DNA from: Bacillus ndiopicus
GTDB taxonomy: Bacteria > Bacillota > Bacilli > Bacillales_A > Planococcaceae
Reading direction: 5' to 3'
Assembly: GCF_000612805.1 (NCBI RefSeq)
Contig: NZ_HG964405.1
Coordinates: forward strand, 9,963-73,962
DNA: 64,000 nt
Positions 1 to 64,000 of the stretch are shown here, piece after piece (position 1 is the first letter of the stretch; each line of letters begins with the position of its first letter). The notes beneath the pieces are model-generated. The model saw only the letters and a program-made list of their open reading frames with translations. It was not told where the DNA came from and ran no database searches. The position numbers and the translations under genes were made by a program.

Positions 1-10
1 GTCATCCAAA

Positions 11-46
11 AAGCAGTGCATGTCATAAGACGTGTCCTGCTTTTTT
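11..46 (+). terminator. Intrinsic terminator of an upstream gene outside the window
   Basis: A hairpin with outer arms GCAG/CTGC and inner arms CATGTC/GACGTG is followed by six T on the plus strand. No plus-strand gene precedes it here, so it probably ends a gene cut off by the window start. Confidence 0.6.
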
Positions 47-83
47 CTGTTGTCTCCACAAAGATTGAACTAGTAAAATTTAC

Positions 84-192
84 GGGCGAATACAGGTCGT
101 TTACGATCGAATTCCACTCTAAATCGGGCGTTATTTGGTGTTTTACGGGCGAATTGGCCTGTTAATGGGGCGAATCATGACTTTTGTCGGGG
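84..192. repeat. Degenerate 21-bp tandem repeat array, locus 1
   Basis: The heptamer GGGCGAA or a one- to three-base variant begins at 84, 105, 126, 147 and 168, exactly 21 bp apart; a weaker unit (GGGG) starts at 189. Bases between the heptamers are poorly conserved. The array runs across the stop codon and the last codons of the minus-strand NERD gene. A second array with the same heptamer lies at about 46714-46802. Confidence 0.7.
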
Positions 193-1088
193 TACATAGT
201 AAGAATTTGTTCAGGAATTTCATAATAAGTGGCCCTTCCCTGCTTTACTACAGGCAAAAAAGCTAGCAAACGCTTTGCTACATACCTTGACGCTATATCA
301 CATAGCTTGCAAAACTGTTGATTTGTTATTTTTGTATCCACTAATAGACGGTAATCATGCAGTGCCTGGAAATATGCAAATTTATCTTGAAAGTGGCAGT
401 ATGAGCAAATAAATCTCCCATGTACAAAAGCCATTTTAGAAGCACATTTTGAACAAAACACACCATTTTTTAATTGAGCTAATGTGAAAAAAAACCTCTT
501 TACTGGCGGAGACCGCAACTCTATATGTTGTTCATAAAAAACATCTAAATCAAGTAGAGGCCTGCTATACTGTTTTAAACTATTTTCAATAAAGCTATAA
601 ATATAATCTGCATGGAAAATTGGGATATGGGGACTTCGACTACCAATAATTGCGCGGCGATTTGCGATGACAACCGCACCGACTATAGGAACATGTGGGA
701 AAAGAGAGGAAAGAAAACGCGTATGACGTCCTAGCTGCTCAACAGGGTTTGGAAAACGTTCCACCACACCATCAGACCGCGTGCGTAGAAGCTGTGACGT
801 CTCAACATCAAAATTCAATTGCCCCGTCATATTTTTCACTTCTAAACAAATAATTAAAGACGAAAAAATAACGATAAAATCAATCTCTTGCATGTGCAAT
901 GCAGAATCGATTATACAAAAGTTGCGCAATATTCGATGTGGCATAGTAAGCTCCTGCAAAAAATAAAAAACCTCGTCCTCACCTGCGATACCAGCAGTAG
1001 TTAATGAATATTGCTCAACAAAATAATGATAATCAGGATACTGTTCATCCACTCTTCTTACAATTGCTTCAAGCTGTCTATATTTCAA
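162..1088 (-). CDS. NERD-domain protein with C-terminal zinc ribbon
   Basis: 308 residues. The N-terminal half carries a nuclease-related (NERD) domain, roughly residues 35-150, recognised by the hydrophobic core around EIDFIVIF followed by LEVKN, which resemble the acidic and lysine residues of restriction-endonuclease-like folds. A CxxC...CxxC zinc ribbon (FCSKC...ICSYC) lies near residues 209-232. NERD proteins are thought to process or bind nucleic acid, but the substrate is unknown. The gene stands alone and its final codons lie inside the 21-bp repeat array. No signal peptide or membrane segment is seen. Domain call is fairly secure; biochemical role is not. Confidence 0.75.
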   Translation of the reverse strand: MKYRQLEAIVRRVDEQYPDYHYFVEQYSLTTAGIAGEDEVFYFLQELTMPHRILRNFCIIDSALHMQEIDFIVIFSSLIICLEVKNMTGQLNFDVETSQLLRTRSDGVVERFPNPVEQLGRHTRFLSSLFPHVPIVGAVVIANRRAIIGSRSPHIPIFHADYIYSFIENSLKQYSRPLLDLDVFYEQHIELRSPPVKRFFFTLAQLKNGVFCSKCASKMAFVHGRFICSYCHFQDKFAYFQALHDYRLLVDTKITNQQFCKLCDIASRYVAKRLLAFLPVVKQGRATYYEIPEQILTMYPDKSHDSPH

Positions 1089-1258
1089 TTATTTTCACCC
1101 CCTATCTATTTAATAATATTTGAGAAAATGATTAGATGGAAATGTTTTTCTGAGAAAAATTGAAATAGCTATTTTGTCGCAAAAATGTAGAACGAAGCAA
1201 TCCTTCAATCAAACAAGCACAATAATGGAACTTTAAATTTTATAGGTCCGATGGCATT

Positions 1259-1750
1259 CTACAACCACGTCTCATCCAGCTTATCTGCATAAAATTGAAT
1301 AGCTCTTTTATATTGTTGCACATTTATATCTGAAGAGCTGTTTACGATACAATTTAACAGTAGCTCCATAGCTTTTTGATGATCGTTTAAATTATATAAA
1401 GTCATGGCATAGAATACTTGCAGGGCTTGATTATTAGGGAATAGTATGACCGCTTTGTTTAGAACTTCCTTTGATTTTTCATACTTGCCAAGTGTTCTAA
1501 ATGTGCTGCCAAGTCCTAGAAGGGCGTTTGCCATGTCCTCGTCATTTAGGTCACCTTGAATAGCTTTTTCGTAGTAAGGAACTGCTTTTGTTTCTTCCCC
1601 TAGACTATCGAAGCTCCATGCACATTGGTAGTTTACATAAGCATTGTTTGGATTTTGTTCGGCTAGTTGTAGTAAAATTTTATTGCATTCTATCAATTTA
1701 TTTTCTTTTCTAAGTTGAAGTGCGTAATTTAATTGCTCTGTTATGTTCAT
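1259..1750 (-). CDS. Tetratricopeptide-repeat protein
   Basis: 163 residues with at least three TPR-like helix pairs: residues about 37-70 (AYVNYQCAWSFDSLGEE), 73-107 (ANALLGLGSTFRTLGKYEKS) and 108-140 (ALQVFYAMTLYNLNDHQKA). TPR units usually mediate protein-protein contacts. There is no signal peptide or catalytic domain, so it is probably a cytoplasmic scaffold or adaptor. It is divergent from the MerR-type gene downstream and has no obvious operon partner. The partner protein cannot be predicted from the sequence. Confidence 0.7.
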   Translation of the reverse strand: MNITEQLNYALQLRKENKLIECNKILLQLAEQNPNNAYVNYQCAWSFDSLGEETKAVPYYEKAIQGDLNDEDMANALLGLGSTFRTLGKYEKSKEVLNKAVILFPNNQALQVFYAMTLYNLNDHQKAMELLLNCIVNSSSDINVQQYKRAIQFYADKLDETWL

Positions 1751-1833
1751 ATGTTGTATAACCCCCTGTTATAAACTATTTTAAAGAATTTGTGGTGAAA
1801 TAAACAGATAAGAAAAATTTTTTATATAAAGTG

Positions 1834-1864
1834 TTGACCTTGACGTTACGTCAACATTTATAGT
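1834..1864 (+). promoter_or_regulatory. MerR-type promoter with 19-bp spacer and operator palindrome
   Basis: TTGACC at 1834-1839 and TATAGT at 1859-1864 are separated by 19 bp, the long spacer typical of MerR-activated promoters. The spacer holds the perfect palindrome TTGACGT-T-ACGTCAA at 1840-1854. The regulator gene starts 22 bp downstream, which points to autoregulation. Confidence 0.8.
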
Positions 1865-1885
1865 AAGCGTAGAGGTGATGGACAG

Positions 1886-2641
1886 ATGAAAATTAATGAA
1901 CTTGCTAAAATATCGGGTGTGAGTACACGTACGTTGCGCTATTATGACGAAATAGGGTTGCTGTCTCCTGCGATGAAAAATGATGCCGGCTATCGAATTT
2001 ATTCGCAAAGGGAAATTGATTTATTACAGCAAATTCTATTTTACCGAGCACTTGATTTGAAATTAGAGCAAATTAAGGACATCATTCATGCACCGAATTT
2101 TAATGTGATGAACGCATTGAAGAGCCATCGTCAGCACTTGTTAGAAAAAAGTGCAATGATTCAGCAGCTGCTTCAAACGGTCGATCACACGATTCACACA
2201 TTACAGGAGGGAACAATTATGTCAAACGAAGAAAAATTTAAAGGCTTTAAAGAGCAATTGATTCAAGAAAATGAAGAAAAGTATGGTGAGGAAATTCGTA
2301 CACGCTATGGTGATGAAACGGTTGACGCATCAAATGCCAAGCTAAGAGGTATGACAGAACAGCAATTTGAAGAGATGGGGCAGCTAGAGCAAAATTTATT
2401 TGCGCGTTTACGTGAGGCGATGGCTGATGGTAGTCCAGCCTCAGAAATAGGCAATGAAGTAGCTGAGCTGCATAAACGTTGGCTGATGTTTTCTTGGAAG
2501 GATTACTCGAAGGAAGCACATGCTGGATTAGCGGCAATGTATGTCGCTGATGAGCGTTTTACAGCTTATTATGATGAGCGTGTTGCAACAGGGGCTGCAC
2601 AATTTTTACATGATTGTATTGTGGCTTATGCAACGAAATAA
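1886..2641 (+). CDS. mta: MerR-family transcriptional regulator, Mta/TipA type
   Basis: 251 residues. The N-terminal winged helix-turn-helix (residues 1-70; KISGVSTRTLRYYDEIGLL) is a classical MerR DNA-binding domain, followed by a dimerisation coiled coil to about residue 110. The C-terminal half (about 115-250, rich in Trp, Tyr and acidic residues) resembles the TipAS multidrug-binding domain. Length and layout match B. subtilis Mta, which activates multidrug-efflux genes and its own promoter. No efflux gene is adjacent, so other targets would be elsewhere. The family is certain; orthology to Mta is likely. Confidence 0.8.
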   Translation: MKINELAKISGVSTRTLRYYDEIGLLSPAMKNDAGYRIYSQREIDLLQQILFYRALDLKLEQIKDIIHAPNFNVMNALKSHRQHLLEKSAMIQQLLQTVDHTIHTLQEGTIMSNEEKFKGFKEQLIQENEEKYGEEIRTRYGDETVDASNAKLRGMTEQQFEEMGQLEQNLFARLREAMADGSPASEIGNEVAELHKRWLMFSWKDYSKEAHAGLAAMYVADERFTAYYDERVATGAAQFLHDCIVAYATK

Positions 2642-2650
2642 TATTTTAAC

Positions 2651-2679
2651 TTGCCTTTTCTAAATATACGTATTAGAAT
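2651..2679 (+). promoter_or_regulatory. Sigma-A promoter of glpD
   Basis: TTGCCT, a 17-bp spacer and TAGAAT. Transcription would start near 2686 and run into the leader terminator at 2712-2770. Confidence 0.65.
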
Positions 2680-2711
2680 AATGGTAAGTTAATAATTGGT
2701 ATGAGCGATTG

Positions 2712-2770
2712 AGAGACCATTAAGGACATATATGCGATAAGTGTATATGCTTTTAATAGTCTCTTTTTTC
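2712..2770 (+). terminator. Leader terminator of glpD, probable GlpP antitermination site
   Basis: A long hairpin (outer arms AGAGACCATTAA / TTAATAGTCTCT, inner arms CATATA / TATATG) followed by six T lies between the glpD promoter and its start codon. In B. subtilis the GlpP protein with glycerol-3-phosphate prevents termination at such a site; glpP is the next gene here. The role is inferred from that system. Confidence 0.8.
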
Positions 2771-2793
2771 GTTGCATAGGGGAGGAAAACACT

Positions 2794-4437
2794 ATGAGTT
2801 CAGCTTCATCATTACAACGTCAGCAAACAATTGAGGAGTTACAAAGTAAGGAATACGATTTATTAGTGATTGGTGGCGGCATTACAGGCTGTGGTATCGC
2901 ATTAGATGCAAGCGCTCGTGGATTATCTGTTGCCTTAGTAGAAATGCAGGATTTTGCAGCAGGAACTTCAAGTCGTTCAACAAAATTGGTGCATGGTGGA
3001 CTACGTTATTTAAAGCAGTTTGAAATAAAGGAAGTAGCGGAGTTAGGAAAAGAGCGAGCGATTGTTTATGAAAATGGTCCACATGTAACAACGCCAATTT
3101 GGATGCTATTACCGTTTCATAAAGGCGGTACATTCGGTAAATTTTCAACGAATGTAGGTCTACGTGTCTATGATTTCTTAGCTGGTGTAAAGCGTTCTGA
3201 ACGTCGTTCTATGTTAAATGCAATACAAACACGAGGTAAAGAGCCTTTAGTAAAAACATCGGGTTTACTTGGTGGTGGTGTCTATGTAGAATATCGCACG
3301 GATGATGCGCGATTAACAATCGAGGTAGCAAAGGCTGCAATCACGAAAGGGGCAACTTTGCTGAATTATGCAAAAGCAGAGCAATTTGTGTACGATGAAA
3401 ATAAAAAAATTAATGGCATTATTGCCTATGATTTAGTTGGTGACACTAACTTTACAATCCAAGCAAAATCAGTTATTAATGCGGCTGGCCCGTGGGTTGA
3501 TGAGGTACGTAAAATCGAAGGAGAGCAGCAAGGAAAGCATTTAATTTTATCAAAGGGTGTTCATATCGTCTTTGATGAATCCAAATTTCCACTTCGTCAG
3601 GCTGTTTATTTCGATACGCCAGATGGACGTATGGTCTTTGCAATCCCACGTGATGGTAAAACTTATATAGGCACTACGGATACATTTTATAAAGGTGATG
3701 CGCGTGATATGGATATTGAGCAGGCAGACCGTGATTATTTGATGGATGCCATTCACTATATGTTCCCGAAAGTGCAAGTAACAGATGCGGATATTGAATC
3801 GAGCTGGGCTGGTGTGCGTCCATTAATTCATGAGGATGGCAAAAATCCGTCAGAGATTTCTCGTAAGGATGAGGTATGGACTTCCGCTTCAGGGCTTGTT
3901 ACTATTGCAGGTGGGAAATTAACAGGCTATCGTAAAATGGCGGAAACGGTGCTTGATATGGTAATGAAGGATTTGGCACCAAAATTAAATAAGCATATTG
4001 CGCCATGTAGTACAAAAAATATTGTGATTTCCGGTGGCGATATCGGTGGTTCACGTAATTTAAAGGCATTTATTTATAAACAAACGAAAAAAGGTATCGA
4101 GTTTGGATTAACGGAGCAGCAGGCTGCATATATTGCACAGCAGTATGGTAGTAATGCAGACACGGTGTTAGCTTATATGAAAAATAATAATACAGCTCTT
4201 CCGGCGTGGCTTTATGCGCAGCTTTGTTATAGTATCGAGCATGAAATGGTAACACACCCAAATGACTTTATGATTCGTCGTACAGGGTATATGTTCTTTA
4301 ATATTGCACTTGTTAAACAGTATAAAGTAGAAATCTTAAACGAAATGGCAAAGCAGCTCGGCTGGACAGCAGAGCTGCGCGCACAATATGAAGAACAGCT
4401 ACAGAAAGAAATTACAAGAGCAACGACAGCTAAATAA
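2794..4437 (+). CDS. glpD: Aerobic glycerol-3-phosphate dehydrogenase
   Basis: 547 residues, close to the usual length. It oxidises glycerol-3-phosphate to dihydroxyacetone phosphate with FAD and passes electrons to membrane menaquinone. The N-terminal FAD-binding motif VIGGGITGCGIALDASARG is at residues 25-43, and the conserved TSSRSTKLVHGG-GLRYL region follows. The C-terminal helical domain is complete. The start has RBS GGGGAGG 9 bp upstream. It belongs to the glp regulon with glpP, glpF and glpK; expression is likely controlled by the leader terminator immediately before it. Confidence 0.97.
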   Translation: MSSASSLQRQQTIEELQSKEYDLLVIGGGITGCGIALDASARGLSVALVEMQDFAAGTSSRSTKLVHGGLRYLKQFEIKEVAELGKERAIVYENGPHVTTPIWMLLPFHKGGTFGKFSTNVGLRVYDFLAGVKRSERRSMLNAIQTRGKEPLVKTSGLLGGGVYVEYRTDDARLTIEVAKAAITKGATLLNYAKAEQFVYDENKKINGIIAYDLVGDTNFTIQAKSVINAAGPWVDEVRKIEGEQQGKHLILSKGVHIVFDESKFPLRQAVYFDTPDGRMVFAIPRDGKTYIGTTDTFYKGDARDMDIEQADRDYLMDAIHYMFPKVQVTDADIESSWAGVRPLIHEDGKNPSEISRKDEVWTSASGLVTIAGGKLTGYRKMAETVLDMVMKDLAPKLNKHIAPCSTKNIVISGGDIGGSRNLKAFIYKQTKKGIEFGLTEQQAAYIAQQYGSNADTVLAYMKNNNTALPAWLYAQLCYSIEHEMVTHPNDFMIRRTGYMFFNIALVKQYKVEILNEMAKQLGWTAELRAQYEEQLQKEITRATTAK

Positions 4438-4440
4438 TCG

Positions 4441-4492
4441 ATAGGAAAGCCGCCTTTAATAAGGAAAATCAAGTGCGGCTTCCTTTCTAGAT
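4441..4492 (+). terminator. Hairpin between glpD and glpP
   Basis: Arms AGGAAAGCCGC and GCGGCTTCCTTT enclose about 20 nt. The T-run is broken (CTTTCT), so it may be a weak terminator that lets some transcription reach glpP. Confidence 0.45.
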
Positions 4493-4503
4493 GGGGGAAT
4501 GGC

Positions 4504-5061
4504 ATGCATTTTAACAGGCAAAAAATTATTCCTGCGGCACGAACTGTGAAGCAGTTTGATGAAATTTTGAATAGCTCTTTTGAGTATATTGTGCTATTAG
4601 AGGTACATATTAGCTTGTTGCTTTCCTTGAAGCGAGAGGCTGATCGCTATGGTAAAAAATTAATTATACATGCAGATTTGATTCACGGTTTGAAAACAGA
4701 TAATTTTGCTGCTGATTTTTTATGTAATGATATTCGACCAGCAGGCATTATTTCAACGCGCTCCAATGTGTTAATTAAGGCAAAATCACGCGGTATTATT
4801 GCAATTCAACGTGTCTTTTTAATTGATACGATTGCCCTAGAAAAAAGCTATACGATGATTGAAACAGCGCAGCCTGATTATATCGAGTTACTACCAGGTA
4901 TTATTCCATCAATGATTGCTGAAATTTATGAGCGTACGCAAACACCTGTTATTACAGGGGGATTAATTCGTTCTACAGAGCATATAGAACAAGCGATTTC
5001 AGCTGGTGCGATTGCCATTACAACATCCGATAAAAAATTATGGGAAAATTTCAAAAAATAG
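4504..5061 (+). CDS. glpP: Glycerol uptake operon antiterminator
   Basis: 185 residues, near B. subtilis GlpP (192). The GlpP family adopts a TIM-barrel-like fold, binds glycerol-3-phosphate and then mRNA leader, preventing termination and stabilising glpD transcript. Recognisable blocks are the N-terminal LLEVHISLLLSLKR region, HADLIHGLKTDNFAADFL and the C-terminal phosphate-site-like PVITGGLIRSTEHIEQAISAG. It lies between glpD and glpFK, both of which have terminator-bearing leaders. RBS GGGGGAA precedes the ATG. No helix-turn-helix is present, as expected for an RNA-acting regulator. Confidence 0.93.
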   Translation: MHFNRQKIIPAARTVKQFDEILNSSFEYIVLLEVHISLLLSLKREADRYGKKLIIHADLIHGLKTDNFAADFLCNDIRPAGIISTRSNVLIKAKSRGIIAIQRVFLIDTIALEKSYTMIETAQPDYIELLPGIIPSMIAEIYERTQTPVITGGLIRSTEHIEQAISAGAIAITTSDKKLWENFKK

Positions 5062-5062
5062 G

Positions 5063-5091
5063 TTGACTATTGTTCATTTTTTATCTAGAAT
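5063..5091 (+). promoter_or_regulatory. Sigma-A promoter of glpFK
   Basis: TTGACT, 17-bp spacer, TAGAAT. It overlaps the end of glpP by no bases, starting just after its stop codon. Confidence 0.7.
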
Positions 5092-5127
5092 GAATACAAG
5101 TTCATAAAAGCGTGGTTAGGAAAAGGA

Positions 5128-5186
5128 ACCCACATTTATTCAACTGCAAAAAAGTTTTGCAGGCTGTTTAAATGTGGGTCTTTTTT
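5128..5186 (+). terminator. Leader terminator of glpFK, probable GlpP antitermination site
   Basis: Outer arms ACCCACATTT/AAATGTGGGT and inner arms CTGCAAAA/TTTTGCAG are followed by six T, 43 bp before glpF. Position matches the GlpP-controlled terminator of B. subtilis glpFK. Confidence 0.85.
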
Positions 5187-5228
5187 GTGTCTTCGCTTAA
5201 TACACATTATTTAAAAGGGGGATGTAAG

Positions 5229-6026
5229 ATGTCTACATTTACAGCCGAGCTTATCGGTACAATGATTCTTATTTTGTTTGGTGGTGGTGTTGTTGCAGGC
5301 GTATCATTGTACAAATCAAAAGGTCACGGTGGCGGATGGGTTGTTATTACATTCGCATGGGGCTTAGCAGTAGCAATGGCTGCTTATTCAGTAGGAGGAA
5401 TTAGTGGTGCGCATTTAAATCCAGCATTGACGATTGCGCTAGCAACAATTGGCAACTTCCCGTGGGGGGATGTACCCATCTATATCGTTGCCCAAATTAT
5501 TGGTGCATTTGTAGGTGCAATATTAGTATATTTCATGTATTTACCACATTGGAAAGGGACGGAGGATCCAAATGCTAAGCTTGCTGTATTCTCGACGATG
5601 CCAGCAATTAAGCATCCTTTATCAAATTTGATTTCTGAAATGATTGGTACTTTTATTCTCGTCTTAGGAATTTTAGCATTAGGAACGAATACAATTACGG
5701 ATGGCTTAAATCCATTTTTGGTAGGGATGTTAATCGTTGTGATTGGTATGGCACTTGGGGGACCGACTGGTTATGCAATTAATCCAGCACGTGATTTAGG
5801 TCCGCGTATTGCCCACTTTTTCTTACCGATTCCAGGCAAGCGTGATTCGGGCTGGTCATATGCATGGGTTCCAGTAATCGGGCCAATTATTGGAGGCTCT
5901 TTCGGCGCATTATTTTTCCAGCAAATTTTTGAAGGCAAAAATAGTGCCGCATTTTGGATTTTAGCAGTTGTTGTGGCAGCCATCTTTGTTGGAGCGCAAG
6001 TCACAGTAAAAAATGCTCATGATTAA
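5229..6026 (+). CDS. glpF: Glycerol uptake facilitator
   Basis: 265 residues, six membrane helices, aquaglyceroporin family. Both half-helix signatures are present: SGAHLNPALTIAL near residues 60-72 and GYAINPARDLGPR near residues 181-193; the Asp after the second NPAR is typical of glycerol-conducting members. An in-frame extension upstream is possible, but AAGGGGG lies 8 bp before this ATG, deciding the start. It transports glycerol passively and is followed after 33 bp by glpK, which traps the substrate as glycerol-3-phosphate. Confidence 0.95.
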   Translation: MSTFTAELIGTMILILFGGGVVAGVSLYKSKGHGGGWVVITFAWGLAVAMAAYSVGGISGAHLNPALTIALATIGNFPWGDVPIYIVAQIIGAFVGAILVYFMYLPHWKGTEDPNAKLAVFSTMPAIKHPLSNLISEMIGTFILVLGILALGTNTITDGLNPFLVGMLIVVIGMALGGPTGYAINPARDLGPRIAHFFLPIPGKRDSGWSYAWVPVIGPIIGGSFGALFFQQIFEGKNSAAFWILAVVVAAIFVGAQVTVKNAHD

Positions 6027-7556
<1,530 letters not shown>

Positions 7557-7560
7557 GAAA

Positions 7561-7606
7561 AGTGTTGGGAAAACCAGGTATAAGCCTGTTTTCCCAACAC
7601 TTTTTT
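7561..7606 (+). terminator. Terminator of glpFK
   Basis: Nearly perfect arms AGTGTTGGGAAAACCAGG / CCTGTTTTCCCAACACT and six T. It may work on both strands, since menA ends just downstream on the minus strand. Confidence 0.9.
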
Positions 7607-7620
7607 AAAATGTCAATCTA

Positions 7621-8538
7621 TCATAGAAAAAGCGCAATTAATAAACCGAGGCCTAATAAAAAGCCAAAAATAGTGTTTGTTTGTGCTGTATATTTCATTG
7701 CAGGCATAACATCTTTCGGGGCTTTGAAGGCTCTAAAAGTCGCAATGGCCTTTAATGGCTTAGGTAAACTTAAGACAACAAGCAATGCCCATGCCGAAAT
7801 ATCATCAATCACAACAAGTCCAATAATCCATAAATAAGAAACCATGAAAAATAGCGATAAAATTGTAATAGCACGTTCACGTCCGACTAAAATTGCTAAC
7901 GTTTTACGTCCGCCCTCCGTATCGCCAACGATGTCACGAATATTGTTAGCAAGCATAATTCCACCTACTAAAATCATGCTTGGAACGGATAATAGCACCG
8001 CTTCAAATGTCACAGTTCCAGTTTGAATAAAGAAAGCAATTAATACGATGCCCATACCCATTACTGCGCCTGAGACAAGCTCACCAAAAGGCGAATATGC
8101 GATAGGGAAAGGTCCACCTGTATATAAAAAGCCGATTAGCATACAAATAAGCCCTATAGCAGCAAGCCACCAAGACGATACTGCACAAATATAAATGCCT
8201 AGTAATAACGCAATGCCATAAAAACCTAGCGCAATCAGCATAATTGTTTTTGGCGCAACACCGTGACGAACAATTGTGCCACCGATGCCGACGGAGTGTT
8301 CGTTATCAAGCCCTCTTTTATAATCATAATATTCATTAAACATATTTGTTGCCGCCTGAATTAACATGCTGGCAATAAGCATGGCGAAAAATAATAAAAA
8401 ATTAATGTCATGCTTTGAAATAGCGGCAGCAATTGCAGTCCCTAAAAACACAGGAACGAACGAAGCTGTTAATGTATGTGGACGCGTTAAATGCCACCAT
8501 ACTTGAAAGCCCCGATCCGCCTCAATTACCTTTGTCAA
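7621..8538 (-). CDS. menA: 1,4-dihydroxy-2-naphthoate octaprenyltransferase
   Basis: 305 residues from the chosen start; UbiA-family prenyltransferase attaching the isoprenoid tail to DHNA to give demethylmenaquinone. About eight or nine membrane helices. Prenyl-diphosphate motif NEYYDYKRGLDNEHSVGIGG sits in the first third, and the substrate loop TRPHTLTASFVP follows the N-terminus. The start is uncertain: a TTG with GGGAG eight bases upstream (used here) fits family length, while TTG at 8616 or ATG at 8577 would add 26 or 13 residues with poor ribosome sites. Divergent from menF, as in many Bacillales. Confidence 0.92.
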   Translation of the reverse strand: MTKVIEADRGFQVWWHLTRPHTLTASFVPVFLGTAIAAAISKHDINFLLFFAMLIASMLIQAATNMFNEYYDYKRGLDNEHSVGIGGTIVRHGVAPKTIMLIALGFYGIALLLGIYICAVSSWWLAAIGLICMLIGFLYTGGPFPIAYSPFGELVSGAVMGMGIVLIAFFIQTGTVTFEAVLLSVPSMILVGGIMLANNIRDIVGDTEGGRKTLAILVGRERAITILSLFFMVSYLWIIGLVVIDDISAWALLVVLSLPKPLKAIATFRAFKAPKDVMPAMKYTAQTNTIFGFLLGLGLLIALFL

Positions 8539-8854
8539 TTTACTTCTCTCCCTCAAAATCAATTTCGCTTTGGCCATCTCTCTCTTAATTTTTGCCAAAA
8601 GCTTATCTTCATTCAATATGAATAAAGAAAAAAGTATCGAATCTATTTTAAACGAATATTAGAAAAATGGGTAGTGTATAAGCTTATCCTATAATTTAAT
8701 AGATGTAATTGACTTGCTGAAAGTTGGTTGAAGTTTATTCATATTACAACGGACAAAAAAGTGATATGATAGTATAGATAGTCAGATTACGCACGAATAG
8801 GCGGCTGACAAATAATAAAGCTACGTTTACATTGCAACAACGGAGGGAATTTTC
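8539..8854. other. menA-menF divergent intergenic region
   Basis: About 240-316 bp depending on the menA start. It must hold promoters for menA and for the menFDHB operon. A TATGAT at 8765-8770 is a possible -10 for menF, but I see no convincing -35 partner. No small gene or repeat is apparent. Confidence 0.4.
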
Positions 8855-10237
8855 ATGCAACAAAAGTGGTACAATGCCACTGAGGTAGAAGTGGGCACTT
8901 TGAACGCTGGGACAATCTTCTATATGGAAACAATTGAGGTAAGCCGTTTATCGGCGCTTGCCTTTTTTGCTGCGGGAGAAGAGTCTTATAAAGGGCAGCG
9001 CTATTTTTGGCAGAATCGAGAAAAAACATTAACACTAGTTGGTTTAGGACATGCGCATGTTATTGCAAATAATTTATCGAATATGCGCTTTGATAAGGTT
9101 GAAGAACAGTGGAAGCAATTAACGAAAAATATTGTAACGGAAGAGGAATTACAGCCAATTTTATTTGGAGGCTTTACATTTGACCCAGAAAACAAAATAG
9201 CGGGTGAATGGATTGACTTTCCAGAGAGTTATTTTACAGTTGCAACATTCCAACTAATGATTCGTAATGATAAAGCGTATGTTAGCGTTCATTTAATAAC
9301 GGATGGAGAAAATGCGGCACTGCAATTTGAGGAGCTGCGTAAGCAACGCGATCATTTAATTCATGCGGCGCAAGTGAAAGAAGTCAAAACATACGGGAAG
9401 CCACAAATTACTTCGTATAGCGAGCCTTATAAAGATGCTTATTTACAATCAATAGACATAGTGACAGCAAAAATCAAAGCACAAGAGGCTGATAAAGTAG
9501 TTATTGCGCGCTCGTTAGCGTTGCAATTTGAGGAGGCTGTGTCATCGCCGCAAATTTTGTCACATGTTGTCAATGAACAGCCTGAAAGTTATTTATTCGG
9601 TGTAGAACATGCAAACATGCTATTTTTCGGTGCATCACCAGAGCGTTTAGTAAAGGTTGAAAATGGACGAGCCTATTCATCCTGTGTCGCAGGTTCGATC
9701 AAGCGCGGTGCAACAGCCGAGGAAGATCAAGCATTAGGAAATAGCTTGTTACAAGATAATAAAAATCGTGGTGAGCATCATTATGTCGTTGAAATGATTA
9801 CAGAAACCTTTGAGAAAAACTGTACAGCTGTAAAAGTACCAAAGCAACCGAAGCTCTTAAAAATTCGTGATATTCAACATTTATATACGCCTGTTGAAGG
9901 GCAGCTTGTAGAAGGCGCAACAATTTTACAGTTAGTGAAGGACTTACACCCAACACCGGCTCTTGGTGGCGTACCACGCAATGATTCAATGAAAATTATT
10001 CGTGAGTCGGAGCCGATGAATAGAGGGCTTTACGCCGCTCCCATTGGCTGGCTAGATGCGGATGGCAACGGTGAGTTTGCTGTGGCAATTCGTTCAGCCG
10101 CATTGCTTGGAAATGCAGCTTATTTATATGCAGGTGGCGGTATTGTAGCAGATTCTGAAGCGCAGTCAGAGTATGAGGAAACATTAGTAAAATTCAGACC
10201 GATGTTGCGCGCACTAGGAGGAGCAGTTCATGAGTGA
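8855..10237 (+). CDS. menF: Menaquinone-specific isochorismate synthase
   Basis: 460 residues. Converts chorismate to isochorismate, first committed step of menaquinone synthesis. The chorismate-binding C-terminal domain (about 190-455) has the family signatures GASPERLVKVENG, SCVAGSIKRG, GEHHYVVEMI and HPTPALGGVPR, with the Mg-binding glutamates in EYEETLVKF near the end. The N-terminal domain is divergent, as usual. ATG is preceded by GGAGGGAA. The 3' end overlaps menD by 8 bp, indicating an operon with coupled translation. Confidence 0.95.
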   Translation: MQQKWYNATEVEVGTLNAGTIFYMETIEVSRLSALAFFAAGEESYKGQRYFWQNREKTLTLVGLGHAHVIANNLSNMRFDKVEEQWKQLTKNIVTEEELQPILFGGFTFDPENKIAGEWIDFPESYFTVATFQLMIRNDKAYVSVHLITDGENAALQFEELRKQRDHLIHAAQVKEVKTYGKPQITSYSEPYKDAYLQSIDIVTAKIKAQEADKVVIARSLALQFEEAVSSPQILSHVVNEQPESYLFGVEHANMLFFGASPERLVKVENGRAYSSCVAGSIKRGATAEEDQALGNSLLQDNKNRGEHHYVVEMITETFEKNCTAVKVPKQPKLLKIRDIQHLYTPVEGQLVEGATILQLVKDLHPTPALGGVPRNDSMKIIRESEPMNRGLYAAPIGWLDADGNGEFAVAIRSAALLGNAAYLYAGGGIVADSEAQSEYEETLVKFRPMLRALGGAVHE

Positions 10238-11948
10238 ACGTGAAATATTAACAAATTATGTGTATCGCATTGTCGCTTCTTTATTGCAGCATGGGGTAGA
10301 GGAAGTAGTTGTTAGCCCAGGCTCACGCTCAACGCCTCTTGCCTATGCTTTTGCATCAACAAAAAGCATAAAGATGCACCGTCAAATTGATGAGCGCGCC
10401 GCAGCTTTTTATGCATTAGGTATCGCTAAAGCGGAAGGAAAGCCAGTTGTTTTATTATGTACATCTGGTACTGCCGCAGCTAATTACTTTCCAGCAATAA
10501 TTGAAGCTAAATATGCCCGTGTACCATTAATTGTGTTGACAGCGGATCGGCCACACGAATTGCGAGAGGTTGGGGCTCCCCAAACAATTGACCAAATTCG
10601 TTTATATGGCGAGCATGTGAAGTATTCGATGGAGTTTCCAATCCCAGATGCCGCACCTCAAACTTTGCCTTTTATTGAACATCATGTGGGGCGTGCAGTA
10701 GCAATAGCTTCATCAGCACCGTTTGGACCTGTGCATATTAACATACCATTCCGAGAGCCTTTATTGATTGATTTTAAGAGCTTACCTGAGTTAACTTTTA
10801 AAGCGAGCTTTATGCAGGAAGGTACGCCATCATTAGAAGCGTGTAATTTTTTAGCGCAAACGATTAACACGACAAAAAAAGGCGTTATCATCATTGGTGA
10901 ATTGCCATTAGGAGTAGATTTAATTCCACTTTGGTCTTTTGTTAGGAAATGCAAATGGCCTGTATTAATTGAAGGTTTAGCAAATATGCGCGGTGGAGTA
11001 CCAGAAGATTGTCTGCCATATGTTATTTCAACATATGATGCAATATTGAAAAACGAGCATTTTAAAGGGGCGGTAGCAGCTCAAACTGTTATACGAATTG
11101 GTGCACAGCCTGTTTCGAAGTTTTTAATGCTGTTTTTAACGCAAACGATGCCTACAAATTATATCGTTATTGATGAGGATGCACTGTTCCGTGATTCTAC
11201 AAATATATCGACGCATTTCATTCAAGGCAAGCCAGGTGAGTGGTTGGAGCACCTGACATTACAATCAGAGGCTGATGATTATTTAGCACAGTGGCAACAG
11301 GCTGAGCTTATTGCAAGAAAGCATATTGCAGCATATATAGAGCATACACAGGATGAGGGAGCATTTGTCCAAAAGATGCTTGAGCTTATCCCTGATGGTA
11401 GTGATGTTTTCGTTAGTAGCAGCATGCCAATACGTGATATTGACACATTTTTCTTAGCGACAACGAAGGATATTCGTATTTTTGCGAATCGTGGAACGAA
11501 CGGTATTGATGGTGTTACGTCAACAGCGCTTGGCTTTAGTACAGTGCACAAACGTCCAACGTATTTAATTATTGGAGATTTAGCCTTTTTACATGATGCC
11601 AATGCCTTTGTTGCTTCACGCTATCAAGCAAATGATTTAACTATTGTGGTCATGAATAATGATGGCGGAGGCATTTTCTCATATTTACCGCAGGCGAATA
11701 TTGAGGAGCACTATGAAGATTTATTTGGTACACCAACAGCTTTAACATTTGGGCAGCTTGCAGCAATGTATGATGTTCAGTATGATTGTTTGGAAAATCT
11801 AGCGGCATTTGAAGCGGCTTTACAAGCAAATAAGGCGCAGCCAATTCGTTTGTTAGAAGTAATGACAGATCGCGCTGTAAATGTTGAGTCACACCGGGCA
11901 TTATGGCAGCGTATTGGTGAGGAGCTGAACGCATGGCTACAGAAATAG
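10230..11948 (+). CDS. menD: SEPHCHC synthase
   Basis: 572 residues, near the usual 560-580. Thiamine-diphosphate enzyme joining 2-oxoglutarate and isochorismate. The N-terminal Pyr domain contains VVVSPGSRSTPLAYAF and the activating glutamate in DERAAAFYALGIAKAEGK; the C-terminal PP domain holds the GDLAFLHDANAF...NNDGGGIFSYLPQ ThDP/Mg motif near residues 447-490. RBS GGAGGAG lies within menF. Overlaps both menF and menH, consistent with one transcript. Confidence 0.96.
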   Translation: MSEREILTNYVYRIVASLLQHGVEEVVVSPGSRSTPLAYAFASTKSIKMHRQIDERAAAFYALGIAKAEGKPVVLLCTSGTAAANYFPAIIEAKYARVPLIVLTADRPHELREVGAPQTIDQIRLYGEHVKYSMEFPIPDAAPQTLPFIEHHVGRAVAIASSAPFGPVHINIPFREPLLIDFKSLPELTFKASFMQEGTPSLEACNFLAQTINTTKKGVIIIGELPLGVDLIPLWSFVRKCKWPVLIEGLANMRGGVPEDCLPYVISTYDAILKNEHFKGAVAAQTVIRIGAQPVSKFLMLFLTQTMPTNYIVIDEDALFRDSTNISTHFIQGKPGEWLEHLTLQSEADDYLAQWQQAELIARKHIAAYIEHTQDEGAFVQKMLELIPDGSDVFVSSSMPIRDIDTFFLATTKDIRIFANRGTNGIDGVTSTALGFSTVHKRPTYLIIGDLAFLHDANAFVASRYQANDLTIVVMNNDGGGIFSYLPQANIEEHYEDLFGTPTALTFGQLAAMYDVQYDCLENLAAFEAALQANKAQPIRLLEVMTDRAVNVESHRALWQRIGEELNAWLQK

Positions 11949-12742
11949 ACGGTATAAAGGTGCATGTGCGTAGCTGGAATGATGCTGCATCACCAACGAT
12001 TGTTTGCTTACATGGTTTTACAGGTAGTTCAAATACTTGGCTACAGCTTGCAAATAATATTGCAGCACGTGTAATTGCTATTGATTTAATTGGACATGGC
12101 AAAACTTCGGCACCAGAGGATGTGGGGCAGTATACGATGGATGCACAGGTGGAGCTTTTAGAAAACCTATTTGAACACCTTAGCTTACATTCAATCATTT
12201 TGCTTGGCTATTCGCTTGGGGGGCGTGTTGCCCTTTCGTATGCTGTACGCTACCCAAATAGAATTCAACAGCTCATTTTAGAAAGTGCATCGCCAGGGTT
12301 AGAAAATGTAGAAGATCGACTAGCTCGACAGGAGGCAGACAATTCACTTGCTACTGAAATCGAGCAAAATGGCCTTATTGCTTTTATTGATAAATGGCAG
12401 GACATACCGCTATTCGCATCACAAAGGCAATTACCGCAAGAAGTGCAGAAGGCAGTACGTGAAGAGCGTTTACAGCAGCGGGAGATAGGTCTTGCTAATA
12501 GTTTGCGTGGCATGGGTACAGGTGTGATGCCACAGCTATGGGACAGATTAAATGAGCTAAAAATGCCCGTTACATTAATAACAGGGCAGCTTGATACAAA
12601 GTTTGTTGCAATCGCCGAGCAAATGGAGAAGCATATTACAAAAGTAAAGCATCAAACAATTCTAGGTGCTGGGCATGCAATACATGTGGAAAATCTCGTA
12701 GAGTTTGCTACAATAGTAAAGGAAACATTCCAAGAAATTTAG
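11933..12742 (+). CDS. menH: SHCHC synthase, alpha/beta hydrolase
   Basis: 269 residues. Eliminates pyruvate from SEPHCHC to form SHCHC. Alpha/beta-hydrolase fold with HGFTGSSNTW oxyanion region near residue 28, nucleophile elbow LLGYSLGGRVAL near 93-103, acid residue in ITGQLDTKF and catalytic His in GAGHAIHVENL near the C-terminus. The whole Ser-Asp-His triad is visible. It overlaps the end of menD by 16 bp with GAGGAGC as ribosome site, and is followed by menB after 12 bp. Confidence 0.9.
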   Translation: MATEIDGIKVHVRSWNDAASPTIVCLHGFTGSSNTWLQLANNIAARVIAIDLIGHGKTSAPEDVGQYTMDAQVELLENLFEHLSLHSIILLGYSLGGRVALSYAVRYPNRIQQLILESASPGLENVEDRLARQEADNSLATEIEQNGLIAFIDKWQDIPLFASQRQLPQEVQKAVREERLQQREIGLANSLRGMGTGVMPQLWDRLNELKMPVTLITGQLDTKFVAIAEQMEKHITKVKHQTILGAGHAIHVENLVEFATIVKETFQEI

Positions 12743-12754
12743 GGGGTAACTTTC

Positions 12755-13573
12755 ATGACACGTCAATGGACTTCATTACATACGTATGAAGATATTAAGT
12801 ACGAGTTTTATAACGGGATTGCGAAAATTACAATCAACCGTCCAGAAGTACGAAATGCATTCCGACCAAAAACGGTAATGGAATTAATCGATGCATTTAC
12901 GCGTGCGCGCGATGATAAACATATCGGCGTTATTATTTTAACTGGTGAAGGTGAGCATGCATTCTGCTCAGGTGGGGACCAAAAAGTACGTGGACATGGC
13001 GGCTATGTAGGCGATGATGAAATTCCACGTTTAAACGTTCTTGATTTACAACGTTTAATTCGTGTAATTCCAAAGCCAGTTGTAGCGATGGTAGCGGGCT
13101 ATGCAATTGGTGGAGGCCACGTTTTACATGTTGTTTGTGACTTAACAATTGCAGCAGATAACGCTCGCTTCGGTCAAACAGGACCAAAAGTAGGGTCATT
13201 TGACGCTGGCTATGGTTCAGGCTACTTAGCACGTATTATCGGTCATAAAAAAGCGCGTGAAATTTGGTATTTATGCCGTCAATATGACGCACAGCAAGCA
13301 TTAGATATGGGCTTAGTTAATACAGTTGTACCATATGCAGAGCTTGAAGATGAAACAGTACAATGGTGTGAGGAAATGCTTGAAATGTCGCCGACAGCAT
13401 TGCGTTTCTTAAAAGCGGCAATGAACGCTGATACAGATGGTTTAGCAGGTCTTCAACAAATGGCTGGTGACGCTACATTACTGTATTATACAACGGATGA
13501 AGCGAAAGAAGGACGCGATGCATTTAAAGAAAAACGCAAACCTGATTTCGGTCAATTCCCAAGATTCCCTTGA
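12755..13573 (+). CDS. menB: 1,4-dihydroxy-2-naphthoyl-CoA synthase
   Basis: 272 residues, a crotonase-fold enzyme cyclising o-succinylbenzoyl-CoA. Signatures: [16 protein letters not shown] near residue 28, the oxyanion segment [15 protein letters not shown] near 69-83, [20 protein letters not shown] near 112-131 and [18 protein letters not shown] near 142-159. The Asp in that last segment and the C-terminal [10 protein letters not shown] are typical of MenB and distinguish it from enoyl-CoA hydratases. It ends the menFDHB unit, with a terminator 30 bp downstream. Confidence 0.97.
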
Positions 13574-13602
13574 TATGAATCTAAAATTAAAATGAAACAT
13601 GT

Positions 13603-13635
13603 GCAGTCCAATTTCAATATTGGATTGCTTTTTTT
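13603..13635 (+). terminator. Terminator of the menFDHB operon
   Basis: Arms GCAGTCCAAT / ATTGGATTGC with one G-T pair and seven T. It separates menB from the non-men genes that follow. Confidence 0.85.
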
Positions 13636-13984
13636 ATGCAAAAAAATATCGAAATAAGCATTTAATGAAACTTTAGACCTAGTTTATTTTTAAATTTATA
13701 CTTTTAATGACAGAGAATACTACTAAGCGCCATTGAAAAGTTATATTATAAATTATATAATATGTTTACTAAATTTAGTCATTAGATTATATAAATAGCA
13801 ATTTATGTATATTATTACCTTATATGTATTTTGTTTAGATTTTGTATATATACATTTAATAATATGTATCATGCAATTTAATCGCGAGATATCTAAAATT
13901 TAAGGAAGGTGATTTTTTCAAAAAAATTTAAAATATTAATGCACAAAAAGAGTCTTAATGCAGAATAGAAGGGGGAAAATAACT
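13636..13984. other. AT-rich intergenic stretch before the chemoreceptor
   Basis: About 350 bp of very AT-rich DNA with several short palindromes (for example ACTAAATTTAGT) and long A/T runs. A ribosome-site-like AAGGAAGGTG near 13902 is not followed by a start codon in range. No gene or recognised regulatory site is supported. Confidence 0.4.
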
Positions 13985-15670
13985 ATGAAATTTAAAACAT
14001 TACGCGCAAAAATCTTGTTCGGATTTATTGTGGTTTTAGTCATTATTTTAGCGCAAAGCGTATACACAACTTACTCGAATATAAAAATAGATAAGAAAAT
14101 CGAGTATATTGTAAAAACAGAGTTAGAATTATCAATCTATGACCAACATTTAGCTAACTCCATGTCCTCCCGTATTGCTGCTGCCCGTGGCTATATATTA
14201 TCAGGCGATAAGATGTATAAGGATCGTTTTGATACATATACAAACACATCTTTGGAAACTGAAGCAAAAGTACGTGAAATTACGCAGTCGGATAGATTAG
14301 AAGAGCTATCTGCTCGAGCAAAGAACTGGCGAGAAGATATAGAAGAAAATGTTTTTGCTGTTTATGAAAGAGGTAATAAGGAATTAGCAATTAGTAACTT
14401 AATGGGCCAATCTGCTTCAGAGGCGCGCGACATTCAAGTAGGATTTGAAGAATTGGCATCAGGTCGTGAGGATTCTATTCGCAATGAAGGGGACATCCTT
14501 ATGAATAATATTCGTGCATTAACGATAACGAATATTGTGATTGTTGTCGTTGTTATTATTTTGTCACTAATAGTTGGAACTTATATTGCTGTATCTGTTT
14601 CTAGACCAGTAAAACAGATTTCAGAGCGCATAAGCAGCATTGCTGATGGAGATTTAACAGCAGAAGCACTAGAGGTAACGTCAAAGGATGAAATAGGTAC
14701 ATTGACGCTAGCAGCTAATACTTTAACTGAAAAATTAAGCGGTATGATGCAACAAATCCAAAACGTTTCAAATGAAGTAGTATCGCATAGTGAGGAGCTA
14801 CTGCAATCAGCCGTTGAAGTAAAAGAAGGTACGGAGCAAGTTGCGCTGACGATGAATGAAATTGCAGAAGGAACAGAGGCACAAGCAAGTAATGCAAGTG
14901 ACTTAGCTAGCCATATGGATGATTTTGTTGCGAACGCAAGAGAAGCCAATAAAAGTGGTGAGGATGCCCAGCAGCATTCAAGCAATGTTTTAAATTTAAC
15001 ATCTACTGGGCGAACTTTAATGGAAGCCTCTACAAAGCAAATGACGAAAATTGATGATATCGTGCATGAAGCAGTTGTAAATGTAGAAGGTTTAAATAAT
15101 AAAACACAAGCAATTTCACAATTAGTGCTTGTTATTAATGATATTGCTAACCAAACGAATCTTTTAGCACTAAACGCAGCAATTGAAGCAGCGCGCGCTG
15201 GGGAACAAGGAAAAGGATTTGCAGTAGTAGCAGATGAAGTACGAAAATTAGCAGAACAAGTATCTATTTCCGTTATAGATATTTCAAAAATCGTAGAGGA
15301 AATTGTGCAGGAAACAGATACGGTGACCAATTCATTAAAATCTAGCTATGGTGAAGTGCAAAACGGCACAGAGCAAATTGCAGAAACTAGTCGAACATTT
15401 AATGAAATCGAGGAGGCGATTTCCTCTATGGCTGGAAATATTTCAACGGTGTCGCAAAACTTAGCACAAATTGTTGAAAATTCAGCTAATATTAATAAGT
15501 CAGTAGACGAAATTGCAGCAGTGGCGGAGGAATCCGCGGCTGGTGTAGAACAAACATCTGCAACGATGCAACAAACAACTGCAACAATGGAAGAAGTGGC
15601 AAAGAGTTCAAATGAGCTGTCAAAAATGGCAGAAGAACTGAATAAGCATATCCAGCAATTTAAACTTTAA
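13985..15670 (+). CDS. Methyl-accepting chemotaxis protein
   Basis: 561 residues. Two membrane helices (about residues 8-30 and 180-202) flank an extracellular four-helix-bundle type sensor domain of some 150 residues. A HAMP domain ([19 protein letters not shown]) follows, then a long cytoplasmic coiled coil with the near-invariant hairpin tip [20 protein letters not shown]. It ends without a C-terminal CheR-tethering pentapeptide. Start chosen at the ATG after GAAGGGGG. It signals to CheA/CheW encoded elsewhere; the ligand is unknown. It is one of four non-men genes lying between menB and menE. Confidence 0.93.
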
Positions 15671-15674
15671 TGTT

Positions 15675-15716
15675 AAAGAGGCTATCAAGCAAAGCGCTTG
15701 ATAGCCTCTTTATATA
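15675..15716 (+). terminator. Terminator after the chemoreceptor
   Basis: Perfect 16-bp arms AAAGAGGCTATCAAGC / GCTTGATAGCCTCTTT around a 5-nt loop. The trailing tract (TATATATTTA) is not a strong U-run. Confidence 0.75.
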
Positions 15717-15783
15717 TTTATGCAAATCATCGCTCGCAATTTTATATAGTGCATGGCATAATGCACAATAGGGTGATAAAACA

Positions 15784-16449
15784 ATGCGAAAAATTTTAGT
15801 TGTAGATGATGATCAGCATATTTTGCAATTAGTAAAGCTCCATTTACAATCTTGGCATTACGATATTATATGCGCTTCAAATGGCATCGAAGCATTGCAG
15901 CAAATGACAGAAGATGTTGATTTAGCAGTTGTCGATGTGATGATGCCGAGGATGGATGGCTTACAATTAACTGAAAAATTAAAAGAGGAATGGGAAATAC
16001 CCGTCTTGTTATTGACTGCTAAAGGGCAATTGGAGGATAAGAGAGAGGGCTTTGCTATTGGGGCAGATGATTATGTAGTAAAGCCTTTTGAGCCAGATGA
16101 ATTACTATTTCGTATCCAAGCAATTTTAAGACGTTATGATAAACCAACAGAAGCAGCGATTGAAGTGGGTGATTTACTTATTGATCGTCGCACATTGCAA
16201 GTTATCAAAGGTCAAACGAAGCTCTTATTACCACTGAAGGAATTTGAGTTGTTAGCAATTCTTGCGAGTAGAGCACAAATTTTTCAGCGAGAATATTTAA
16301 TGGAGCAAGTATGGGGACTTGATTATGTAAGTGATGATACGCTAAACACGCATATTAAACGTTTAAGAGAAAAGCTTGTGCGCCTCAATAGCACTGTACA
16401 AATTACAACAATTCGTGGTGTTGGCTACCAGCTTGAGGTAGTACAATGA
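15784..16449 (+). CDS. OmpR-family response regulator
   Basis: 221 residues. Receiver domain residues 1-115: acidic pocket VVDDDQH, phosphoacceptor Asp in AVVDVMMPRMDG near residue 52, Thr in LLLTAKGQ and Lys in VVKPFEPDE. C-terminal winged helix about 128-220 with YLMEQVWGLDYVSDDTLNTHIKR. Stop codon overlaps the kinase start (ATGA), so the two proteins are a pair. The likely DNA site is a GTTCAG direct repeat spaced 11 bp in the promoter of the gene after the kinase. Signal unknown. Confidence 0.93.
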   Translation: MRKILVVDDDQHILQLVKLHLQSWHYDIICASNGIEALQQMTEDVDLAVVDVMMPRMDGLQLTEKLKEEWEIPVLLLTAKGQLEDKREGFAIGADDYVVKPFEPDELLFRIQAILRRYDKPTEAAIEVGDLLIDRRTLQVIKGQTKLLLPLKEFELLAILASRAQIFQREYLMEQVWGLDYVSDDTLNTHIKRLREKLVRLNSTVQITTIRGVGYQLEVVQ

Positions 16450-17825
16450 AGTTTTATTCTACTTTATATTTTAAGTATATTGTGGTTACATTGGCGATTA
16501 TGTTTTTCAGCGGTATATTAGCGTTGCTTGCAACAAATGCCTATTATCATCGCGTCATTAAAGAGCAAAACGATGCGAAAAACATAGCAATAGTTCAAGA
16601 TATGACACAATATATTATGGAAAATGAACCGCTAAATTTAGAAGCTTATTTGCAAACATTGGCGAATGTTGGTTATCAATTATATGTTGTAAATGCACAA
16701 GGACAAGATGCATTTTATGGCAGTGATTTTCGTTTAAAAGAGCTTGATGATAGCGTGAAGAAAGCTGTTATTGAAGGGCAAATCTATCATGGAATGCGCG
16801 ATTATCCACGCCAGCTTTTTATTACTGGCTTTTTCGCCAATGATTTAACGAATTCAGTAGGCGTACCTTTTACGTATAAAGGGGAAAAATATGCGTTATT
16901 TGCACGACCAGATATACGTTTATTATTTAATGAAATGCATGTTGTACTTGGCAATATGATGCTCATCTCATTAATTATTAGTTTAATTGCCATTTTGCTT
17001 GCTGCTTGGTATTTAGTGAAGCCAATTCGTGCTTTAACAGTAGCGACGAAGCAAGTAGCGAGGGAAAATTATGATGTAGAAATAGAAATTGCACGCACAG
17101 ATGAGCTTGGATTATTAGCAAAAAGCTTTAATAAAATGACACAGGATTTAAAGCAACAGGATGAAACACGCAAAAGCTTTATTCGCAATGTGTCTCATGA
17201 TTTTCAAACACCATTACAAAATATTAATGGCTATGCCAATTTATTAAAAGGTAAAGAGCTGACCAATGAAAATCGATTACATTATGCAGGTATTATTGAA
17301 GCTGAAACAAGCCGTCTGTCAAACTTAACAAAGCAGCTACTATTATTAAATTCATTGGATCAGCTTGCCTATAAAAAGAGTGAAAAAGCCATCAATATTA
17401 CGGAACAAATCGAACGAGCTATTACGAAAAGCCAATGGATGATTGAGCAAAAGGAGCTTGCGGTATGGCTTCAATTAGATGAAGTAATATTTGAGGGTGA
17501 TGAAACATTGCTCGAAAATGTTTGGGAAAACCTCATTTCAAACGCTATAAAATATAATCGTAAGGGCGGAGAAATCACAATTAAGGCACTAAATGAACAG
17601 TCAGCAATTACAATAGAAATTTCTGATACAGGTATTGGTATTGGACAAGAGCACTTACCGCATATTTTCCAACGTTTTTATCGAGTGGATGAGGCACGGC
17701 AAACGAAAGGAACAGGCTTAGGGTTAGCGATTGTTCAAGAGGTTGTTCATTTTTACAATGGTCAAATTGAAATAAATAGTAAAGAAAATAAAGGAACAAC
17801 CATACTAATTAAATTACCAAAATAG
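16446..17825 (+). CDS. Sensor histidine kinase
   Basis: 459 residues. Two membrane helices (about 10-30 and 170-190) enclose an extracellular sensor of about 135 residues. HAMP domain near 190-240 is followed by the H-box FIRNVSHDFQTPLQNINGY (phospho-His near residue 250), N-box ENLISNAIKYN, G1 ISDTGIGIG and G2 GTGLGLAIV. All catalytic boxes are intact. It overlaps the response regulator by 4 bp, so translation is coupled. The extracellular domain shows no recognised ligand motif. Confidence 0.93.
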   Translation: MKFYSTLYFKYIVVTLAIMFFSGILALLATNAYYHRVIKEQNDAKNIAIVQDMTQYIMENEPLNLEAYLQTLANVGYQLYVVNAQGQDAFYGSDFRLKELDDSVKKAVIEGQIYHGMRDYPRQLFITGFFANDLTNSVGVPFTYKGEKYALFARPDIRLLFNEMHVVLGNMMLISLIISLIAILLAAWYLVKPIRALTVATKQVARENYDVEIEIARTDELGLLAKSFNKMTQDLKQQDETRKSFIRNVSHDFQTPLQNINGYANLLKGKELTNENRLHYAGIIEAETSRLSNLTKQLLLLNSLDQLAYKKSEKAINITEQIERAITKSQWMIEQKELAVWLQLDEVIFEGDETLLENVWENLISNAIKYNRKGGEITIKALNEQSAITIEISDTGIGIGQEHLPHIFQRFYRVDEARQTKGTGLGLAIVQEVVHFYNGQIEINSKENKGTTILIKLPK

Positions 17826-17832
17826 CATAACA

Positions 17833-17865
17833 GTTCAGCTTGAGTTCAGAAAGCATCGATATAAT
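17833..17865 (+). promoter_or_regulatory. Probable response-regulator-dependent promoter
   Basis: GTTCAG occurs at 17833-17838 and 17844-17849, an 11-bp spaced direct repeat as bound by OmpR/PhoP-type dimers. A perfect TATAAT lies at 17860-17865, and the normal -35 position is covered by the repeat and does not resemble TTGACA, which suits an activated promoter. Regulator identity is inferred from adjacency. Confidence 0.55.
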
Positions 17866-17898
17866 ACTTCCATATGAAACGATATGGAGGTATTTTTT

Positions 17899-18285
17899 AT
17901 GGAAAAAACATGGAGTAAACGATTAATTCGTCTAGCAGCAATTTTTGGTTTAATAGGTGCAGTATTAGGTTCTGATATGGCCGGGTCAGGCAACTATCAG
18001 TTTAGAGCAATTCATGCGCATATGCTTGTCGTTGGCTGGTTATCAGTTTTTGCTTGGGGATTATTTTATAAAGTTTATCGTGTTCGTGTAAAAAAGCTAG
18101 TATCCTTACATGGCTGGATGACGATAATTGGCTCAGTGGGATTAACAATTGGTATGTTATTTTACAATATCAATCCATTTCATTTTAATGAAGTGTTTAC
18201 GTTAATTACATTTATTGCTGGTGGAACAGCATTGTTAATAAGCTTTGCCTTATTTATTGCGATAACGTTTTTGTTAGAGGACTAA
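17899..18285 (+). CDS. Four-helix membrane protein, heme-copper-oxidase-like
   Basis: 128 residues, four hydrophobic helices. The segment AIHAHMLVVGWLSVFAWG resembles histidine-bearing helices of heme-copper oxidase / NO-reductase subunit I, but the protein is far too short to be an oxidase. Conserved polar residues include GSDMAGSGNYQFRAIHAH. Start chosen at ATG after TATGGAGG; an upstream ATG would add five residues. It follows the two-component pair behind a promoter with direct repeats, so it is the likely target of that system. Possible heme binding or oxidase biogenesis role is speculation. Confidence 0.6.
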   Translation: MEKTWSKRLIRLAAIFGLIGAVLGSDMAGSGNYQFRAIHAHMLVVGWLSVFAWGLFYKVYRVRVKKLVSLHGWMTIIGSVGLTIGMLFYNINPFHFNEVFTLITFIAGGTALLISFALFIAITFLLED

Positions 18286-18349
18286 GTAACGTGTGTACCG
18301 GGTACCTACACAATATGCTACAATAATTCAATGAAGGAGGCGTATCAAA

Positions 18350-19786
18350 ATGCAGCCAAATTGGATAAAACAGCGTGCCTATTTAACACCAAATCGTATT
18401 GGACTTCGCTTCGGAGAGCAGAGTTGGACTTTTCAGCAATTGCATGAGGAAGCATTATATAAAGCTAGCCAGTTGTCAGCGTTTGTTAAGCGAGGGGAGC
18501 GAGTGGCGATTTTAGCTCCTTCTACGCCAGAGCTTATTAAAGTGATTTATGGGTGTATGCATTTGCAGTTAGAAATGGTGCTTTTAAACGGACGCTTATC
18601 AGCGGAGGAGCTTACCTATCAAATTGAGGATGCGCAAGTCGCTGTTGTATTAGTAGCGGTAAGTGAAGTGCATAAATTACCGCAAAATATAGAGGCAATT
18701 ACATTTGAGCAACTAATTGAGGCTGAAGCGATTGAAGTAGATATTGCGTCAGAGTGGCATGATGAGCAAACAATTTCGATTATGTATACATCTGGCACGA
18801 CAGGCTTTCCGAAAGGAGTACGCCAAACCGTGCAAAATCACAGCATGAGTGCGATTAGCTCGGCATTAAATTTAGGCATTACAGAGCAGGATGTTTGGCT
18901 TTGTACAGTACCTATTTTTCATATTAGTGGCTTTTCTATTTTAATGCGCTCGTTACTTTATGGGGCAACGGTTTGCTTGTATGAAAAGTTTGATGAACAG
19001 GCTTGTGTGCAGGAGATTGCAGCGGGAAATGTAACGAATATATCGCTTGTATCGGTCATGCTTGAACGTGTTTTAAGCGAGATGGAACGCTTGCAATTGC
19101 AGGCACACCCTCATTTTAAAACGGTGCTTGCAGGTGGTGGCTCAATTCCGGTTGATTATTTACAGCGAGCAGCTAAAGTGCAGCTACCTGTTGTGCAAAC
19201 ATATGGAATGACTGAAACATCGTCACAAACGGCAACACTGACAAGTGCAGATGCACTGCATAAGCTTGGCTCAGCAGGTAAGCCGCTATTTTTTAATGAA
19301 ATTCGCATTGCTGGCACAGATGAACCATTTGTTGAAGGGGAAATTTGCATTCGCGGTCCACATGTTACTCCAGGCTATATCGGTCGCTTTACAGAGCGGT
19401 CAAGCACAGAAAATGGCTGGCTATTAACAGGAGATATCGGCTATTTAGATGATGAAGGCTATTTATATGTTGTCGATCGTCGTGCGGATTTAATTATTTC
19501 TGGTGGTGAAAATGTTTACCCAGCAGAAATTGAGAACGCTCTGCTAGCACATCCGAATGTATTAGAAGCAGGTGTTTGTGGTATCGCAGATGAAAAATGG
19601 GGACAAGTACCAATTGCCTTTGTCGTATTAAAGCAAGCTGTCACGGAGAAGGAGCTAATTGCCTTTTGCCAGCAAAAGCTCGCAAGCTATAAGCTACCAA
19701 AGCGATTTTATTTCGTTAATAGCTTACCACGTAATGGCTCTAATAAGCTGTTGAGAAGGAAACTTATCGAATTAATATCAGAATAA
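18350..19786 (+). CDS. menE: o-Succinylbenzoate-CoA ligase
   Basis: 478 residues. Adenylate-forming enzyme that activates o-succinylbenzoate with ATP and CoA, supplying the MenB substrate. P-loop-like IMYTSGTTGFPKGV near residues 144-157, VQTYGMTETSSQ near 282, hinge motif GDIGYLDDEGYLYVVDRRAD near 362-381 and the C-terminal catalytic lysine in NGSNKLLRRKL are all present. RBS AAGGAGG. In B. subtilis it directly follows menB and precedes menC; here it is 4.8 kb from menB and no menC follows. Confidence 0.93.
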   Translation: MQPNWIKQRAYLTPNRIGLRFGEQSWTFQQLHEEALYKASQLSAFVKRGERVAILAPSTPELIKVIYGCMHLQLEMVLLNGRLSAEELTYQIEDAQVAVVLVAVSEVHKLPQNIEAITFEQLIEAEAIEVDIASEWHDEQTISIMYTSGTTGFPKGVRQTVQNHSMSAISSALNLGITEQDVWLCTVPIFHISGFSILMRSLLYGATVCLYEKFDEQACVQEIAAGNVTNISLVSVMLERVLSEMERLQLQAHPHFKTVLAGGGSIPVDYLQRAAKVQLPVVQTYGMTETSSQTATLTSADALHKLGSAGKPLFFNEIRIAGTDEPFVEGEICIRGPHVTPGYIGRFTERSSTENGWLLTGDIGYLDDEGYLYVVDRRADLIISGGENVYPAEIENALLAHPNVLEAGVCGIADEKWGQVPIAFVVLKQAVTEKELIAFCQQKLASYKLPKRFYFVNSLPRNGSNKLLRRKLIELISE

Positions 19787-19794
19787 TGATAGAA

Positions 19795-19828
19795 AGCTGC
19801 TCGAAAATCTCACTTTCCGAGCAGTTAT
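19795..19828 (+). terminator. Weak terminator-like hairpin after menE
   Basis: Stem CTGCTCG / CGAGCAG with an inner GAAA..TTTC-like extension; the following tract TTATTCATATTT is only moderately T-rich. Confidence 0.45.
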
Positions 19829-20083
19829 TCATATTTACCATTCTTAACTTTTGCGAAAAGCTTTAAAATGGATAAGCAATTTAAATTACCTAATGTATAA
19901 TTAGTATTACAAGCTTTTTATATTTATATTGCATTTAGCTATCACTTAGGTTAGCGATATGTAAAGAAAGTATAAAAGAAGCAATTAGTATATGATGCAT
20001 AGAGTAGAGGTCTGTGGGAATTGTCTACCATTATAATATGCTTTTAATGTGAGTTCACAGCAATTAAAAGGAGCTACAACAAA

Positions 20084-20332
20084 ATGTCAGAGAAAAGATA
20101 CACTGCATTTTTTAAAGGTGATAGTAGATATGAAAATGCACCAATATTTAAATACAAGAAGCAAAGTCAAGCATTCGAGTATGAAGATATATCTTATCCA
20201 GCATTACAAGTCTTAAATGATTCGCACCGGTTATTATTCAAGATTAAAGGTGACGATTATAATACTATGGACAAAGCAAAGTTTGTAAGTTTAATGGGAA
20301 TCGATATGGAAGGCTTCGAAATAGACGAGTAA
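20084..20332 (+). CDS. Hypothetical small acidic protein
   Basis: 82 residues, no family recognised. It is soluble-looking, with many aromatic and charged residues (FFKGDSRYENAPIFKYKK, FEYEDISYPALQVL) and no membrane segment. A good ribosome site AAAGGAG sits 10 bp before ATG, and TATAAT at 20032-20037 could be its -10. A terminator follows directly, so it is probably a monocistronic gene. It lies between menE and a repeat element; no functional inference is possible. Confidence 0.65.
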   Translation: MSEKRYTAFFKGDSRYENAPIFKYKKQSQAFEYEDISYPALQVLNDSHRLLFKIKGDDYNTMDKAKFVSLMGIDMEGFEIDE

Positions 20333-20346
20333 GCAATACAAATATT

Positions 20347-20397
20347 AATGGCTACTAGAAGAGCAGCGCATTTGCTGTTTTTTCTAATAGCCATTTT
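20347..20397 (+). terminator. Terminator of the 82-residue hypothetical gene
   Basis: Long imperfect stem ATGGCTACTAGAA / TTCTAATAGCCAT with an inner CAGC/GCTG helix, followed by TTTTC. Six T also lie within the 3' side. Confidence 0.65.
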
Positions 20398-20416
20398 CAT
20401 GTGTGAACGCTTCTCT

Positions 20417-20562
20417 TTATCCCGTATTAACAGGCTGTAATACCCGCTACTTCAAAATATATAGTGAAATGAAGATGTTTAAGAGGGGATCAACAGCCTG
20501 TCAAAACCCGATTGGTGAAGTGGGGGATGAGAAAAACCCCCACTGATTGAAGATTCACTTTA
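20417..20562 (+). repeat. Hairpin-rich intergenic repeat, copy A
   Basis: Begins TTATCCCGTATTAACAGGCT and ends GAAGATTCACTTTAT; contains an inverted ACAGGCTGT / ACAGCCTGT pair, the block ACCCGATTGGTGAAG and a GTGGGGG/CCCCCAC hairpin. Similar sequences occur at about 30681-30835, 32951-33134 and 60568-60659. The right end runs over the stop codon of znuA, so it also sits at the gene's 3' end where it may act as a terminator for minus-strand transcription. Confidence 0.75.
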
Positions 20563-21528
20563 TTGCAATGCCTTCGCAAGCTGCTCGAGATTGCGTTGCA
20601 TTAATGTGAAATAGTTTTCGTTATTTTTAATGTCTTCCTTTGTTAAAACGCTTAAATTATGCAATGTTAATGCCTCTGCGCCAACTTCTTTCTGAATAAC
20701 TGACGTTAAATTTGAGGAAACATTTTGTTCAAAGAATAGGTATTGGATGTTTTCCTGCTTAGCTAAATCTACAATTGCTGCTAATTGCTTTTGTGAAGGC
20801 TCGCTTTGAGAATTTAGGCCTGCAATAGGAATTTGCTTAAAGCCATAATGCCCTGCGATATAACCGAATGCCGCATGCGATAAGAAAAATGTTTTCTTTG
20901 TTGTTTTTGCTGCCATTGCTTCAAAATCAGCATGAAGTGCATCAAGCTCTGCGGCTAGCTGTTCGTAATTTTTTGTGAAAAGTTCCTGCTGCTCTGGCAA
21001 CATAGCAACGAGTTCATTTTTAATTGATAACGCCAACTCCTTTGACAGGATAGGTGATAACCAAACATGCGTATCATGGTCTTGATGTCCATGCTCCTCA
21101 TGATCTTCATGTTCTTCATGCTCCTCATCATGTTCACCCTCAGCATGCACGTGACCTGTAGAAATATGGAACTGATCCTCTGTTATTTTATCTGCTGTAG
21201 CGACCAACTTCACATGCTCATTCGCTAAAGTTTTTTTACTATTCTCAACAAAACCCTCTAAGCCTTGTCCAACATAAAAGAATAAGTCAGCGTCTGCCAG
21301 TGCCATCATATCTTTTTGTGTAGGCTCAAACGAATGTTCATTTGCCCCAGCTGGATAAATAGATTCTACTTTTACATAATCACCACCGATGCGTTCAGTG
21401 AAATATTGAAGTGGATAAACGGTTGTATAAACAGATAAAGTATCATCGGATGCTTGCTGATTTTCGCTGCTGCATGCTGTTAGTAATGCGATGATTGCAA
21501 ATAAAAAGAAATAAGTGTATTTTTTCAT
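20560..21528 (-). CDS. znuA: Zinc ABC transporter substrate-binding lipoprotein
   Basis: 322 residues. Lipoprotein signal with lipobox ALLTAC (Cys19). Cluster A-I metal-binding fold: ligand regions GANEHSFEPTQKD, DTHVWLSP, SHAAFGYIAGHYG and FFEQNVSS. A histidine/acid-rich loop between the first two ligands (about residues 122-150, ten or more His) is diagnostic of zinc-specific members. A Zur-box-like operator lies 13 bp upstream of the start. The permease and ATPase genes are not in the window, so they must be elsewhere. Confidence 0.92.
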   Translation of the reverse strand: MKKYTYFFLFAIIALLTACSSENQQASDDTLSVYTTVYPLQYFTERIGGDYVKVESIYPAGANEHSFEPTQKDMMALADADLFFYVGQGLEGFVENSKKTLANEHVKLVATADKITEDQFHISTGHVHAEGEHDEEHEEHEDHEEHGHQDHDTHVWLSPILSKELALSIKNELVAMLPEQQELFTKNYEQLAAELDALHADFEAMAAKTTKKTFFLSHAAFGYIAGHYGFKQIPIAGLNSQSEPSQKQLAAIVDLAKQENIQYLFFEQNVSSNLTSVIQKEVGAEALTLHNLSVLTKEDIKNNENYFTLMQRNLEQLAKALQ

Positions 21529-21540
21529 ATTAACTCTCCT

Positions 21541-21561
21541 AAATAGTAATTGTTACGATTT
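21541..21561 (-). promoter_or_regulatory. Candidate Zur box before znuA
   Basis: On the minus strand the 15-bp core reads TCGTAACAATTACTA, matching 13 positions of the B. subtilis Zur consensus TCGTAATNATTACGA, with flanking A/T triplets also symmetrical. Location directly upstream of a zinc-binding protein gene supports zinc-dependent repression. Confidence 0.7.
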
Positions 21562-21618
21562 ACGTTTTTTATCATAACTTAATTAAGAGAAAAAAACAAT
21601 AAAAAAAGCCTTCGAAAT

Positions 21619-21852
21619 TTAATTTTTTTTCGAAGGCCATTTTTCGGGTACTGGATCAAAGCCACCAGGATGGAGAGGGTGGCATTTTAATATGCGCATT
21701 GTTGTTAAAATAATACCTTTAATTGCCCCGTGCTTTTGAAACGCTTCAAGACCGTAACTTGAACAGGTTGGATGAAAGCGACAAGTAGGCGGCGTCATAG
21801 GTGAAATATACTGACGGTAAAATTTAATTAACCAAATAAAGGGATATTTCAT
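21619..21852 (-). CDS. yidD: Membrane protein insertion efficiency factor YidD
   Basis: 77 residues. Small membrane-associated protein with three conserved cysteines and the family signature [26 protein letters not shown] followed by HPGGFDPVP; that stretch is read in two pieces at residues about 14-38 and 59-67. The N-terminus forms an amphipathic helix. It aids YidC-type insertion of inner-membrane proteins. Start codon overlaps the stop of the preceding small gene (ATGA). B. subtilis homologue is YtjA, in the same genome neighbourhood. Confidence 0.93.
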
Positions 21853-22001
21853 TTTTTAGGCGGCTCATTTTCATGTTTTGTTGGCATTGGGTCAATGGTT
21901 TGCTTTGCCGAAAAATTATTTTGGCGCGCAACCCAAACAATCGCAATTGCAAACATTGTCATAATGGAAATTACTACTATAAAAACTAGTGCAAGATTCA
22001 T
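21849..22001 (-). CDS. Small single-pass membrane protein
   Basis: 50 residues from the chosen ATG, which follows GAGGTG by 6 bp; an upstream in-frame ATG would add 12 residues without a ribosome site. One hydrophobic helix (about residues 2-24, [19 protein letters not shown]) and a short basic, proline-rich tail ending EPPKK. No family recognised. Overlaps yidD by 4 bp, so the two are co-translated. Confidence 0.6.
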
Positions 22002-22110
22002 ATTATTCACCTCGTATTCATTATAAGCAAATTCCATTCACTTAGCTATACCTGTGAATATGAATTACTGCTTCGGGTAATGATAAGAAAAAATTGAAGG
22101 GAGAATTTGT

Positions 22111-22422
22111 GTGAATAAAAGTAAAATGTATGTGTCGGTAACAGATTTAACATGCAGCCATATACCAAATTTATCGTCTAATGAATTTAAAGTGGAACTA
22201 GAGCCTGCTGTTGCACGTATTTTTACAAAGCTTTTTCAACAATTAAATGGGCTTGAAGGGCACAATTTATTTCGGGCGCATTTACCTTATATACCTTATC
22301 ATTATGATGAGTTGAATCACGATATTGATGCACGATTGAAAAAGATTTATGCACTATTGCATGAATTTGGTGACAATCATACGAAGGAGTTTATTGAGCA
22401 ACTGCCTTATTTTAAATCATAG
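22111..22422 (+). CDS. Hypothetical protein, 103 residues
   Basis: 103 residues starting at GTG after GGGAG. Soluble, helix-rich composition with motifs HLPYIPYHYDELNHDID and a C-terminal amphipathic helix; no domain recognised. It is 64 bp upstream of ytkD in the same direction. Function unknown. Confidence 0.6.
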   Translation: MNKSKMYVSVTDLTCSHIPNLSSNEFKVELEPAVARIFTKLFQQLNGLEGHNLFRAHLPYIPYHYDELNHDIDARLKKIYALLHEFGDNHTKEFIEQLPYFKS

Positions 22423-22441
22423 AAGCTTTCATATTGAAGGT

Positions 22442-22483
22442 TGCCAACTCCTTCGTTACACTAATAAAGATAAGGAGTTGGCA
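22442..22483 (+). promoter_or_regulatory. Hairpin sequestering the ytkD ribosome-binding site
   Basis: Perfect 12-bp inverted repeat TGCCAACTCCTT (22442-22453) and AAGGAGTTGGCA (22472-22483) with an 18-nt loop. The 3' arm contains the AAGGAG Shine-Dalgarno of ytkD, whose ATG is at 22487. There is no T-run, so it is not a normal terminator. It could repress translation until opened. Confidence 0.6.
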
Positions 22484-22486
22484 TAT

Positions 22487-22960
22487 ATGTTTACGTTTAT
22501 AGATGAAAATGGTTATAAAGTTGTTTTACGATTTGATGAAGGTCCTTTTGAGGTGGAGCCCCGTCATGTTTTGGCACTCGTTTCGCATAAAGGAAAATGG
22601 CTTTGCGCGGTGCATAAGGAGCGAGGAGTAGAGTTTCCAGGAGGGAAGCAAGAAGAGGGAGAAACATTGCTACAAGCCGCTACTCGCGAAGTATACGAGG
22701 AAACGCAGGTACATGTAAAAGATGTCGAGTGGTTTGCCTATTATGTAGTACATACAGAAACACCATTTTGCAAGGCCGTATTTACGGCAAAGGTAGAGGA
22801 AATTGAAACGTTTGTAGGTGAATATGAAACGACAGGACGACTATGGTTAACGACGGATGAATTACTTCAGCATCCGAATTTAAGCTTTTATATGCGCGAT
22901 GCTGGCATGAAAAAGATGTTACAGGAAGTGAAGCAGGATGAAGAAAAATGGAACGATTGA
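22487..22960 (+). CDS. ytkD: Nudix hydrolase YtkD
   Basis: 157 residues, equal to B. subtilis YtkD (158), an (d)NTP pyrophosphohydrolase / RNA-decapping type Nudix enzyme. Nudix box GGKQEEGETLLQAATREVYE then ETQV near residues 55-78: the catalytic REXXEE is intact, but the usual Gly after it is Gln. Start set by AAGGAG within the hairpin described above; the longer reading frame upstream overlaps the previous gene and is unlikely. Ends 23 bp inside ytmA, implying coupled translation. Confidence 0.88.
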   Translation: MFTFIDENGYKVVLRFDEGPFEVEPRHVLALVSHKGKWLCAVHKERGVEFPGGKQEEGETLLQAATREVYEETQVHVKDVEWFAYYVVHTETPFCKAVFTAKVEEIETFVGEYETTGRLWLTTDELLQHPNLSFYMRDAGMKKMLQEVKQDEEKWND

Positions 22961-23723
22961 GGAAATAAGACGCTACCCTTCACCGAATGAAGGAGTGCGT
23001 TTAGATGAAATTATTTATTGGTCAAATGGTTTGCGCGTAAAAGGCTTGTTGGCAAGACCAAAGCAAGAGGGCAAATATGAGGCGTTACTCTATTTACGTG
23101 GAGGCCTGCAATTTATCGGGATGGTACGCCCAGCACGTGTAGCACAATTTGCTGCACAAGGCTTTGTTGTTTTTGCTCCCTATTACCGTGGAAATCGAGG
23201 GGGCGAGGGAAGGGATGAATTTGCAGGTGATGATCGCTATGATGCAGTATACGCTATCGATGTGCTGAAACTTTTTAACGATACAGAAAAGGTGCATATA
23301 TTCGGCTTCTCGCGCGGTGGCTTAATGGCATTGTGGACAGCCATATTGCGCGATGATATTGCATCGCTTGTAACATGGGCAGGGGTGTCCGATGCGACGG
23401 ATACTTATTGGCAAAGGGTCGATATGCGTCGAGGCTTAAAGCGCATTATTGGGGGTACGCCTAATAAAGTGCCAGAACGTTATAATAAGCGCACACCTTT
23501 ATATGAAATTACAAAATTACAAGCACCTGTTTTAATTATTCACGGTACAGAAGATAAGCATGTGCTGCCGACGCATGCATATAAGCTAGAACAACATTTA
23601 CGAGATAACAACCAAACGGTAGAAACTTGGTATTCAGAAGGGCTAAAGCATCATTATCCACCACAGCTCAATCGCCAAACAGTACAACAGCTTTGTGAGT
23701 GGATGAGGCAGCAGTTGTTATAA
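22938..23723 (+). CDS. ytmA: Alpha/beta hydrolase of the S9 peptidase group (YtmA-like)
   Basis: 261 residues. Prolyl-oligopeptidase-type fold: strand-turn LLYLRGGLQFIG, APYYRGNRGGEGRDEF, nucleophile elbow FGFSRGGLMALW (Ser near residue 122), acid in IHGTEDKHVLP and catalytic His in EGLKHHYPP. All triad residues are visible. Short length without a beta-propeller suggests an esterase or small-peptide hydrolase. B. subtilis ytmA lies in the syntenic region. It overlaps ytkD and meets the germination operon tail to tail with overlapping stop codons. Confidence 0.83.
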   Translation: MKKNGTIEEIRRYPSPNEGVRLDEIIYWSNGLRVKGLLARPKQEGKYEALLYLRGGLQFIGMVRPARVAQFAAQGFVVFAPYYRGNRGGEGRDEFAGDDRYDAVYAIDVLKLFNDTEKVHIFGFSRGGLMALWTAILRDDIASLVTWAGVSDATDTYWQRVDMRRGLKRIIGGTPNKVPERYNKRTPLYEITKLQAPVLIIHGTEDKHVLPTHAYKLEQHLRDNNQTVETWYSEGLKHHYPPQLNRQTVQQLCEWMRQQLL

Positions 23724-24806
23724 GCGTCTTATTTTAGCGATGAGCAACAAAAAAATAGGTAATATCACTGAGAACGTAGCTGAATAAGGTATCCATACGC
23801 CTGTATTGTAAATACTTGAATGTGTTATATTTGGATGAATAATTTGAGAAACCCCAATTAATAGGAAGCTAAGCGGAAGTATAAGGGGTTTTTCATTTTT
23901 AATATGAAAAATTTGCTGTAATCCAACGAGTGCTGTATAAAAATAAACAAATGTACGAATATAGATTGTAATAATCCACATAAATGTTATGATGACTTCA
24001 ATTCTTTGAAAAAAATTACCTATAGAAATTCGCTGTGCTAATACGTAAGTTGGATAATTTTGTGACGCAGTATTAATTACCCCAAGTGCTAGTATGCATA
24101 AGGCAATTAGTAAAATTAATACAAAGCCTCCTAGCAATATGCCAAGATAAAAGCCCTTTTGTGCAGATTTGTTTTTATTAATTGTATGAGGAAAAATCAT
24201 CAATAGCATAATGGATGGGAATGAGAAAATACTCATAAAATAGAGCACACTAGCGATGAATTTTCTTGGTGCGGTATCTAGTATAGGTAATATATTTTCA
24301 AATTTGATGTCTGGTGTAATAAAAATAATAAAAAATATAAACAAAAACATAAACATAGGAAAAAATAATTCCGCTGAACGAGCAAAAGTTTCTAACCCTA
24401 AATAACTGCCCATAATAATAATAAGTGCAAATAACAGCACAAAGGCGGTATTGGGAGTTTCGGGCATAATTTCTATTTGCATAAAACTACCGATAAAATA
24501 CAGCAATTCACTTGAATTCATAAAAGCAAAAATTATAAATAAAATTGCAATGAACTTGCCAAGCCACTTACCGAATACTTTTTCAATTATTTCAATAAAG
24601 GTACGTTTGGGAAAAGTATTGGCAAGCGTGATATATAGCATCAAAAGTAAAATACTTAATAGTACACCAACCGTTGCAGCAATCCAAGAATCCTGTTTTG
24701 AGAGCTCTGCTAAATAGGATGGGATAATTAAAATTGATGTCCCTATTGAATATAAAAATGTAACAATTGTAAATTGGCGTGTGCTAATGATTTGTTTATT
24801 GCTCAT
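23718..24806 (-). CDS. Germinant receptor B subunit (GerAB/GerKB family)
   Basis: 362 residues with about ten membrane helices; spore-germination permease family related to APC amino-acid transporters. It forms the ligand-sensing subunit in the spore inner membrane. Conserved features include the N-terminal ISTRQFTIVTFLYSIGTSIL and the loop PETPNTAFVLLFALIIIMGSY (read in parts). Last gene of an A-C-D-B operon; 15 bp after the small D gene. Germinant identity cannot be inferred. Confidence 0.9.
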   Translation of the reverse strand: MSNKQIISTRQFTIVTFLYSIGTSILIIPSYLAELSKQDSWIAATVGVLLSILLLMLYITLANTFPKRTFIEIIEKVFGKWLGKFIAILFIIFAFMNSSELLYFIGSFMQIEIMPETPNTAFVLLFALIIIMGSYLGLETFARSAELFFPMFMFLFIFFIIFITPDIKFENILPILDTAPRKFIASVLYFMSIFSFPSIMLLMIFPHTINKNKSAQKGFYLGILLGGFVLILLIALCILALGVINTASQNYPTYVLAQRISIGNFFQRIEVIITFMWIITIYIRTFVYFYTALVGLQQIFHIKNEKPLILPLSFLLIGVSQIIHPNITHSSIYNTGVWIPYSATFSVILPIFLLLIAKIRRL

Positions 24807-24821
24807 TATGCATAATGCTCC

Positions 24822-25052
24822 TTACGTCTGAAGCAATGCTTTGAGTGCATCGCTAATTGGTTGAAAAATAAATGTCACTAAATCTAATGGGCTAGGTATT
24901 TGAATATCAAAGCTAAGAGCAGCGGCAATGACTGTACCTAATATTAGTATAATAAAAAATAGCCATTTAGTTGCTGGCTCCTTATTATCACGTAATGCAG
25001 TCCATTGGGAGCCAATAATAACAATAACAATAACAGCAACGAACATAACCAT
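24822..25052 (-). CDS. Small two-helix protein of the germinant-receptor operon (D-type subunit)
   Basis: 76 residues with two hydrophobic helices (about 1-15 and 28-50) separated by a charged turn WTALRDNKEPATKW. Small two-pass proteins of this size are known accessory or D subunits in some gerA-type operons of Bacillales and can modulate receptor activity. RBS AAGGAGTG. Tight spacing on both sides (6 and 15 bp) shows it belongs to the operon. Assignment rests on size, topology and context. Confidence 0.75.
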   Translation of the reverse strand: MVMFVAVIVIVIIGSQWTALRDNKEPATKWLFFIILILGTVIAAALSFDIQIPSPLDLVTFIFQPISDALKALLQT

Positions 25053-25058
25053 TTTTAA

Positions 25059-26255
25059 TCACTCCTTAGAAAGGAAAAACGTTGAATTTTTAATAGTACC
25101 AGAATTTTTTGTCTGAACTCTAACATCCACTATCACTTCAACATCTGGGAAAAGGGTAGCCCATTGATGTTCTATTTTTCTCCATTTTTTAGGCTCTTGC
25201 TGATGTAGTATATTACTGAAATGAACAGCATCTGCTTCATAATTTTTTTGTAACGCATGTAATGTTTTCTCGATTTTTTGTTTGATGACGTTAGATGTTT
25301 CTTCATTAATTTTCTTAATTGCTTGCTCAGTAACTAAATCAATAACACAATTTACCTCACCTACATTTTGCTCAACATTAACTTCTATATAGATTTTAGG
25401 TGTATCATCGACAATTTTCCCCTTCAAAGAAGTCTTTGTATTAGTAATTTCTGTTGCTAAATCGCCACCGTTAGGGCATGTTATTTTCTCAATCGTACTT
25501 TTAATATTATCAGTTAAAAAATTATAGCCCATACTTTCTTCCTCTGTAAGTATACCGACTAATTTTCCCTGCTTGATTATAGCTAGTCCCCTATATTTTA
25601 AAACAGCTGATACAACAATTTGATTGACATTCTCTTGACTTTTTCCTATTTTTTTATTTCCAATAAGCTCAATGGTAGATAGTGCAAGGCTGCTATCTTT
25701 ACCATATTGTAAGGTAATTACATCATCCATCGTTACTGATACTGTAGAGCCCCATGCCTTTTCAGAGATTTCAAGGGAATTTGTTATTTTATGTGCAGGT
25801 ATTTTTTCAATAGGTGTTAGTACACTGATAATATCTTTGGCAGTTGTTTCATATGCCACAACAATGTTAAAGTCATTGCGAAACTCATGGTCGCGTGAAA
25901 GAAAATCGAATGCAGGATTAATATCAGTCGCTGCAAATTCACTTCCAAGTACTACAACTTGTAAGTGGGAGAAATACGATTTTCGAGGTGATAACAATGT
26001 TACTTTCCGAATTGCCTCATACAATGTGGCACCTGTTGCCGAATAAGTGGCTACAGGAGAGCGTCCGCTTGTAGGCTGCTTAGAAGAAATCTCCCCTGGA
26101 TTGACTATTTGGACAGTCACTTCATACTCATCATCTAGTTGGTCAATTCCTAAGGCTACTACAATCGCAATTTCATTCAGTTCTCTTTTACTCCAACAGC
26201 CACTTAATAGCAAACATAGTACAGTAAGTAGTAATAGAGTAGCTTCCTTGCGCAT
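25059..26255 (-). CDS. Germinant receptor C subunit lipoprotein (GerAC/GerKC family)
   Basis: 398 residues. Lipoprotein signal with lipobox CLLLSGC (Cys20) and the typical WSKRELNEIAIVVALGID start of GerAC proteins; the ATG chosen follows AAGAGG, nine bases beyond an in-frame GTG. Three alpha/beta domains are expected and the length fits. It anchors on the outer face of the spore inner membrane with the A and B subunits. The 189-bp gap to the A gene is wider than usual but holds no gene or terminator that I see. Confidence 0.9.
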   Translation of the reverse strand: MRKEATLLLLTVLCLLLSGCWSKRELNEIAIVVALGIDQLDDEYEVTVQIVNPGEISSKQPTSGRSPVATYSATGATLYEAIRKVTLLSPRKSYFSHLQVVVLGSEFAATDINPAFDFLSRDHEFRNDFNIVVAYETTAKDIISVLTPIEKIPAHKITNSLEISEKAWGSTVSVTMDDVITLQYGKDSSLALSTIELIGNKKIGKSQENVNQIVVSAVLKYRGLAIIKQGKLVGILTEEESMGYNFLTDNIKSTIEKITCPNGGDLATEITNTKTSLKGKIVDDTPKIYIEVNVEQNVGEVNCVIDLVTEQAIKKINEETSNVIKQKIEKTLHALQKNYEADAVHFSNILHQQEPKKWRKIEHQWATLFPDVEVIVDVRVQTKNSGTIKNSTFFLSKE

Positions 26256-26444
26256 TTGGGACACCTCTTTTACAAATAAGATAAAGCGGAGCGGGGGAGT
26301 TGCTCTCCTAATGATTAAAGGACAATACCATTGTTAGCGACAAATGAGATTTTTATAGTTGGTTCATTATTTACTTAATATTGAATTTACCTATATTTAC
26401 AAGTAGATGTACTTGCGCTTTTGATATAAATAAATTGCAGCTTC

Positions 26445-28001
26445 TCATTTTCGTTTATAATGTTTTTTATATTTTGATGCTCTCGTTATATTCGTTTGAT
26501 TAACTAAACGAGGTCGTTTAGTTAAATATTTGCGTGGGAATAATAAAATTGCATCCTTTTGATTTTCTAATATCAGTGGCGCAAATGGGCTCATATATGG
26601 AACGCCAAAGGAACGTAAGCTACATAAATGTAAAATAAGTGCTAATATTGCAATCATTACACCAAAAAGACCAAAACCTCCTGCAAGCAAAATAAAAGGA
26701 AAACGCAAAACACGAATAGAATTAGAAAGTCCATAAGAAGGAAAAATAAAGCTACATATAGCAGTTAAGGCAACGATAATAACTGTTACTGCTGAAACAA
26801 CACCTGCCGAAACAGCGGCTTCTCCGATAACTAATGTACCAACAATTGATACAGCAGGACCGATTGTTCTAGGCATACGTAGCCCTGCCTCTCGCAAGAT
26901 TTCGAAGGCAAGTTCCATTAATATTGCTTCAACAACAGCTGGAAAAGGAACGCCTTCACGCTGTGAGGCAATACTAATGAGTAAAGGGGTAGGGAGCATT
27001 TCTTGATGAAATGTCGTAACCGCTACATAAAAGGATGGAGCAATTAATGAAAGAACGATAGCAACAAGCCTTAACAAGCGAATAAGAGAGCTAACTATGG
27101 GATTAGAATAATAATCTTCAGATGATTGTATAAATGATGTGATAAGAGATGGGACAATTAGTACGAATGGTGAGCCATCAACCATAATAGCTACTTTTCC
27201 TTCAAGTAGCTCTCCAGCAATCACATCTGGACGCTCTGAAGTATACATTGTTGGAAACAGTGTGAATTGTACATCTTGTATTATTGATTCAATATAGCCA
27301 CTTTCTAAAATACCATCAATATCAATTTGATTAAGCCTTTCTATTACCTCTTTTACAATTTTGTCATTGGCAATGCCATTCACATAAATGATAGCGACAT
27401 CCGTTTGCGTTACTGAGCCTATTACTTTTGTTTGAATCCAAAGGTTCGGGTTTTTAATTTTGCGTCGAAGAAGTGCTGTATTCGTGCGCAATGTTTCTGT
27501 AAAAGATTCACGAGGTCCACGAATAACTGCCTCTGTTGAAGGCTCCATAATAGCACGGTCTTTCGCATCTTTTATATTTGTTGAGAGGGCTGTTGCTATA
27601 CCATCTATAATAATAATTGCACTACCATTGTAAAGAGAGCGATAAAGTGTGGCAAAATCGCTAATTTCTTGTACATTACCAATCGTTAAGCAATATTGCT
27701 TTAAATAGTCTGTTGTGTTTTCGATATTTTTTTCAATCTGATTTGTAAATAACCCCATAATGGGCTCTAATAATGTATTCGTAATTTCTATTTTATTAAC
27801 TAAACCGTCTACATAAACAATAGCTAATGATTGCTTGGCAGCTTCTCCGATGTATAACTGTCGTACCATAACGTCATCGCTATTACCAGCTACGCGTTTA
27901 ATTGTATCAATTGTTTGTTGTAGTGAAGTAAATAACGGTTGCTGATGCGCATCAGGTGAAAGTTGAGAGGGGGTATGTTGCTGTGTGTCTGAGCGTTTCA
28001 T
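26445..28001 (-). CDS. Germinant receptor A subunit (GerAA/GerKA family)
   Basis: 518 residues. Soluble N-terminal domain (about 1-290) followed by four to five membrane helices (about 300-470) and a basic tail. Family blocks: VIRGPRESFTETLRTNTALLRRKIK near 185, TDVAIIYVNGIAN, and SPFAPLILENQKDAILLFPRKYL near the end (read in parts). First gene of the operon, RBS GGAGGAG. The operon is expected to be expressed in the forespore under sigma-G, but I could not identify that promoter confidently. Confidence 0.92.
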   Translation of the reverse strand: MKRSDTQQHTPSQLSPDAHQQPLFTSLQQTIDTIKRVAGNSDDVMVRQLYIGEAAKQSLAIVYVDGLVNKIEITNTLLEPIMGLFTNQIEKNIENTTDYLKQYCLTIGNVQEISDFATLYRSLYNGSAIIIIDGIATALSTNIKDAKDRAIMEPSTEAVIRGPRESFTETLRTNTALLRRKIKNPNLWIQTKVIGSVTQTDVAIIYVNGIANDKIVKEVIERLNQIDIDGILESGYIESIIQDVQFTLFPTMYTSERPDVIAGELLEGKVAIMVDGSPFVLIVPSLITSFIQSSEDYYSNPIVSSLIRLLRLVAIVLSLIAPSFYVAVTTFHQEMLPTPLLISIASQREGVPFPAVVEAILMELAFEILREAGLRMPRTIGPAVSIVGTLVIGEAAVSAGVVSAVTVIIVALTAICSFIFPSYGLSNSIRVLRFPFILLAGGFGLFGVMIAILALILHLCSLRSFGVPYMSPFAPLILENQKDAILLFPRKYLTKRPRLVNQTNITRASKYKKHYKRK

Positions 28002-28072
28002 ATTACATCTCCTCCGATACTTATAAGTAGAGGATAGGCAATTTTATAAGAAATTAAACAAGTACATGTAGC

Positions 28073-28120
28073 AAAAAAATAAGGTTGCTTAGAAAGTTTA
28101 AATCACTTCTAAACAACCTT
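28073..28120 (-). terminator. Terminator of pckA
   Basis: Read on the minus strand: AAGGTTGTTTAGAAG paired with CTTTCTAAGCAACCTT, then seven T. It lies between pckA and the germination operon, both on the minus strand. Confidence 0.8.
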
Positions 28121-28228
28121 AAATATAGGTTCACTTATTCATTTAAATTTTAGAGAAAAGACTTTAAAGTTAGTGTTTTCATCATTTTAAAGAACGTGTG
28201 AGTATTTTAATAATAGAGAGTAGCTGTC

Positions 28229-28302
28229 GGGAAAGTGAAGCGTTAGCCGCATTTTTTGCACTGAAAGCAATAGCGTCAAGTACATACTTTCCAGACAGCG
28301 TA
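28229..28302. repeat. Inverted repeat in the pckA 3' region
   Basis: AGCTGTCGGGAAAGT and ACTTTCCAGACAGC form a 13-14 bp imperfect inverted repeat around about 47 nt. Similar GCTGTCGGGAAAG...CTTTCC..ACAGC arms make the terminator after CASDC at 60525, so it may be a degraded or expanded terminator. Confidence 0.45.
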
Positions 28303-28313
28303 GAGTCATTATA

Positions 28314-29900
28314 TTAAACTAATGGACCGCCTTGCTTCGCAATAGCATCCGAAACGTTAGCGAATTTTTTGAAGTTTTCGTTGAAAAGGTTCGCTAAATC
28401 TTTTGCTTTTGCATCATAAGAATCTTTATCAGCCCAAGCATCGCGAGGATTTAGTACTTCTGATGGTACACCTTCGATTGCCGTTGGAATGTGTAGGCCA
28501 AATACAGCATCTTGTGTTGTTTCAACATTGTTTAGCTTACCATCAATTGCAGCACGCACCATTGCACGCGTGTAAGAAAGCTTCATACGGCTACCTACAC
28601 CATATTCGCCACCAGTCCAACCAGTGTTTACTAAAAATACTTGTGAGCCATGCTCATCAATTTTCTTCCCTAACATTTCTGCATAAACTGTTGCAGGAAG
28701 AGGTAGGAATGGAGAACCGAAGCATGTTGAGAATACTGGTTCTGGCTCTGTTACACCACGCTCTGTACCAGCTAATTTCGATGTGAAACCACTTAAGAAA
28801 TGATACATCGCTTGTTCTTTTGTTAATTTTGAGATAGGAGGTAATACTCCAAATGCGTCTGCAGTTAAGAACACGATTGTTTGTGGGTGTCCAGCTACAG
28901 ATGGTTTAACAATATTTTCGATATAATCAATAGGATACGCCACACGCGTATTTTCTGTTAAAGAGCCGTCATCATAGTTACAAATACGAGTATTCTCATC
29001 CACTACAACGTTTTCTAATACAGAACCGAAACGAATAGCATTGTAAATTTCAGGTTCTTTTTCTTTTGACAGATTGATTGTTTTTGCATAGCAGCCACCT
29101 TCAATATTGAAAACGCCATTGTCTGACCAGCCATGCTCGTCATCGCCAATTAATTTGCGATCGCTATCTGCTGATAAAGTAGTTTTACCTGTACCAGATA
29201 AACCGAAGAATAGTGCAACATCGCCTGCTTCGCCAACGTTTGCTGAACAGTGCATTGATAAAATACCTTGCTCTGGTAATAAGTAGTTCATAATACCGAA
29301 AATTGATTTTTTCATTTCACCAGCGTACTCTGTACCACCGATTAAAATGATTTTCTTTTCTAGTGACACAATAATGAAAGTTTCTGAATTTGTACCATCA
29401 ATAGCTGGATCAGCTTTGAAGTTTGGTGCAGAAACAATTGTGAAAGCTGTTTTATGTGTAGCTAGCTCTTCAGCAGTTGGGCGGATAAATAGTTGGTGAC
29501 AGAATAAATTGTGCCATGCATATTCATTAATTACTTTAATGCCAATTTGTGAATCTTTATCTGCACCAGCAAAGCCGTTAAATACAAAAAGCTCGTCGCG
29601 TTCTTTTAAATAATTAACTACTTTTGCATATAGTTTTTCAAACACTTCAGAAGAAATTGGGCGATTTACTTTTCCCCAATCAATTTTATCTTTCGTACTT
29701 TCTTCTTCTACTGTATATTTATCTTTAGGAGAACGACCAGTATATTTGCCTGTTTCAGCACGTAATGCACCGTCAACAGTTAGAATTGCTTCTCCACGAG
29801 ATGTTGCTTTTTCTACTAACTGCGGAACAGAAAGTTGAACATGAACATTTGTACCATTTAATAAATCTTTCAGTTCGTTTGCAATTTCTACTGAATTCAT
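28314..29900 (-). CDS. pckA: Phosphoenolpyruvate carboxykinase (ATP)
   Basis: 528 residues, the usual length. Gluconeogenic conversion of oxaloacetate and ATP to PEP, CO2 and ADP. P-loop [13 protein letters not shown] near residues 233-245, Mg/Mn site [17 protein letters not shown], kinase-2-like motif and RSPKDKYTV near 55. RBS AAAGGATGG. Divergent from metK, the same arrangement as in B. subtilis. A TAGACT-16-TATACT promoter is plausible upstream; catabolite control is known for pckA in other Bacillales but no operator was recognised. Confidence 0.97.
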
Positions 29901-29971
29901 CGTTTAAAACCATCCTTTTATTTATAATATTCCCCAAGTTTGGTGGGACTTTATTTTTTTTTACTACAAAA

Positions 29972-29999
29972 AGTATAACACATTAAATGAAATAGTCTA
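29972..29999 (-). promoter_or_regulatory. Possible promoter of pckA
   Basis: Minus strand TAGACT, 16-bp spacer, TATACT, about 70 bp before the start codon. Confidence 0.45.
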
Positions 30000-30101
30000 T
30001 ACTAATTCGTTAAAATTTGTGAAATTTATTCCTTCTGAAGTTTTAATGAAGAAAAATAAGGCCCTTTATCAAAATGTGTGCTTGACTATACATTCCGTTA
30101 C

Positions 30102-30251
30102 AGGTGGGGCGTGGCTTCAACTAATTTCTTTTGGCATATGCCGAAAGAAATGGATCTTTAGCTCAAGGCAAACACGATGTTGGTCATGGAGGCGTTGTCA
30201 CAGGATGTGACGTACTTAGCCTCCCTTCCTTTGTTTAGGGAGTCGCCACCT
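30102..30251. repeat. Nested-hairpin element between pckA and metK
   Basis: Bounded by AGGTGGGGCG (30102-30111) and CGCCACCT (30244-30251). Inside is a 14-bp inverted repeat with one mismatch at 30124-30151 (ATTTCTTTTGGCAT / ATGCCGAAAGAAAT) and a two-level hairpin at 30188-30224 (GGAGGC/GCCTCC outer, GTCACA/TGTGAC inner). It is richer in GC than its surroundings and has no credible ORF. It looks like a folded RNA gene or a small non-autonomous mobile element. Confidence 0.6.
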
Positions 30252-30375
30252 TTCACTCCATATATAGTCGATTAAATTCCAAGCGCATATTTTGGTGTTG
30301 ACACAAAAATAAAGAAGTTTTTTTGTTATACGCATTAAAATGAAAGATTCACATATCAATATACATATATAGTAT

Positions 30376-30404
30376 TTGACAGCGTATAAAGATTTATGTA
30401 TTAT
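30376..30404 (+). promoter_or_regulatory. Sigma-A promoter of metK
   Basis: TTGACA, 17-bp spacer, TATTAT, immediately upstream of the SAM riboswitch. Confidence 0.8.
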
Positions 30405-30420
30405 ATGAAATTGAACGGAT

Positions 30421-30597
30421 ACTCTTATCCCGAGCTGGTGGAGGGTCAGGCCCTATGAAACCCGGCAACCTGCATGACTTTTCACATCATGCGCTGGTGC
30501 CAATCTGATGCAAGGAGAATTTTCCTTGAACGATAAGAGTGAAAGGGAACGAAAACACAATCCTTTCTCTCATAATTTATGAGTGAAAGGTTTTTTT
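30421..30597 (+). promoter_or_regulatory. SAM-I (S-box) riboswitch of metK
   Basis: P1 arms ACTCTTATC (30421-30429) and GATAAGAGT (30532-30540) enclose the class signatures GAGGGTCAGGCCCTATGAAA and CCGGCAACC plus GGTGCCAATCTG. A terminator (arms CCTTTC.CTCAT / ATGAG.GAAAGG at 30562-30590, seven T) follows as the expression platform. SAM binding should favour termination, giving feedback on SAM synthetase. Confidence 0.96.
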
Positions 30598-30680
30598 ATT
30601 GCGAAAAAAAGGAAGGGAATTTCCTTTAACATCATTATACCTTTCAAAATCCTCGTGTTAAGAAGCGGTAATGGCTTGAG

Positions 30681-30835
30681 TTGATCCCGCATTAACAGGC
30701 AGTCATTGATTTGTATTAAAAGCAATGGTTATCCACTTTAAAATATAGATGAGGTCGAAATGTTTTAGTGGTTAACAAACTGTTTGTAAAAAGCCTGATT
30801 GGTGAAGACTACTAATTAAAGAAAAGATTCTATAA
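30681..30835 (+). repeat. Hairpin-rich intergenic repeat, copy B (degenerate)
   Basis: Shares ATCCCGCATTAACAGGC at the left end and AAAAGCCTGATTGGTGAAG on the right with copies A and C, but the GTGGGGG hairpin and the right terminus have decayed. It lies between the SAM riboswitch terminator and the metK start codon, so it is inside the metK leader. Confidence 0.55.
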
Positions 30836-30912
30836 TGGAAGTATCACTTTAAAAGCTTGACATGGGTAATGAGTACCGTATCATATTCGCAGGAAATATA
30901 GGAGGAAACAAA

Positions 30913-32118
30913 ATGACAAATCGTAGACTATTTACATCTGAAAGTGTTACTGAAGGACATCCTGATAAAATTTGTGACCAAATTTCAGACGCGATTTTAG
31001 ATGCAATTTTAGCTGAAGATCCAAATGCACGTGTTGCATGTGAAACAACAGTAACGACAGGTTTAGTATTAGTTGCAGGAGAAATTACAACTTCTACTTA
31101 TGTAGATATTAAAGGAATTGTACGTGATACTGTAGCAGAGATTGGCTATACGCGTGGTAAATATGGCTTCGATGCAGAAAACTTAGCTGTGCTTGTTGCA
31201 ATTGGCGAACAATCTCCTGATATTGCACAAGGGGTAGACCAAGCTCTTGAGGCACGTGAAGGCTCAATGTCAGATGAAGCGATTGAAGCAATTGGTGCAG
31301 GTGACCAAGGCTTAATGTTCGGGTATGCATGTAACGAAACACCTGAGCTTATGCCACTACCGATTAGCTTAGCACATAAGCTAGCGCGTCGTTTAACAGA
31401 AGTACGTAAATCGGGTGAATTAGCATATTTACGCCCAGATGGAAAAACACAAGTGACTGTAGAGTACGATGAAAATAATGTACCAGTGCGCGTAGATACA
31501 ATTGTTATTTCAACTCAGCATGATGAGGAAGTAACATTAGAGCAAATTCAAGCGGATTTAAAACGCCTTGTAATCGCACCGGTTGTACCAGCGGAATTAT
31601 TAGATGATGCAACAAAATACTTCATTAACCCAACAGGTCGCTTTGTAATTGGTGGGCCAAAAGGTGACGCCGGTTTAACAGGTCGTAAAATTATTGTTGA
31701 TACGTATGGTGGCTATGCACGTCACGGCGGTGGAGCATTCTCTGGTAAGGATGCGACGAAAGTTGACCGTTCGGCGGCATATGCAGCACGTTATGTAGCA
31801 AAAAATATCGTAGCAGCAGGTTTAGCAGATCGTGCTGAAGTCCAACTTGCTTACGCAATCGGTGTAGCACAGCCTGTATCTATTGCAGTAGATACATTTG
31901 GTACAGGAACAGTACCATCATCTCAAATTGTAGAATGGGTTCGCGAGCTATTTGATTTACGTCCAGCAGGTATCATTAAAATGTTAGACTTACGCCGCCC
32001 AATTTACAAACAAACGGCAGCGTACGGACATTTTGGCCGCACAGATTTAAATGTTCCTTGGGAGCAAATAGATAAAGCGGAAGTCTTAAAAGAAAAGGCT
32101 GCTTTATTAGTGAAATAA
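30913..32118 (+). CDS. metK: S-adenosylmethionine synthase
   Basis: 401 residues after choosing the ATG with TAGGAGG upstream; an in-frame ATG 17 codons earlier lacks a ribosome site. Makes SAM from methionine and ATP. Signatures: [20 protein letters not shown] near residues 8-27, [12 protein letters not shown] near 117 and [16 protein letters not shown] near 262. Regulated by the SAM riboswitch, with a repeat element intervening in the leader. SAM feeds the polyamine operon 25 kb away (via decarboxylated SAM) and many methyltransferases in this window. Confidence 0.98.
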
Positions 32119-32128
32119 TGTAATGAGG

Positions 32129-32173
32129 TTGTCCGAAAAGTAGGCTGACGTGCCACTTTTCGGACAATTTTTT
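32129..32173 (+). terminator. Terminator of metK
   Basis: Perfect 13-bp arms TTGTCCGAAAAGT / ACTTTTCGGACAA followed by six T. Confidence 0.9.
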
Positions 32174-32328
32174 GCTATTTTATTTTGATTCAGTGGGTGT
32201 TTGCCATACTCGCTGAATTATAGAAAACAAAATAGATATTCTTCTCACTATCCATGGGGGAAGAATTTTCTACTGAATTAAGATTAATAGTCACCATTCT
32301 CGTCGTAAGTAGATATCTAAAAGAATTT

Positions 32329-32847
32329 TTAGATATCTACTTGCAATGATTTATAATACTGGCCTTTTTCTACATATTCGCGAATAATGCGGTCCATATC
32401 TTCACGATCCTCTGCATTTACTTCGCGTACTACTTTTGCGGGACGGCCCATAGCGAGCATATTTGGGGGGATTTTTTTGCCTGGTGGTACAAGGCTACCT
32501 GCGCCGATAAATGCGCCTTCTCCAATTTCAGCTCCATCAAGAATGATTGAGCCCATACCAACTAATGCACGCTTGCGAATTATGCAGCCGTGTAATGTTA
32601 CTTGATGACCAATTGTTACTTCGTCTTCAATGATAACAGGATTATTAGGGCTTTGATGTATACAGCTTAAGTCTTGTATGCTGACACGTTTGCCTATAAT
32701 CGTTGGTGCTACGTCACCACGAATAACTGTATTAAACCATATTGTTGATTCTTCACCAATTGTGACATCACCCGTTACTGTAGCGAAATCTGCAATGAAT
32801 GCTGTTGAATCAATTTTTGGGAGTATTCCTTTATATGGGTAAATCAT
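32329..32847 (-). CDS. ytoA: Gamma-carbonic-anhydrase-like hexapeptide-repeat protein (YtoA)
   Basis: 172 residues from the ATG with AAGGAAG upstream. Left-handed beta-helix built from hexapeptide repeats (ATVTGDVTIGEESTIWF onward) and a C-terminal helix. Three histidines in the expected zinc positions are present: SCIHQSP, TIGHQV and TLHGC. The family includes active and inactive gamma carbonic anhydrases (YrdA/PaaY-like), so activity is uncertain. B. subtilis ytoA is next to ytpA, as here. A palindrome at 32309-32342 overlaps its stop codon. Confidence 0.88.
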   Translation of the reverse strand: MIYPYKGILPKIDSTAFIADFATVTGDVTIGEESTIWFNTVIRGDVAPTIIGKRVSIQDLSCIHQSPNNPVIIEDEVTIGHQVTLHGCIIRKRALVGMGSIILDGAEIGEGAFIGAGSLVPPGKKIPPNMLAMGRPAKVVREVNAEDREDMDRIIREYVEKGQYYKSLQVDI

Positions 32848-32950
32848 GTTAAAAACGCTTCCTTTCTTTATGCACACTATGCAACCATCGTATCAAATGT
32901 AGAGAAAAATAGAAAATAAAATTTAAACAATAGAAGAAATACCGATTATA

Positions 32951-33134
32951 ATAAAGTGAACCTTCAAACAGTGGAGGATGATACCCCCACTGTTTGGTAG
33001 CTTCACCAATCGGGTTTTTACAGGCTGTTTGATTCCCCACTTAAATATCTCGATTTTATCTGATGATTTGAAGTGGGGGTATGGTGCTCCTGCGATTACT
33101 CGTCGCAAAAGTACAGCCTGTTAATAGGGGATAA
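32951..33134 (-). repeat. Hairpin-rich intergenic repeat, copy C (longest)
   Basis: Read on the minus strand it begins TTATCCCCTATTAACAGGCT and ends GAAGGTTCACTTTAT, with two hairpin units: CCCCCACTT...AAGTGGGG and AACAGTGGGGG / CTCCACTGTT. The ACAGGCTGT / ACAGCCTGT inverted pair and ACCCGATTGGTGAAG block are intact. At 184 bp it is the fullest copy and occupies the gap between ytoA and the ytpA-like gene. Confidence 0.75.
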
Positions 33135-33250
33135 GGAAATCAGTTGTAGCAATATTATTTAGTATAATGAAAACGTTAGTACAAGATAAACGTATAATAG
33201 AAGCAACAAGATGAGAATTAATTGAAGTGTTGAATATAGGAGGGATTGCA

Positions 33251-34045
33251 ATGTGGAAATGGGAGGCTGAAGGACAGCCAAAAGCAGTTGTTGCAATTGT
33301 CCATAGTGCGTATGAGCATCATCGTTGGTATGCTTGGCTAATTGAAAAGCTGCGAAGCGCGGGATTTCACGTTGTAATGGGGGATTTACCAGGACACGGA
33401 GAGCAAACATTAAGCTATCATGATGAAGATTTTTTTAAATATGAGAATTATGTGAAACAGATAATCGAAATTGGTTTATCTGAAAATTTACCTGTGTTTG
33501 TTATAGGAAATGGTCTAGGTGCAACAGTATTGATGAATGTTTTGCAAAAAAAGAAATTGGAATGTGCAGGTGCTATATTTGTTTCCCCATGGATGCAGTT
33601 AAAGCTTCAGCCTGGGAAATTGTCAAATGCGTTAACGAGTATTAGTGCACTAACTTCTAGTGTAAAGCTACATCATGATATTACTGTTCAGCTAATGTCT
33701 CGGAATTATGAGGTATATGAGGAGCTAAAGGGTGATATCCTTCATAATACAACTGTTACAGTGAAATGGTATAAAGATTTACAACAGCTATTAAAGCGTT
33801 TAAAAAACCCAGAGATTAAATTTCCTAATTTACCCGTATTAATGATGACGGGTGAAAGGGATCAAATTACGGATATACAAGTATCAAAAAATTGGTTAAT
33901 ACAGCAACCGTTATCGCATTTTCAATATAAAGAATGGTCAGATTGTCAACACAGTTTATACTTTGAAATGGAAAGAGAAGAGGTATATTTATACACAAAA
34001 GATTTTATGAATAATGTGCTTCGTTCTTTAGGCTATATTATTTAA
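33251..34045 (+). CDS. ytpA: YtpA-like alpha/beta hydrolase fold, nucleophile lost
   Basis: 264 residues; start at ATG after TAGGAGG. Overall like the lysophospholipase YtpA: AIVHSAYEHHRWYAWLIEKL, HVVMGDLPGHG near residue 41, acid residue in GERDQITD and histidine in CQHSLYFE. The nucleophile elbow, however, reads GNGLGA (residues 86-91), where YtpA-type enzymes have GHSMGG, so Gly replaces the catalytic Ser. The reading frame is intact and of normal length. It may be catalytically inactive or use another residue. Closed by a terminator. Confidence 0.75.
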   Translation: MWKWEAEGQPKAVVAIVHSAYEHHRWYAWLIEKLRSAGFHVVMGDLPGHGEQTLSYHDEDFFKYENYVKQIIEIGLSENLPVFVIGNGLGATVLMNVLQKKKLECAGAIFVSPWMQLKLQPGKLSNALTSISALTSSVKLHHDITVQLMSRNYEVYEELKGDILHNTTVTVKWYKDLQQLLKRLKNPEIKFPNLPVLMMTGERDQITDIQVSKNWLIQQPLSHFQYKEWSDCQHSLYFEMEREEVYLYTKDFMNNVLRSLGYII

Positions 34046-34109
34046 AATTGTAAAACTGTTAAAATAATATATTTTTTTGATAATGATTTTAAAAGACGAT
34101 GTCATGTGA

Positions 34110-34137
34110 AAGCACTTTACACAAAGTGCTTTTTTTC
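34110..34137 (+). terminator. Terminator of the ytpA-like gene
   Basis: Arms AAGCACTTT / AAAGTGCTT with an ACAC loop, then seven T. Confidence 0.85.
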
Positions 34138-34162
34138 TTTGTAAAATAAATAATATAAGTAA

Positions 34163-34176
34163 TGAAAACGCTTTAA
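34163..34176. promoter_or_regulatory. Candidate CcpA (cre) site upstream of alsT
   Basis: TGAAAACGCTTTAA matches 13 of 14 positions of the cre consensus TGWAARCGYTWNCW. It lies about 150 bp above the alsT promoter proposed here. Confidence 0.45.
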
Positions 34177-34203
34177 TTAACCGGTAAGTAAACAAAATAC
34201 AGC

Positions 34204-34235
34204 GTATGCTAGAAGTGTTTCTAGCATACTTTTTG
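34204..34235 (+). terminator. Terminator-like hairpin in the alsT upstream region
   Basis: Arms GTATGCTAGA / TCTAGCATAC followed by five T. It lies above the proposed alsT promoter and below no gene, so it could end a short leader or small RNA that begins near the cre site. Confidence 0.5.
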
Positions 34236-34310
34236 GAGGGGTAAAGCTGATAAAATCTATCTTTTTAAAATTTCACAATACGAAATATTTAGAATCTTTT
34301 AAAAAATGTA

Positions 34311-34339
34311 TTGCATAAAAAATGCATATGTAATATAGT
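34311..34339 (+). promoter_or_regulatory. Sigma-A promoter of alsT
   Basis: TTGCAT, 17-bp spacer, TATAGT, 40 bp before the start codon. Confidence 0.6.
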
Positions 34340-34379
34340 AAATTTCAAAATAATACATTGTTTTTAAAGGGGGATTTTA

Positions 34380-35897
34380 ATGGAGTCAGTTGTAGGTTTT
34401 TTAAATGATATTTTATGGGGACCATGGTTTATTTATGCTATTTTGCTAGTTGGACTATTTTTCTCAATCATTACTCGATTTTTACAAGTACGCCATATCA
34501 AAGACATGTTTGTATTGATGTTCAAAGGGGAGAAATCTGAGAAAGGTATTTCGTCATTCCAAGCGATGTCGATAGCTTTATCAGGACGTGTAGGAACAGG
34601 TAATATCGCAGGGACAGCAACTGCGATTGCTATGGGGGGACCTGGTGCTATATTTTGGATGTGGGCAATTGCCTTCATTGGAGCTGCAACGGCATATGTT
34701 GAATCAACATTAGCTCAAATTTATAAAGAAGAAAAAGAAACAGAATATCGCGGTGGTCCAGCCTACTATATTGAAAAAGGTACGGGTCAAAAATGGTTTG
34801 GGGTGTTGTTTGCAGTTATCGCGGTAATTGCTATGTTAATTTTAATGCCAGGTGTACAATCAAATGCGATAGCAGGTGCGGTAGACAATGCATTTGGCTT
34901 AACACCTGCTATTACAGGCGGAATTATTGTGGTATTATTAGGGGCAATCATTATTGGTGGAGTAAAATCCATTGCAAATGCAGCACAAATTATTGTGCCT
35001 TTTATGGCTGCTGCTTATATGATTATGGCATTAATTATTATTGCAATGAACGTTTCAGAAATTCCGACAGTTATTAGCTTAATTTTCTCAAGTGCATTTG
35101 GTGCCCAAGAAGTATTTGGTGGAATTGTGGGTTCAGCTATTGCTTGGGGCGTTAAACGTGGTATTTACTCAAATGAGGCTGGTCAAGGTACAGGTGCTCA
35201 CCCAGCAGCTGCTGCGGAAGTATCTCACCCTGCTAAACAAGGAATTGTACAAGCGGCGTCTGTTTATATTGATACATTATTAGTTTGTTCAGCTACAGCA
35301 TTTATGATTTTATTTACTGGTATGTATAATGTACATGATGAAAAAGCAGATAAAATTGTTGTTCAAGATCAAGAGATTTACCCAACTATTTTTACGGGTG
35401 AATTTGGTAGTAAAGATTATTCAGGTGATGCTCAAATCACATTCGCACAATCAATCAAAGAGGGGGCAGCATATACACAGTATGCTGTAGAAAGTGCTAT
35501 TCCAGGATTTGGTGCACCGTTCGTAGCAATTGCGTTGTTCTTCTTCGCATTTACGACAATTATGGCGTATTACTACATCGCTGAAACAAACATTGCCTAT
35601 TTATTCTCAGGATCTGCTGAGAAAATCGGTATCTGGATCGCAAAATTTGCTATTTTAATTGCAGCATTTTTAGGTACAATCCGTACTTCAGATTTAGCTT
35701 GGGCAATGGGTGATGTTGGATTGGGCTTAATGGTATGGGTAAACGTGATTGCCATTTTAATCATTATGAAACCAGCAATTGTCGCATTAAAAGATTACGA
35801 TAGACAGAAAAAAGAAGGAAAGGATCCGCAATTTGATCCTACTGCATTAGGCATTAAAAATGCAGATTTCTGGGTTGAACGTAATAAAAAGAAATAA
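34380..35897 (+). CDS. alsT: Alanine/glycine:cation symporter family protein
   Basis: 505 residues, about eleven membrane helices. AGCS family: N-terminal WGPWFIYAILLVGLFFS, the sodium-site region ALSGRVGTGNIAGTATAIAMGGPGAIFWMW (residues about 65-95, read in parts) and EAGQGTGAHPAAAAEVSHP near 262. Probably imports alanine or a related small amino acid with Na+ or H+. RBS AAGGGGG. Single gene with its own promoter; convergent with the XRE-cupin regulator. Confidence 0.92.
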   Translation: MESVVGFLNDILWGPWFIYAILLVGLFFSIITRFLQVRHIKDMFVLMFKGEKSEKGISSFQAMSIALSGRVGTGNIAGTATAIAMGGPGAIFWMWAIAFIGAATAYVESTLAQIYKEEKETEYRGGPAYYIEKGTGQKWFGVLFAVIAVIAMLILMPGVQSNAIAGAVDNAFGLTPAITGGIIVVLLGAIIIGGVKSIANAAQIIVPFMAAAYMIMALIIIAMNVSEIPTVISLIFSSAFGAQEVFGGIVGSAIAWGVKRGIYSNEAGQGTGAHPAAAAEVSHPAKQGIVQAASVYIDTLLVCSATAFMILFTGMYNVHDEKADKIVVQDQEIYPTIFTGEFGSKDYSGDAQITFAQSIKEGAAYTQYAVESAIPGFGAPFVAIALFFFAFTTIMAYYYIAETNIAYLFSGSAEKIGIWIAKFAILIAAFLGTIRTSDLAWAMGDVGLGLMVWVNVIAILIIMKPAIVALKDYDRQKKEGKDPQFDPTALGIKNADFWVERNKKK

Positions 35898-35915
35898 TTA
35901 AATAATATGAAACAG

Positions 35916-35954
35916 AAAGCTACCAAAGATGAAAGAATCATTTTTGGTAGCTTT
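35916..35954. terminator. Shared hairpin between alsT and the XRE-cupin gene
   Basis: Perfect 12-bp arms AAAGCTACCAAA / TTTGGTAGCTTT between two convergent genes. Neither strand has a good T-run after the stem, so termination would be inefficient. Confidence 0.5.
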
Positions 35955-35968
35955 GTAATGTTTAAGAA

Positions 35969-36469
35969 TTATAAAGAGGTAATTAGTAAAAACTTTGTTG
36001 GCATAAGGCTATCATTCCACCAAATATGGCTTTGTGAAGAGGAAAACATAATCGATTCTCCCACTTTTAAAATGCTCTTTTGTTCTTCTAATGAAAAAGA
36101 TAATTCTCCTTCTAACACATAGATAAATTCATAGCCTAAATGAGTAAATTCCTTACTATCTTTTTGATTTGGTTGCAGTGTAACGAGCATCGGTTGAAAT
36201 GTTGCTGCACTATTATTAGAAGCTAGATTTTCGTAGTAAAAGGGTAATGCTTCTTTTACATCGTCTGTTGTTGCTTGTTCAAAAAAAACGCTTGGTGAAA
36301 CTTGTAAAGCATCGCAAATTTTGCGTAATGATTCAAGTGTTGCATTACATTTACCAAGCTCTACTTGCGATAGGAAGCTTATTGAAACACCTGTTTGCTC
36401 TGCCAATTGCTTTAAAGTAATCTTTTTTTCCTTACGTATTTTGCGTACCATCTCACCAATAACATTCAT
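35969..36469 (-). CDS. XRE-family regulator with C-terminal cupin domain
   Basis: 166 residues. N-terminal helix-turn-helix (residues about 5-62, KKITLKQLAEQTGVSISFLS) and C-terminal cupin (about 95-165, GYEFIYVLEGELSFSLEE then MFSSSQSHIWWN). Members such as PuuR-like or amino-acid-responsive regulators bind a small molecule in the cupin. It is divergent from the MHS transporter / cyclodeaminase pair, with a 21-bp palindrome between them, so it probably regulates that pair. RBS GAGGGG. Confidence 0.85.
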   Translation of the reverse strand: MNVIGEMVRKIRKEKKITLKQLAEQTGVSISFLSQVELGKCNATLESLRKICDALQVSPSVFFEQATTDDVKEALPFYYENLASNNSAATFQPMLVTLQPNQKDSKEFTHLGYEFIYVLEGELSFSLEEQKSILKVGESIMFSSSQSHIWWNDSLMPTKFLLITSL

Positions 36470-36621
36470 TAAATCCCCTCAATTCAAAAAAATTTTAATA
36501 TATAAATATATGGAACTATAACATATGAAACTTTGCAAATAAAATGAAATTTCTAGCGATAGTTAGTTTCTCCTAAGTTAATATACAAGCAATTGAATTA
36601 TCAGTAAATTCGAAAAAGAGA

Positions 36622-36650
36622 TTGACAACATAAATCAATAATGAAATAAT
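36622..36650 (+). promoter_or_regulatory. Possible promoter of the MHS transporter operon
   Basis: TTGACA with a 17-bp spacer and AATAAT; a perfect TATAAT lies a little further on (36656-36661) but out of spacing. Confidence 0.5.
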
Positions 36651-36661
36651 CAACCTATAAT

Positions 36662-36682
36662 AATTGAAGTGTCACTTCAATT
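36662..36682. promoter_or_regulatory. 21-bp palindromic operator candidate
   Basis: Arms AATTGAAGTG and CACTTCAATT around a central T, perfectly symmetrical. A further half-site AATTTGAAG follows at about 36686. It overlaps the expected transcription start of the transporter operon, where a bound repressor would block it. The divergent XRE-cupin protein is the obvious candidate. Confidence 0.65.
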
Positions 36683-36715
36683 TTAATTTGAAGCAAAATG
36701 GTATACAAGTTATTT

Positions 36716-36729
36716 GGAAAGCGTTTACA
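36716..36729. promoter_or_regulatory. Candidate CcpA (cre) site
   Basis: GGAAAGCGTTTACA matches 13 of 14 cre consensus positions. It sits downstream of the proposed promoter and 63 bp before the transporter gene, a roadblock position for catabolite repression. Confidence 0.6.
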
Positions 36730-36792
36730 TATGCTGATTTTGTGTGCATTTAAGATTGAAGGCAAGCTTTTTTAATTAAAGGGGGAATTTGG

Positions 36793-38106
36793 ATGACGAA
36801 TCCGCAATTAAGCAAGTCACAAATGAGGAAAGTTTGGATAGCAAGTTTAGTTGGTAGCTCAATTGAATGGTTTGATTACTTTCTTTATGGAACAGTAGCC
36901 GCACTTGTGTTTAATCAAGTATTCTTTGTTGTCGATGATCCAACTGTCGGTTTAATGTTAGCGTATGCCTCGTTAGCATTAGCATTCTTTATACGACCAT
37001 TTGGCGGTATTATTTTTAGTCATATTGGGGATAGAGTAGGGCGTAAAAAGACATTAGTAATGACATTATCACTTATGGGTATTGCTACTTTTTTAATGGG
37101 AGTACTGCCAACCTACCAAGCGATAGGTGTAGCAGCACCTATACTCTTAATATTATTGCGCTTAGTGCAAGGTCTAGGTATTGGAGGAGAATGGGGCGGT
37201 GCATTGCTATTATCGGTTGAATATGCACCAAAAGATAAACGTGGATTGTTTGGAGCAATTCCTCAAATGGGTGTAACGATCGGTATGTTTTTAGGAACAG
37301 GCGCATTAACATTTATTACTTCTACAGTTTCAAAGGAGGCTTTCGTTGCATGGGGATGGCGTATACCTTTCTTATTAAGTGCATTGTTAGTTGTTTTTGG
37401 ACTTTGGATTCGTAAAGGTATCGATGAAACACCATCATTTAAAAAAGTACAGGAATCTGGAGAAATTCCAAAGCTGCCGATTATTGATACACTAAAGTAT
37501 CACTGGAAGGAAGTATTAATCGCAATTGGTGGCAAAGTTGTTGAAACAGCACCATTCTATATTTTCGGTACATTCATTGTATCGTATGGAACAAATCAAT
37601 TAGGATTTTCAAGTACAGAAGTTTTAGTGTCTGTTATGATAGCGACAATCGTTACAACGATTTTAATTCCATTTATGGGGAATTTGTCGGACCGAGTTGG
37701 ACGTAAGAAAATGTATATATTCGGCACAATCGGCATTATTATTTACGCGTTTCCATACTTCTGGTTACTACATCAAAAATCATTTATTACATTAGTTATT
37801 GCAACAATCATTGGGTTAGGTATTATTTGGGCGCCAATTACAGCGGTACTAGGTACGATGTTCTCAGAAATTTTTGATGCAAAAGTACGCTATACAGGCG
37901 TTTCACTTGGCTATCAAATTGGCGCAGCCATTGCGGGTGGTACTGCACCACTTGTCGCTACAGCATTATTAGCAAACTACAATAATTCTTATGTCCCTGT
38001 GGCGATTTATATGATTTTTACAGCAGTTATTTCATTATTAGCAGTTTGGGCAGTACGTGAGCGTAGTAATGAAGAATTAGATTTCGCTCCGACAAATAAA
38101 AAATAA
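36793..38106 (+). CDS. MHS-family major facilitator transporter
   Basis: 437 residues, twelve predicted helices. Metabolite:H+ symporter subfamily, shown by SLVGSSIEWFDYFLYG near residue 14-29, loop 2-3 motif GDRVGRKKTL near 78 and its repeat GNLSDRVGRKKMY near 290. The family imports organic acids, betaines or osmolytes. It is followed after 27 bp by an ornithine-cyclodeaminase-family gene, so the substrate is perhaps an amino- or imino-acid, but this is inference. RBS AAAGGGGG. Confidence 0.87.
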   Translation: MTNPQLSKSQMRKVWIASLVGSSIEWFDYFLYGTVAALVFNQVFFVVDDPTVGLMLAYASLALAFFIRPFGGIIFSHIGDRVGRKKTLVMTLSLMGIATFLMGVLPTYQAIGVAAPILLILLRLVQGLGIGGEWGGALLLSVEYAPKDKRGLFGAIPQMGVTIGMFLGTGALTFITSTVSKEAFVAWGWRIPFLLSALLVVFGLWIRKGIDETPSFKKVQESGEIPKLPIIDTLKYHWKEVLIAIGGKVVETAPFYIFGTFIVSYGTNQLGFSSTEVLVSVMIATIVTTILIPFMGNLSDRVGRKKMYIFGTIGIIIYAFPYFWLLHQKSFITLVIATIIGLGIIWAPITAVLGTMFSEIFDAKVRYTGVSLGYQIGAAIAGGTAPLVATALLANYNNSYVPVAIYMIFTAVISLLAVWAVRERSNEELDFAPTNKK

Positions 38107-38133
38107 TTATTAACATGTATTGGAGTGAGTGTT

Positions 38134-39117
38134 TTGAAAATTTTGAACGAACAAGATATTGCATCGTTCTATCAAATAGATGATGCAATACAAGATGTAA
38201 AAGCGATCTTGCAAGCAAAGGCTCAAGGGAATATACTAGCTCCACATCGTACAGTATTAAATTATCCAGCACAATCTGCGTCGGCACTATATATGCCAAG
38301 TGCAGATTTAGTAAACCATATGTCAGCAATTAAAGTTGTAACAATTTTCCCGAATAATCCTACTATCGGAAAGAAAACAACACAAGGGATAATTGTTTTG
38401 ACAAGTACGGAAGATGGCTCGCATTTAGCGACTCTAAATGCTTCTTTCTTAACTCGTTTACGTACTGGGGCAATGTCTGGAATTGCGACAGATTATCTTG
38501 CGAAGAAGGAGGCAACGACTCTAGCTGTTATTGGTACAGGTGCAATGGCTTTTGAACAATGCTTAGGTGTATTAGCTGTTCGAGAAATTCAAGCGATTAT
38601 TTTATATAATCGTACGGCAGAAAAAGCTAAAGATTTCGCAATGGAACTAAAAAAAGCTGGTTACAAAGGTGAATTCATTTTTGAGCAAGATGCTAACGAA
38701 GCAGTGGCGCAGGCGGATATTATTTGCTGCGCAACAAAGACGACAACACCATTATTTAAGGGAGAATATTTAAAAAAGGGAGCACATATTAACGGTGTGG
38801 GCTCATATCTTCCACATATGCATGAATTAGATAATTACACTATTACAAATGCAAGTAAAATTGTTGTTGATGATTTACCTGGTGCAAAAGATGAAGCTGG
38901 TGAGCTAATGAATGCTGCGGAACAAGGTGTTTGGAGTTTCTCAGATGTGCATGCTGAGTTAGAGCAACTTGTTGCGGGTACAAAAGTTGGACGAGAGCAG
39001 GAAGAGGAAATAACTTTCTTTAAATCAGTAGGGGCATCTTACTATGATTTAGCAGTAGCACAGGGCGTCTATAAAAAAGCATTGGCACTAAAAATCGGAA
39101 AATCAGTAGAAGTATAA
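38134..39117 (+). CDS. Ornithine cyclodeaminase / mu-crystallin family protein
   Basis: 327 residues. Start taken at TTG, 8 bp after TTGGAG; the in-frame GTG nine bases earlier touches that ribosome site. N-terminal substrate domain and Rossmann domain with VIGTGAMAFEQCLGVLAV near residue 130. Members include ornithine cyclodeaminase, alanine dehydrogenase and ketimine reductases; all use NAD(P). Conserved FLTRLRTGAMSGIATDYLA is present. Co-transcribed with the MHS transporter, suggesting uptake followed by reduction or deamination of one compound. Exact reaction unknown. Confidence 0.85.
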   Translation: MKILNEQDIASFYQIDDAIQDVKAILQAKAQGNILAPHRTVLNYPAQSASALYMPSADLVNHMSAIKVVTIFPNNPTIGKKTTQGIIVLTSTEDGSHLATLNASFLTRLRTGAMSGIATDYLAKKEATTLAVIGTGAMAFEQCLGVLAVREIQAIILYNRTAEKAKDFAMELKKAGYKGEFIFEQDANEAVAQADIICCATKTTTPLFKGEYLKKGAHINGVGSYLPHMHELDNYTITNASKIVVDDLPGAKDEAGELMNAAEQGVWSFSDVHAELEQLVAGTKVGREQEEEITFFKSVGASYYDLAVAQGVYKKALALKIGKSVEV

Positions 39118-39131
39118 AAAACAAAGAAATT

Positions 39132-39177
39132 AAGCGAATGATATCAAATTGAAAAACTTGATAACATTCGCTTTTTT
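39132..39177 (+). terminator. Terminator of the MHS/cyclodeaminase operon
   Basis: Arms AAGCGAATGATATCAA / TTGATAACATTCGCTT with one bulge, then six T. Confidence 0.85.
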
Positions 39178-39245
39178 ATCATAGCTGTCTTAGCTTGTGT
39201 ACTAATCACTACTTTAGATCTACTAAAAAACAGAAAATGCAATCT

Positions 39246-40415
39246 TTAAGTATGCTGCTCTGTAGATTGAGACGCAGACGAGTTTCTTAAAGAAATAGCT
39301 GCACAGCCCAAAGCTGCTAAGACGAAAATTACACCAAATGTAGATAAGTAAATCGCTGACGAAGTGAAAGCAAATACAATGCCACCAACTGCTGAACCAA
39401 TTGAAATACCGATTTGTAATGCGGCGGTATTAAGGCTTTGCTGAATATCTGATGTTTTTGGTGCAATTTGAATTAAGTAGCTTTGTAATGGCGGTGTTAG
39501 TGCCCAGCTCAGTGCGCCCCAAAATACTGTAATGATTAAAAACAATGGTAGCGCAATTATTGTAAATGGAATAATAAGGAGCACAATAGCAAATGATGCA
39601 ACGACAAATAAAATTGTTTTTTTCGTGCCGAGCTTATCGTTCAACCAACTACCGAGTGCATTACCACTTACAGAAGAAACCCCAAATAATAAGTAACAAG
39701 CGCTAATCCATGATGCACTTAAATCGAAAGCTTCTACTAAAAAAGCTGTTAAATAGGCATATAGCATATAATGTCCTGCTAGCATAAATAATGTTGTAAA
39801 TTGTGCACTTAAAATTTTTACATCTGCTAATGATTTTAGCTGCGTTTTTAATGGAATAATTTCAGTGACAGGCATTCTTTCTAGGAAAATGATATTTAGT
39901 ACTAGTGATAAAACGGATAATACAGCAATACCTAAAAATACAGAGCGCCAACCAAACGATTCTGTTACGAAAATCCCTAACGGAACACCAATAACCAGTG
40001 CCGAGCTAACACCAATAAAAACATAGCTTAATGCTTTTGCACGGTAACGTGGCTCTACAAGTTTGGCTGCAATCGTTAGCGACAATACAATAACTAAAGA
40101 TGTGCTCATCGCAGAAATAATGCGCGCAATCATTACAATAGGAAATGTTGGGCTTACATACATCATTAAGTTACTCAAAGTAAAAATAATTAATGAAATA
40201 ATAAATAGCCTCTTTCTTTCAATTTTTGCTGTTAATGATAAGAGTAGTGGTGCAGATAATGCATAGATAAAAGCGAATACAGTAATAAGTTGACCTGCTG
40301 TAGAAATTGAAACGTTTAAGTCTTTTGCAATATTAGGTAAAATCCCCCCTACAATTAATTCGACTAAACCAACTGCAAACGCAGTAATTGCAAGAATATA
40401 TACTTTCCAGTTCAT
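39246..40415 (-). CDS. pbuE: Purine-efflux-type MFS transporter (PbuE-like)
   Basis: 389 residues, twelve helices, matching B. subtilis PbuE (388) in length and in segments such as VGLVELIVGGILPNIAKDL, ALSAPLLLSLTAKIERKRL, SLTIAAKLVEPRYRAKAL and QSYLIQIAP. PbuE exports hypoxanthine, adenine and analogues across the membrane. A purine riboswitch with an overlapping terminator precedes it, which strongly supports a purine substrate. RBS GGAAGGA. Single gene with its own leader. Confidence 0.88.
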   Translation of the reverse strand: MNWKVYILAITAFAVGLVELIVGGILPNIAKDLNVSISTAGQLITVFAFIYALSAPLLLSLTAKIERKRLFIISLIIFTLSNLMMYVSPTFPIVMIARIISAMSTSLVIVLSLTIAAKLVEPRYRAKALSYVFIGVSSALVIGVPLGIFVTESFGWRSVFLGIAVLSVLSLVLNIIFLERMPVTEIIPLKTQLKSLADVKILSAQFTTLFMLAGHYMLYAYLTAFLVEAFDLSASWISACYLLFGVSSVSGNALGSWLNDKLGTKKTILFVVASFAIVLLIIPFTIIALPLFLIITVFWGALSWALTPPLQSYLIQIAPKTSDIQQSLNTAALQIGISIGSAVGGIVFAFTSSAIYLSTFGVIFVLAALGCAAISLRNSSASQSTEQHT

Positions 40416-40435
40416 AAAATCATCCTTCCTTTTAA

Positions 40436-40545
40436 AACAAAAAAACTTCTGACTACAAAAATTAAGAAATTTTTGTAGTCAGAAGTTTACGGTTTCTGGT
40501 AGAGACCCTCAATCCATATTACTGAGGCTATACGTTTGCCATCTT
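40436..40545 (-). promoter_or_regulatory. Purine riboswitch (guanine type) controlling pbuE
   Basis: On the minus strand: P1/J1-2 GTATA, P2 arms CCTCA/TGAGG, loop AGTAATATGG, core GGTCTCTACC, P3 arms CAGAA/TTCTG with loop ACCGTAAAC, then GACTAC. The C in GACTAC is the ligand-pairing position, as in guanine riboswitches (U in adenine ones). A perfect 21-bp terminator stem (40443-40463 / 40468-40488) uses the 3' half of the aptamer, so ligand binding should prevent termination: an ON switch. P1 is very short (about 3 bp). Confidence 0.92.
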
Positions 40546-40632
40546 ATCATAGATTGGGGTAGATGACAAATTTTTTTTATATTTAAAGGAAGGGGTGATG
40601 CTTTGTCATCCCATGAAGAAGGCGTATTATAT

Positions 40633-42264
40633 TTATAAAAACTTCTGCATGCCATAGAAAATTCCTCGTTTTTCCATTAAATCATCGTAAGAGCCGACTT
40701 CTGCTAAATGATGCTCATGGATAACAAAGATACGATCAAAGTGCTCAAGCTCATCTAGCTTATGTGTAATACAAATAACAGTTTGCGGTAACGTTAATAA
40801 TAAATTTGTACAAAGGGTTGTCAGCTTTGTGTCTAAATGAGCAAATGGTTCATCTAAGAAATAGATTGGTGCTTCACGCAGCAATACGCGAGCAAGGGTT
40901 AAACGTTGCTGTTCTCCACCGGATAAATTGCGGGCCTGCTCCAAAACCTCTTGATCTAATGAAAAGGGGAGCTGTAATTGTTTTAATATCTCCTCCATTA
41001 GCATATCGTTTTGCTCGCTTAATAAATTTTCCTTTACAGTGCCGCTAAAGAAATGATTATGCTGTAGCATAATGCCCATTTGATTCCATAGTTGCTCATG
41101 TTGGATTTGTGACATTGTTTGACCGTTCCATAAAATCTCCCCAGCATTAGGCTGTAGATTTTGAATAAGCAATTGGAAAAGTGTTGATTTTCCAGCACCA
41201 CTTGGGCCTACTATAGCGATTTTTTCGCCCGCTTGTATTGTAAATGACACGTTATGCAATGCTTGAAAATCACTTTTTGGGTAGCTGTAGCTAATGCTAG
41301 AGGCCTCCAATGTTTGAAAGTTGCCTTGCTGCAAAGCTTGTTTCGGCAATGGAGCTATATCAAATGCTGTCAAACGTTCAAAAGCTTGTGTTGATTTCGC
41401 TTTATGCATAGGCACTGTGCCTAATGGAACAGCTACTTCAAAAACAGTTAAAGCAATTAGCAATAACATGGCTAAATATAGTCCATTGAGAGAGCCATTT
41501 GCAACAAAATAAGCACCAAGCACAACAACGGTAAAGGCTGTCAATAAGGCGATTGCTTGGTTAACGAGCTGTGCCTTTAGTGCTTGCTTGTCCTCATTTT
41601 GTAAATCTCGTTCAAAAGTAATGCTAAGCTCCTGTAATGCCTTTTCCGTAGCGGAGCGTTTTCCAGCGACAGTTAAATCCGTTAAGCCGAAAAAATATTC
41701 TGTTAAGCCTTCTGTGTATTGCTGCTGGCTCATTGATTCTTTCGGTTTTTGCCAAAGCATTGGCAAAATAACTGTACAAAGAATCACGCTAACAAGTAGT
41801 AGCAATGTAAGCCAAACAGAAAACCAAATTGTAAATAGCATTGTGCCAAAAAAAACTAATAATGCAACGAGTGGAGGGTAAGCGACACGTAAAAAATATT
41901 GTTGCAATGTATCAACATCCTTTGTCATACGTGTCAGTAAATCGCCACCACGGTAACTAGAAAGCAGAGAATGAGCATGTGGCTGCAAGCTTTGAAAAAA
42001 ACGCAGACGCACTTTTTCAAGCAGGGCAAACGTAACGCGATGTGAAATATAGCGTTCTGCATATTTACTAACGGACTTGGCCACACCAAACAGCTTTAAA
42101 AAGGCTGTTAAAATTAAAATAATATAAAACGGCGGTAGAAGCGCTGCTTTCGAAATTAAAAAGCCACTTTGAGCGAACAGTGCTACAGCTGTTAAACCAC
42201 TAACTGTACCAGCCAAAAGTGCTAACAAGAAATCTCTTTTTTCACTTAAAACCATTTGCCACAT
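40633..42264 (-). CDS. cydC: Cysteine/glutathione ABC exporter subunit CydC
   Basis: 543 residues; start at ATG after AAGAGGTG. Six-helix ABC exporter domain (about 1-310) and ATPase domain with Walker A GPSGAGKSTLF, signature LSGGEQQRLTLAR and Walker B IYFLDEPFAHLD. With CydD it forms the heterodimer needed for cytochrome bd assembly, exporting thiols or binding heme. The gene overlaps cydD by 23 bp, implying coupled translation. Divergent from cydABS. Confidence 0.93.
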   Translation of the reverse strand: MWQMVLSEKRDFLLALLAGTVSGLTAVALFAQSGFLISKAALLPPFYIILILTAFLKLFGVAKSVSKYAERYISHRVTFALLEKVRLRFFQSLQPHAHSLLSSYRGGDLLTRMTKDVDTLQQYFLRVAYPPLVALLVFFGTMLFTIWFSVWLTLLLLVSVILCTVILPMLWQKPKESMSQQQYTEGLTEYFFGLTDLTVAGKRSATEKALQELSITFERDLQNEDKQALKAQLVNQAIALLTAFTVVVLGAYFVANGSLNGLYLAMLLLIALTVFEVAVPLGTVPMHKAKSTQAFERLTAFDIAPLPKQALQQGNFQTLEASSISYSYPKSDFQALHNVSFTIQAGEKIAIVGPSGAGKSTLFQLLIQNLQPNAGEILWNGQTMSQIQHEQLWNQMGIMLQHNHFFSGTVKENLLSEQNDMLMEEILKQLQLPFSLDQEVLEQARNLSGGEQQRLTLARVLLREAPIYFLDEPFAHLDTKLTTLCTNLLLTLPQTVICITHKLDELEHFDRIFVIHEHHLAEVGSYDDLMEKRGIFYGMQKFL

Positions 42265-43888
42265 GTTTTTCACCTCTTTTCAGTTGTCCATTTATCACTT
42301 CGTAAATTGCATCGGCATGCGCAATACTTTCGTAGCGATGTGCAACGATAACGACAGTACTGCGATGGTGAAATTGCTGAATAAGCTGATGCACGGCATG
42401 GGCTGTTTGTACATCAAGCGCAGCAGTAGGCTCATCTAATAACAAAATAGATGGCTTTTTTAGCCAAACTCTTGCTAAAGCCACACGCTGCTGCTCCCCG
42501 CCCGATAAACCAAGTCCGCCTTCGCCAATTTTCGTCTCAAGCCCGTTCGCAAGCTGCTTAAACCAGGCCGTAAGCTGTACCTGCTGCAATGCCTCGAGCA
42601 ATTGCTGATCTGAATAGTTTGCTCCCATTTGTAAATTTTCTCGTAATGTTGCTGCAAATAAATATGGCTTTTGTGACACGAGCATCATTTCTTGACGCCA
42701 TTCTTTCTCTTCTATAGTAGATTGTTCCTTTTCGTCAATGAACAGTTGGCCTTCATCAGGCTTTATTAAACCTGCTAGCATATGCAAAATCGTTGTTTTT
42801 CCATGTCCAGATGGGCCAACAAGAGCAATTGTTTGTTTTGCAGGAATACTTAATGTAATTGGTCCAATTTTTTGTTGTTCATATTGAATAGAAGCATCTT
42901 TTAATAGAAGGAAAGGGGCTTGTGCAAAATGCTCCTTGCCCCAAATAGGCTCGCGCTTTGGAGTTTTAAGTGTGTCCTGTAAAATTTCTGCCGCCGCTAA
43001 GCTGCCTCTCCCTGTATGGAAGGCTGCCCCAAGCTCCTTTAATGATTGATAATATTCAGGAGCTAATGTCAAAACGAAAAAGGCTTGTGCAAAAGCTAGC
43101 GTTTGGAAAACAATCATACGAAAGCCTATTTCTAATGCAACTAAACCGATGCCAAGCGTCGTAATAAGCTCGATGAAAAGGGTAGAGGCAAAGGCAATCT
43201 TCAAAACAGCAAGTGTCGCCGCTGTAAATTGTCTGTTATGCTCATTTAGCTTCTGCTCCTGCTCATGAGCTTTGCCGAATAATTTTAAAGTTTGTAAACC
43301 GTATAGCATTTCTAAAAACGTGCTTGAAAAGCGATTCATTTTCGTTAGCTGTTGTTCAGATTTTGCCTTTGTTTGAATACCTACTAAAATATATGTTAAA
43401 GGGATAAAGGGTGCAGTAATTAACATAATAATGGCACTTGTTGGATGCACAAAAAACAGTGTGATAACAATGCTTGCTGGTATAGTCATTGTTTTAATAA
43501 ATTGCGGGATATAATGTGCATAATAACCGTGCAATTCTTGAACAGTATGCTGCAAAATGGCAATTTTTTCACCCGCAGGCTTAGTAGACGGTGTAGACCA
43601 ATGAGCGATTAATTGCTGCCGCACCTTTGTTTTCACAATGCCTGCATAACGATTTGCAGAAAGCTGCAAAAAAGCTTGTGTAGCAAGTCTTATACAGATG
43701 GCAAGTGCTAAAAGTGCCGCATATGGAGTGATTGCATTAAATGATGATTGTTGGATAAAGACGCTATCAACGATTTTGACAATGCTATATGCCTGTCCAA
43801 TAATCGCCCCAGCAAGCAATAAGCTATATAGAGCAAACAGTAACAAATATTTTTTTTCTGCAAAGGCAAGCTGCTTTAACCAAGCCAT
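42242..43888 (-). CDS. cydD: Cysteine/glutathione ABC exporter subunit CydD
   Basis: 548 residues; the ATG is preceded by CGAGGTG, and a TTG one codon upstream is less likely. Exporter domain (about 1-320) then ATPase with Walker A GPSGHGKTTIL, signature LSGGEQQRVALAR and Walker B ILLLDEPTAALD. First gene of the cydDC operon. In B. subtilis the order is cydABCD on one transcript; here the exporter pair is divergent from the oxidase genes with a 254-bp shared upstream region. Confidence 0.93.
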   Translation of the reverse strand: MAWLKQLAFAEKKYLLLFALYSLLLAGAIIGQAYSIVKIVDSVFIQQSSFNAITPYAALLALAICIRLATQAFLQLSANRYAGIVKTKVRQQLIAHWSTPSTKPAGEKIAILQHTVQELHGYYAHYIPQFIKTMTIPASIVITLFFVHPTSAIIMLITAPFIPLTYILVGIQTKAKSEQQLTKMNRFSSTFLEMLYGLQTLKLFGKAHEQEQKLNEHNRQFTAATLAVLKIAFASTLFIELITTLGIGLVALEIGFRMIVFQTLAFAQAFFVLTLAPEYYQSLKELGAAFHTGRGSLAAAEILQDTLKTPKREPIWGKEHFAQAPFLLLKDASIQYEQQKIGPITLSIPAKQTIALVGPSGHGKTTILHMLAGLIKPDEGQLFIDEKEQSTIEEKEWRQEMMLVSQKPYLFAATLRENLQMGANYSDQQLLEALQQVQLTAWFKQLANGLETKIGEGGLGLSGGEQQRVALARVWLKKPSILLLDEPTAALDVQTAHAVHQLIQQFHHRSTVVIVAHRYESIAHADAIYEVINGQLKRGEKHVANGFK

Positions 43889-43990
43889 CAATCCACACCT
43901 CGTTTCTTTTGACGTCTGTATTGTAAAGGTATAATAAGTTTGTCATTTTTGAAAAGGAATACACTTGCGAGATTAGTCGTTTTATGCACT

Positions 43991-44018
43991 TTGTGACAAA
44001 ATTCTGTATGTCTATTAT
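43991..44018 (+). promoter_or_regulatory. cydA promoter with Rex-like half-site
   Basis: TTGTGA, 16-bp spacer, TATTAT. The sequence TTGTGACAAAATTCTGTA at 43991-44008 matches the left half of the Rex operator consensus TTGTGAANNNNTTCACAA and TTC of the right half. Redox-controlled repression by Rex is known for cyd genes in Bacillus and would suit this position. Confidence 0.4.
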
Positions 44019-44142
44019 GTGAATACATGTTGGAGTGAAGAGACTAAAATAGATTACAGCAATATTTAGTGCTACTATGAAAGCAAGTTTTGTCTGTATA
44101 AATACTTTAAAGGATATATTCAAAAATAAAGGAGTGAGGAAA

Positions 44143-45480
44143 GTGGACTCATCTGTTTTTTGGAGTAGGGCTTTAACGGAGCTTACCCTATCGTTCCATA
44201 TTATTTTTGCGACGATTGGTGTAGGTGTGCCATTGATGATTTTAATCGCACAATATGTAGGTTATAAGAAAAATGATATTCATTATACGATGATGGCAAG
44301 ACGTTGGGCACGTGGCTTTACAATTACTGTTGCAGTTGGTGTTGTTACAGGTACGATTATTGGTTTACAGCTTTCTTTATTATGGCCTCAGTTTATGGAA
44401 TTAGCTGGGCAAGTCATTGCGTTACCATTGTTTATGGAAACATTTGCTTTCTTCTTTGAGGCAATTTTCCTCGGTATTTACTTATATACTTGGGATCGCT
44501 TTAAAAATCCGAAATATCATATGTTGTTACTTATTCCTGTAGGGATTGGTGCTTCAATGTCAGCAATCTTTATTACGATTGTCAATGCTTTCATGAATGC
44601 TCCTCAAGGCTTCACGGTAAAAGGTGATGCATTAATCGATATTCAACCTTTTATGGCAATGTTTACGCCAGCGATGCCAACAAAAATTGGTCACGTATTG
44701 ACGACAAGCTATATGACGGTCGCTTTTATCCTTGCAGCAATTGCAGCTTATAAATTATTACGTGGAGAAAACCATATTTACCATAAAAAAGCGCTTGTTT
44801 TTACGATGAAGCTAGGTTTAATTTTTGCGCTTGCTTCAGCAGTAGTTGGGGATTTCTCAGCAAAATATTTAGCGGAATATCAACCAGAAAAGCTTGCCGC
44901 AGCAGAATGGCATTTTGAAACGGAAGAGGGAGCCGATTTAATATTATTCGGTGTGCTTGATAATGGCGAAGTGAAGTATGAAATTCGCCTACCGAAAATA
45001 CTAAGCTTTTTATCACATACTGATTTTAACGCAGAAGTAATTGGACTTGACCAATTCCCGAAAGACGAGCACCCACCACTTATCATTCATTATTTCTTTG
45101 ATATTATGGTCTCAATTGGCGTCTTTATGATTGTATTAGCCGCTGCCTTTGTCCTTGGAAAATGGAGAAGCTGGTCATGGGTTGAAGCAAGGTGGTTTAG
45201 ATGGCTCATTGTCCTAGGTGGACCGCTATCGATTATCGCAATTGAGGCAGGTTGGTGGCTTGCCGAAATGGGACGTCAGCCGTGGATTTTATACGGTATT
45301 ATGCGCACATCAGAAGGGGCAACGACAGCTACGGGTGTAGAATATTTATTTATTGCTTTTGCAGTTGTCTACTTTATTTTAGGTGTTGGTAGTATCGTTA
45401 TTTTACATCGTATGTTTAAAAATAATCCGATTGAAAAGGAATTAAATTCAAGACAGGATGGTGAAAGCTCATGGCATTAG
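44143..45480 (+). CDS. cydA: Cytochrome bd-type quinol oxidase subunit I
   Basis: 445 residues; GTG start after AAAGGAGTGAGG, since the longer frame has no ribosome site. Nine-helix CydA fold: ELTLSFHIIFATIGVGVPL carries the N-terminal heme ligand His, QLSLLWPQF follows, and the GWWLAEMGRQPW motif is near residue 365. The Q-loop is short. Reduces O2 to water with menaquinol without proton pumping. Length and the following small gene resemble the ythABC-type oxidase of B. subtilis more than its CydAB. Overlaps cydB by 10 bp. Confidence 0.93.
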   Translation: MDSSVFWSRALTELTLSFHIIFATIGVGVPLMILIAQYVGYKKNDIHYTMMARRWARGFTITVAVGVVTGTIIGLQLSLLWPQFMELAGQVIALPLFMETFAFFFEAIFLGIYLYTWDRFKNPKYHMLLLIPVGIGASMSAIFITIVNAFMNAPQGFTVKGDALIDIQPFMAMFTPAMPTKIGHVLTTSYMTVAFILAAIAAYKLLRGENHIYHKKALVFTMKLGLIFALASAVVGDFSAKYLAEYQPEKLAAAEWHFETEEGADLILFGVLDNGEVKYEIRLPKILSFLSHTDFNAEVIGLDQFPKDEHPPLIIHYFFDIMVSIGVFMIVLAAAFVLGKWRSWSWVEARWFRWLIVLGGPLSIIAIEAGWWLAEMGRQPWILYGIMRTSEGATTATGVEYLFIAFAVVYFILGVGSIVILHRMFKNNPIEKELNSRQDGESSWH

Positions 45481-46499
45481 AAATATTAGGTATATCTGTG
45501 TTATGGCTCTTCTTGTTTGGCTATGTTATTGTTGCTTCCATTGATTTTGGTGCAGGCTTTTTCAATGCTTATAGCTTAGTAAGAGGAAATCATCAAACTT
45601 TGACAAAAATCATTAAACGTTATTTATCACCTGTTTGGGAAATTACAAATGTCTTTTTAGTATTTTTCTTTGTCGGCGTTGTCGGATTTTTCCCGCAAAC
45701 AGCCTATTATTTCGGAACAGTATTAATTGTGCCTGCATCTATCGCCTTAATTTTATTAGCGATTCGCGGAAGCTATTATGCCTTTGAAGCATACAGTGGT
45801 GTGAGTGGGCATAAAGGCTATGCGCTAGCTTACGGTATTTCAGGGCTCTTTATCCCTGCCGCATTTTCTGTTGTTTTAACAATTTCTGAAGGTGGCTTTG
45901 TTACAATGGATAGCGGTCATCCAAAGCTCGATTATGGCGCATTATTTACTAGCCCGTTATCTTGGTCAATCGTAGTTCTTTCTATTGTAGCTGTGTTGTA
46001 TATTTCCGCAGTCTTTTTAACTTGGTATGCCAATAAGGCAGGAGAAAAAGATGCAACAGAAATTATGCGAAAGTACGCTCTTATTTGGGCAGGACCACTT
46101 ATTATTAGCGCGTTTGGAATTATTATTGAAATGCGCCAATTAAATGGCTGGCATTATGAAAATATGTTCAATGTCTGGTGGCTCTTTGCCTTATCTGGCT
46201 TGCTCTTTATTGGAACCGTTTATTTCATTTATAAACGTAGGCATTATAACTGGGCGCTCACTTTATTAATCGTCCAATTTGCACTAGCGTTTTTTGCCTA
46301 TGGTGTTTCGCACTATCCTTATTTGCTCTACCCGTATTTAACAATTTACGATAGCTTTACGAATCAGGCGATGGCCATCGCATTAGTCATAGCATTTATC
46401 GCAGGGCTTGCGTTGTTAATACCATCACTTTACTTAGTGTTCCGCTTATTTGTATTTAATAAAGAGTATGTATCAGGAAAGTCTGATCATCATGTATAG
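45471..46499 (+). CDS. cydB: Cytochrome bd-type quinol oxidase subunit II
   Basis: 342 residues, eight or nine membrane helices. N-terminal WLFLFGYVIVASIDFGAGFF and the following EITNVFLVFFFVGVVGFFP are CydB signatures. It pairs with CydA in the membrane and binds no heme itself. RBS GGATGGTG lies in the cydA coding sequence. Same transcript as cydA and the tiny cydS gene 12 bp downstream. Confidence 0.93.
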   Translation: MALEILGISVLWLFLFGYVIVASIDFGAGFFNAYSLVRGNHQTLTKIIKRYLSPVWEITNVFLVFFFVGVVGFFPQTAYYFGTVLIVPASIALILLAIRGSYYAFEAYSGVSGHKGYALAYGISGLFIPAAFSVVLTISEGGFVTMDSGHPKLDYGALFTSPLSWSIVVLSIVAVLYISAVFLTWYANKAGEKDATEIMRKYALIWAGPLIISAFGIIIEMRQLNGWHYENMFNVWWLFALSGLLFIGTVYFIYKRRHYNWALTLLIVQFALAFFAYGVSHYPYLLYPYLTIYDSFTNQAMAIALVIAFIAGLALLIPSLYLVFRLFVFNKEYVSGKSDHHV

Positions 46500-46511
46500 G
46501 AGGGTAAAACA

Positions 46512-46616
46512 GTGAGTGAATTTTTAATATTTGTCGCACCTTTTATCGTCGTTGTTTTATCAGTCGCAGCAGCTTTCTTTGTTGCAACGCGTGCTAGTTG
46601 GGTGGAGGAAGAATAA
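46512..46616 (+). CDS. cydS: Small bd-oxidase subunit CydS
   Basis: 34 residues, MSEFLIFVAPFIVVVLS at the N-terminus and a short acidic tail WVEEE. One membrane helix. GTG start with AGGAGGG 6 bp upstream, 12 bp after cydB. Size, topology and the acidic end match the 33-residue CydS of the Geobacillus bd oxidase and the YthC-type proteins. It is too short for standard gene callers. Probably stabilises heme b558 and CydA. A strong terminator follows, marking the end of cydABS. Confidence 0.85.
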   Translation: MSEFLIFVAPFIVVVLSVAAAFFVATRASWVEEE

Positions 46617-46625
46617 TTACTTATA

Positions 46626-46675
46626 AAAAACGCATGAAATCAAGGTTTTTCACATTTGATTTCATGCGTTTTTAG
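46626..46675 (+). terminator. Terminator of cydABS
   Basis: Arms AAAACGCATGAAATCA / TGATTTCATGCGTTTTT, then T-rich tail. Symmetrical enough to act from either side. Confidence 0.9.
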
Positions 46676-46713
46676 TTATATCTTATCTTTTTTATAAGTC
46701 TAAAGACCTGATT

Positions 46714-46802
46714 CGCCCATTAAATATACAAATTTGCCCAATAAAAAGCTATTTTCGCCCGCAAACAGGGGAGATTCGCTCATTAAAGTGTCATTTCCGC
46801 CC
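46714..46802. repeat. Degenerate 21-bp tandem repeat array, locus 2
   Basis: TTCGCCC-like cores (the reverse complement of GGGCGAA) recur at about 46714, 46735, 46754, 46775 and 46796, spacing 21, 19, 21 and 21 bp, with ATTAAA following two of them. It ends 7 bp before the stop codon of ytqB on the minus strand. Same heptamer and period as the array at 84-192. Confidence 0.65.
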
Positions 46803-46808
46803 GCAAAA

Positions 46809-47378
46809 TTACATTTCCTTCATTTTCTCCAATGCAATAACAAACGGAGGGGTGTTCTGCTGGTTTAAAAATTCATAACGCAGGACGTGCACATATTTTT
46901 GGGGCAAGCTGCTAACATAACGAAGCACCTCATCACGTTCCTCAGCTCCACCTTCATGCCCATGGTAAATAACAAGAACAATAATACCGCCTACTTTTAA
47001 TAGTTGTAAAAGTGATTCTAATGCTGTGATTGTTGTGTTCGGCTTTGTAATAATGGAATGGTCGCTACCGGGTAAATAGCCTAGATTAAAAATCGCTCCT
47101 GCTACAGGCTTTGAGACATATTTTGCAATGTTTTCATGCCCATCTTTCAGAACGAGGGCGCGGTGCTCCAACGCATTGTCCAATAGACGATGCAGTGTTG
47201 CATCAACAGCCTCTTTTTGCACATCAAATGCGTAGACGTAACCGTCGTCTCCAACTAGTTCAGCTAAAAATAATGTGTCATGCCCATTGCCAGCAGTTGC
47301 ATCGACGGCGATATCACCTTCTTGAATAGCGTCTGCTAAAAGACTTTGTGCATATTGTAAAACGCGTTGTAGTTTCAT
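46809..47378 (-). CDS. ytqB: tRNA (5-aminomethyl-2-thiouridine34) methyltransferase YtqB/MnmM
   Basis: 189 residues. Class I SAM methyltransferase: motif I VDATAGNGHDTLFLAE near residues 25-40, acidic YAFDVQKEA, and FNLGYLPGSDH in place of the more common NPPY. B. subtilis YtqB has been assigned as MnmM, which methylates nm5s2U34 in certain tRNAs. Start overlaps the ytqA stop (ATGA), so both are translated together. The 21-bp repeat array adjoins its 3' end. Confidence 0.88.
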   Translation of the reverse strand: MKLQRVLQYAQSLLADAIQEGDIAVDATAGNGHDTLFLAELVGDDGYVYAFDVQKEAVDATLHRLLDNALEHRALVLKDGHENIAKYVSKPVAGAIFNLGYLPGSDHSIITKPNTTITALESLLQLLKVGGIIVLVIYHGHEGGAEERDEVLRYVSSLPQKYVHVLRYEFLNQQNTPPFVIALEKMKEM

Positions 47379-48325
47379 AAAATTTTATCCACCTTATAAA
47401 GTTTGCCTTGCCATGTATCGCGACGCTCTAATTCTGCATCAATGCCGTTTAAGACACTCCATTTATTGACGCTCCACATTGGACCAATCATTAAATCAAT
47501 AGGGCCGTCCCCAGTAATGCGTTGTACAACCATGTCGGGTGGAAGTACCTCAAGTTGATCCACAACGAGCTTTATATAATCATCTTGTTCCATAAATTGC
47601 AGTAACCCTTTTTCGTATTGCTTTACTAAAGGTGTGCCTTTTAATAAATGGAGCAAATGAATTTTAATTCCTTGCACATCAAGTTTCGCAACTTCACGCG
47701 CTGTTTCCAGCATCATATCGTAAGTTTCTAGGGGTAGGCCATTAATTATGTGCGTGACAATGCGGATATTATGGCGGCGTAGCTTTTCCACGCCTTCTAC
47801 ATAGGTCGCATAGTCGTGTGCACGATTAATTAAATTAGCCGTTTTTTCATGCACGGTTTGTAAGCCAAGCTCCACCCATAAATAAGTGCGCTTATTTAAT
47901 TCCGCTAAATATTCCACTACGTCATCTGGAAGACAATCTGGGCGAGTCGCAATACTTATGCCCATTACGCCTTCACAGGCAAGAGCAGCTTCGAACTTTT
48001 CCTTTAGCACTTCCAGTGGTGCATGTGTATTTGTATACGCTTGGAAATAGGCCATCGTTAAGCCGTCTTTCCATTTATGCTGCATTTTTGCTTTGATTTT
48101 TTCAAATTGAACAGGGATGGGGTCAATTTTATTACCCGCAAAATCGCCACTGCCAGCTACTGAACAAAATGTACAACCACCAAAAGCAACCGTACCATCA
48201 CGGTTTGGGCAATCAAAGCCCGCATCTAAGGCTACTTTGTAAACTTTTTGTCCGAATTCGTTACGCAAATAACGATTCCATGTATAGTAACGTTTCCCAT
48301 CAGAAGGGAAGGGGAAATTTATCAT
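47375..48325 (-). CDS. ytqA: Radical SAM protein YtqA (MnmL type)
   Basis: 316 residues; ATG preceded by AGAGGAG, giving a protein 11 residues shorter than the longest frame. Atypical radical-SAM cysteine cluster FDCPNRDGTVAFGGCTFC near residues 36-53, as in the TIGR01212 family. Motif GLQTVHEKTANLINRAHDY follows. Recent work on B. subtilis links YtqA to the wobble-uridine pathway that supplies the substrate of YtqB; I rely on memory for that. Operon with ytqB. Confidence 0.85.
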   Translation of the reverse strand: MINFPFPSDGKRYYTWNRYLRNEFGQKVYKVALDAGFDCPNRDGTVAFGGCTFCSVAGSGDFAGNKIDPIPVQFEKIKAKMQHKWKDGLTMAYFQAYTNTHAPLEVLKEKFEAALACEGVMGISIATRPDCLPDDVVEYLAELNKRTYLWVELGLQTVHEKTANLINRAHDYATYVEGVEKLRRHNIRIVTHIINGLPLETYDMMLETAREVAKLDVQGIKIHLLHLLKGTPLVKQYEKGLLQFMEQDDYIKLVVDQLEVLPPDMVVQRITGDGPIDLMIGPMWSVNKWSVLNGIDAELERRDTWQGKLYKVDKIL

Positions 48326-48528
48326 CGTTGTCACTCCTCTAAACAATGATTGTAACACGCATTGACAGGCTGAAAAACTTTTTCTTGTAAGTTTTGCAAA
48401 ATAGGCATAGACTAATATTTCGGATATGGAATTATATAATTAGAGAACGATTTGTATCTAATTATTATTTTGAGATTGAAATTTCTCCATCACATAAAAG
48501 GATGGATAGTAAATAAGGAGGAGAAAAT

Positions 48529-49698
48529 GTGCCGAAACAAGTATGGTATTTAGTAATAGGGATGTTTCTCAACACGGTCGGAAGCTCCTTTCTATGGCCA
48601 CTAAATAGTATATATATTCATAATCACCTTGGCAAAACGTTAACGATTGCAGGACTTGTTTTAATGTTTAACTCATTAGCTGCGGTTGTCGGTAATTTAT
48701 TAGGTGGTTATTTATTTGATAGAATCGGTGGCTTTAAAACAATTGTCATCGGAGTAACTTTAAATACCATTACGTTAGGGCTGCTCATGTTTTGGCATGA
48801 TTGGTGGCCGTATGTTATTTTTTTAACGATTATTGGATTTAGTGGTGGAGTTGTTTTTCCGGCGATGTATGCATTAATCGGTGCTGCATGGCCAGAGGGC
48901 GGACGCAAAGCCTTTAATACATTGTTTTTATCAAATAATGTAGGGGTGGCGATTGGTCCAGCGTTAGCAGGCTTTATAGCAGATTACAAATTTGAATTTG
49001 TGTTTGGTGGAAACTTCTTTACATATTTAATCTTTTTCCTTCTTGTTGTGACGACATATAAGCGCTTTGATACAAAGGGTATGGCGCCGAAAAATGTTAT
49101 CGCAGAAAGGGGAGGTAGAGAGTCAAAAGCAGGGCTGTATGCTCTATTAACTTTATGTATTGCTTTAGTATTATGCTGGATGTCTTATTCTCAGTGGAGT
49201 GCGACAATTTCCTCGTATACGCAAGGTTTAGGTATGACATTATCGCAATATAGTTTAATTTGGACGATTAATGGCTTATTGGTTGTCGGTTTCCAACCAA
49301 TTATTCGACCGCTCGTACGCCGTTGGGAAAAGAAGCTAAAACACCAGCTTGTATTAGGGCTTGTGTTAATGTCGTTTTCTTTCTGCATCGTTGCCGTTGC
49401 AGAAGAATTTAAAATATTTGCTACTGCAATGGTCATTTTAACGCTAGGGGAAGTATTTTTCACGCCTGTTATTCCGACGATTGCCAATCACCTTGCCCCA
49501 AAAGGTCGACAAGGCTTTTATCAAGGGATTGTTAATAGTGCAACGACAATAGGGCGTATGATTGGCCCGTTATTTGGTGGTTTGATGGTCGATTTATTTG
49601 ATATGCAAACATTAATGTGGAGTTTAGTTGTATTATTGCTTGTTGCGATTATTCCTGCATGCGCATGGCGTGCAAAGAATGTTGAAAATACTAAATAA
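48529..49698 (+). CDS. MFS transporter, drug-efflux type
   Basis: 389 residues, twelve helices. GTG start after AAGGAGGAG. Loop 2-3 motif GGYLFDRIGGFKTIV near residue 63-77 places it in the MFS (DHA1-like). Similar to the multidrug-transporter-like proteins YttB/YitG of B. subtilis, but no substrate can be inferred. It stands alone between ytqA (divergent) and the leuS T-box. Confidence 0.8.
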   Translation: MPKQVWYLVIGMFLNTVGSSFLWPLNSIYIHNHLGKTLTIAGLVLMFNSLAAVVGNLLGGYLFDRIGGFKTIVIGVTLNTITLGLLMFWHDWWPYVIFLTIIGFSGGVVFPAMYALIGAAWPEGGRKAFNTLFLSNNVGVAIGPALAGFIADYKFEFVFGGNFFTYLIFFLLVVTTYKRFDTKGMAPKNVIAERGGRESKAGLYALLTLCIALVLCWMSYSQWSATISSYTQGLGMTLSQYSLIWTINGLLVVGFQPIIRPLVRRWEKKLKHQLVLGLVLMSFSFCIVAVAEEFKIFATAMVILTLGEVFFTPVIPTIANHLAPKGRQGFYQGIVNSATTIGRMIGPLFGGLMVDLFDMQTLMWSLVVLLLVAIIPACAWRAKNVENTK

Positions 49699-49703
49699 AA
49701 GAC

Positions 49704-49732
49704 TTGTGCTTTCTAGCTAATTCCATTAGAAT
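49704..49732 (+). promoter_or_regulatory. Sigma-A promoter of leuS
   Basis: TTGTGC, 17-bp spacer, TAGAAT, just upstream of the T-box leader. Confidence 0.6.
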
Positions 49733-49741
49733 GAAGGCATT

Positions 49742-49978
49742 ATATACAACGACTATGACAAGGAGTAGTAAATTTCGACACTTTTTAGAGAGCTAGCGGC
49801 TGGTGTGAGCTAGCAAGTGAACAAATTGAACTCGCCTTTGAGTTTGCTTTTAGATACCTAAAAGCCGTGTTTTCGCGTTAAGAAGCTGGAGCTGAGTGCA
49901 GTGTCACTAATTTGGGTGGTACCGCGGGAGTCAAATTTACTCTCGTCCCTTTCTACGGAAGGGGGCGAGTTTTTTATT
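49742..49978 (+). promoter_or_regulatory. Leucine T-box leader of leuS
   Basis: Contains stem I with AGGAGTAGTA near its base, a CTC leucine specifier in GAACTCGCC (49831-49833), the T-box core GGGTGGTACCGCGG (49914-49927) and a terminator with arms CTCG.CCCTT / AAGGG.CGAG at 49942-49969 followed by six or seven T. Uncharged tRNA-Leu should stabilise the antiterminator and allow leuS expression. Confidence 0.96.
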
Positions 49979-50051
49979 TTTCTAAAAATTCTGTCACTTC
50001 TGTTTGGACGCTAGAAAACAAGTCGATACTATTATTTTGAGGAGGAATAAT

Positions 50052-52466
50052 ATGAGTTTCAATCATCAGGAAATTGATAAGAAATGGCAAAAATATTGGG
50101 CAGATAACAAGACATTTAAAACGGTGAATGATAATAATAAGCCGAAATTCTTTGCGCTAGATATGTTCCCGTATCCATCAGGTGCAGGTTTACACGTAGG
50201 GCATCCACTTGGTTATATTGCAACAGATATTTTAAGCTCATTTAAGCGTATGCAAGGCTATAATGTGCTACATCCAATGGGCTGGGATGCTTTCGGTTTA
50301 CCAGCAGAGCAATATGCACTTGATACAGGAAATGACCCTGCAGAGTTTACAGCAAAAAATATTGCGACATTTAAGCGCCAAATGAATGATTTAGGCTTTT
50401 CTTACGATTGGGATCGCGAAGTAAATACAACAGATCCTAAATATTATAAATGGACACAATGGATTTTTATCCAATTATTTAATCGTGGCTTAGCGTATGT
50501 AGATGAGGTGCCTGTAAACTGGTGTCCTGCATTAGGTACGGTACTAGCAAATGAGGAAGTAATCGACGGTAAATCAGAGCGTGGTGGACACCCTGTAGAG
50601 CGTCGTCCAATGCGTCAATGGATTTTACGTATTACTGAATATGCGGACCGTCTGTTAGAGGATTTAGATGAGCTTGATTGGCCTGAAAGTTTAAAAGAAA
50701 TGCAACGCAACTGGATTGGTCGCTCAGAAGGTGCTGAAGTAACGTTTAAAATCGATGGCACAGAGCATACATTTGATGTTTTCACAACGCGTCCTGATAC
50801 GCTATTTGGTGCAACATATGCAGTTTTAGCACCAGAGCATAAATTAGTTGCTGAAATTACAACAGCTGAGCAACAAGAGCAAGTAGATGCTTATATTGAG
50901 AAAGTAAAAACAAAATCTGACCTTGAGCGTACAGATTTAGCGAAGGAAAAAACAGGTGTATTCACAGGTGCATATGCAGTTAACCCAATTAACGGCGAAA
51001 AAATGCCTGTATGGATTGCTGACTATGTATTAGCTTCATATGGTACAGGTGCAATTATGGCAGTACCAGCTCATGATGAGCGCGATTATGAATTCGCTAA
51101 AGAATTTGGTTTAGAAATCAAAGAAGTGCTTGCAGGCGGAGATATTTCGAAGGAAGCATTTACAGGTGACGGCGAGCATATTAATTCTGATTTCTTAAAT
51201 GGCTTAAATAAAGAAGATGGCATTGCAAAAGCAATTGCTTGGTTAGAGGAAAATGGTGTTGGTGAGAAGAAAATTTCTTACCGCCTACGTGACTGGTTAT
51301 TCTCACGCCAACGTTATTGGGGAGAGCCAATCCCTGTTATTCATTGGGAAGATGGCACAATGACAACTGTTCCTGAGGCAGAGTTACCATTAATGTTACC
51401 AAAAACAAATGATATTCGTCCAAGTGGTACAGGTGAATCGCCATTAGCGAATATTGAAGAATGGGTAAATGTAGTAGATGCTGCAACAGGCAAAAAAGGT
51501 CGTCGTGAAACAAATACGATGCCACAATGGGCAGGTAGCTGCTGGTACTACTTACGTTATATTGACCCAGATAATGATGAAATGATTATTGACCCAGAGC
51601 TAGCAAAACGCTGGTTACCAGTTGATATTTATGTAGGCGGAGCAGAACATGCGGTACTTCACTTACTATACGCTCGCTTCTGGCATAAAGTGCTATATGA
51701 TATTGGTGTTGTGCATACGAAAGAGCCGTTCCAAAAGCTATTCAACCAAGGCATGATTTTAGGCGAAAATAATGAAAAAATGTCTAAATCAAAAGGCAAT
51801 GTAATTAATCCAGATGATATTGTTACATCACATGGTGCAGATACACTACGCCTTTATGAAATGTTTATGGGACCACTTGATGCATCAAAAGCATGGTCAA
51901 CAAATGGCTTAGACGGTGCACGTCGATTCTTAGATCGCATTTGGCGTTTATTCATCGATGATAACGGTGCAGTTAGCAGCAAAATCGTTGATACGAACGA
52001 TGGCAAACTAGAGCTTGTCTACCACCAAACAGTGAAAAAGGTGACAGAGGACTTTGAAGCAATGCATTACAATACAGCTATTTCACAAATGATGGTATTT
52101 ATTAATGAATGCTACAAAGTAGATGCTGTGCCAAAACAGTATGTTGAAGGCTTCGTACAATTACTTTCGCCAATTGCTCGTCATATCGCAGAGGAGCTAT
52201 GGGAAAAATTTGGTCACACAGAAACAATTACGTACTCTACATGGCCAACGTTTGACCCAGCAAAACTTGTGGAAGATGAAGTAGAAGTTGTTGTACAGGT
52301 GCTAGGAAAAGTCCGTGCGAAAGTAAAAGTCGCAAAGGATATTTCAAAAGAAGACCTAGAAGCTGCGGCACTAGCAGATGAAAAAGTACAAGAATTTATC
52401 GCAGGCAAAGATGTTGTAAAAGTAATCGTAATCCCAGGTAAATTAGTTAATATCGTTGTGAAGTAA
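50052..52466 (+). CDS. leuS: Leucyl-tRNA synthetase
   Basis: 804 residues, exactly the usual Bacillus length. Class I synthetase: HIGH-type motif [16 protein letters not shown] near residue 39-54, CP1 editing domain with [13 protein letters not shown] near 236, and [16 protein letters not shown] near 575. ATG preceded by GAGGAGG; an upstream in-frame ATG lies in the T-box terminator region and is rejected. Expression is controlled by the T-box. A strong terminator follows. Confidence 0.98.
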
Positions 52467-52470
52467 TGAA

Positions 52471-52510
52471 AAAATCAGCCGCCTCCCTTGTGGAGGTTGG
52501 CTGATTTTTT
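52471..52510 (+). terminator. Terminator of leuS
   Basis: Arms AAATCAGCCGCCTCC / GGAGGTTGGCTGATTTTTT with a TTGT-type loop. The 3' arm supplies the T-run. Confidence 0.92.
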
Positions 52511-52598
52511 ATGGAGAAGCGCTCAAATAGCAATGAGAATCGCACAAAATCATAAAGCATGTCATAATAAAGAAATGACAAAGATAAAGGATGACGAC

Positions 52599-53783
52599 AT
52601 GACAACATTATTAATTAAAGAAAACTATGTGAAAGAATTAAAAAATGGCTACCCATTGATTTTAAAGGATGCAGTGGAAAATGCCGAAACTTCAATTGAA
52701 GAAGGAACGCTTGTGCAGTTAATGGACAAGCAAGGGCAATACATTGCAACAGGCTATTACGGTATACAAAATAAAGGGATTGGCTGGGTATTATCGCGTA
52801 AAGAAAATGAACAAATTGATACAGCTTTTTTTGTTAAGAAAATTCGTGAGGCAGTGACGCGTCGGGTAAGCTTTTTTGAGGCAGATGATACAACTGCTTT
52901 TCGGGTTTTTAATGGGGAAGGAGATGGTATCGGTGGCTTAACAATTGATTTCTTTAATGGCTTTTATATGATCAGTTGGTATAGTGAGGGTATCTATGCT
53001 TTCAACCAGAATGTCTATGCAGCACTCGCTGAGGTTGTTAATGCGCGAGGCGTTTACGAGAAAAAGCGCTTTAATGTGAACGGGCAGTATGTGGAGCAGG
53101 ATGATTATGTGTCGGGCGAAAAGGGTGAGTTTCCGCTTATTATTAAGGAGAACGGGATGAGCTATGCGGTAGATTTGAATGATGGGGCAATGACTGGTAT
53201 TTTCCTTGACCAACGTAATGTACGTAAGGCGCTACGTGATACATATGCTGCAGGGAAAACGGTGCTCAATACTTTTTCTTACACAGGGGCGTTTTCTGTT
53301 GCTGCGGCACTTGGTGGTGCAATAAAAACAACGAGTGTTGATTTAGCAAAACGTAGCTTGCCGAAAACAATTGAACAATTTAGTGTCAACGCGATTGATT
53401 ATGAGGCACAGGATATTAAGGTGATGAATGTTTTTGATTACTTTAACTATGCAGCACGACATCAATTAACATTCGATGTTGTGGTACTCGACCCACCAAG
53501 CTTTGCTCGCACGAAAAAAATGACGTTTAGCACAGCGAAGGATTATCCAAAATTGCTGAAAGATGCACTTGCGATTACAGCGGAAAATGGTGTTATCATT
53601 GCCTCAACGAATAATGCGAGCTTTAATATGAAAAAATTCAAAACCTTTATTGATAAAGCATTTAAAGATGCCAATAAGCGTTATAAAATTTTAGAACAGC
53701 ATCAATTGCCAGAGGATTTTCAAGTGCCACACAATTATCCGGAATTTAATTATTTGAAAGTCGTTTTTATTCAAGTACTATAG
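52599..53783 (+). CDS. Class I SAM-dependent rRNA methyltransferase, RlmI type
   Basis: 394 residues from the ATG after AAAGGATG; upstream in-frame ATGs lack ribosome sites and overlap the leuS terminator. N-terminal PUA-like domain (about 1-75), then the methyltransferase domain with motif I VLNTFSYTGAFSVAAALGG near 225-243 and DPPSFARTKK near 303. Family members such as E. coli RlmI methylate C5 of a cytosine in 23S rRNA; B. subtilis YwbD is the likely counterpart. Followed after 12 bp by a 62-residue gene. Confidence 0.88.
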   Translation: MTTLLIKENYVKELKNGYPLILKDAVENAETSIEEGTLVQLMDKQGQYIATGYYGIQNKGIGWVLSRKENEQIDTAFFVKKIREAVTRRVSFFEADDTTAFRVFNGEGDGIGGLTIDFFNGFYMISWYSEGIYAFNQNVYAALAEVVNARGVYEKKRFNVNGQYVEQDDYVSGEKGEFPLIIKENGMSYAVDLNDGAMTGIFLDQRNVRKALRDTYAAGKTVLNTFSYTGAFSVAAALGGAIKTTSVDLAKRSLPKTIEQFSVNAIDYEAQDIKVMNVFDYFNYAARHQLTFDVVVLDPPSFARTKKMTFSTAKDYPKLLKDALAITAENGVIIASTNNASFNMKKFKTFIDKAFKDANKRYKILEQHQLPEDFQVPHNYPEFNYLKVVFIQVL

Positions 53784-53795
53784 GAGGAAATTTCG

Positions 53796-53984
53796 ATGAA
53801 ATATAATAAAAATACAATGCTAAAATTAATTAATGAGCATCGTGAACTGCATGATGAGCTAAAGGCCATCAAAAAAGAGATGGGCTTAGATAAAACCGCT
53901 GCTGTTAAGGCACTTTACCATTCTGTTGTAGCAGATGGAGGACGCTTTATGCAGGATTATCAGGATTTGGAAAAGCTGAAATAA
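53796..53984 (+). CDS. Small hypothetical protein after the methyltransferase
   Basis: 62 residues. Helical, charged and without membrane segments (LINEHRELHDELKAIKKEMG); the first half may form a coiled coil. RBS TAGGAGG, 12 bp from the methyltransferase gene, so probably co-transcribed. No family recognised. Confidence 0.7.
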   Translation: MKYNKNTMLKLINEHRELHDELKAIKKEMGLDKTAAVKALYHSVVADGGRFMQDYQDLEKLK

Positions 53985-54068
53985 AGAACAGTTATTATGT
54001 CTCAGTACAATTGCATTTATTAAAAATTGGCGGAATTGATAAAAAGTAAAAATTAGCGAGGTGTGTGG

Positions 54069-55136
54069 ATGAGAAACTTCAAAAGCTTCTATTTGCTAGG
54101 TGTTTTATTACTTGCAGGCTGTGCCTTAGAAGAACAACCAAAGCAACAGCCGAATGTTTTACATGAGCAGAAAAAAGAAGAACAGCAAGTAATTGCAGAA
54201 AACTTGGAAGCACCTTGGGCAATCGCAAAATTAGGAGATACTTTTTATATTACAGAACGAACTGGAAGCATTGCTAAAATTGAAAGTGGAAAAATGGAAC
54301 GCCAGCGAGTGGTGCTTGAAAAAGAGTTGGCAACGGCATCGGAGGCTGGACTATTAGGCTTTGTGCTTGCTCCAGACTTCCAAGATTCTCATTTAGCCTA
54401 TGCTTATTATACTTATGTAGATGAGATAGGGCAGTTTAACCGTATTATTACGCTTTATTTAGATGATGATGTTTGGTATGAAATAGATGTACTTGTCGAT
54501 CAAATTCCGAGTGGGACATACCATCATGGTGGGCGTATAAAAATTGGGCCTGATCAAAAGCTTTATGCGACCGCAGGTGATGCATCAGAAGCGAGCTTAG
54601 CCCAAAATCTCGATTCATTCGGTGGAAAAATTTTAAGGATGAATTTGGATGGTTCCATCCCTGAGGATAATCCATTTGATAGTTCTTATATTTACAGCTA
54701 CGGTCATCGCAATTCACAAGGGCTTAGCTGGTTGCCTGATGGGACGTTGTACGCTAGTGAGCATGGTAATGCAAAAAACGATGAAATCAATCAAATACAA
54801 GCAGGACAAAATTATGGTTGGCCTATCATTGAAGGAAATGCAACACAACAAGGAATGATTTCTCCACTATTTACTTCAGGTAATGAAACAACTTGGGCTC
54901 CTTCTGGAATGGATTACTATGATGGGAAATTATATGTTGCAGCATTAAGAGGCAAAGCAATTTTAGCATTCAATCTTGAAACTGGAAATTATGAAGAAGT
55001 AGTGACAGGGATTGGTAGAATTCGTGATGTATATGTAGAAGGTGATACGCTTTACTTTATTAGCAATAATACGGATGGACGCGGTGATCCACAGAAGCAG
55101 GATGATAAATTATATAAAATTTTGCTCTCCCATTGA
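54069..55136 (+). CDS. PQQ-dependent sugar dehydrogenase-type lipoprotein
   Basis: 355 residues. ATG chosen because GCGAGG is 7 bp upstream; a GTG two codons earlier is too close. Lipoprotein signal with lipobox LLLAGC (Cys18). Beta-propeller of the soluble glucose-dehydrogenase family: WAIAKLGDTFYITERTGSI, HHGGRIKIGPDQKLYATAGD near residue 150-170, and YSYGHRNSQGLSW. These proteins oxidise aldoses with PQQ in some bacteria, but Firmicute versions are often of unknown cofactor. Extracytoplasmic, single gene. Confidence 0.85.
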   Translation: MRNFKSFYLLGVLLLAGCALEEQPKQQPNVLHEQKKEEQQVIAENLEAPWAIAKLGDTFYITERTGSIAKIESGKMERQRVVLEKELATASEAGLLGFVLAPDFQDSHLAYAYYTYVDEIGQFNRIITLYLDDDVWYEIDVLVDQIPSGTYHHGGRIKIGPDQKLYATAGDASEASLAQNLDSFGGKILRMNLDGSIPEDNPFDSSYIYSYGHRNSQGLSWLPDGTLYASEHGNAKNDEINQIQAGQNYGWPIIEGNATQQGMISPLFTSGNETTWAPSGMDYYDGKLYVAALRGKAILAFNLETGNYEEVVTGIGRIRDVYVEGDTLYFISNNTDGRGDPQKQDDKLYKILLSH

Positions 55137-55331
55137 GAAAAAAGAAGTGCCTATTTTCGTGACCGATTTAAATTTTCACAGTAAAAGGATATTTCCTAAG
55201 GTATAAAAAATGTATAAATGCCCTTCCTGCAATCAAATTGTAACAATTGTTGGAAAGCTTGATATAATAATAATTATAGATTGTCGTTTTGTATTTTTAA
55301 TGCTCTCTTCAAAAAAATCTACCTAATATAA

Positions 55332-55360
55332 TTGACAAACAAAACATGCATTGTTAAACT
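55332..55360 (+). promoter_or_regulatory. Strong promoter of the noncoding leader upstream of speA
   Basis: TTGACA, 17-bp spacer, TAAACT. Predicted transcription start is about 55367. Confidence 0.75.
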
Positions 55361-55366
55361 GAACGA

Positions 55367-55807
55367 GTTGTTAAATTGGAAAGCCAATATTCAAGAAAGA
55401 GTCTTTCCAGCAAATACTTTTTGACCACTTTCGGTAAGCTTCATTTGCTGAGGAAAGTTAAGGCCATACGGACAGCCGGGTCAACTGCCGACTGGCAACG
55501 TTAAGTTGCTTTATTGATTGAGTTAGAAGCTCAAATTTTATAAGTTGGTTACTTTACAACCAGTGTAGAAATGCACATCAACTTGTGAAACGGTCAATAA
55601 GAGTAGTAAAAGTAATTATTTGCTATATAGACTCTAAAAAAACCTATTCGGTTATGTATGAATATTGAAAAGACTTTCCTCTTAGCAGTGCTACGAGTCT
55701 GTTTGCGCCTGCTAAAAATAATGAGGTTTATTACAAAGATTCTTTTCGAATATATGAATACATACAAAAGCAAGTGATGGTGTAATTACCGTTCACTTGC
55801 TTTTTTT
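55367..55807 (+). ncRNA. Orphan structured RNA or long leader before the polyamine operon
   Basis: About 440 nt bounded by a good promoter and a strong terminator, with no ORF that has a ribosome site. Clear helices: CTTTCC-AGCAAAT (55403-55415) with ATTTGCT-GA-GGAAAG (55443-55457); GCAAC/GTTGC at 55495-55509; TTAGCAG (55682-55688) with CTGCTAA (55709-55715); and a long-range AGAGTCT (55398-55404) with AGACTCT (55629-55635), which competes with the first helix. I do not recognise it as any RNA class I know. It could be an independent sRNA or a riboswitch-like leader for speA, which starts 51 bp after the terminator. Confidence 0.55.
55770..55807 (+). terminator. Terminator upstream of speA
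   Basis: Arms GCAAGTGA.GGT / ACC.TCACTTGC with a GTAATT-type loop, then seven T. It ends the 440-nt RNA or attenuates speA. Confidence 0.88.
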
Positions 55808-55857
55808 GCATGGAACGGTGTTGCACGCATGATGAAAATGGGAGAGGTGAAAAATGG

Positions 55858-57318
55858 ATGAGTACGCGATTGTCACAGCATGATGCGCCGATTTACGATG
55901 CGCTACAACAATTTAAGAGCAAGCGCATTGTACCATTCGATGTACCAGGGCATAAACGTGGGCGCGGCAACCCTGAATTAACGGCATTTTTAGGTGAGCA
56001 ATGTGTCAGTGTCGATGTCAATTCGATGAAGCCGCTAGATAATTTATGCCATCCTGTATCAGTAATTAAAGATGCAGAAGAGTTAGCAGCAGAAGCATTT
56101 GGTGCAGCTCATGCCTTTTTCATGGTGAATGGTACAACCTCAGCTGTACAATCAATGATTTTAACGGCATGTAAGCGGGGAGATAAAATTATTTTGCCAC
56201 GCAATGTACATCGTAGTGTTATTAATGCTTTGGTTGTATGTGGAGCAGAACCAGTGTATGTTAATCCAGATATGGACTACAAGCTTGGTATCGCACTAGG
56301 AATGAAAATTTCGCAAGTAGAAAAAGCGATTAAAGAAAATCCAGACGCAAAAGCAATTTTAGTAAACAACCCAACATATTATGGCATTTGTTCAGATTTA
56401 CAAGGGATTGTTAAGCTAGCACATGAAAATGGGATGCTTGTACTTGTTGATGAAGCACATGGTACACATTTTTACTTTGGTGAAAATATGCCGATTACTG
56501 CAATGGCAGCTGGTGCTGATATGGCAGCAGTAAGCATGCATAAATCCGGTGGGAGCTTAACACAAAGTTCATTTTTATTGATGGGACCAGCTATCAATGT
56601 TGGCTATGCGCGTCAAATTGTCAATTTAACGCAAACGACAAGCGGCTCTTATTTATTATTATCAAGTTTAGATTTATCACGTCGTAATTTAGCTTTAAAT
56701 GGCAAGGAGATTTTTGCGCATGTAACGAGCTTATCGCAATATGCACGCGATGAAATTAACAAAATCGGTGACTATTATGCATATTCGAGCGAGCTGATTA
56801 ATGGTGATAGCATATACGATTTTGATGCTACAAAGCTGTCAGTTCATACTTTGGATATCGGTTTAGCAGGTATTGAGGTTTACGATATTTTACGAGACGA
56901 ATACGATATTCAAATCGAATTTGGCGATATTGGAAATATTTTGGCGTATGTTTCTGTAGGGGATCGCGAGCGAGACATTGAGCGACTTGTTAGTGCGCTT
57001 GCTGAAATTCGCCGTCGCTACAAAACAGACAAGGCTGGGCTTATTACACAGGAATATATTGATCCACAAGTAATTACAACACCACAATATGCTTTTTATG
57101 CGGAAAAAGAGTTGCTACCTTTACGTGAAACAATTGGGCGAGTTTGTAGTGAATTTGTTATGTGCTACCCACCAGGCATTCCGATTTTAGCACCAGGTGA
57201 AAAAATTACCCAGGAAATTGTCGAATATATTGAATATGCGAAAGAGAAGGACTGCACAATTATCGGTCCAGAGGATTTAGAAATTGCACGACTCAACGTG
57301 TTAACGGAGGTGCGATAG
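55858..57318 (+). CDS. speA: Arginine decarboxylase-type Orn/Lys/Arg decarboxylase
   Basis: 486 residues, close to B. subtilis SpeA (490). Fold-type I PLP enzyme; the PLP lysine lies in VSMHKSGGSLTQSS near residue 229, FMVNGTTSAVQSM near 90-102 and DEAHGTHFYFGE near 203. SpeA makes agmatine from arginine; lysine specificity is possible for this family. ATG chosen with GGGAGAGG upstream. Followed by speE after a single base, so it is the first gene of the polyamine operon. Possibly controlled by the structured leader. Confidence 0.92.
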   Translation: MSTRLSQHDAPIYDALQQFKSKRIVPFDVPGHKRGRGNPELTAFLGEQCVSVDVNSMKPLDNLCHPVSVIKDAEELAAEAFGAAHAFFMVNGTTSAVQSMILTACKRGDKIILPRNVHRSVINALVVCGAEPVYVNPDMDYKLGIALGMKISQVEKAIKENPDAKAILVNNPTYYGICSDLQGIVKLAHENGMLVLVDEAHGTHFYFGENMPITAMAAGADMAAVSMHKSGGSLTQSSFLLMGPAINVGYARQIVNLTQTTSGSYLLLSSLDLSRRNLALNGKEIFAHVTSLSQYARDEINKIGDYYAYSSELINGDSIYDFDATKLSVHTLDIGLAGIEVYDILRDEYDIQIEFGDIGNILAYVSVGDRERDIERLVSALAEIRRRYKTDKAGLITQEYIDPQVITTPQYAFYAEKELLPLRETIGRVCSEFVMCYPPGIPILAPGEKITQEIVEYIEYAKEKDCTIIGPEDLEIARLNVLTEVR

Positions 57319-57319
57319 G

Positions 57320-58186
57320 ATGGATTTATGGTTTAGCGAAAGCCATACACCGAATGTACGATTGTCGATTAAAGTAGATAAACAACTTTATAGCGCTCAA
57401 AGTGAGTTTCAACGTATTGATGTGTTTGAGTCAGAGGAATTTGGACGCTTTCTCACATTGGATGGTTTTATGATGCTAACGGAGAAGGATGAATTTATTT
57501 ATCACGAGATGATTACACATGTTCCAATGTCAGTTCACCCAAATCCCAAAAAGGTATTAATTATTGGAGCGGGCGATGGTGGTGTTGTACGTGAGCTTGT
57601 GCAATATCAATCAATCGAGCATATTGATTTAGTCGAAATTGATGAGATGGTTATTGAAGCGGCCAAGAAATACTTACCGCAAACAGCAAGCAAGCTTGAT
57701 GACCCTCGCGTTCATATCCATATTGAGGATGGTTTAAAATATATCCGCTTTTGTGAAAATGAATACGATATTATTATCGTTGATTCAACTGATCCATTTG
57801 GACCAGGTGAAGGTTTATTTACAAGAGAATTTTATGGTAGCTGTTATAAAGCGTTAAAAGAAGATGGCATCATGGTTAATCAGCATGAAAGCCCATTTTA
57901 TGATGAGGATGTTGCTGCAATGCAGCGTGCACATCAGCGCATTATTGAATGTTTTCCAATTAGTCGTGTGTATCAAGCGCATATCCCAACATATCCGTCA
58001 GGGCACTGGTTATTTGGCTTTGCATCAAAAAAATATCATCCAGTAAAAGATATGAATGCGAGTGTTTGGAAATCGAATAATATTGCAACAAAATATTATA
58101 ATTCCAACCTGCATAAAGGTTCATTCTATTTACCGAATTACGTACAAAAATTATTAACAGAAGTTGAAAATAAAGGAGACGAATAA
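57320..58186 (+). CDS. speE: Polyamine aminopropyltransferase (spermidine synthase)
   Basis: 288 residues. Transfers the aminopropyl group from decarboxylated SAM to a diamine or related amine. Motif I VLIIGAGDGGVVRELVQY near residues 81-98, substrate-site VDSTDPFGPGEGLF near 153-166 with the catalytic Asp, and YQAHIPTYPSGHWLFGF near 222. RBS GGAGGTG is inside the speA 3' end. Usual partners speD and speB are not in the operon; instead, carboxyspermidine-route enzymes follow. Confidence 0.95.
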   Translation: MDLWFSESHTPNVRLSIKVDKQLYSAQSEFQRIDVFESEEFGRFLTLDGFMMLTEKDEFIYHEMITHVPMSVHPNPKKVLIIGAGDGGVVRELVQYQSIEHIDLVEIDEMVIEAAKKYLPQTASKLDDPRVHIHIEDGLKYIRFCENEYDIIIVDSTDPFGPGEGLFTREFYGSCYKALKEDGIMVNQHESPFYDEDVAAMQRAHQRIIECFPISRVYQAHIPTYPSGHWLFGFASKKYHPVKDMNASVWKSNNIATKYYNSNLHKGSFYLPNYVQKLLTEVENKGDE

Positions 58187-58187
58187 A

Positions 58188-59387
58188 ATGGCAAAAGCAT
58201 TAATTATTGGAGCAGGCGGCGTTGCGTCTGTAGCAGTACATAAATGTGTACAAAACAGCGAGGTATTTGAGGAAATTTGTATCGCAAGTCGTACAAAATC
58301 AAAATGTGATGATTTAAAAGCAAAATTAGATGGCAAAGGTACAAAAATTACGACTGCACAAGTTGATGCAGACAATGTAGAGGAGCTAATCGCTTTAATT
58401 AACGAAGTGAAGCCTGATATCGTTATGAACCTTGCATTACCATATCAAGATTTAACAATCATGGATGCATGCTTAGCAACAAAAACACATTATATGGATA
58501 CTGCAAACTATGAGCCAGAAGATACAGCGAAATTCGAATACAAATGGCAATGGGAATATCATGAGCGCTTTAAAGAAGCTGGCATTACAGCACTTTTAGG
58601 CTCAGGTTTTGACCCAGGCGTAACAGGCGTATTTACAGCACATGCCTTAAAGCATCATTTCGATGAAATCGAGTACATCGACATTTTAGACTGCAATGGT
58701 GGTGACCATGGCTACCCATTCGCAACAAACTTCAATCCAGAAATCAATATTCGTGAAGTATCAGCGAATGGTCGTTATTGGAAAGAAGGCGAGTGGATTG
58801 AAACTCAACCTATGGAAATTAAACGCGTCTACAACTTTGAAGAAGTTGGCGAAAAAGATATGTACTTGCTATACCATGAAGAACTTGAGTCATTAGCGAA
58901 AAACGTACCTGGCTTAAAGCAAATTCGCTTCTTCATGACATTCGGTCAAAGCTATTTAACACATTTAAAATGCTTAGAAAATGTAGGAATGACTTCAATC
59001 GAACCAATTATGTTTGAAGGCAAGGAAATTATTCCATTACAATTCTTAAAAGCGGTATTACCAGATCCAGCATCACTTGGACCACGTACAAAAGGTAAAA
59101 CAAATATCGGCTGTATTTTCCGTGGTAAAAAAGATGGACAAGATAAAACTTATTACGTATACAATATTTGTGACCATGAAGCATGTTACGCAGAGGTTGG
59201 TTCACAAGCGGTTTCTTACACAACAGGTGTACCTGCAATGATTGGTGCGATGTTAGTTGTCAATGGTGAGTGGAACAAACCAGGCGTTTACAATGTAGAA
59301 GAATTCAATCCAGATCCATACATGGATGCATTAAATAAATGGGGCTTACCTTGGAAAGAAAGCTTCAATCCGGAGTTAGTTGACTAA
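58188..59387 (+). CDS. Carboxyspermidine/carboxynorspermidine synthase (LYS1-like dehydrogenase)
   Basis: 399 residues; ATG after AAAGGAGACG, the upstream in-frame ATG lying in speE. Saccharopine-dehydrogenase family with Rossmann motif LIIGAGGVASVAVHKC near residues 4-19 and GSGFDPGVTGVFTAHALK near 140-157. CASDH condenses aspartate semialdehyde with putrescine, a diamine or agmatine and reduces the imine with NADPH. Adjacency to CASDC supports this role over lysine metabolism. Exact amine acceptor unknown. Confidence 0.88.
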   Translation: MAKALIIGAGGVASVAVHKCVQNSEVFEEICIASRTKSKCDDLKAKLDGKGTKITTAQVDADNVEELIALINEVKPDIVMNLALPYQDLTIMDACLATKTHYMDTANYEPEDTAKFEYKWQWEYHERFKEAGITALLGSGFDPGVTGVFTAHALKHHFDEIEYIDILDCNGGDHGYPFATNFNPEINIREVSANGRYWKEGEWIETQPMEIKRVYNFEEVGEKDMYLLYHEELESLAKNVPGLKQIRFFMTFGQSYLTHLKCLENVGMTSIEPIMFEGKEIIPLQFLKAVLPDPASLGPRTKGKTNIGCIFRGKKDGQDKTYYVYNICDHEACYAEVGSQAVSYTTGVPAMIGAMLVVNGEWNKPGVYNVEEFNPDPYMDALNKWGLPWKESFNPELVD

Positions 59388-60517
59388 TGATGAAATTTGA
59401 ACAAGTACCAACACCAAGCTACGTTGTAGATGAAGTGCTGATTGAAAATAATTTGAAAATTTTACATGGCGTTATGGAACGTACAGGCTGTAAAATTATT
59501 TTAGCTCAAAAAGCTTTTTCGATGTTTTCATTATATCCATTAATCGGAAAATATTTAAGCGGTACAGCAGCAAGTGGTTTATATGAAGCTAGACTTGGTC
59601 ATGAAGAAATGGGCAAGGAAAATCATGTATTTTCACCTGCTTATCGTGAGGACGAAATCGATGAAATTATTGAACTTTGCGATCATGTTGTTTTTAATTC
59701 CTTTACGCAAGTAGAGAAATACGGGGCAAAGGTACGTGCGGCTGGTAAAAGTGTAGGTTTGCGTATTAACCCCGAGTGCTCAACGCAAGAGGGGCAAGAA
59801 ATTTATGACCCTTGTGCACGTGGTTGTCGTTTCGGTGTAACATTAAAGCATTTCAAACCAGAGCTTTTGGATCAAATTGATGGTATTCATTTCCACACGT
59901 TATGCGAGCAAGATTCCGATGCGTTGGCCGTGACACTTGAAGCAGTGGAAGAAAAATTTGGTCAATGGTTGCCACAAATGAAATGGATTAATTTCGGTGG
60001 AGGACATCATATTACACGCGAAGGCTATAATATTGAGCTTCTTGAATCTTGTATTACACGCATGCAGGAGAAGTATGGGCTTCAAGTATATTTAGAGCCT
60101 GGCGAAGCGATTGCCTACAGAGCAGGTTACTTAGTAACAACAGTTTTAGAAACGCTAGAAAACGGTATGGAGCTAGCTATTTTAGATACATCAGCATCTT
60201 GTCATATGCCAGATGTACTTGAAATGCCGTATCGACCACCGCTACAAAATTCGGGTACAGTAGGCGAAAAGCCTTATGCTTATCGATTAGGGGGACCAAC
60301 TTGCTTAGCAGGTGACGTTATTGGTGATTATTCATTCGATCAGCCACTAGCAGTAGGAGATCGTCTTGTATTCGAAGATATGGCAATTTACTCAATGGTA
60401 AAAAACAATACATTTAATGGAATGGCTTTACCTGCGATTGTTATTCAAGATGCAAATGGTGAATGCCGTATTCAAAAGCAATTTAGCTACGAAGACTTTA
60501 AAGGTCGACTTTCTTAA
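59387..60517 (+). CDS. nspC: Carboxynorspermidine/carboxyspermidine decarboxylase
   Basis: 376 residues. Alanine-racemase-fold PLP enzyme: PLP lysine in IILAQKAFSMFS near residue 41, glycine-rich FGGGHHITREGYN near 203, and LGGPTCLAGDVIG near 306 with the active-site Cys. NspC-type signature CARGCRFGV is present. Decarboxylates carboxyspermidine-like intermediates to the triamine. Its start overlaps the previous stop (TAATG), so the last two enzymes are made together. A terminator closes the operon. Confidence 0.92.
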   Translation: MMKFEQVPTPSYVVDEVLIENNLKILHGVMERTGCKIILAQKAFSMFSLYPLIGKYLSGTAASGLYEARLGHEEMGKENHVFSPAYREDEIDEIIELCDHVVFNSFTQVEKYGAKVRAAGKSVGLRINPECSTQEGQEIYDPCARGCRFGVTLKHFKPELLDQIDGIHFHTLCEQDSDALAVTLEAVEEKFGQWLPQMKWINFGGGHHITREGYNIELLESCITRMQEKYGLQVYLEPGEAIAYRAGYLVTTVLETLENGMELAILDTSASCHMPDVLEMPYRPPLQNSGTVGEKPYAYRLGGPTCLAGDVIGDYSFDQPLAVGDRLVFEDMAIYSMVKNNTFNGMALPAIVIQDANGECRIQKQFSYEDFKGRLS

Positions 60518-60524
60518 TTTTAGA

Positions 60525-60569
60525 AGGGGCTGTCGGGAAAGATAAAACTTTCCTAACAGCTCCTTTTTT
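60525..60569 (+). terminator. Terminator of the polyamine operon
   Basis: Arms GGGGCTGTCGGGAAAG / CTTTCCTAACAGCTCC then six T. The last bases run into repeat copy D. Confidence 0.9.
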
Positions 60570-60659
60570 ATCCCATATTAACAGGCTGTACTTCAGTAAA
60601 AATCGAGATGCTGAAGTGGGGAATGAGGAAAATCTCCACTGATTGAAGGTTCACTTTAT
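60568..60659 (+). repeat. Hairpin-rich intergenic repeat, copy D (short)
   Basis: Begins TTATCCCATATTAACAGGCT and ends GAAGGTTCACTTTAT, keeping both ends of the family but missing the central ACAGCCTGT...GGTGAAG block. Contains GTGGGGA/TCTCCAC arms. It follows the operon terminator directly. Confidence 0.7.
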
Positions 60660-60871
60660 CTTGATTGAGAGAATGTTTGTACATCTACTGAAACAGATGA
60701 AAATGCAATAACGACTGAGTGACGAACATCATGCAGTCCTAAAAATACAGTAGGTGTCATATATTTTGAAAAAAACCTAGGTAATAATTATTGTGTGTAG
60801 TAACAACTTTAAGTTAACTTCAGCTTATAAGCTAGTTGCAAAAATTATGGCATATTTGCTATTAGCTAAAA

Positions 60872-60886
60872 ATTTTTCTGAATTTT
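60872..60886. promoter_or_regulatory. Weak CodY-like box
   Basis: ATTTTTCTGAATTTT matches 12 of 15 positions of AATTTTCWGAAAATT, just upstream of the peptide-transporter promoter. AT-rich context makes chance matches common. Confidence 0.25.
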
Positions 60887-60898
60887 TAAATTAATCTA

Positions 60899-60927
60899 TT
60901 GAATTAAAATATTAAATATAGTATTGT
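60899..60927 (+). promoter_or_regulatory. Probable promoter of the peptide-transporter operon
   Basis: TTGAAT, 17-bp spacer, TATTGT. No better candidate in the 400-bp AT-rich region. Confidence 0.5.
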
Positions 60928-60940
60928 ACATTTTAAGCAA

Positions 60941-60954
60941 GAAAAGCGTTTTCA
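60941..60954. promoter_or_regulatory. Candidate cre-like palindrome
   Basis: GAAAAGCGTTTTCA matches 12 of 14 cre positions and is nearly symmetrical. It falls just after the predicted transcription start. Confidence 0.4.
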
Positions 60955-61062
60955 TTTTTTTATTTATTTATTTTCGTCAGTGGAACAAATAAGTTTTATG
61001 GTATTTTTATTTCTGCTTAATGTAGAAATATTTATATAAAACAAAAAGGGGGAGTAAAGAAG

Positions 61063-62658
61063 ATGCATCATATGAAAAAAATATTATTTTTATTTGCTTG
61101 TGCGCTGTTGTTAGTTGCATGTTCTTCTAACAATGAAGGAAGCAAAGGAACAGATGGCTCGACAAATGCGGGAGCAGATAAGGGCGCAAGCTCCAACAGT
61201 AGTTCTTCAGATGAATTAGTTATTGCAGTAAATGAAAACTTTATTTCAATGGACCCTCATAATACTGGGGATACAAATTCAAATGCTGTACAGGCAGCGA
61301 TGTTAGAAGGTCTATTAGGCTTTGATAATGATGGAAAAATTACAAAGGTACTTGCAGAAGATTATTCGGTTAGTGAAGATGCACTGGAGTATACATTTAA
61401 ATTACGCCAAGGCGTAAAGTTCCATGATGGTGAAGCATTCAATGCTGAGGCTGTTAAGGTAAACATTGAACGTATTACAAATGATGAAAAGCTGAGACTT
61501 TACTCTCGTGGATTTAACTTAATAAAATCTGTAGAAATACTTAATGAATACGAAATTAAAGTCACACTAACAGAACCATACGGACCAATGATTACACGTT
61601 TTGGTGTTGCTAAAATGATTAGTCCAAAACATATTAAAGAAAACCTTGAAGAAATCCCGAAAGTACCTGTAGGAACAGGTCCTTACAAATTTGTTGAATG
61701 GGTACAAGGCGATCATTTGACAATGGAGCGTTTTGATGAATATTGGGATGGCAATGATCGAGTAGCAAAAGTTACATTTAAACCAGTACCAGAAAATGGT
61801 TCTCGTGTAGCGATGTTAAAAACGGGTGAGGCACATGCAATTTATCCAGTGCCTGCACAAAATATGCCAGAGCTAGAATCAAATAGCGATGTTAAAGTTA
61901 CAACGGTACCATCTACAATTGCTCGCTATGTATCTTTAAATACATTTAAAGAGCCTTTAAATAATGAAAAGGTACGTCAGGCATTAAACTACGCTGTAAA
62001 TAAAGAAGCATTTATTAAAGTAGTGAACTCAGGCTTAGGCACACAATTAGACTCAATTATCCCATCAAAAACAGTTTACTACAAACAGCAAACATCATTT
62101 GCATATGACGTAGAAAAAGCAAAAGCTTTATTAGCCGAAGCAGGCTATCCAGATGGCTTTGAAATTGAAATTTGGGGTAATACAAACTCAGATACGATGA
62201 AAGGTATGCAATTTATTCAACAACAATTAGCACCAATCGGTGTGAAAGTGGATATCAAGTCGATGGAGGAAGGTACACTATCTGATGAAATTTACGGAGC
62301 ACAAACTCCTGAAGAAGCGAAGCTAATGATGTGGTATGTAAGCTGGTCTTCTTATGCATCAGACGTAACAAATGCAACAAAGCCTTTATTCCACAGCACT
62401 TCTTTCCCACCAAACAGTGCGAATACGGCTTATTATAACAATCCTATGGCAGACAAGTTAATGGATGAGGCGAATTCAACTTCTGATCAAGCAAAGCAAG
62501 CAGAATTATATGCGCAATTACAAGAGGAAGTATATGCAGATGCACCTTGGATTTTCTTAGGTGTTGATGAAATCGTCTATGGTGTTCGTTCAAATGTAAG
62601 CGGAGTTGAAGTAGGACCTGGCGGTGCTATTAGCGTACAAAACGCTAAAATAGACTGA
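61063..62658 (+). CDS. Peptide/glutathione ABC transporter substrate-binding lipoprotein
   Basis: 531 residues. Lipoprotein signal with lipobox LLVAC (Cys20), then a Ser/Gly-rich linker. Family 5 solute-binding protein of the OppA/DppA/GsiB type: SMDPHNTGDTNSNAVQAAML, VGTGPYKFVEWVQGDHL, NNEKVRQALNYAVNKEAF. Dipeptides, glutathione or nickel-type ligands are possible. ATG with GGGGGAG 8 bp upstream. First gene of the ABC operon; a stem loop follows. Confidence 0.88.
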   Translation: MHHMKKILFLFACALLLVACSSNNEGSKGTDGSTNAGADKGASSNSSSSDELVIAVNENFISMDPHNTGDTNSNAVQAAMLEGLLGFDNDGKITKVLAEDYSVSEDALEYTFKLRQGVKFHDGEAFNAEAVKVNIERITNDEKLRLYSRGFNLIKSVEILNEYEIKVTLTEPYGPMITRFGVAKMISPKHIKENLEEIPKVPVGTGPYKFVEWVQGDHLTMERFDEYWDGNDRVAKVTFKPVPENGSRVAMLKTGEAHAIYPVPAQNMPELESNSDVKVTTVPSTIARYVSLNTFKEPLNNEKVRQALNYAVNKEAFIKVVNSGLGTQLDSIIPSKTVYYKQQTSFAYDVEKAKALLAEAGYPDGFEIEIWGNTNSDTMKGMQFIQQQLAPIGVKVDIKSMEEGTLSDEIYGAQTPEEAKLMMWYVSWSSYASDVTNATKPLFHSTSFPPNSANTAYYNNPMADKLMDEANSTSDQAKQAELYAQLQEEVYADAPWIFLGVDEIVYGVRSNVSGVEVGPGGAISVQNAKID

Positions 62659-62664
62659 TGTAGT

Positions 62665-62710
62665 TTACAAGAGCGCGCCCACTATTCTTTTGTGAGGCGC
62701 ACTCTTGTAA
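62665..62710 (+). terminator. Stem loop between binding protein and permease genes
   Basis: Arms TTACAAGAGCGCGCC / GGCGCACTCTTGTAA with one mismatch and a 16-nt loop. It is followed by A residues, not T, so it is more likely an mRNA 3' stabiliser or partial attenuator allowing high binding-protein expression. Confidence 0.55.
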
Positions 62711-62790
62711 AAAAGTAGAAGGTTAAGGCTGTTTGGTGAGTAAAAGCTCGCTCTAAAGCTACCTCTTTAAAAGATTAGGAGGGGTTATCA

Positions 62791-63714
62791 GTGCTAAAAT
62801 TTGTAGTGCGTAGGGTTATTGAGATAATTCCAATCTTAATTATTGTGTCAATGTTAACATTTCTCTTTATTCACTTAATTCCGGGAGACCCGGCTCGATT
62901 AGTTGCTGGTAAAGATGCAACAATGGAAGAGGTAGAAAATGTTAGGCACGAATTAGGACTCGATAAACCAATTGTTGTACAGTATGTCGATTATATGAAA
63001 AAGCTAGTAACAGGTGATTTAGGGACATCGCTAACAACAAGCTTACCTGTTATAGATATGTTTAAGTCACGATTTATGCCTTCGATTTACTTAACTTTTT
63101 TATCAATGATATGGGCGACGATTATTGGGCTACTTATCGGTGTTGTATCGGCGGTATTTAAAAATAAATGGCCAGACTATTTAGGTATGGTAACAGCTGT
63201 TTCAGGTATATCTTTACCCGGTTTTTGGCTAGGATTGCTGTTAATTCAGTTATTCTCAGTGCAATTGGGCTGGTTACCTACTGGAGGGATTGATAGTTTT
63301 AAAAGCTACATTTTGCCGTCATTGACATTAGGAGCAGGGATTATGTCGATGATTGCAAGATTTACACGCTCCTCCTTATTAGAAACAATGCAGGCTGATT
63401 TTATTCGTACTAGTAGGGCGAAAGGTTTAGCTGAAAGAACTGTTATTTTTGGGCATGCTTTAAGAAATTCCTTAATTTCTGTTGTAACAATTGCTGGCTT
63501 ACAATTTGGTTTTTTACTTGGAGGTTCTGTTGTTGTAGAAACTGTTTTTAGTTTTCCAGGGATGGGGCGCCTTTTAATTGATTCTATATCTTTCAGGGAC
63601 TATCCAGTTATACAATCAGCCATTTTATTATTTGCAGTAGAATTTATTATTGTCAATTTAATTGTGGATATTTTATACAAAGTTTTAAATCCAAAAATTC
63701 AATTGAATTCATAA
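62791..63714 (+). CDS. Peptide ABC transporter permease (GsiC/DppB type)
   Basis: 307 residues, six membrane helices; binding-protein-dependent permease. N-terminal LTFLFIHLIPGDPARLVAGK and the EAA loop ADFIRTSRAKGLAERTVIFG near residues 200-219. GTG start after AGGAGGGG. 132 bp after the binding protein and 12 bp before the second permease; heterodimer with the next gene is expected. Confidence 0.92.
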   Translation: MLKFVVRRVIEIIPILIIVSMLTFLFIHLIPGDPARLVAGKDATMEEVENVRHELGLDKPIVVQYVDYMKKLVTGDLGTSLTTSLPVIDMFKSRFMPSIYLTFLSMIWATIIGLLIGVVSAVFKNKWPDYLGMVTAVSGISLPGFWLGLLLIQLFSVQLGWLPTGGIDSFKSYILPSLTLGAGIMSMIARFTRSSLLETMQADFIRTSRAKGLAERTVIFGHALRNSLISVVTIAGLQFGFLLGGSVVVETVFSFPGMGRLLIDSISFRDYPVIQSAILLFAVEFIIVNLIVDILYKVLNPKIQLNS

Positions 63715-63726
63715 GGGGGGAGCCAA

Positions 63727-64000
63727 ATGTCAACAACGGTAATAGATTCGAAAAAAGCACAGCAGCCAGCCGCACAATATTCGCCACTGAAAGAGTTTTG
63801 GCGCAATTATAAAAAGAAAAAAGTGGCGTTGATTGCCAGTGTTTTTATTTTCCTTTTAATTGTTATTGCATTTATAGGTCCTTATATCGCGCCATACGAT
63901 CCTTATGAACCAAACTATGATGCTATTTTAGAAGGTCCAAGTGCAGCCCATTTTGCTGGAACAGATGAATATGGACGAGATATTTTTAGTCGCTTGCTAG
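63727..64000 (+). CDS. Peptide ABC transporter permease (GsiD/DppC type), N-terminal part
   Basis: First 91 codons only; the window ends inside the gene. N-terminal cytoplasmic tail, one membrane helix (VALIASVFIFLLIVIAFIGP) and the OppC-type HFAGTDEYGRDIFSRLL. ATG after AAGGGGGGAG. Second permease of the transporter; ATPase genes probably lie beyond the window. Confidence 0.9.
   Translation, partial: MSTTVIDSKKAQQPAAQYSPLKEFWRNYKKKKVALIASVFIFLLIVIAFIGPYIAPYDPYEPNYDAILEGPSAAHFAGTDEYGRDIFSRLL

Follow-up and report, generated by a model that had tools for sequence, protein, structure and literature searches.

Within the window, by which we mean the whole 64,000-nucleotide stretch of Bacillus ndiopicus DNA analysed here, a polyamine operon of four genes on the forward strand is preceded by a long untranslated leader. 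The first gene encodes a speA-type Orn/Lys/Arg decarboxylase (55858–57318; PF01276, E 1.1e-68). It is followed by the spermidine synthase gene speE (57320–58186; TIGR00417, over cut-off), a gene for a carboxynorspermidine dehydrogenase-like protein (CANSDH) of the saccharopine dehydrogenase family (58188–59387; PF16653 and PF03435, with an NF043000 match at E 2.6e-124 that falls below the cut-off of that model) and the carboxynorspermidine decarboxylase gene nspC (59387–60517; TIGR01047, over cut-off). Upstream of speA, the first-pass annotation had described a promoter, some 440 nt of structured RNA with no credible reading frame, and a strong terminator, and all of these were borne out. The promoter, TTGACA-17-TAAACT with an extended TG, lies at 55332–55360 on the forward strand and matches 10 of 12 positions. 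Promoter-like sites of at least 10/12 are enriched at the same place in homologues, occurring in 62% of the loci compared with 5.7% in shuffled sequence. A second promoter-like site, GTAACA-17-TATAAT, also with an extended TG, is seen at 55240–55268, about 90 nt 5' of the leader promoter. The longest sense ORFs of the leader encode no more than 42 aa (from a TTG) and 39 aa (from an ATG), and inspection of relatives revealed no recognisable counterpart of either. The leader, 446 nt long, has a folding energy of −127 kcal/mol, as opposed to −95.1 ± 5.6 kcal/mol for its shuffles (0 of 100 as low; z = −5.65), as befits a strongly structured RNA. The intrinsic terminator occupies 55766–55807 on the same strand (−20.4 kcal/mol), with its hairpin at 55766–55804 and a U-tract at 55801–55807, and ends 51 nt 5' of the speA ATG at 55858. 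A terminator of this kind is found downstream in 151 of 154 homologous loci, at a median of −20 kcal/mol.

The leader had also been called unassigned, and an Rfam scan and an analysis of covariation had been proposed as checks. The first of these showed the claim to be wrong. Positions 55422–55491 (forward strand) match the curated family RF02440, SpF59_sRNA or ldcC RNA, with 71.7 bits against a gathering score of 37.2 (cmscan; E 6e-11 and 5.3e-13 in two scans); this is the sole match within the leader, and the B. ndiopicus genome holds one copy. Helices P3 and P4 lie within this match, as does P5, the near-invariant segment AAGGCCATACGGACAGCC. The position of the leader also agrees with membership of the family, upstream of an ldcC/speA-type decarboxylase or other polyamine gene, the gene in the window being a PF01276 protein. 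The sequence and structure of this segment are thus shared with RF02440, far over the gathering score. However, the RF02440 model, which Rfam classes as an sRNA gene, is 54 positions long, whereas the conserved RNA found in an alignment of 89 representatives is far larger, at about 255–260 nt, and is accompanied by a terminator, an antiterminator and polyamine genes. The leader RNA therefore belongs to a known but functionally orphan family of RNAs, whose architecture and regulon we infer here. No functional study of RF02440 or of ldcC RNA was found in the literature searched. The Breaker/Weinberg motif survey (NAR 2017) is said to list an ldcC motif.

The pneumococcal RNA behind RF02440 is known as F59, SN20, srn235 or Spd_sr49 and lies between SP0915 and SP0916, co-directional with SP0916 (PMC3395615). 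It was found in all 385 strains surveyed and maps to 869478–869804 in TIGR4 (PMC12323649). In D39V, positions 826260–826587 are annotated as srf-13 (SPV_2247), an 'ncRNA of unknown function' of about 328 nt (PMC6212727), which is probably F59 given the near-equal length and matching coordinates. A discrete transcript of about 328 nt at the place of the homologue in Streptococcus pneumoniae is what would be expected of a terminated leader. Two divergent loci from another genus, which would appear to be Streptococcus, carry the same core with a speA gene downstream (L145 and L147).

The conserved core, a putative aptamer, extends over 55378–55635 on the forward strand, beginning with the P1a hairpin and ending with AGACUCU, the strand that forms the 3' side of P1. 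Covariation among the 89 aligned sequences is clear: both partners vary in 39 of the 66 pairs of the proposed structure, 87.9% of cells are able to pair compared with 34.6–46.4% once the partners are slid, and the covariation score is 0.200 rather than 0.044–0.081. P1a (55378–55383/55403–55408) carries in its loop the 5' strand of the closing helix P1 (55398–55402/55631–55635), creating a pseudoknot, and P2 (55409–55416/55617–55624) follows. These three helices are less well aligned than the others; P1 and P2 clearly exceed shuffled sequence and P1a does so slightly. P4 and P7 have the strongest support, with both-side changes in six of six pairs of the P7 hairpin (55494–55510). Covariation also supports P8 (55511–55517/55594–55600) and the helices that it encloses, namely P9 (55520–55532), P10 (55540–55546/55580–55586), P11 (55547–55561) and P12 (55563–55576). 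P3 is nearly invariant apart from its strongly covarying closing pair. The RNAalifold consensus had paired GACC with a distal GGUC, but the pairing with the near GGUC given by Rfam is preferred because the closing pair covaries (UA 44, GC 29, CG 9). P5 is invariant among the loci found with an 18-mer since that very segment was used to select them; some divergent loci have GCC...GGC in place of GGC...GCC, which would keep the pairing. Near-invariant segments of the core include AAGGCCAUACGGACAGCC and AAUAAGAGUAGUAAAAGU. Between core and terminator lies a variable linker (55640–55766, forward strand). The long bulged helix described in the first-pass annotation is indeed present there, as a stem leading from the core to the terminator, and it is kept in Bacilli relatives only.

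An 18-mer of the invariant segment of the family matches at least 118 genome-contig stretches, mostly from Bacillota, with one record labelled Synergistaceae; viral contigs gave no exact match. One locus (L095) proved to be a chance occurrence in apparent coding sequence and was excluded. As selection by an 18-mer yields a biased set, a second sample was drawn from whole genomes with RF02440 alone. The element is unevenly distributed, occurring in 11 of 299 genomes from the phylum, in 24 of 300 from the class and in 40 of 391 from another class. The link to polyamines drawn in the first-pass annotation is strongly upheld by gene context. Enough downstream sequence was available for 128 homologous loci, and in all 128 the first gene recognised by tblastn with polyamine protein queries was a polyamine gene pointing in the same direction; such a search is blind to an earlier non-polyamine gene, but at this spacing one would hardly fit (speA/ldcC 41, CANSDH 40, speD 31, potA 16). 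This gene starts a median of 335 nt and at most 650 nt past the 18-mer, and no opposite-strand polyamine gene was detected by tblastn within 1.5 kb. The RF02440-derived sample behaves in the same way, with a co-directional polyamine gene first in 40 of 40 loci (potA 13, speD 13, speA 12, CANSDH 2) and one more locus cut by the end of its contig. The first genes thus span at least four unrelated families, the PotA transporter included. In Pfam and NCBIfam searches with the proteins, PotA passed a spermidine/putrescine model and representatives of PotB and PotD matched such models below cut-off. Minus-strand ORFs that emerged from the first clustering of neighbours were set aside as apparent antisense frames over polyamine genes, tblastn having returned no minus-strand polyamine match. 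One divergent copy (L146) has a terminator and, in the roughly 400 nt up to the end of the locus, no polyamine gene.

How the core might communicate with the terminator is suggested by the 3' sides of P12 and P10. This strand (55573–55586, forward strand) has two alternative partners, the core or the 5' arm of the terminator (55770–55782), which usually carries a CAAGUG-like motif complementary to it; the duplex with the arm is worth −13.1 kcal/mol in the window. Over 123 non-redundant pairs of strand and arm, native partners bind at a mean of −12.67 kcal/mol, permuted partners at −10.67 (sd 0.21; 0 of 1000 as low as native) and shuffled arms at −6.89, a significance that is overstated because the permutation ignores relatedness. 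Separate loci repeat the result (−13.38 versus −10.97 kcal/mol, 0 of 500), the first locus set agrees, and a control segment of the core shows no such effect. The better argument, at the level of sequence, for a putative antiterminator is the set of co-changes between lineages: UCAACUUG occurs with CAAGUGUUG, CAGACUUG with CAAGCUG, and UCGACUUG with CAAGCGAUG. The first-pass annotation was therefore right that a competing long-range pairing exists, but the best-supported one is this pairing rather than that of the P2 strand with the terminator. The latter, formed by the 3' strand of P2/P1 and possibly the 7-bp pair meant at the time, reaches −10.9 kcal/mol in the window; its native mean of −7.66, against −7.29 for permuted partners, lies inside their range, and this pairing was not adopted. 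Energetically, the local P10–P12 domain (−13.0 kcal/mol) and the antiterminator duplex (−13.1) are near equal in the window. In nearest-neighbour folding of the leader from the window, the antiterminator receives almost no weight (0.01 expected pairs) even before the 3' arm of the terminator is made, and although the model leaves out co-transcriptional and tertiary effects, this result lends the antiterminator no support.

With a conserved fold, an exclusive polyamine context, a terminator and a covarying antiterminator, the leader is very probably a cis-acting transcription attenuator and probably a riboswitch, for which a polyamine is the likely ligand. It has the features by which riboswitches are generally recognised: a covarying structured domain, a cis link to metabolically linked yet unrelated genes, and an expression platform with mutually exclusive helices, although global folding does not predict the antiterminator. 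The first-pass idea of a riboswitch or attenuator for a polyamine-related metabolite is thereby strongly supported as to the type of regulator by context, covariation, terminators and antiterminator, its 'unassigned' status aside. We hold with good confidence that the RNA is a transcription-terminating OFF switch for polyamine homeostasis that responds to spermidine or a close polyamine; direct binding, the identity of the ligand and the direction of the response are what we infer from the features above. The core (55378–55635) would act as the sensor. When folded, it would keep the 3' strand of P12/P10 inside and leave the 5' arm of the terminator free, so that the terminator could form and transcription would halt before speA. 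In an unstabilised core, 55573–55586 would instead pair with 55770–55782 as an antiterminator, allowing read-through into speA-speE-CANSDH-nspC. Since P10/P12 and the antiterminator are mutually exclusive, a ligand that stabilises the core would make this an OFF switch. The signal would then be the end product common to all regulated genes, giving feedback control, and spermidine is the first candidate because these genes all serve to make or carry polyamines of the spermidine type.

The same RNA might sense another compound of the pathway. Putrescine, agmatine, cadaverine, decarboxylated SAM, MTA and carboxyspermidine all belong to subsets of the same pathways. It is an unlikely reading, as the product or cargo that potA, speD, speA and CANSDH appear to have in common is of the spermidine type, and decarboxylated SAM lies outside the CANSDH/nspC route. 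The fold could also be recognised by a protein or by another RNA. An attenuator governed by an RNA-binding protein would explain the terminator and antiterminator equally well; what makes it decidedly improbable is a core of about 255 nt with many near-invariant positions, larger than the usual protein-binding leaders, and the fact that the recurrent neighbours of the homologous loci included no regulator gene. The first-pass annotation had offered an independent RNA gene as its alternative, and F59/srn235/srf-13 is catalogued as a trans-acting small RNA. The element has a promoter and terminator of its own, the pneumococcal transcript is discrete, at about 328 nt (PMC12323649, PMC6212727), and a table of pneumococcal sRNAs lists F59 as having a lung phenotype (PMC4387999). 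Yet an RNA acting in trans would have no need to sit invariably just 5' of polyamine genes from at least four families and to point the same way as they do, and wherever downstream sequence sufficed the RNA was never apart from them (128 of 128 and 40 of 40 loci); nor would its terminator arm need to covary with the core. The pneumococcal RNA adjoins SP0916 in the same direction, so the phenotype could be polar, and an independent RNA gene is thus very improbable. Ribosome-mediated attenuation through a leader peptide is barely conceivable: the 39-aa ORF (55658–55777) does overlap the 5' arm of the terminator, but it lies in the variable linker, lacks a visible ribosome-binding site and had no counterpart recognised on inspection of relatives, and the conserved part of the leader is structural RNA.

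Polyamines stick to any RNA, and convincing polyamine riboswitches are therefore hard to find. One confirmed class, a rare one, was met in the literature searched, a variant of SAM-I located upstream of ldcC, speE and speB that acts as a transcription-terminating OFF switch (PMC10853860). The leader described here shares with it the kinds of genes and, as proposed, the terminating OFF mode. Unlike the variant with its SAM-I aptamer, however, it has no SAM-class match (none of the SAM clan in 55320–55880 up to E = 1), and its core, with a conserved sequence of its own, exceeds twice the length of the SAM model of 108 positions. The leader is a candidate for a second polyamine riboswitch class unrelated to the SAM-I variant. 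The odc1 motif of alphaproteobacteria, likewise a structured leader, precedes the polyamine gene for ornithine decarboxylase; it consists of one hairpin with a pseudoknot and a uORF (PMC8632094) and shows no sign of a relation to the RNA studied here. The other regulatory leaders of the window match their own Rfam models elsewhere, and none overlaps the polyamine leader. A SAM riboswitch lies at 30422–30539, a purine riboswitch at 40456–40555 on the reverse strand, and a Bacillaceae-1 RNA match at 30169–30235, also reverse. T-box RF00230 was absent from the leader up to E = 1, its sole match in the window being at 49746–49953, directly 5' of a leucyl-tRNA synthetase ORF.

Taken further, we incline, somewhat more than not, to the view that a large (~255-nt) polyamine riboswitch class, scattered over Bacillota and one record labelled Synergistaceae and structurally unrelated to the rare SAM-I variant, controls both synthesis and uptake by antitermination and explains F59. 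If true, this would give a function to the pneumococcal transcript. Because the RNA is widespread, large and highly conserved, is tied to polyamine genes alone and offers a concrete switching strand, the question can be put to a direct test. Two copies of the element occur in each of two genomes (L052 with L076; L037 with L100), those of Paenibacillus oralis and a Clostridiales MAG, which is what control of several polyamine operons would lead one to expect. In six loci preceding potA (L162, L169, L170, L173, L175 and L176), CAUACGG is replaced by CAGACGG or CACACGG, and GAGUAGUAAAAGU mostly by a GAGUACGCGUA-like sequence, both segments being otherwise near-invariant; these loci possibly form a sub-class.
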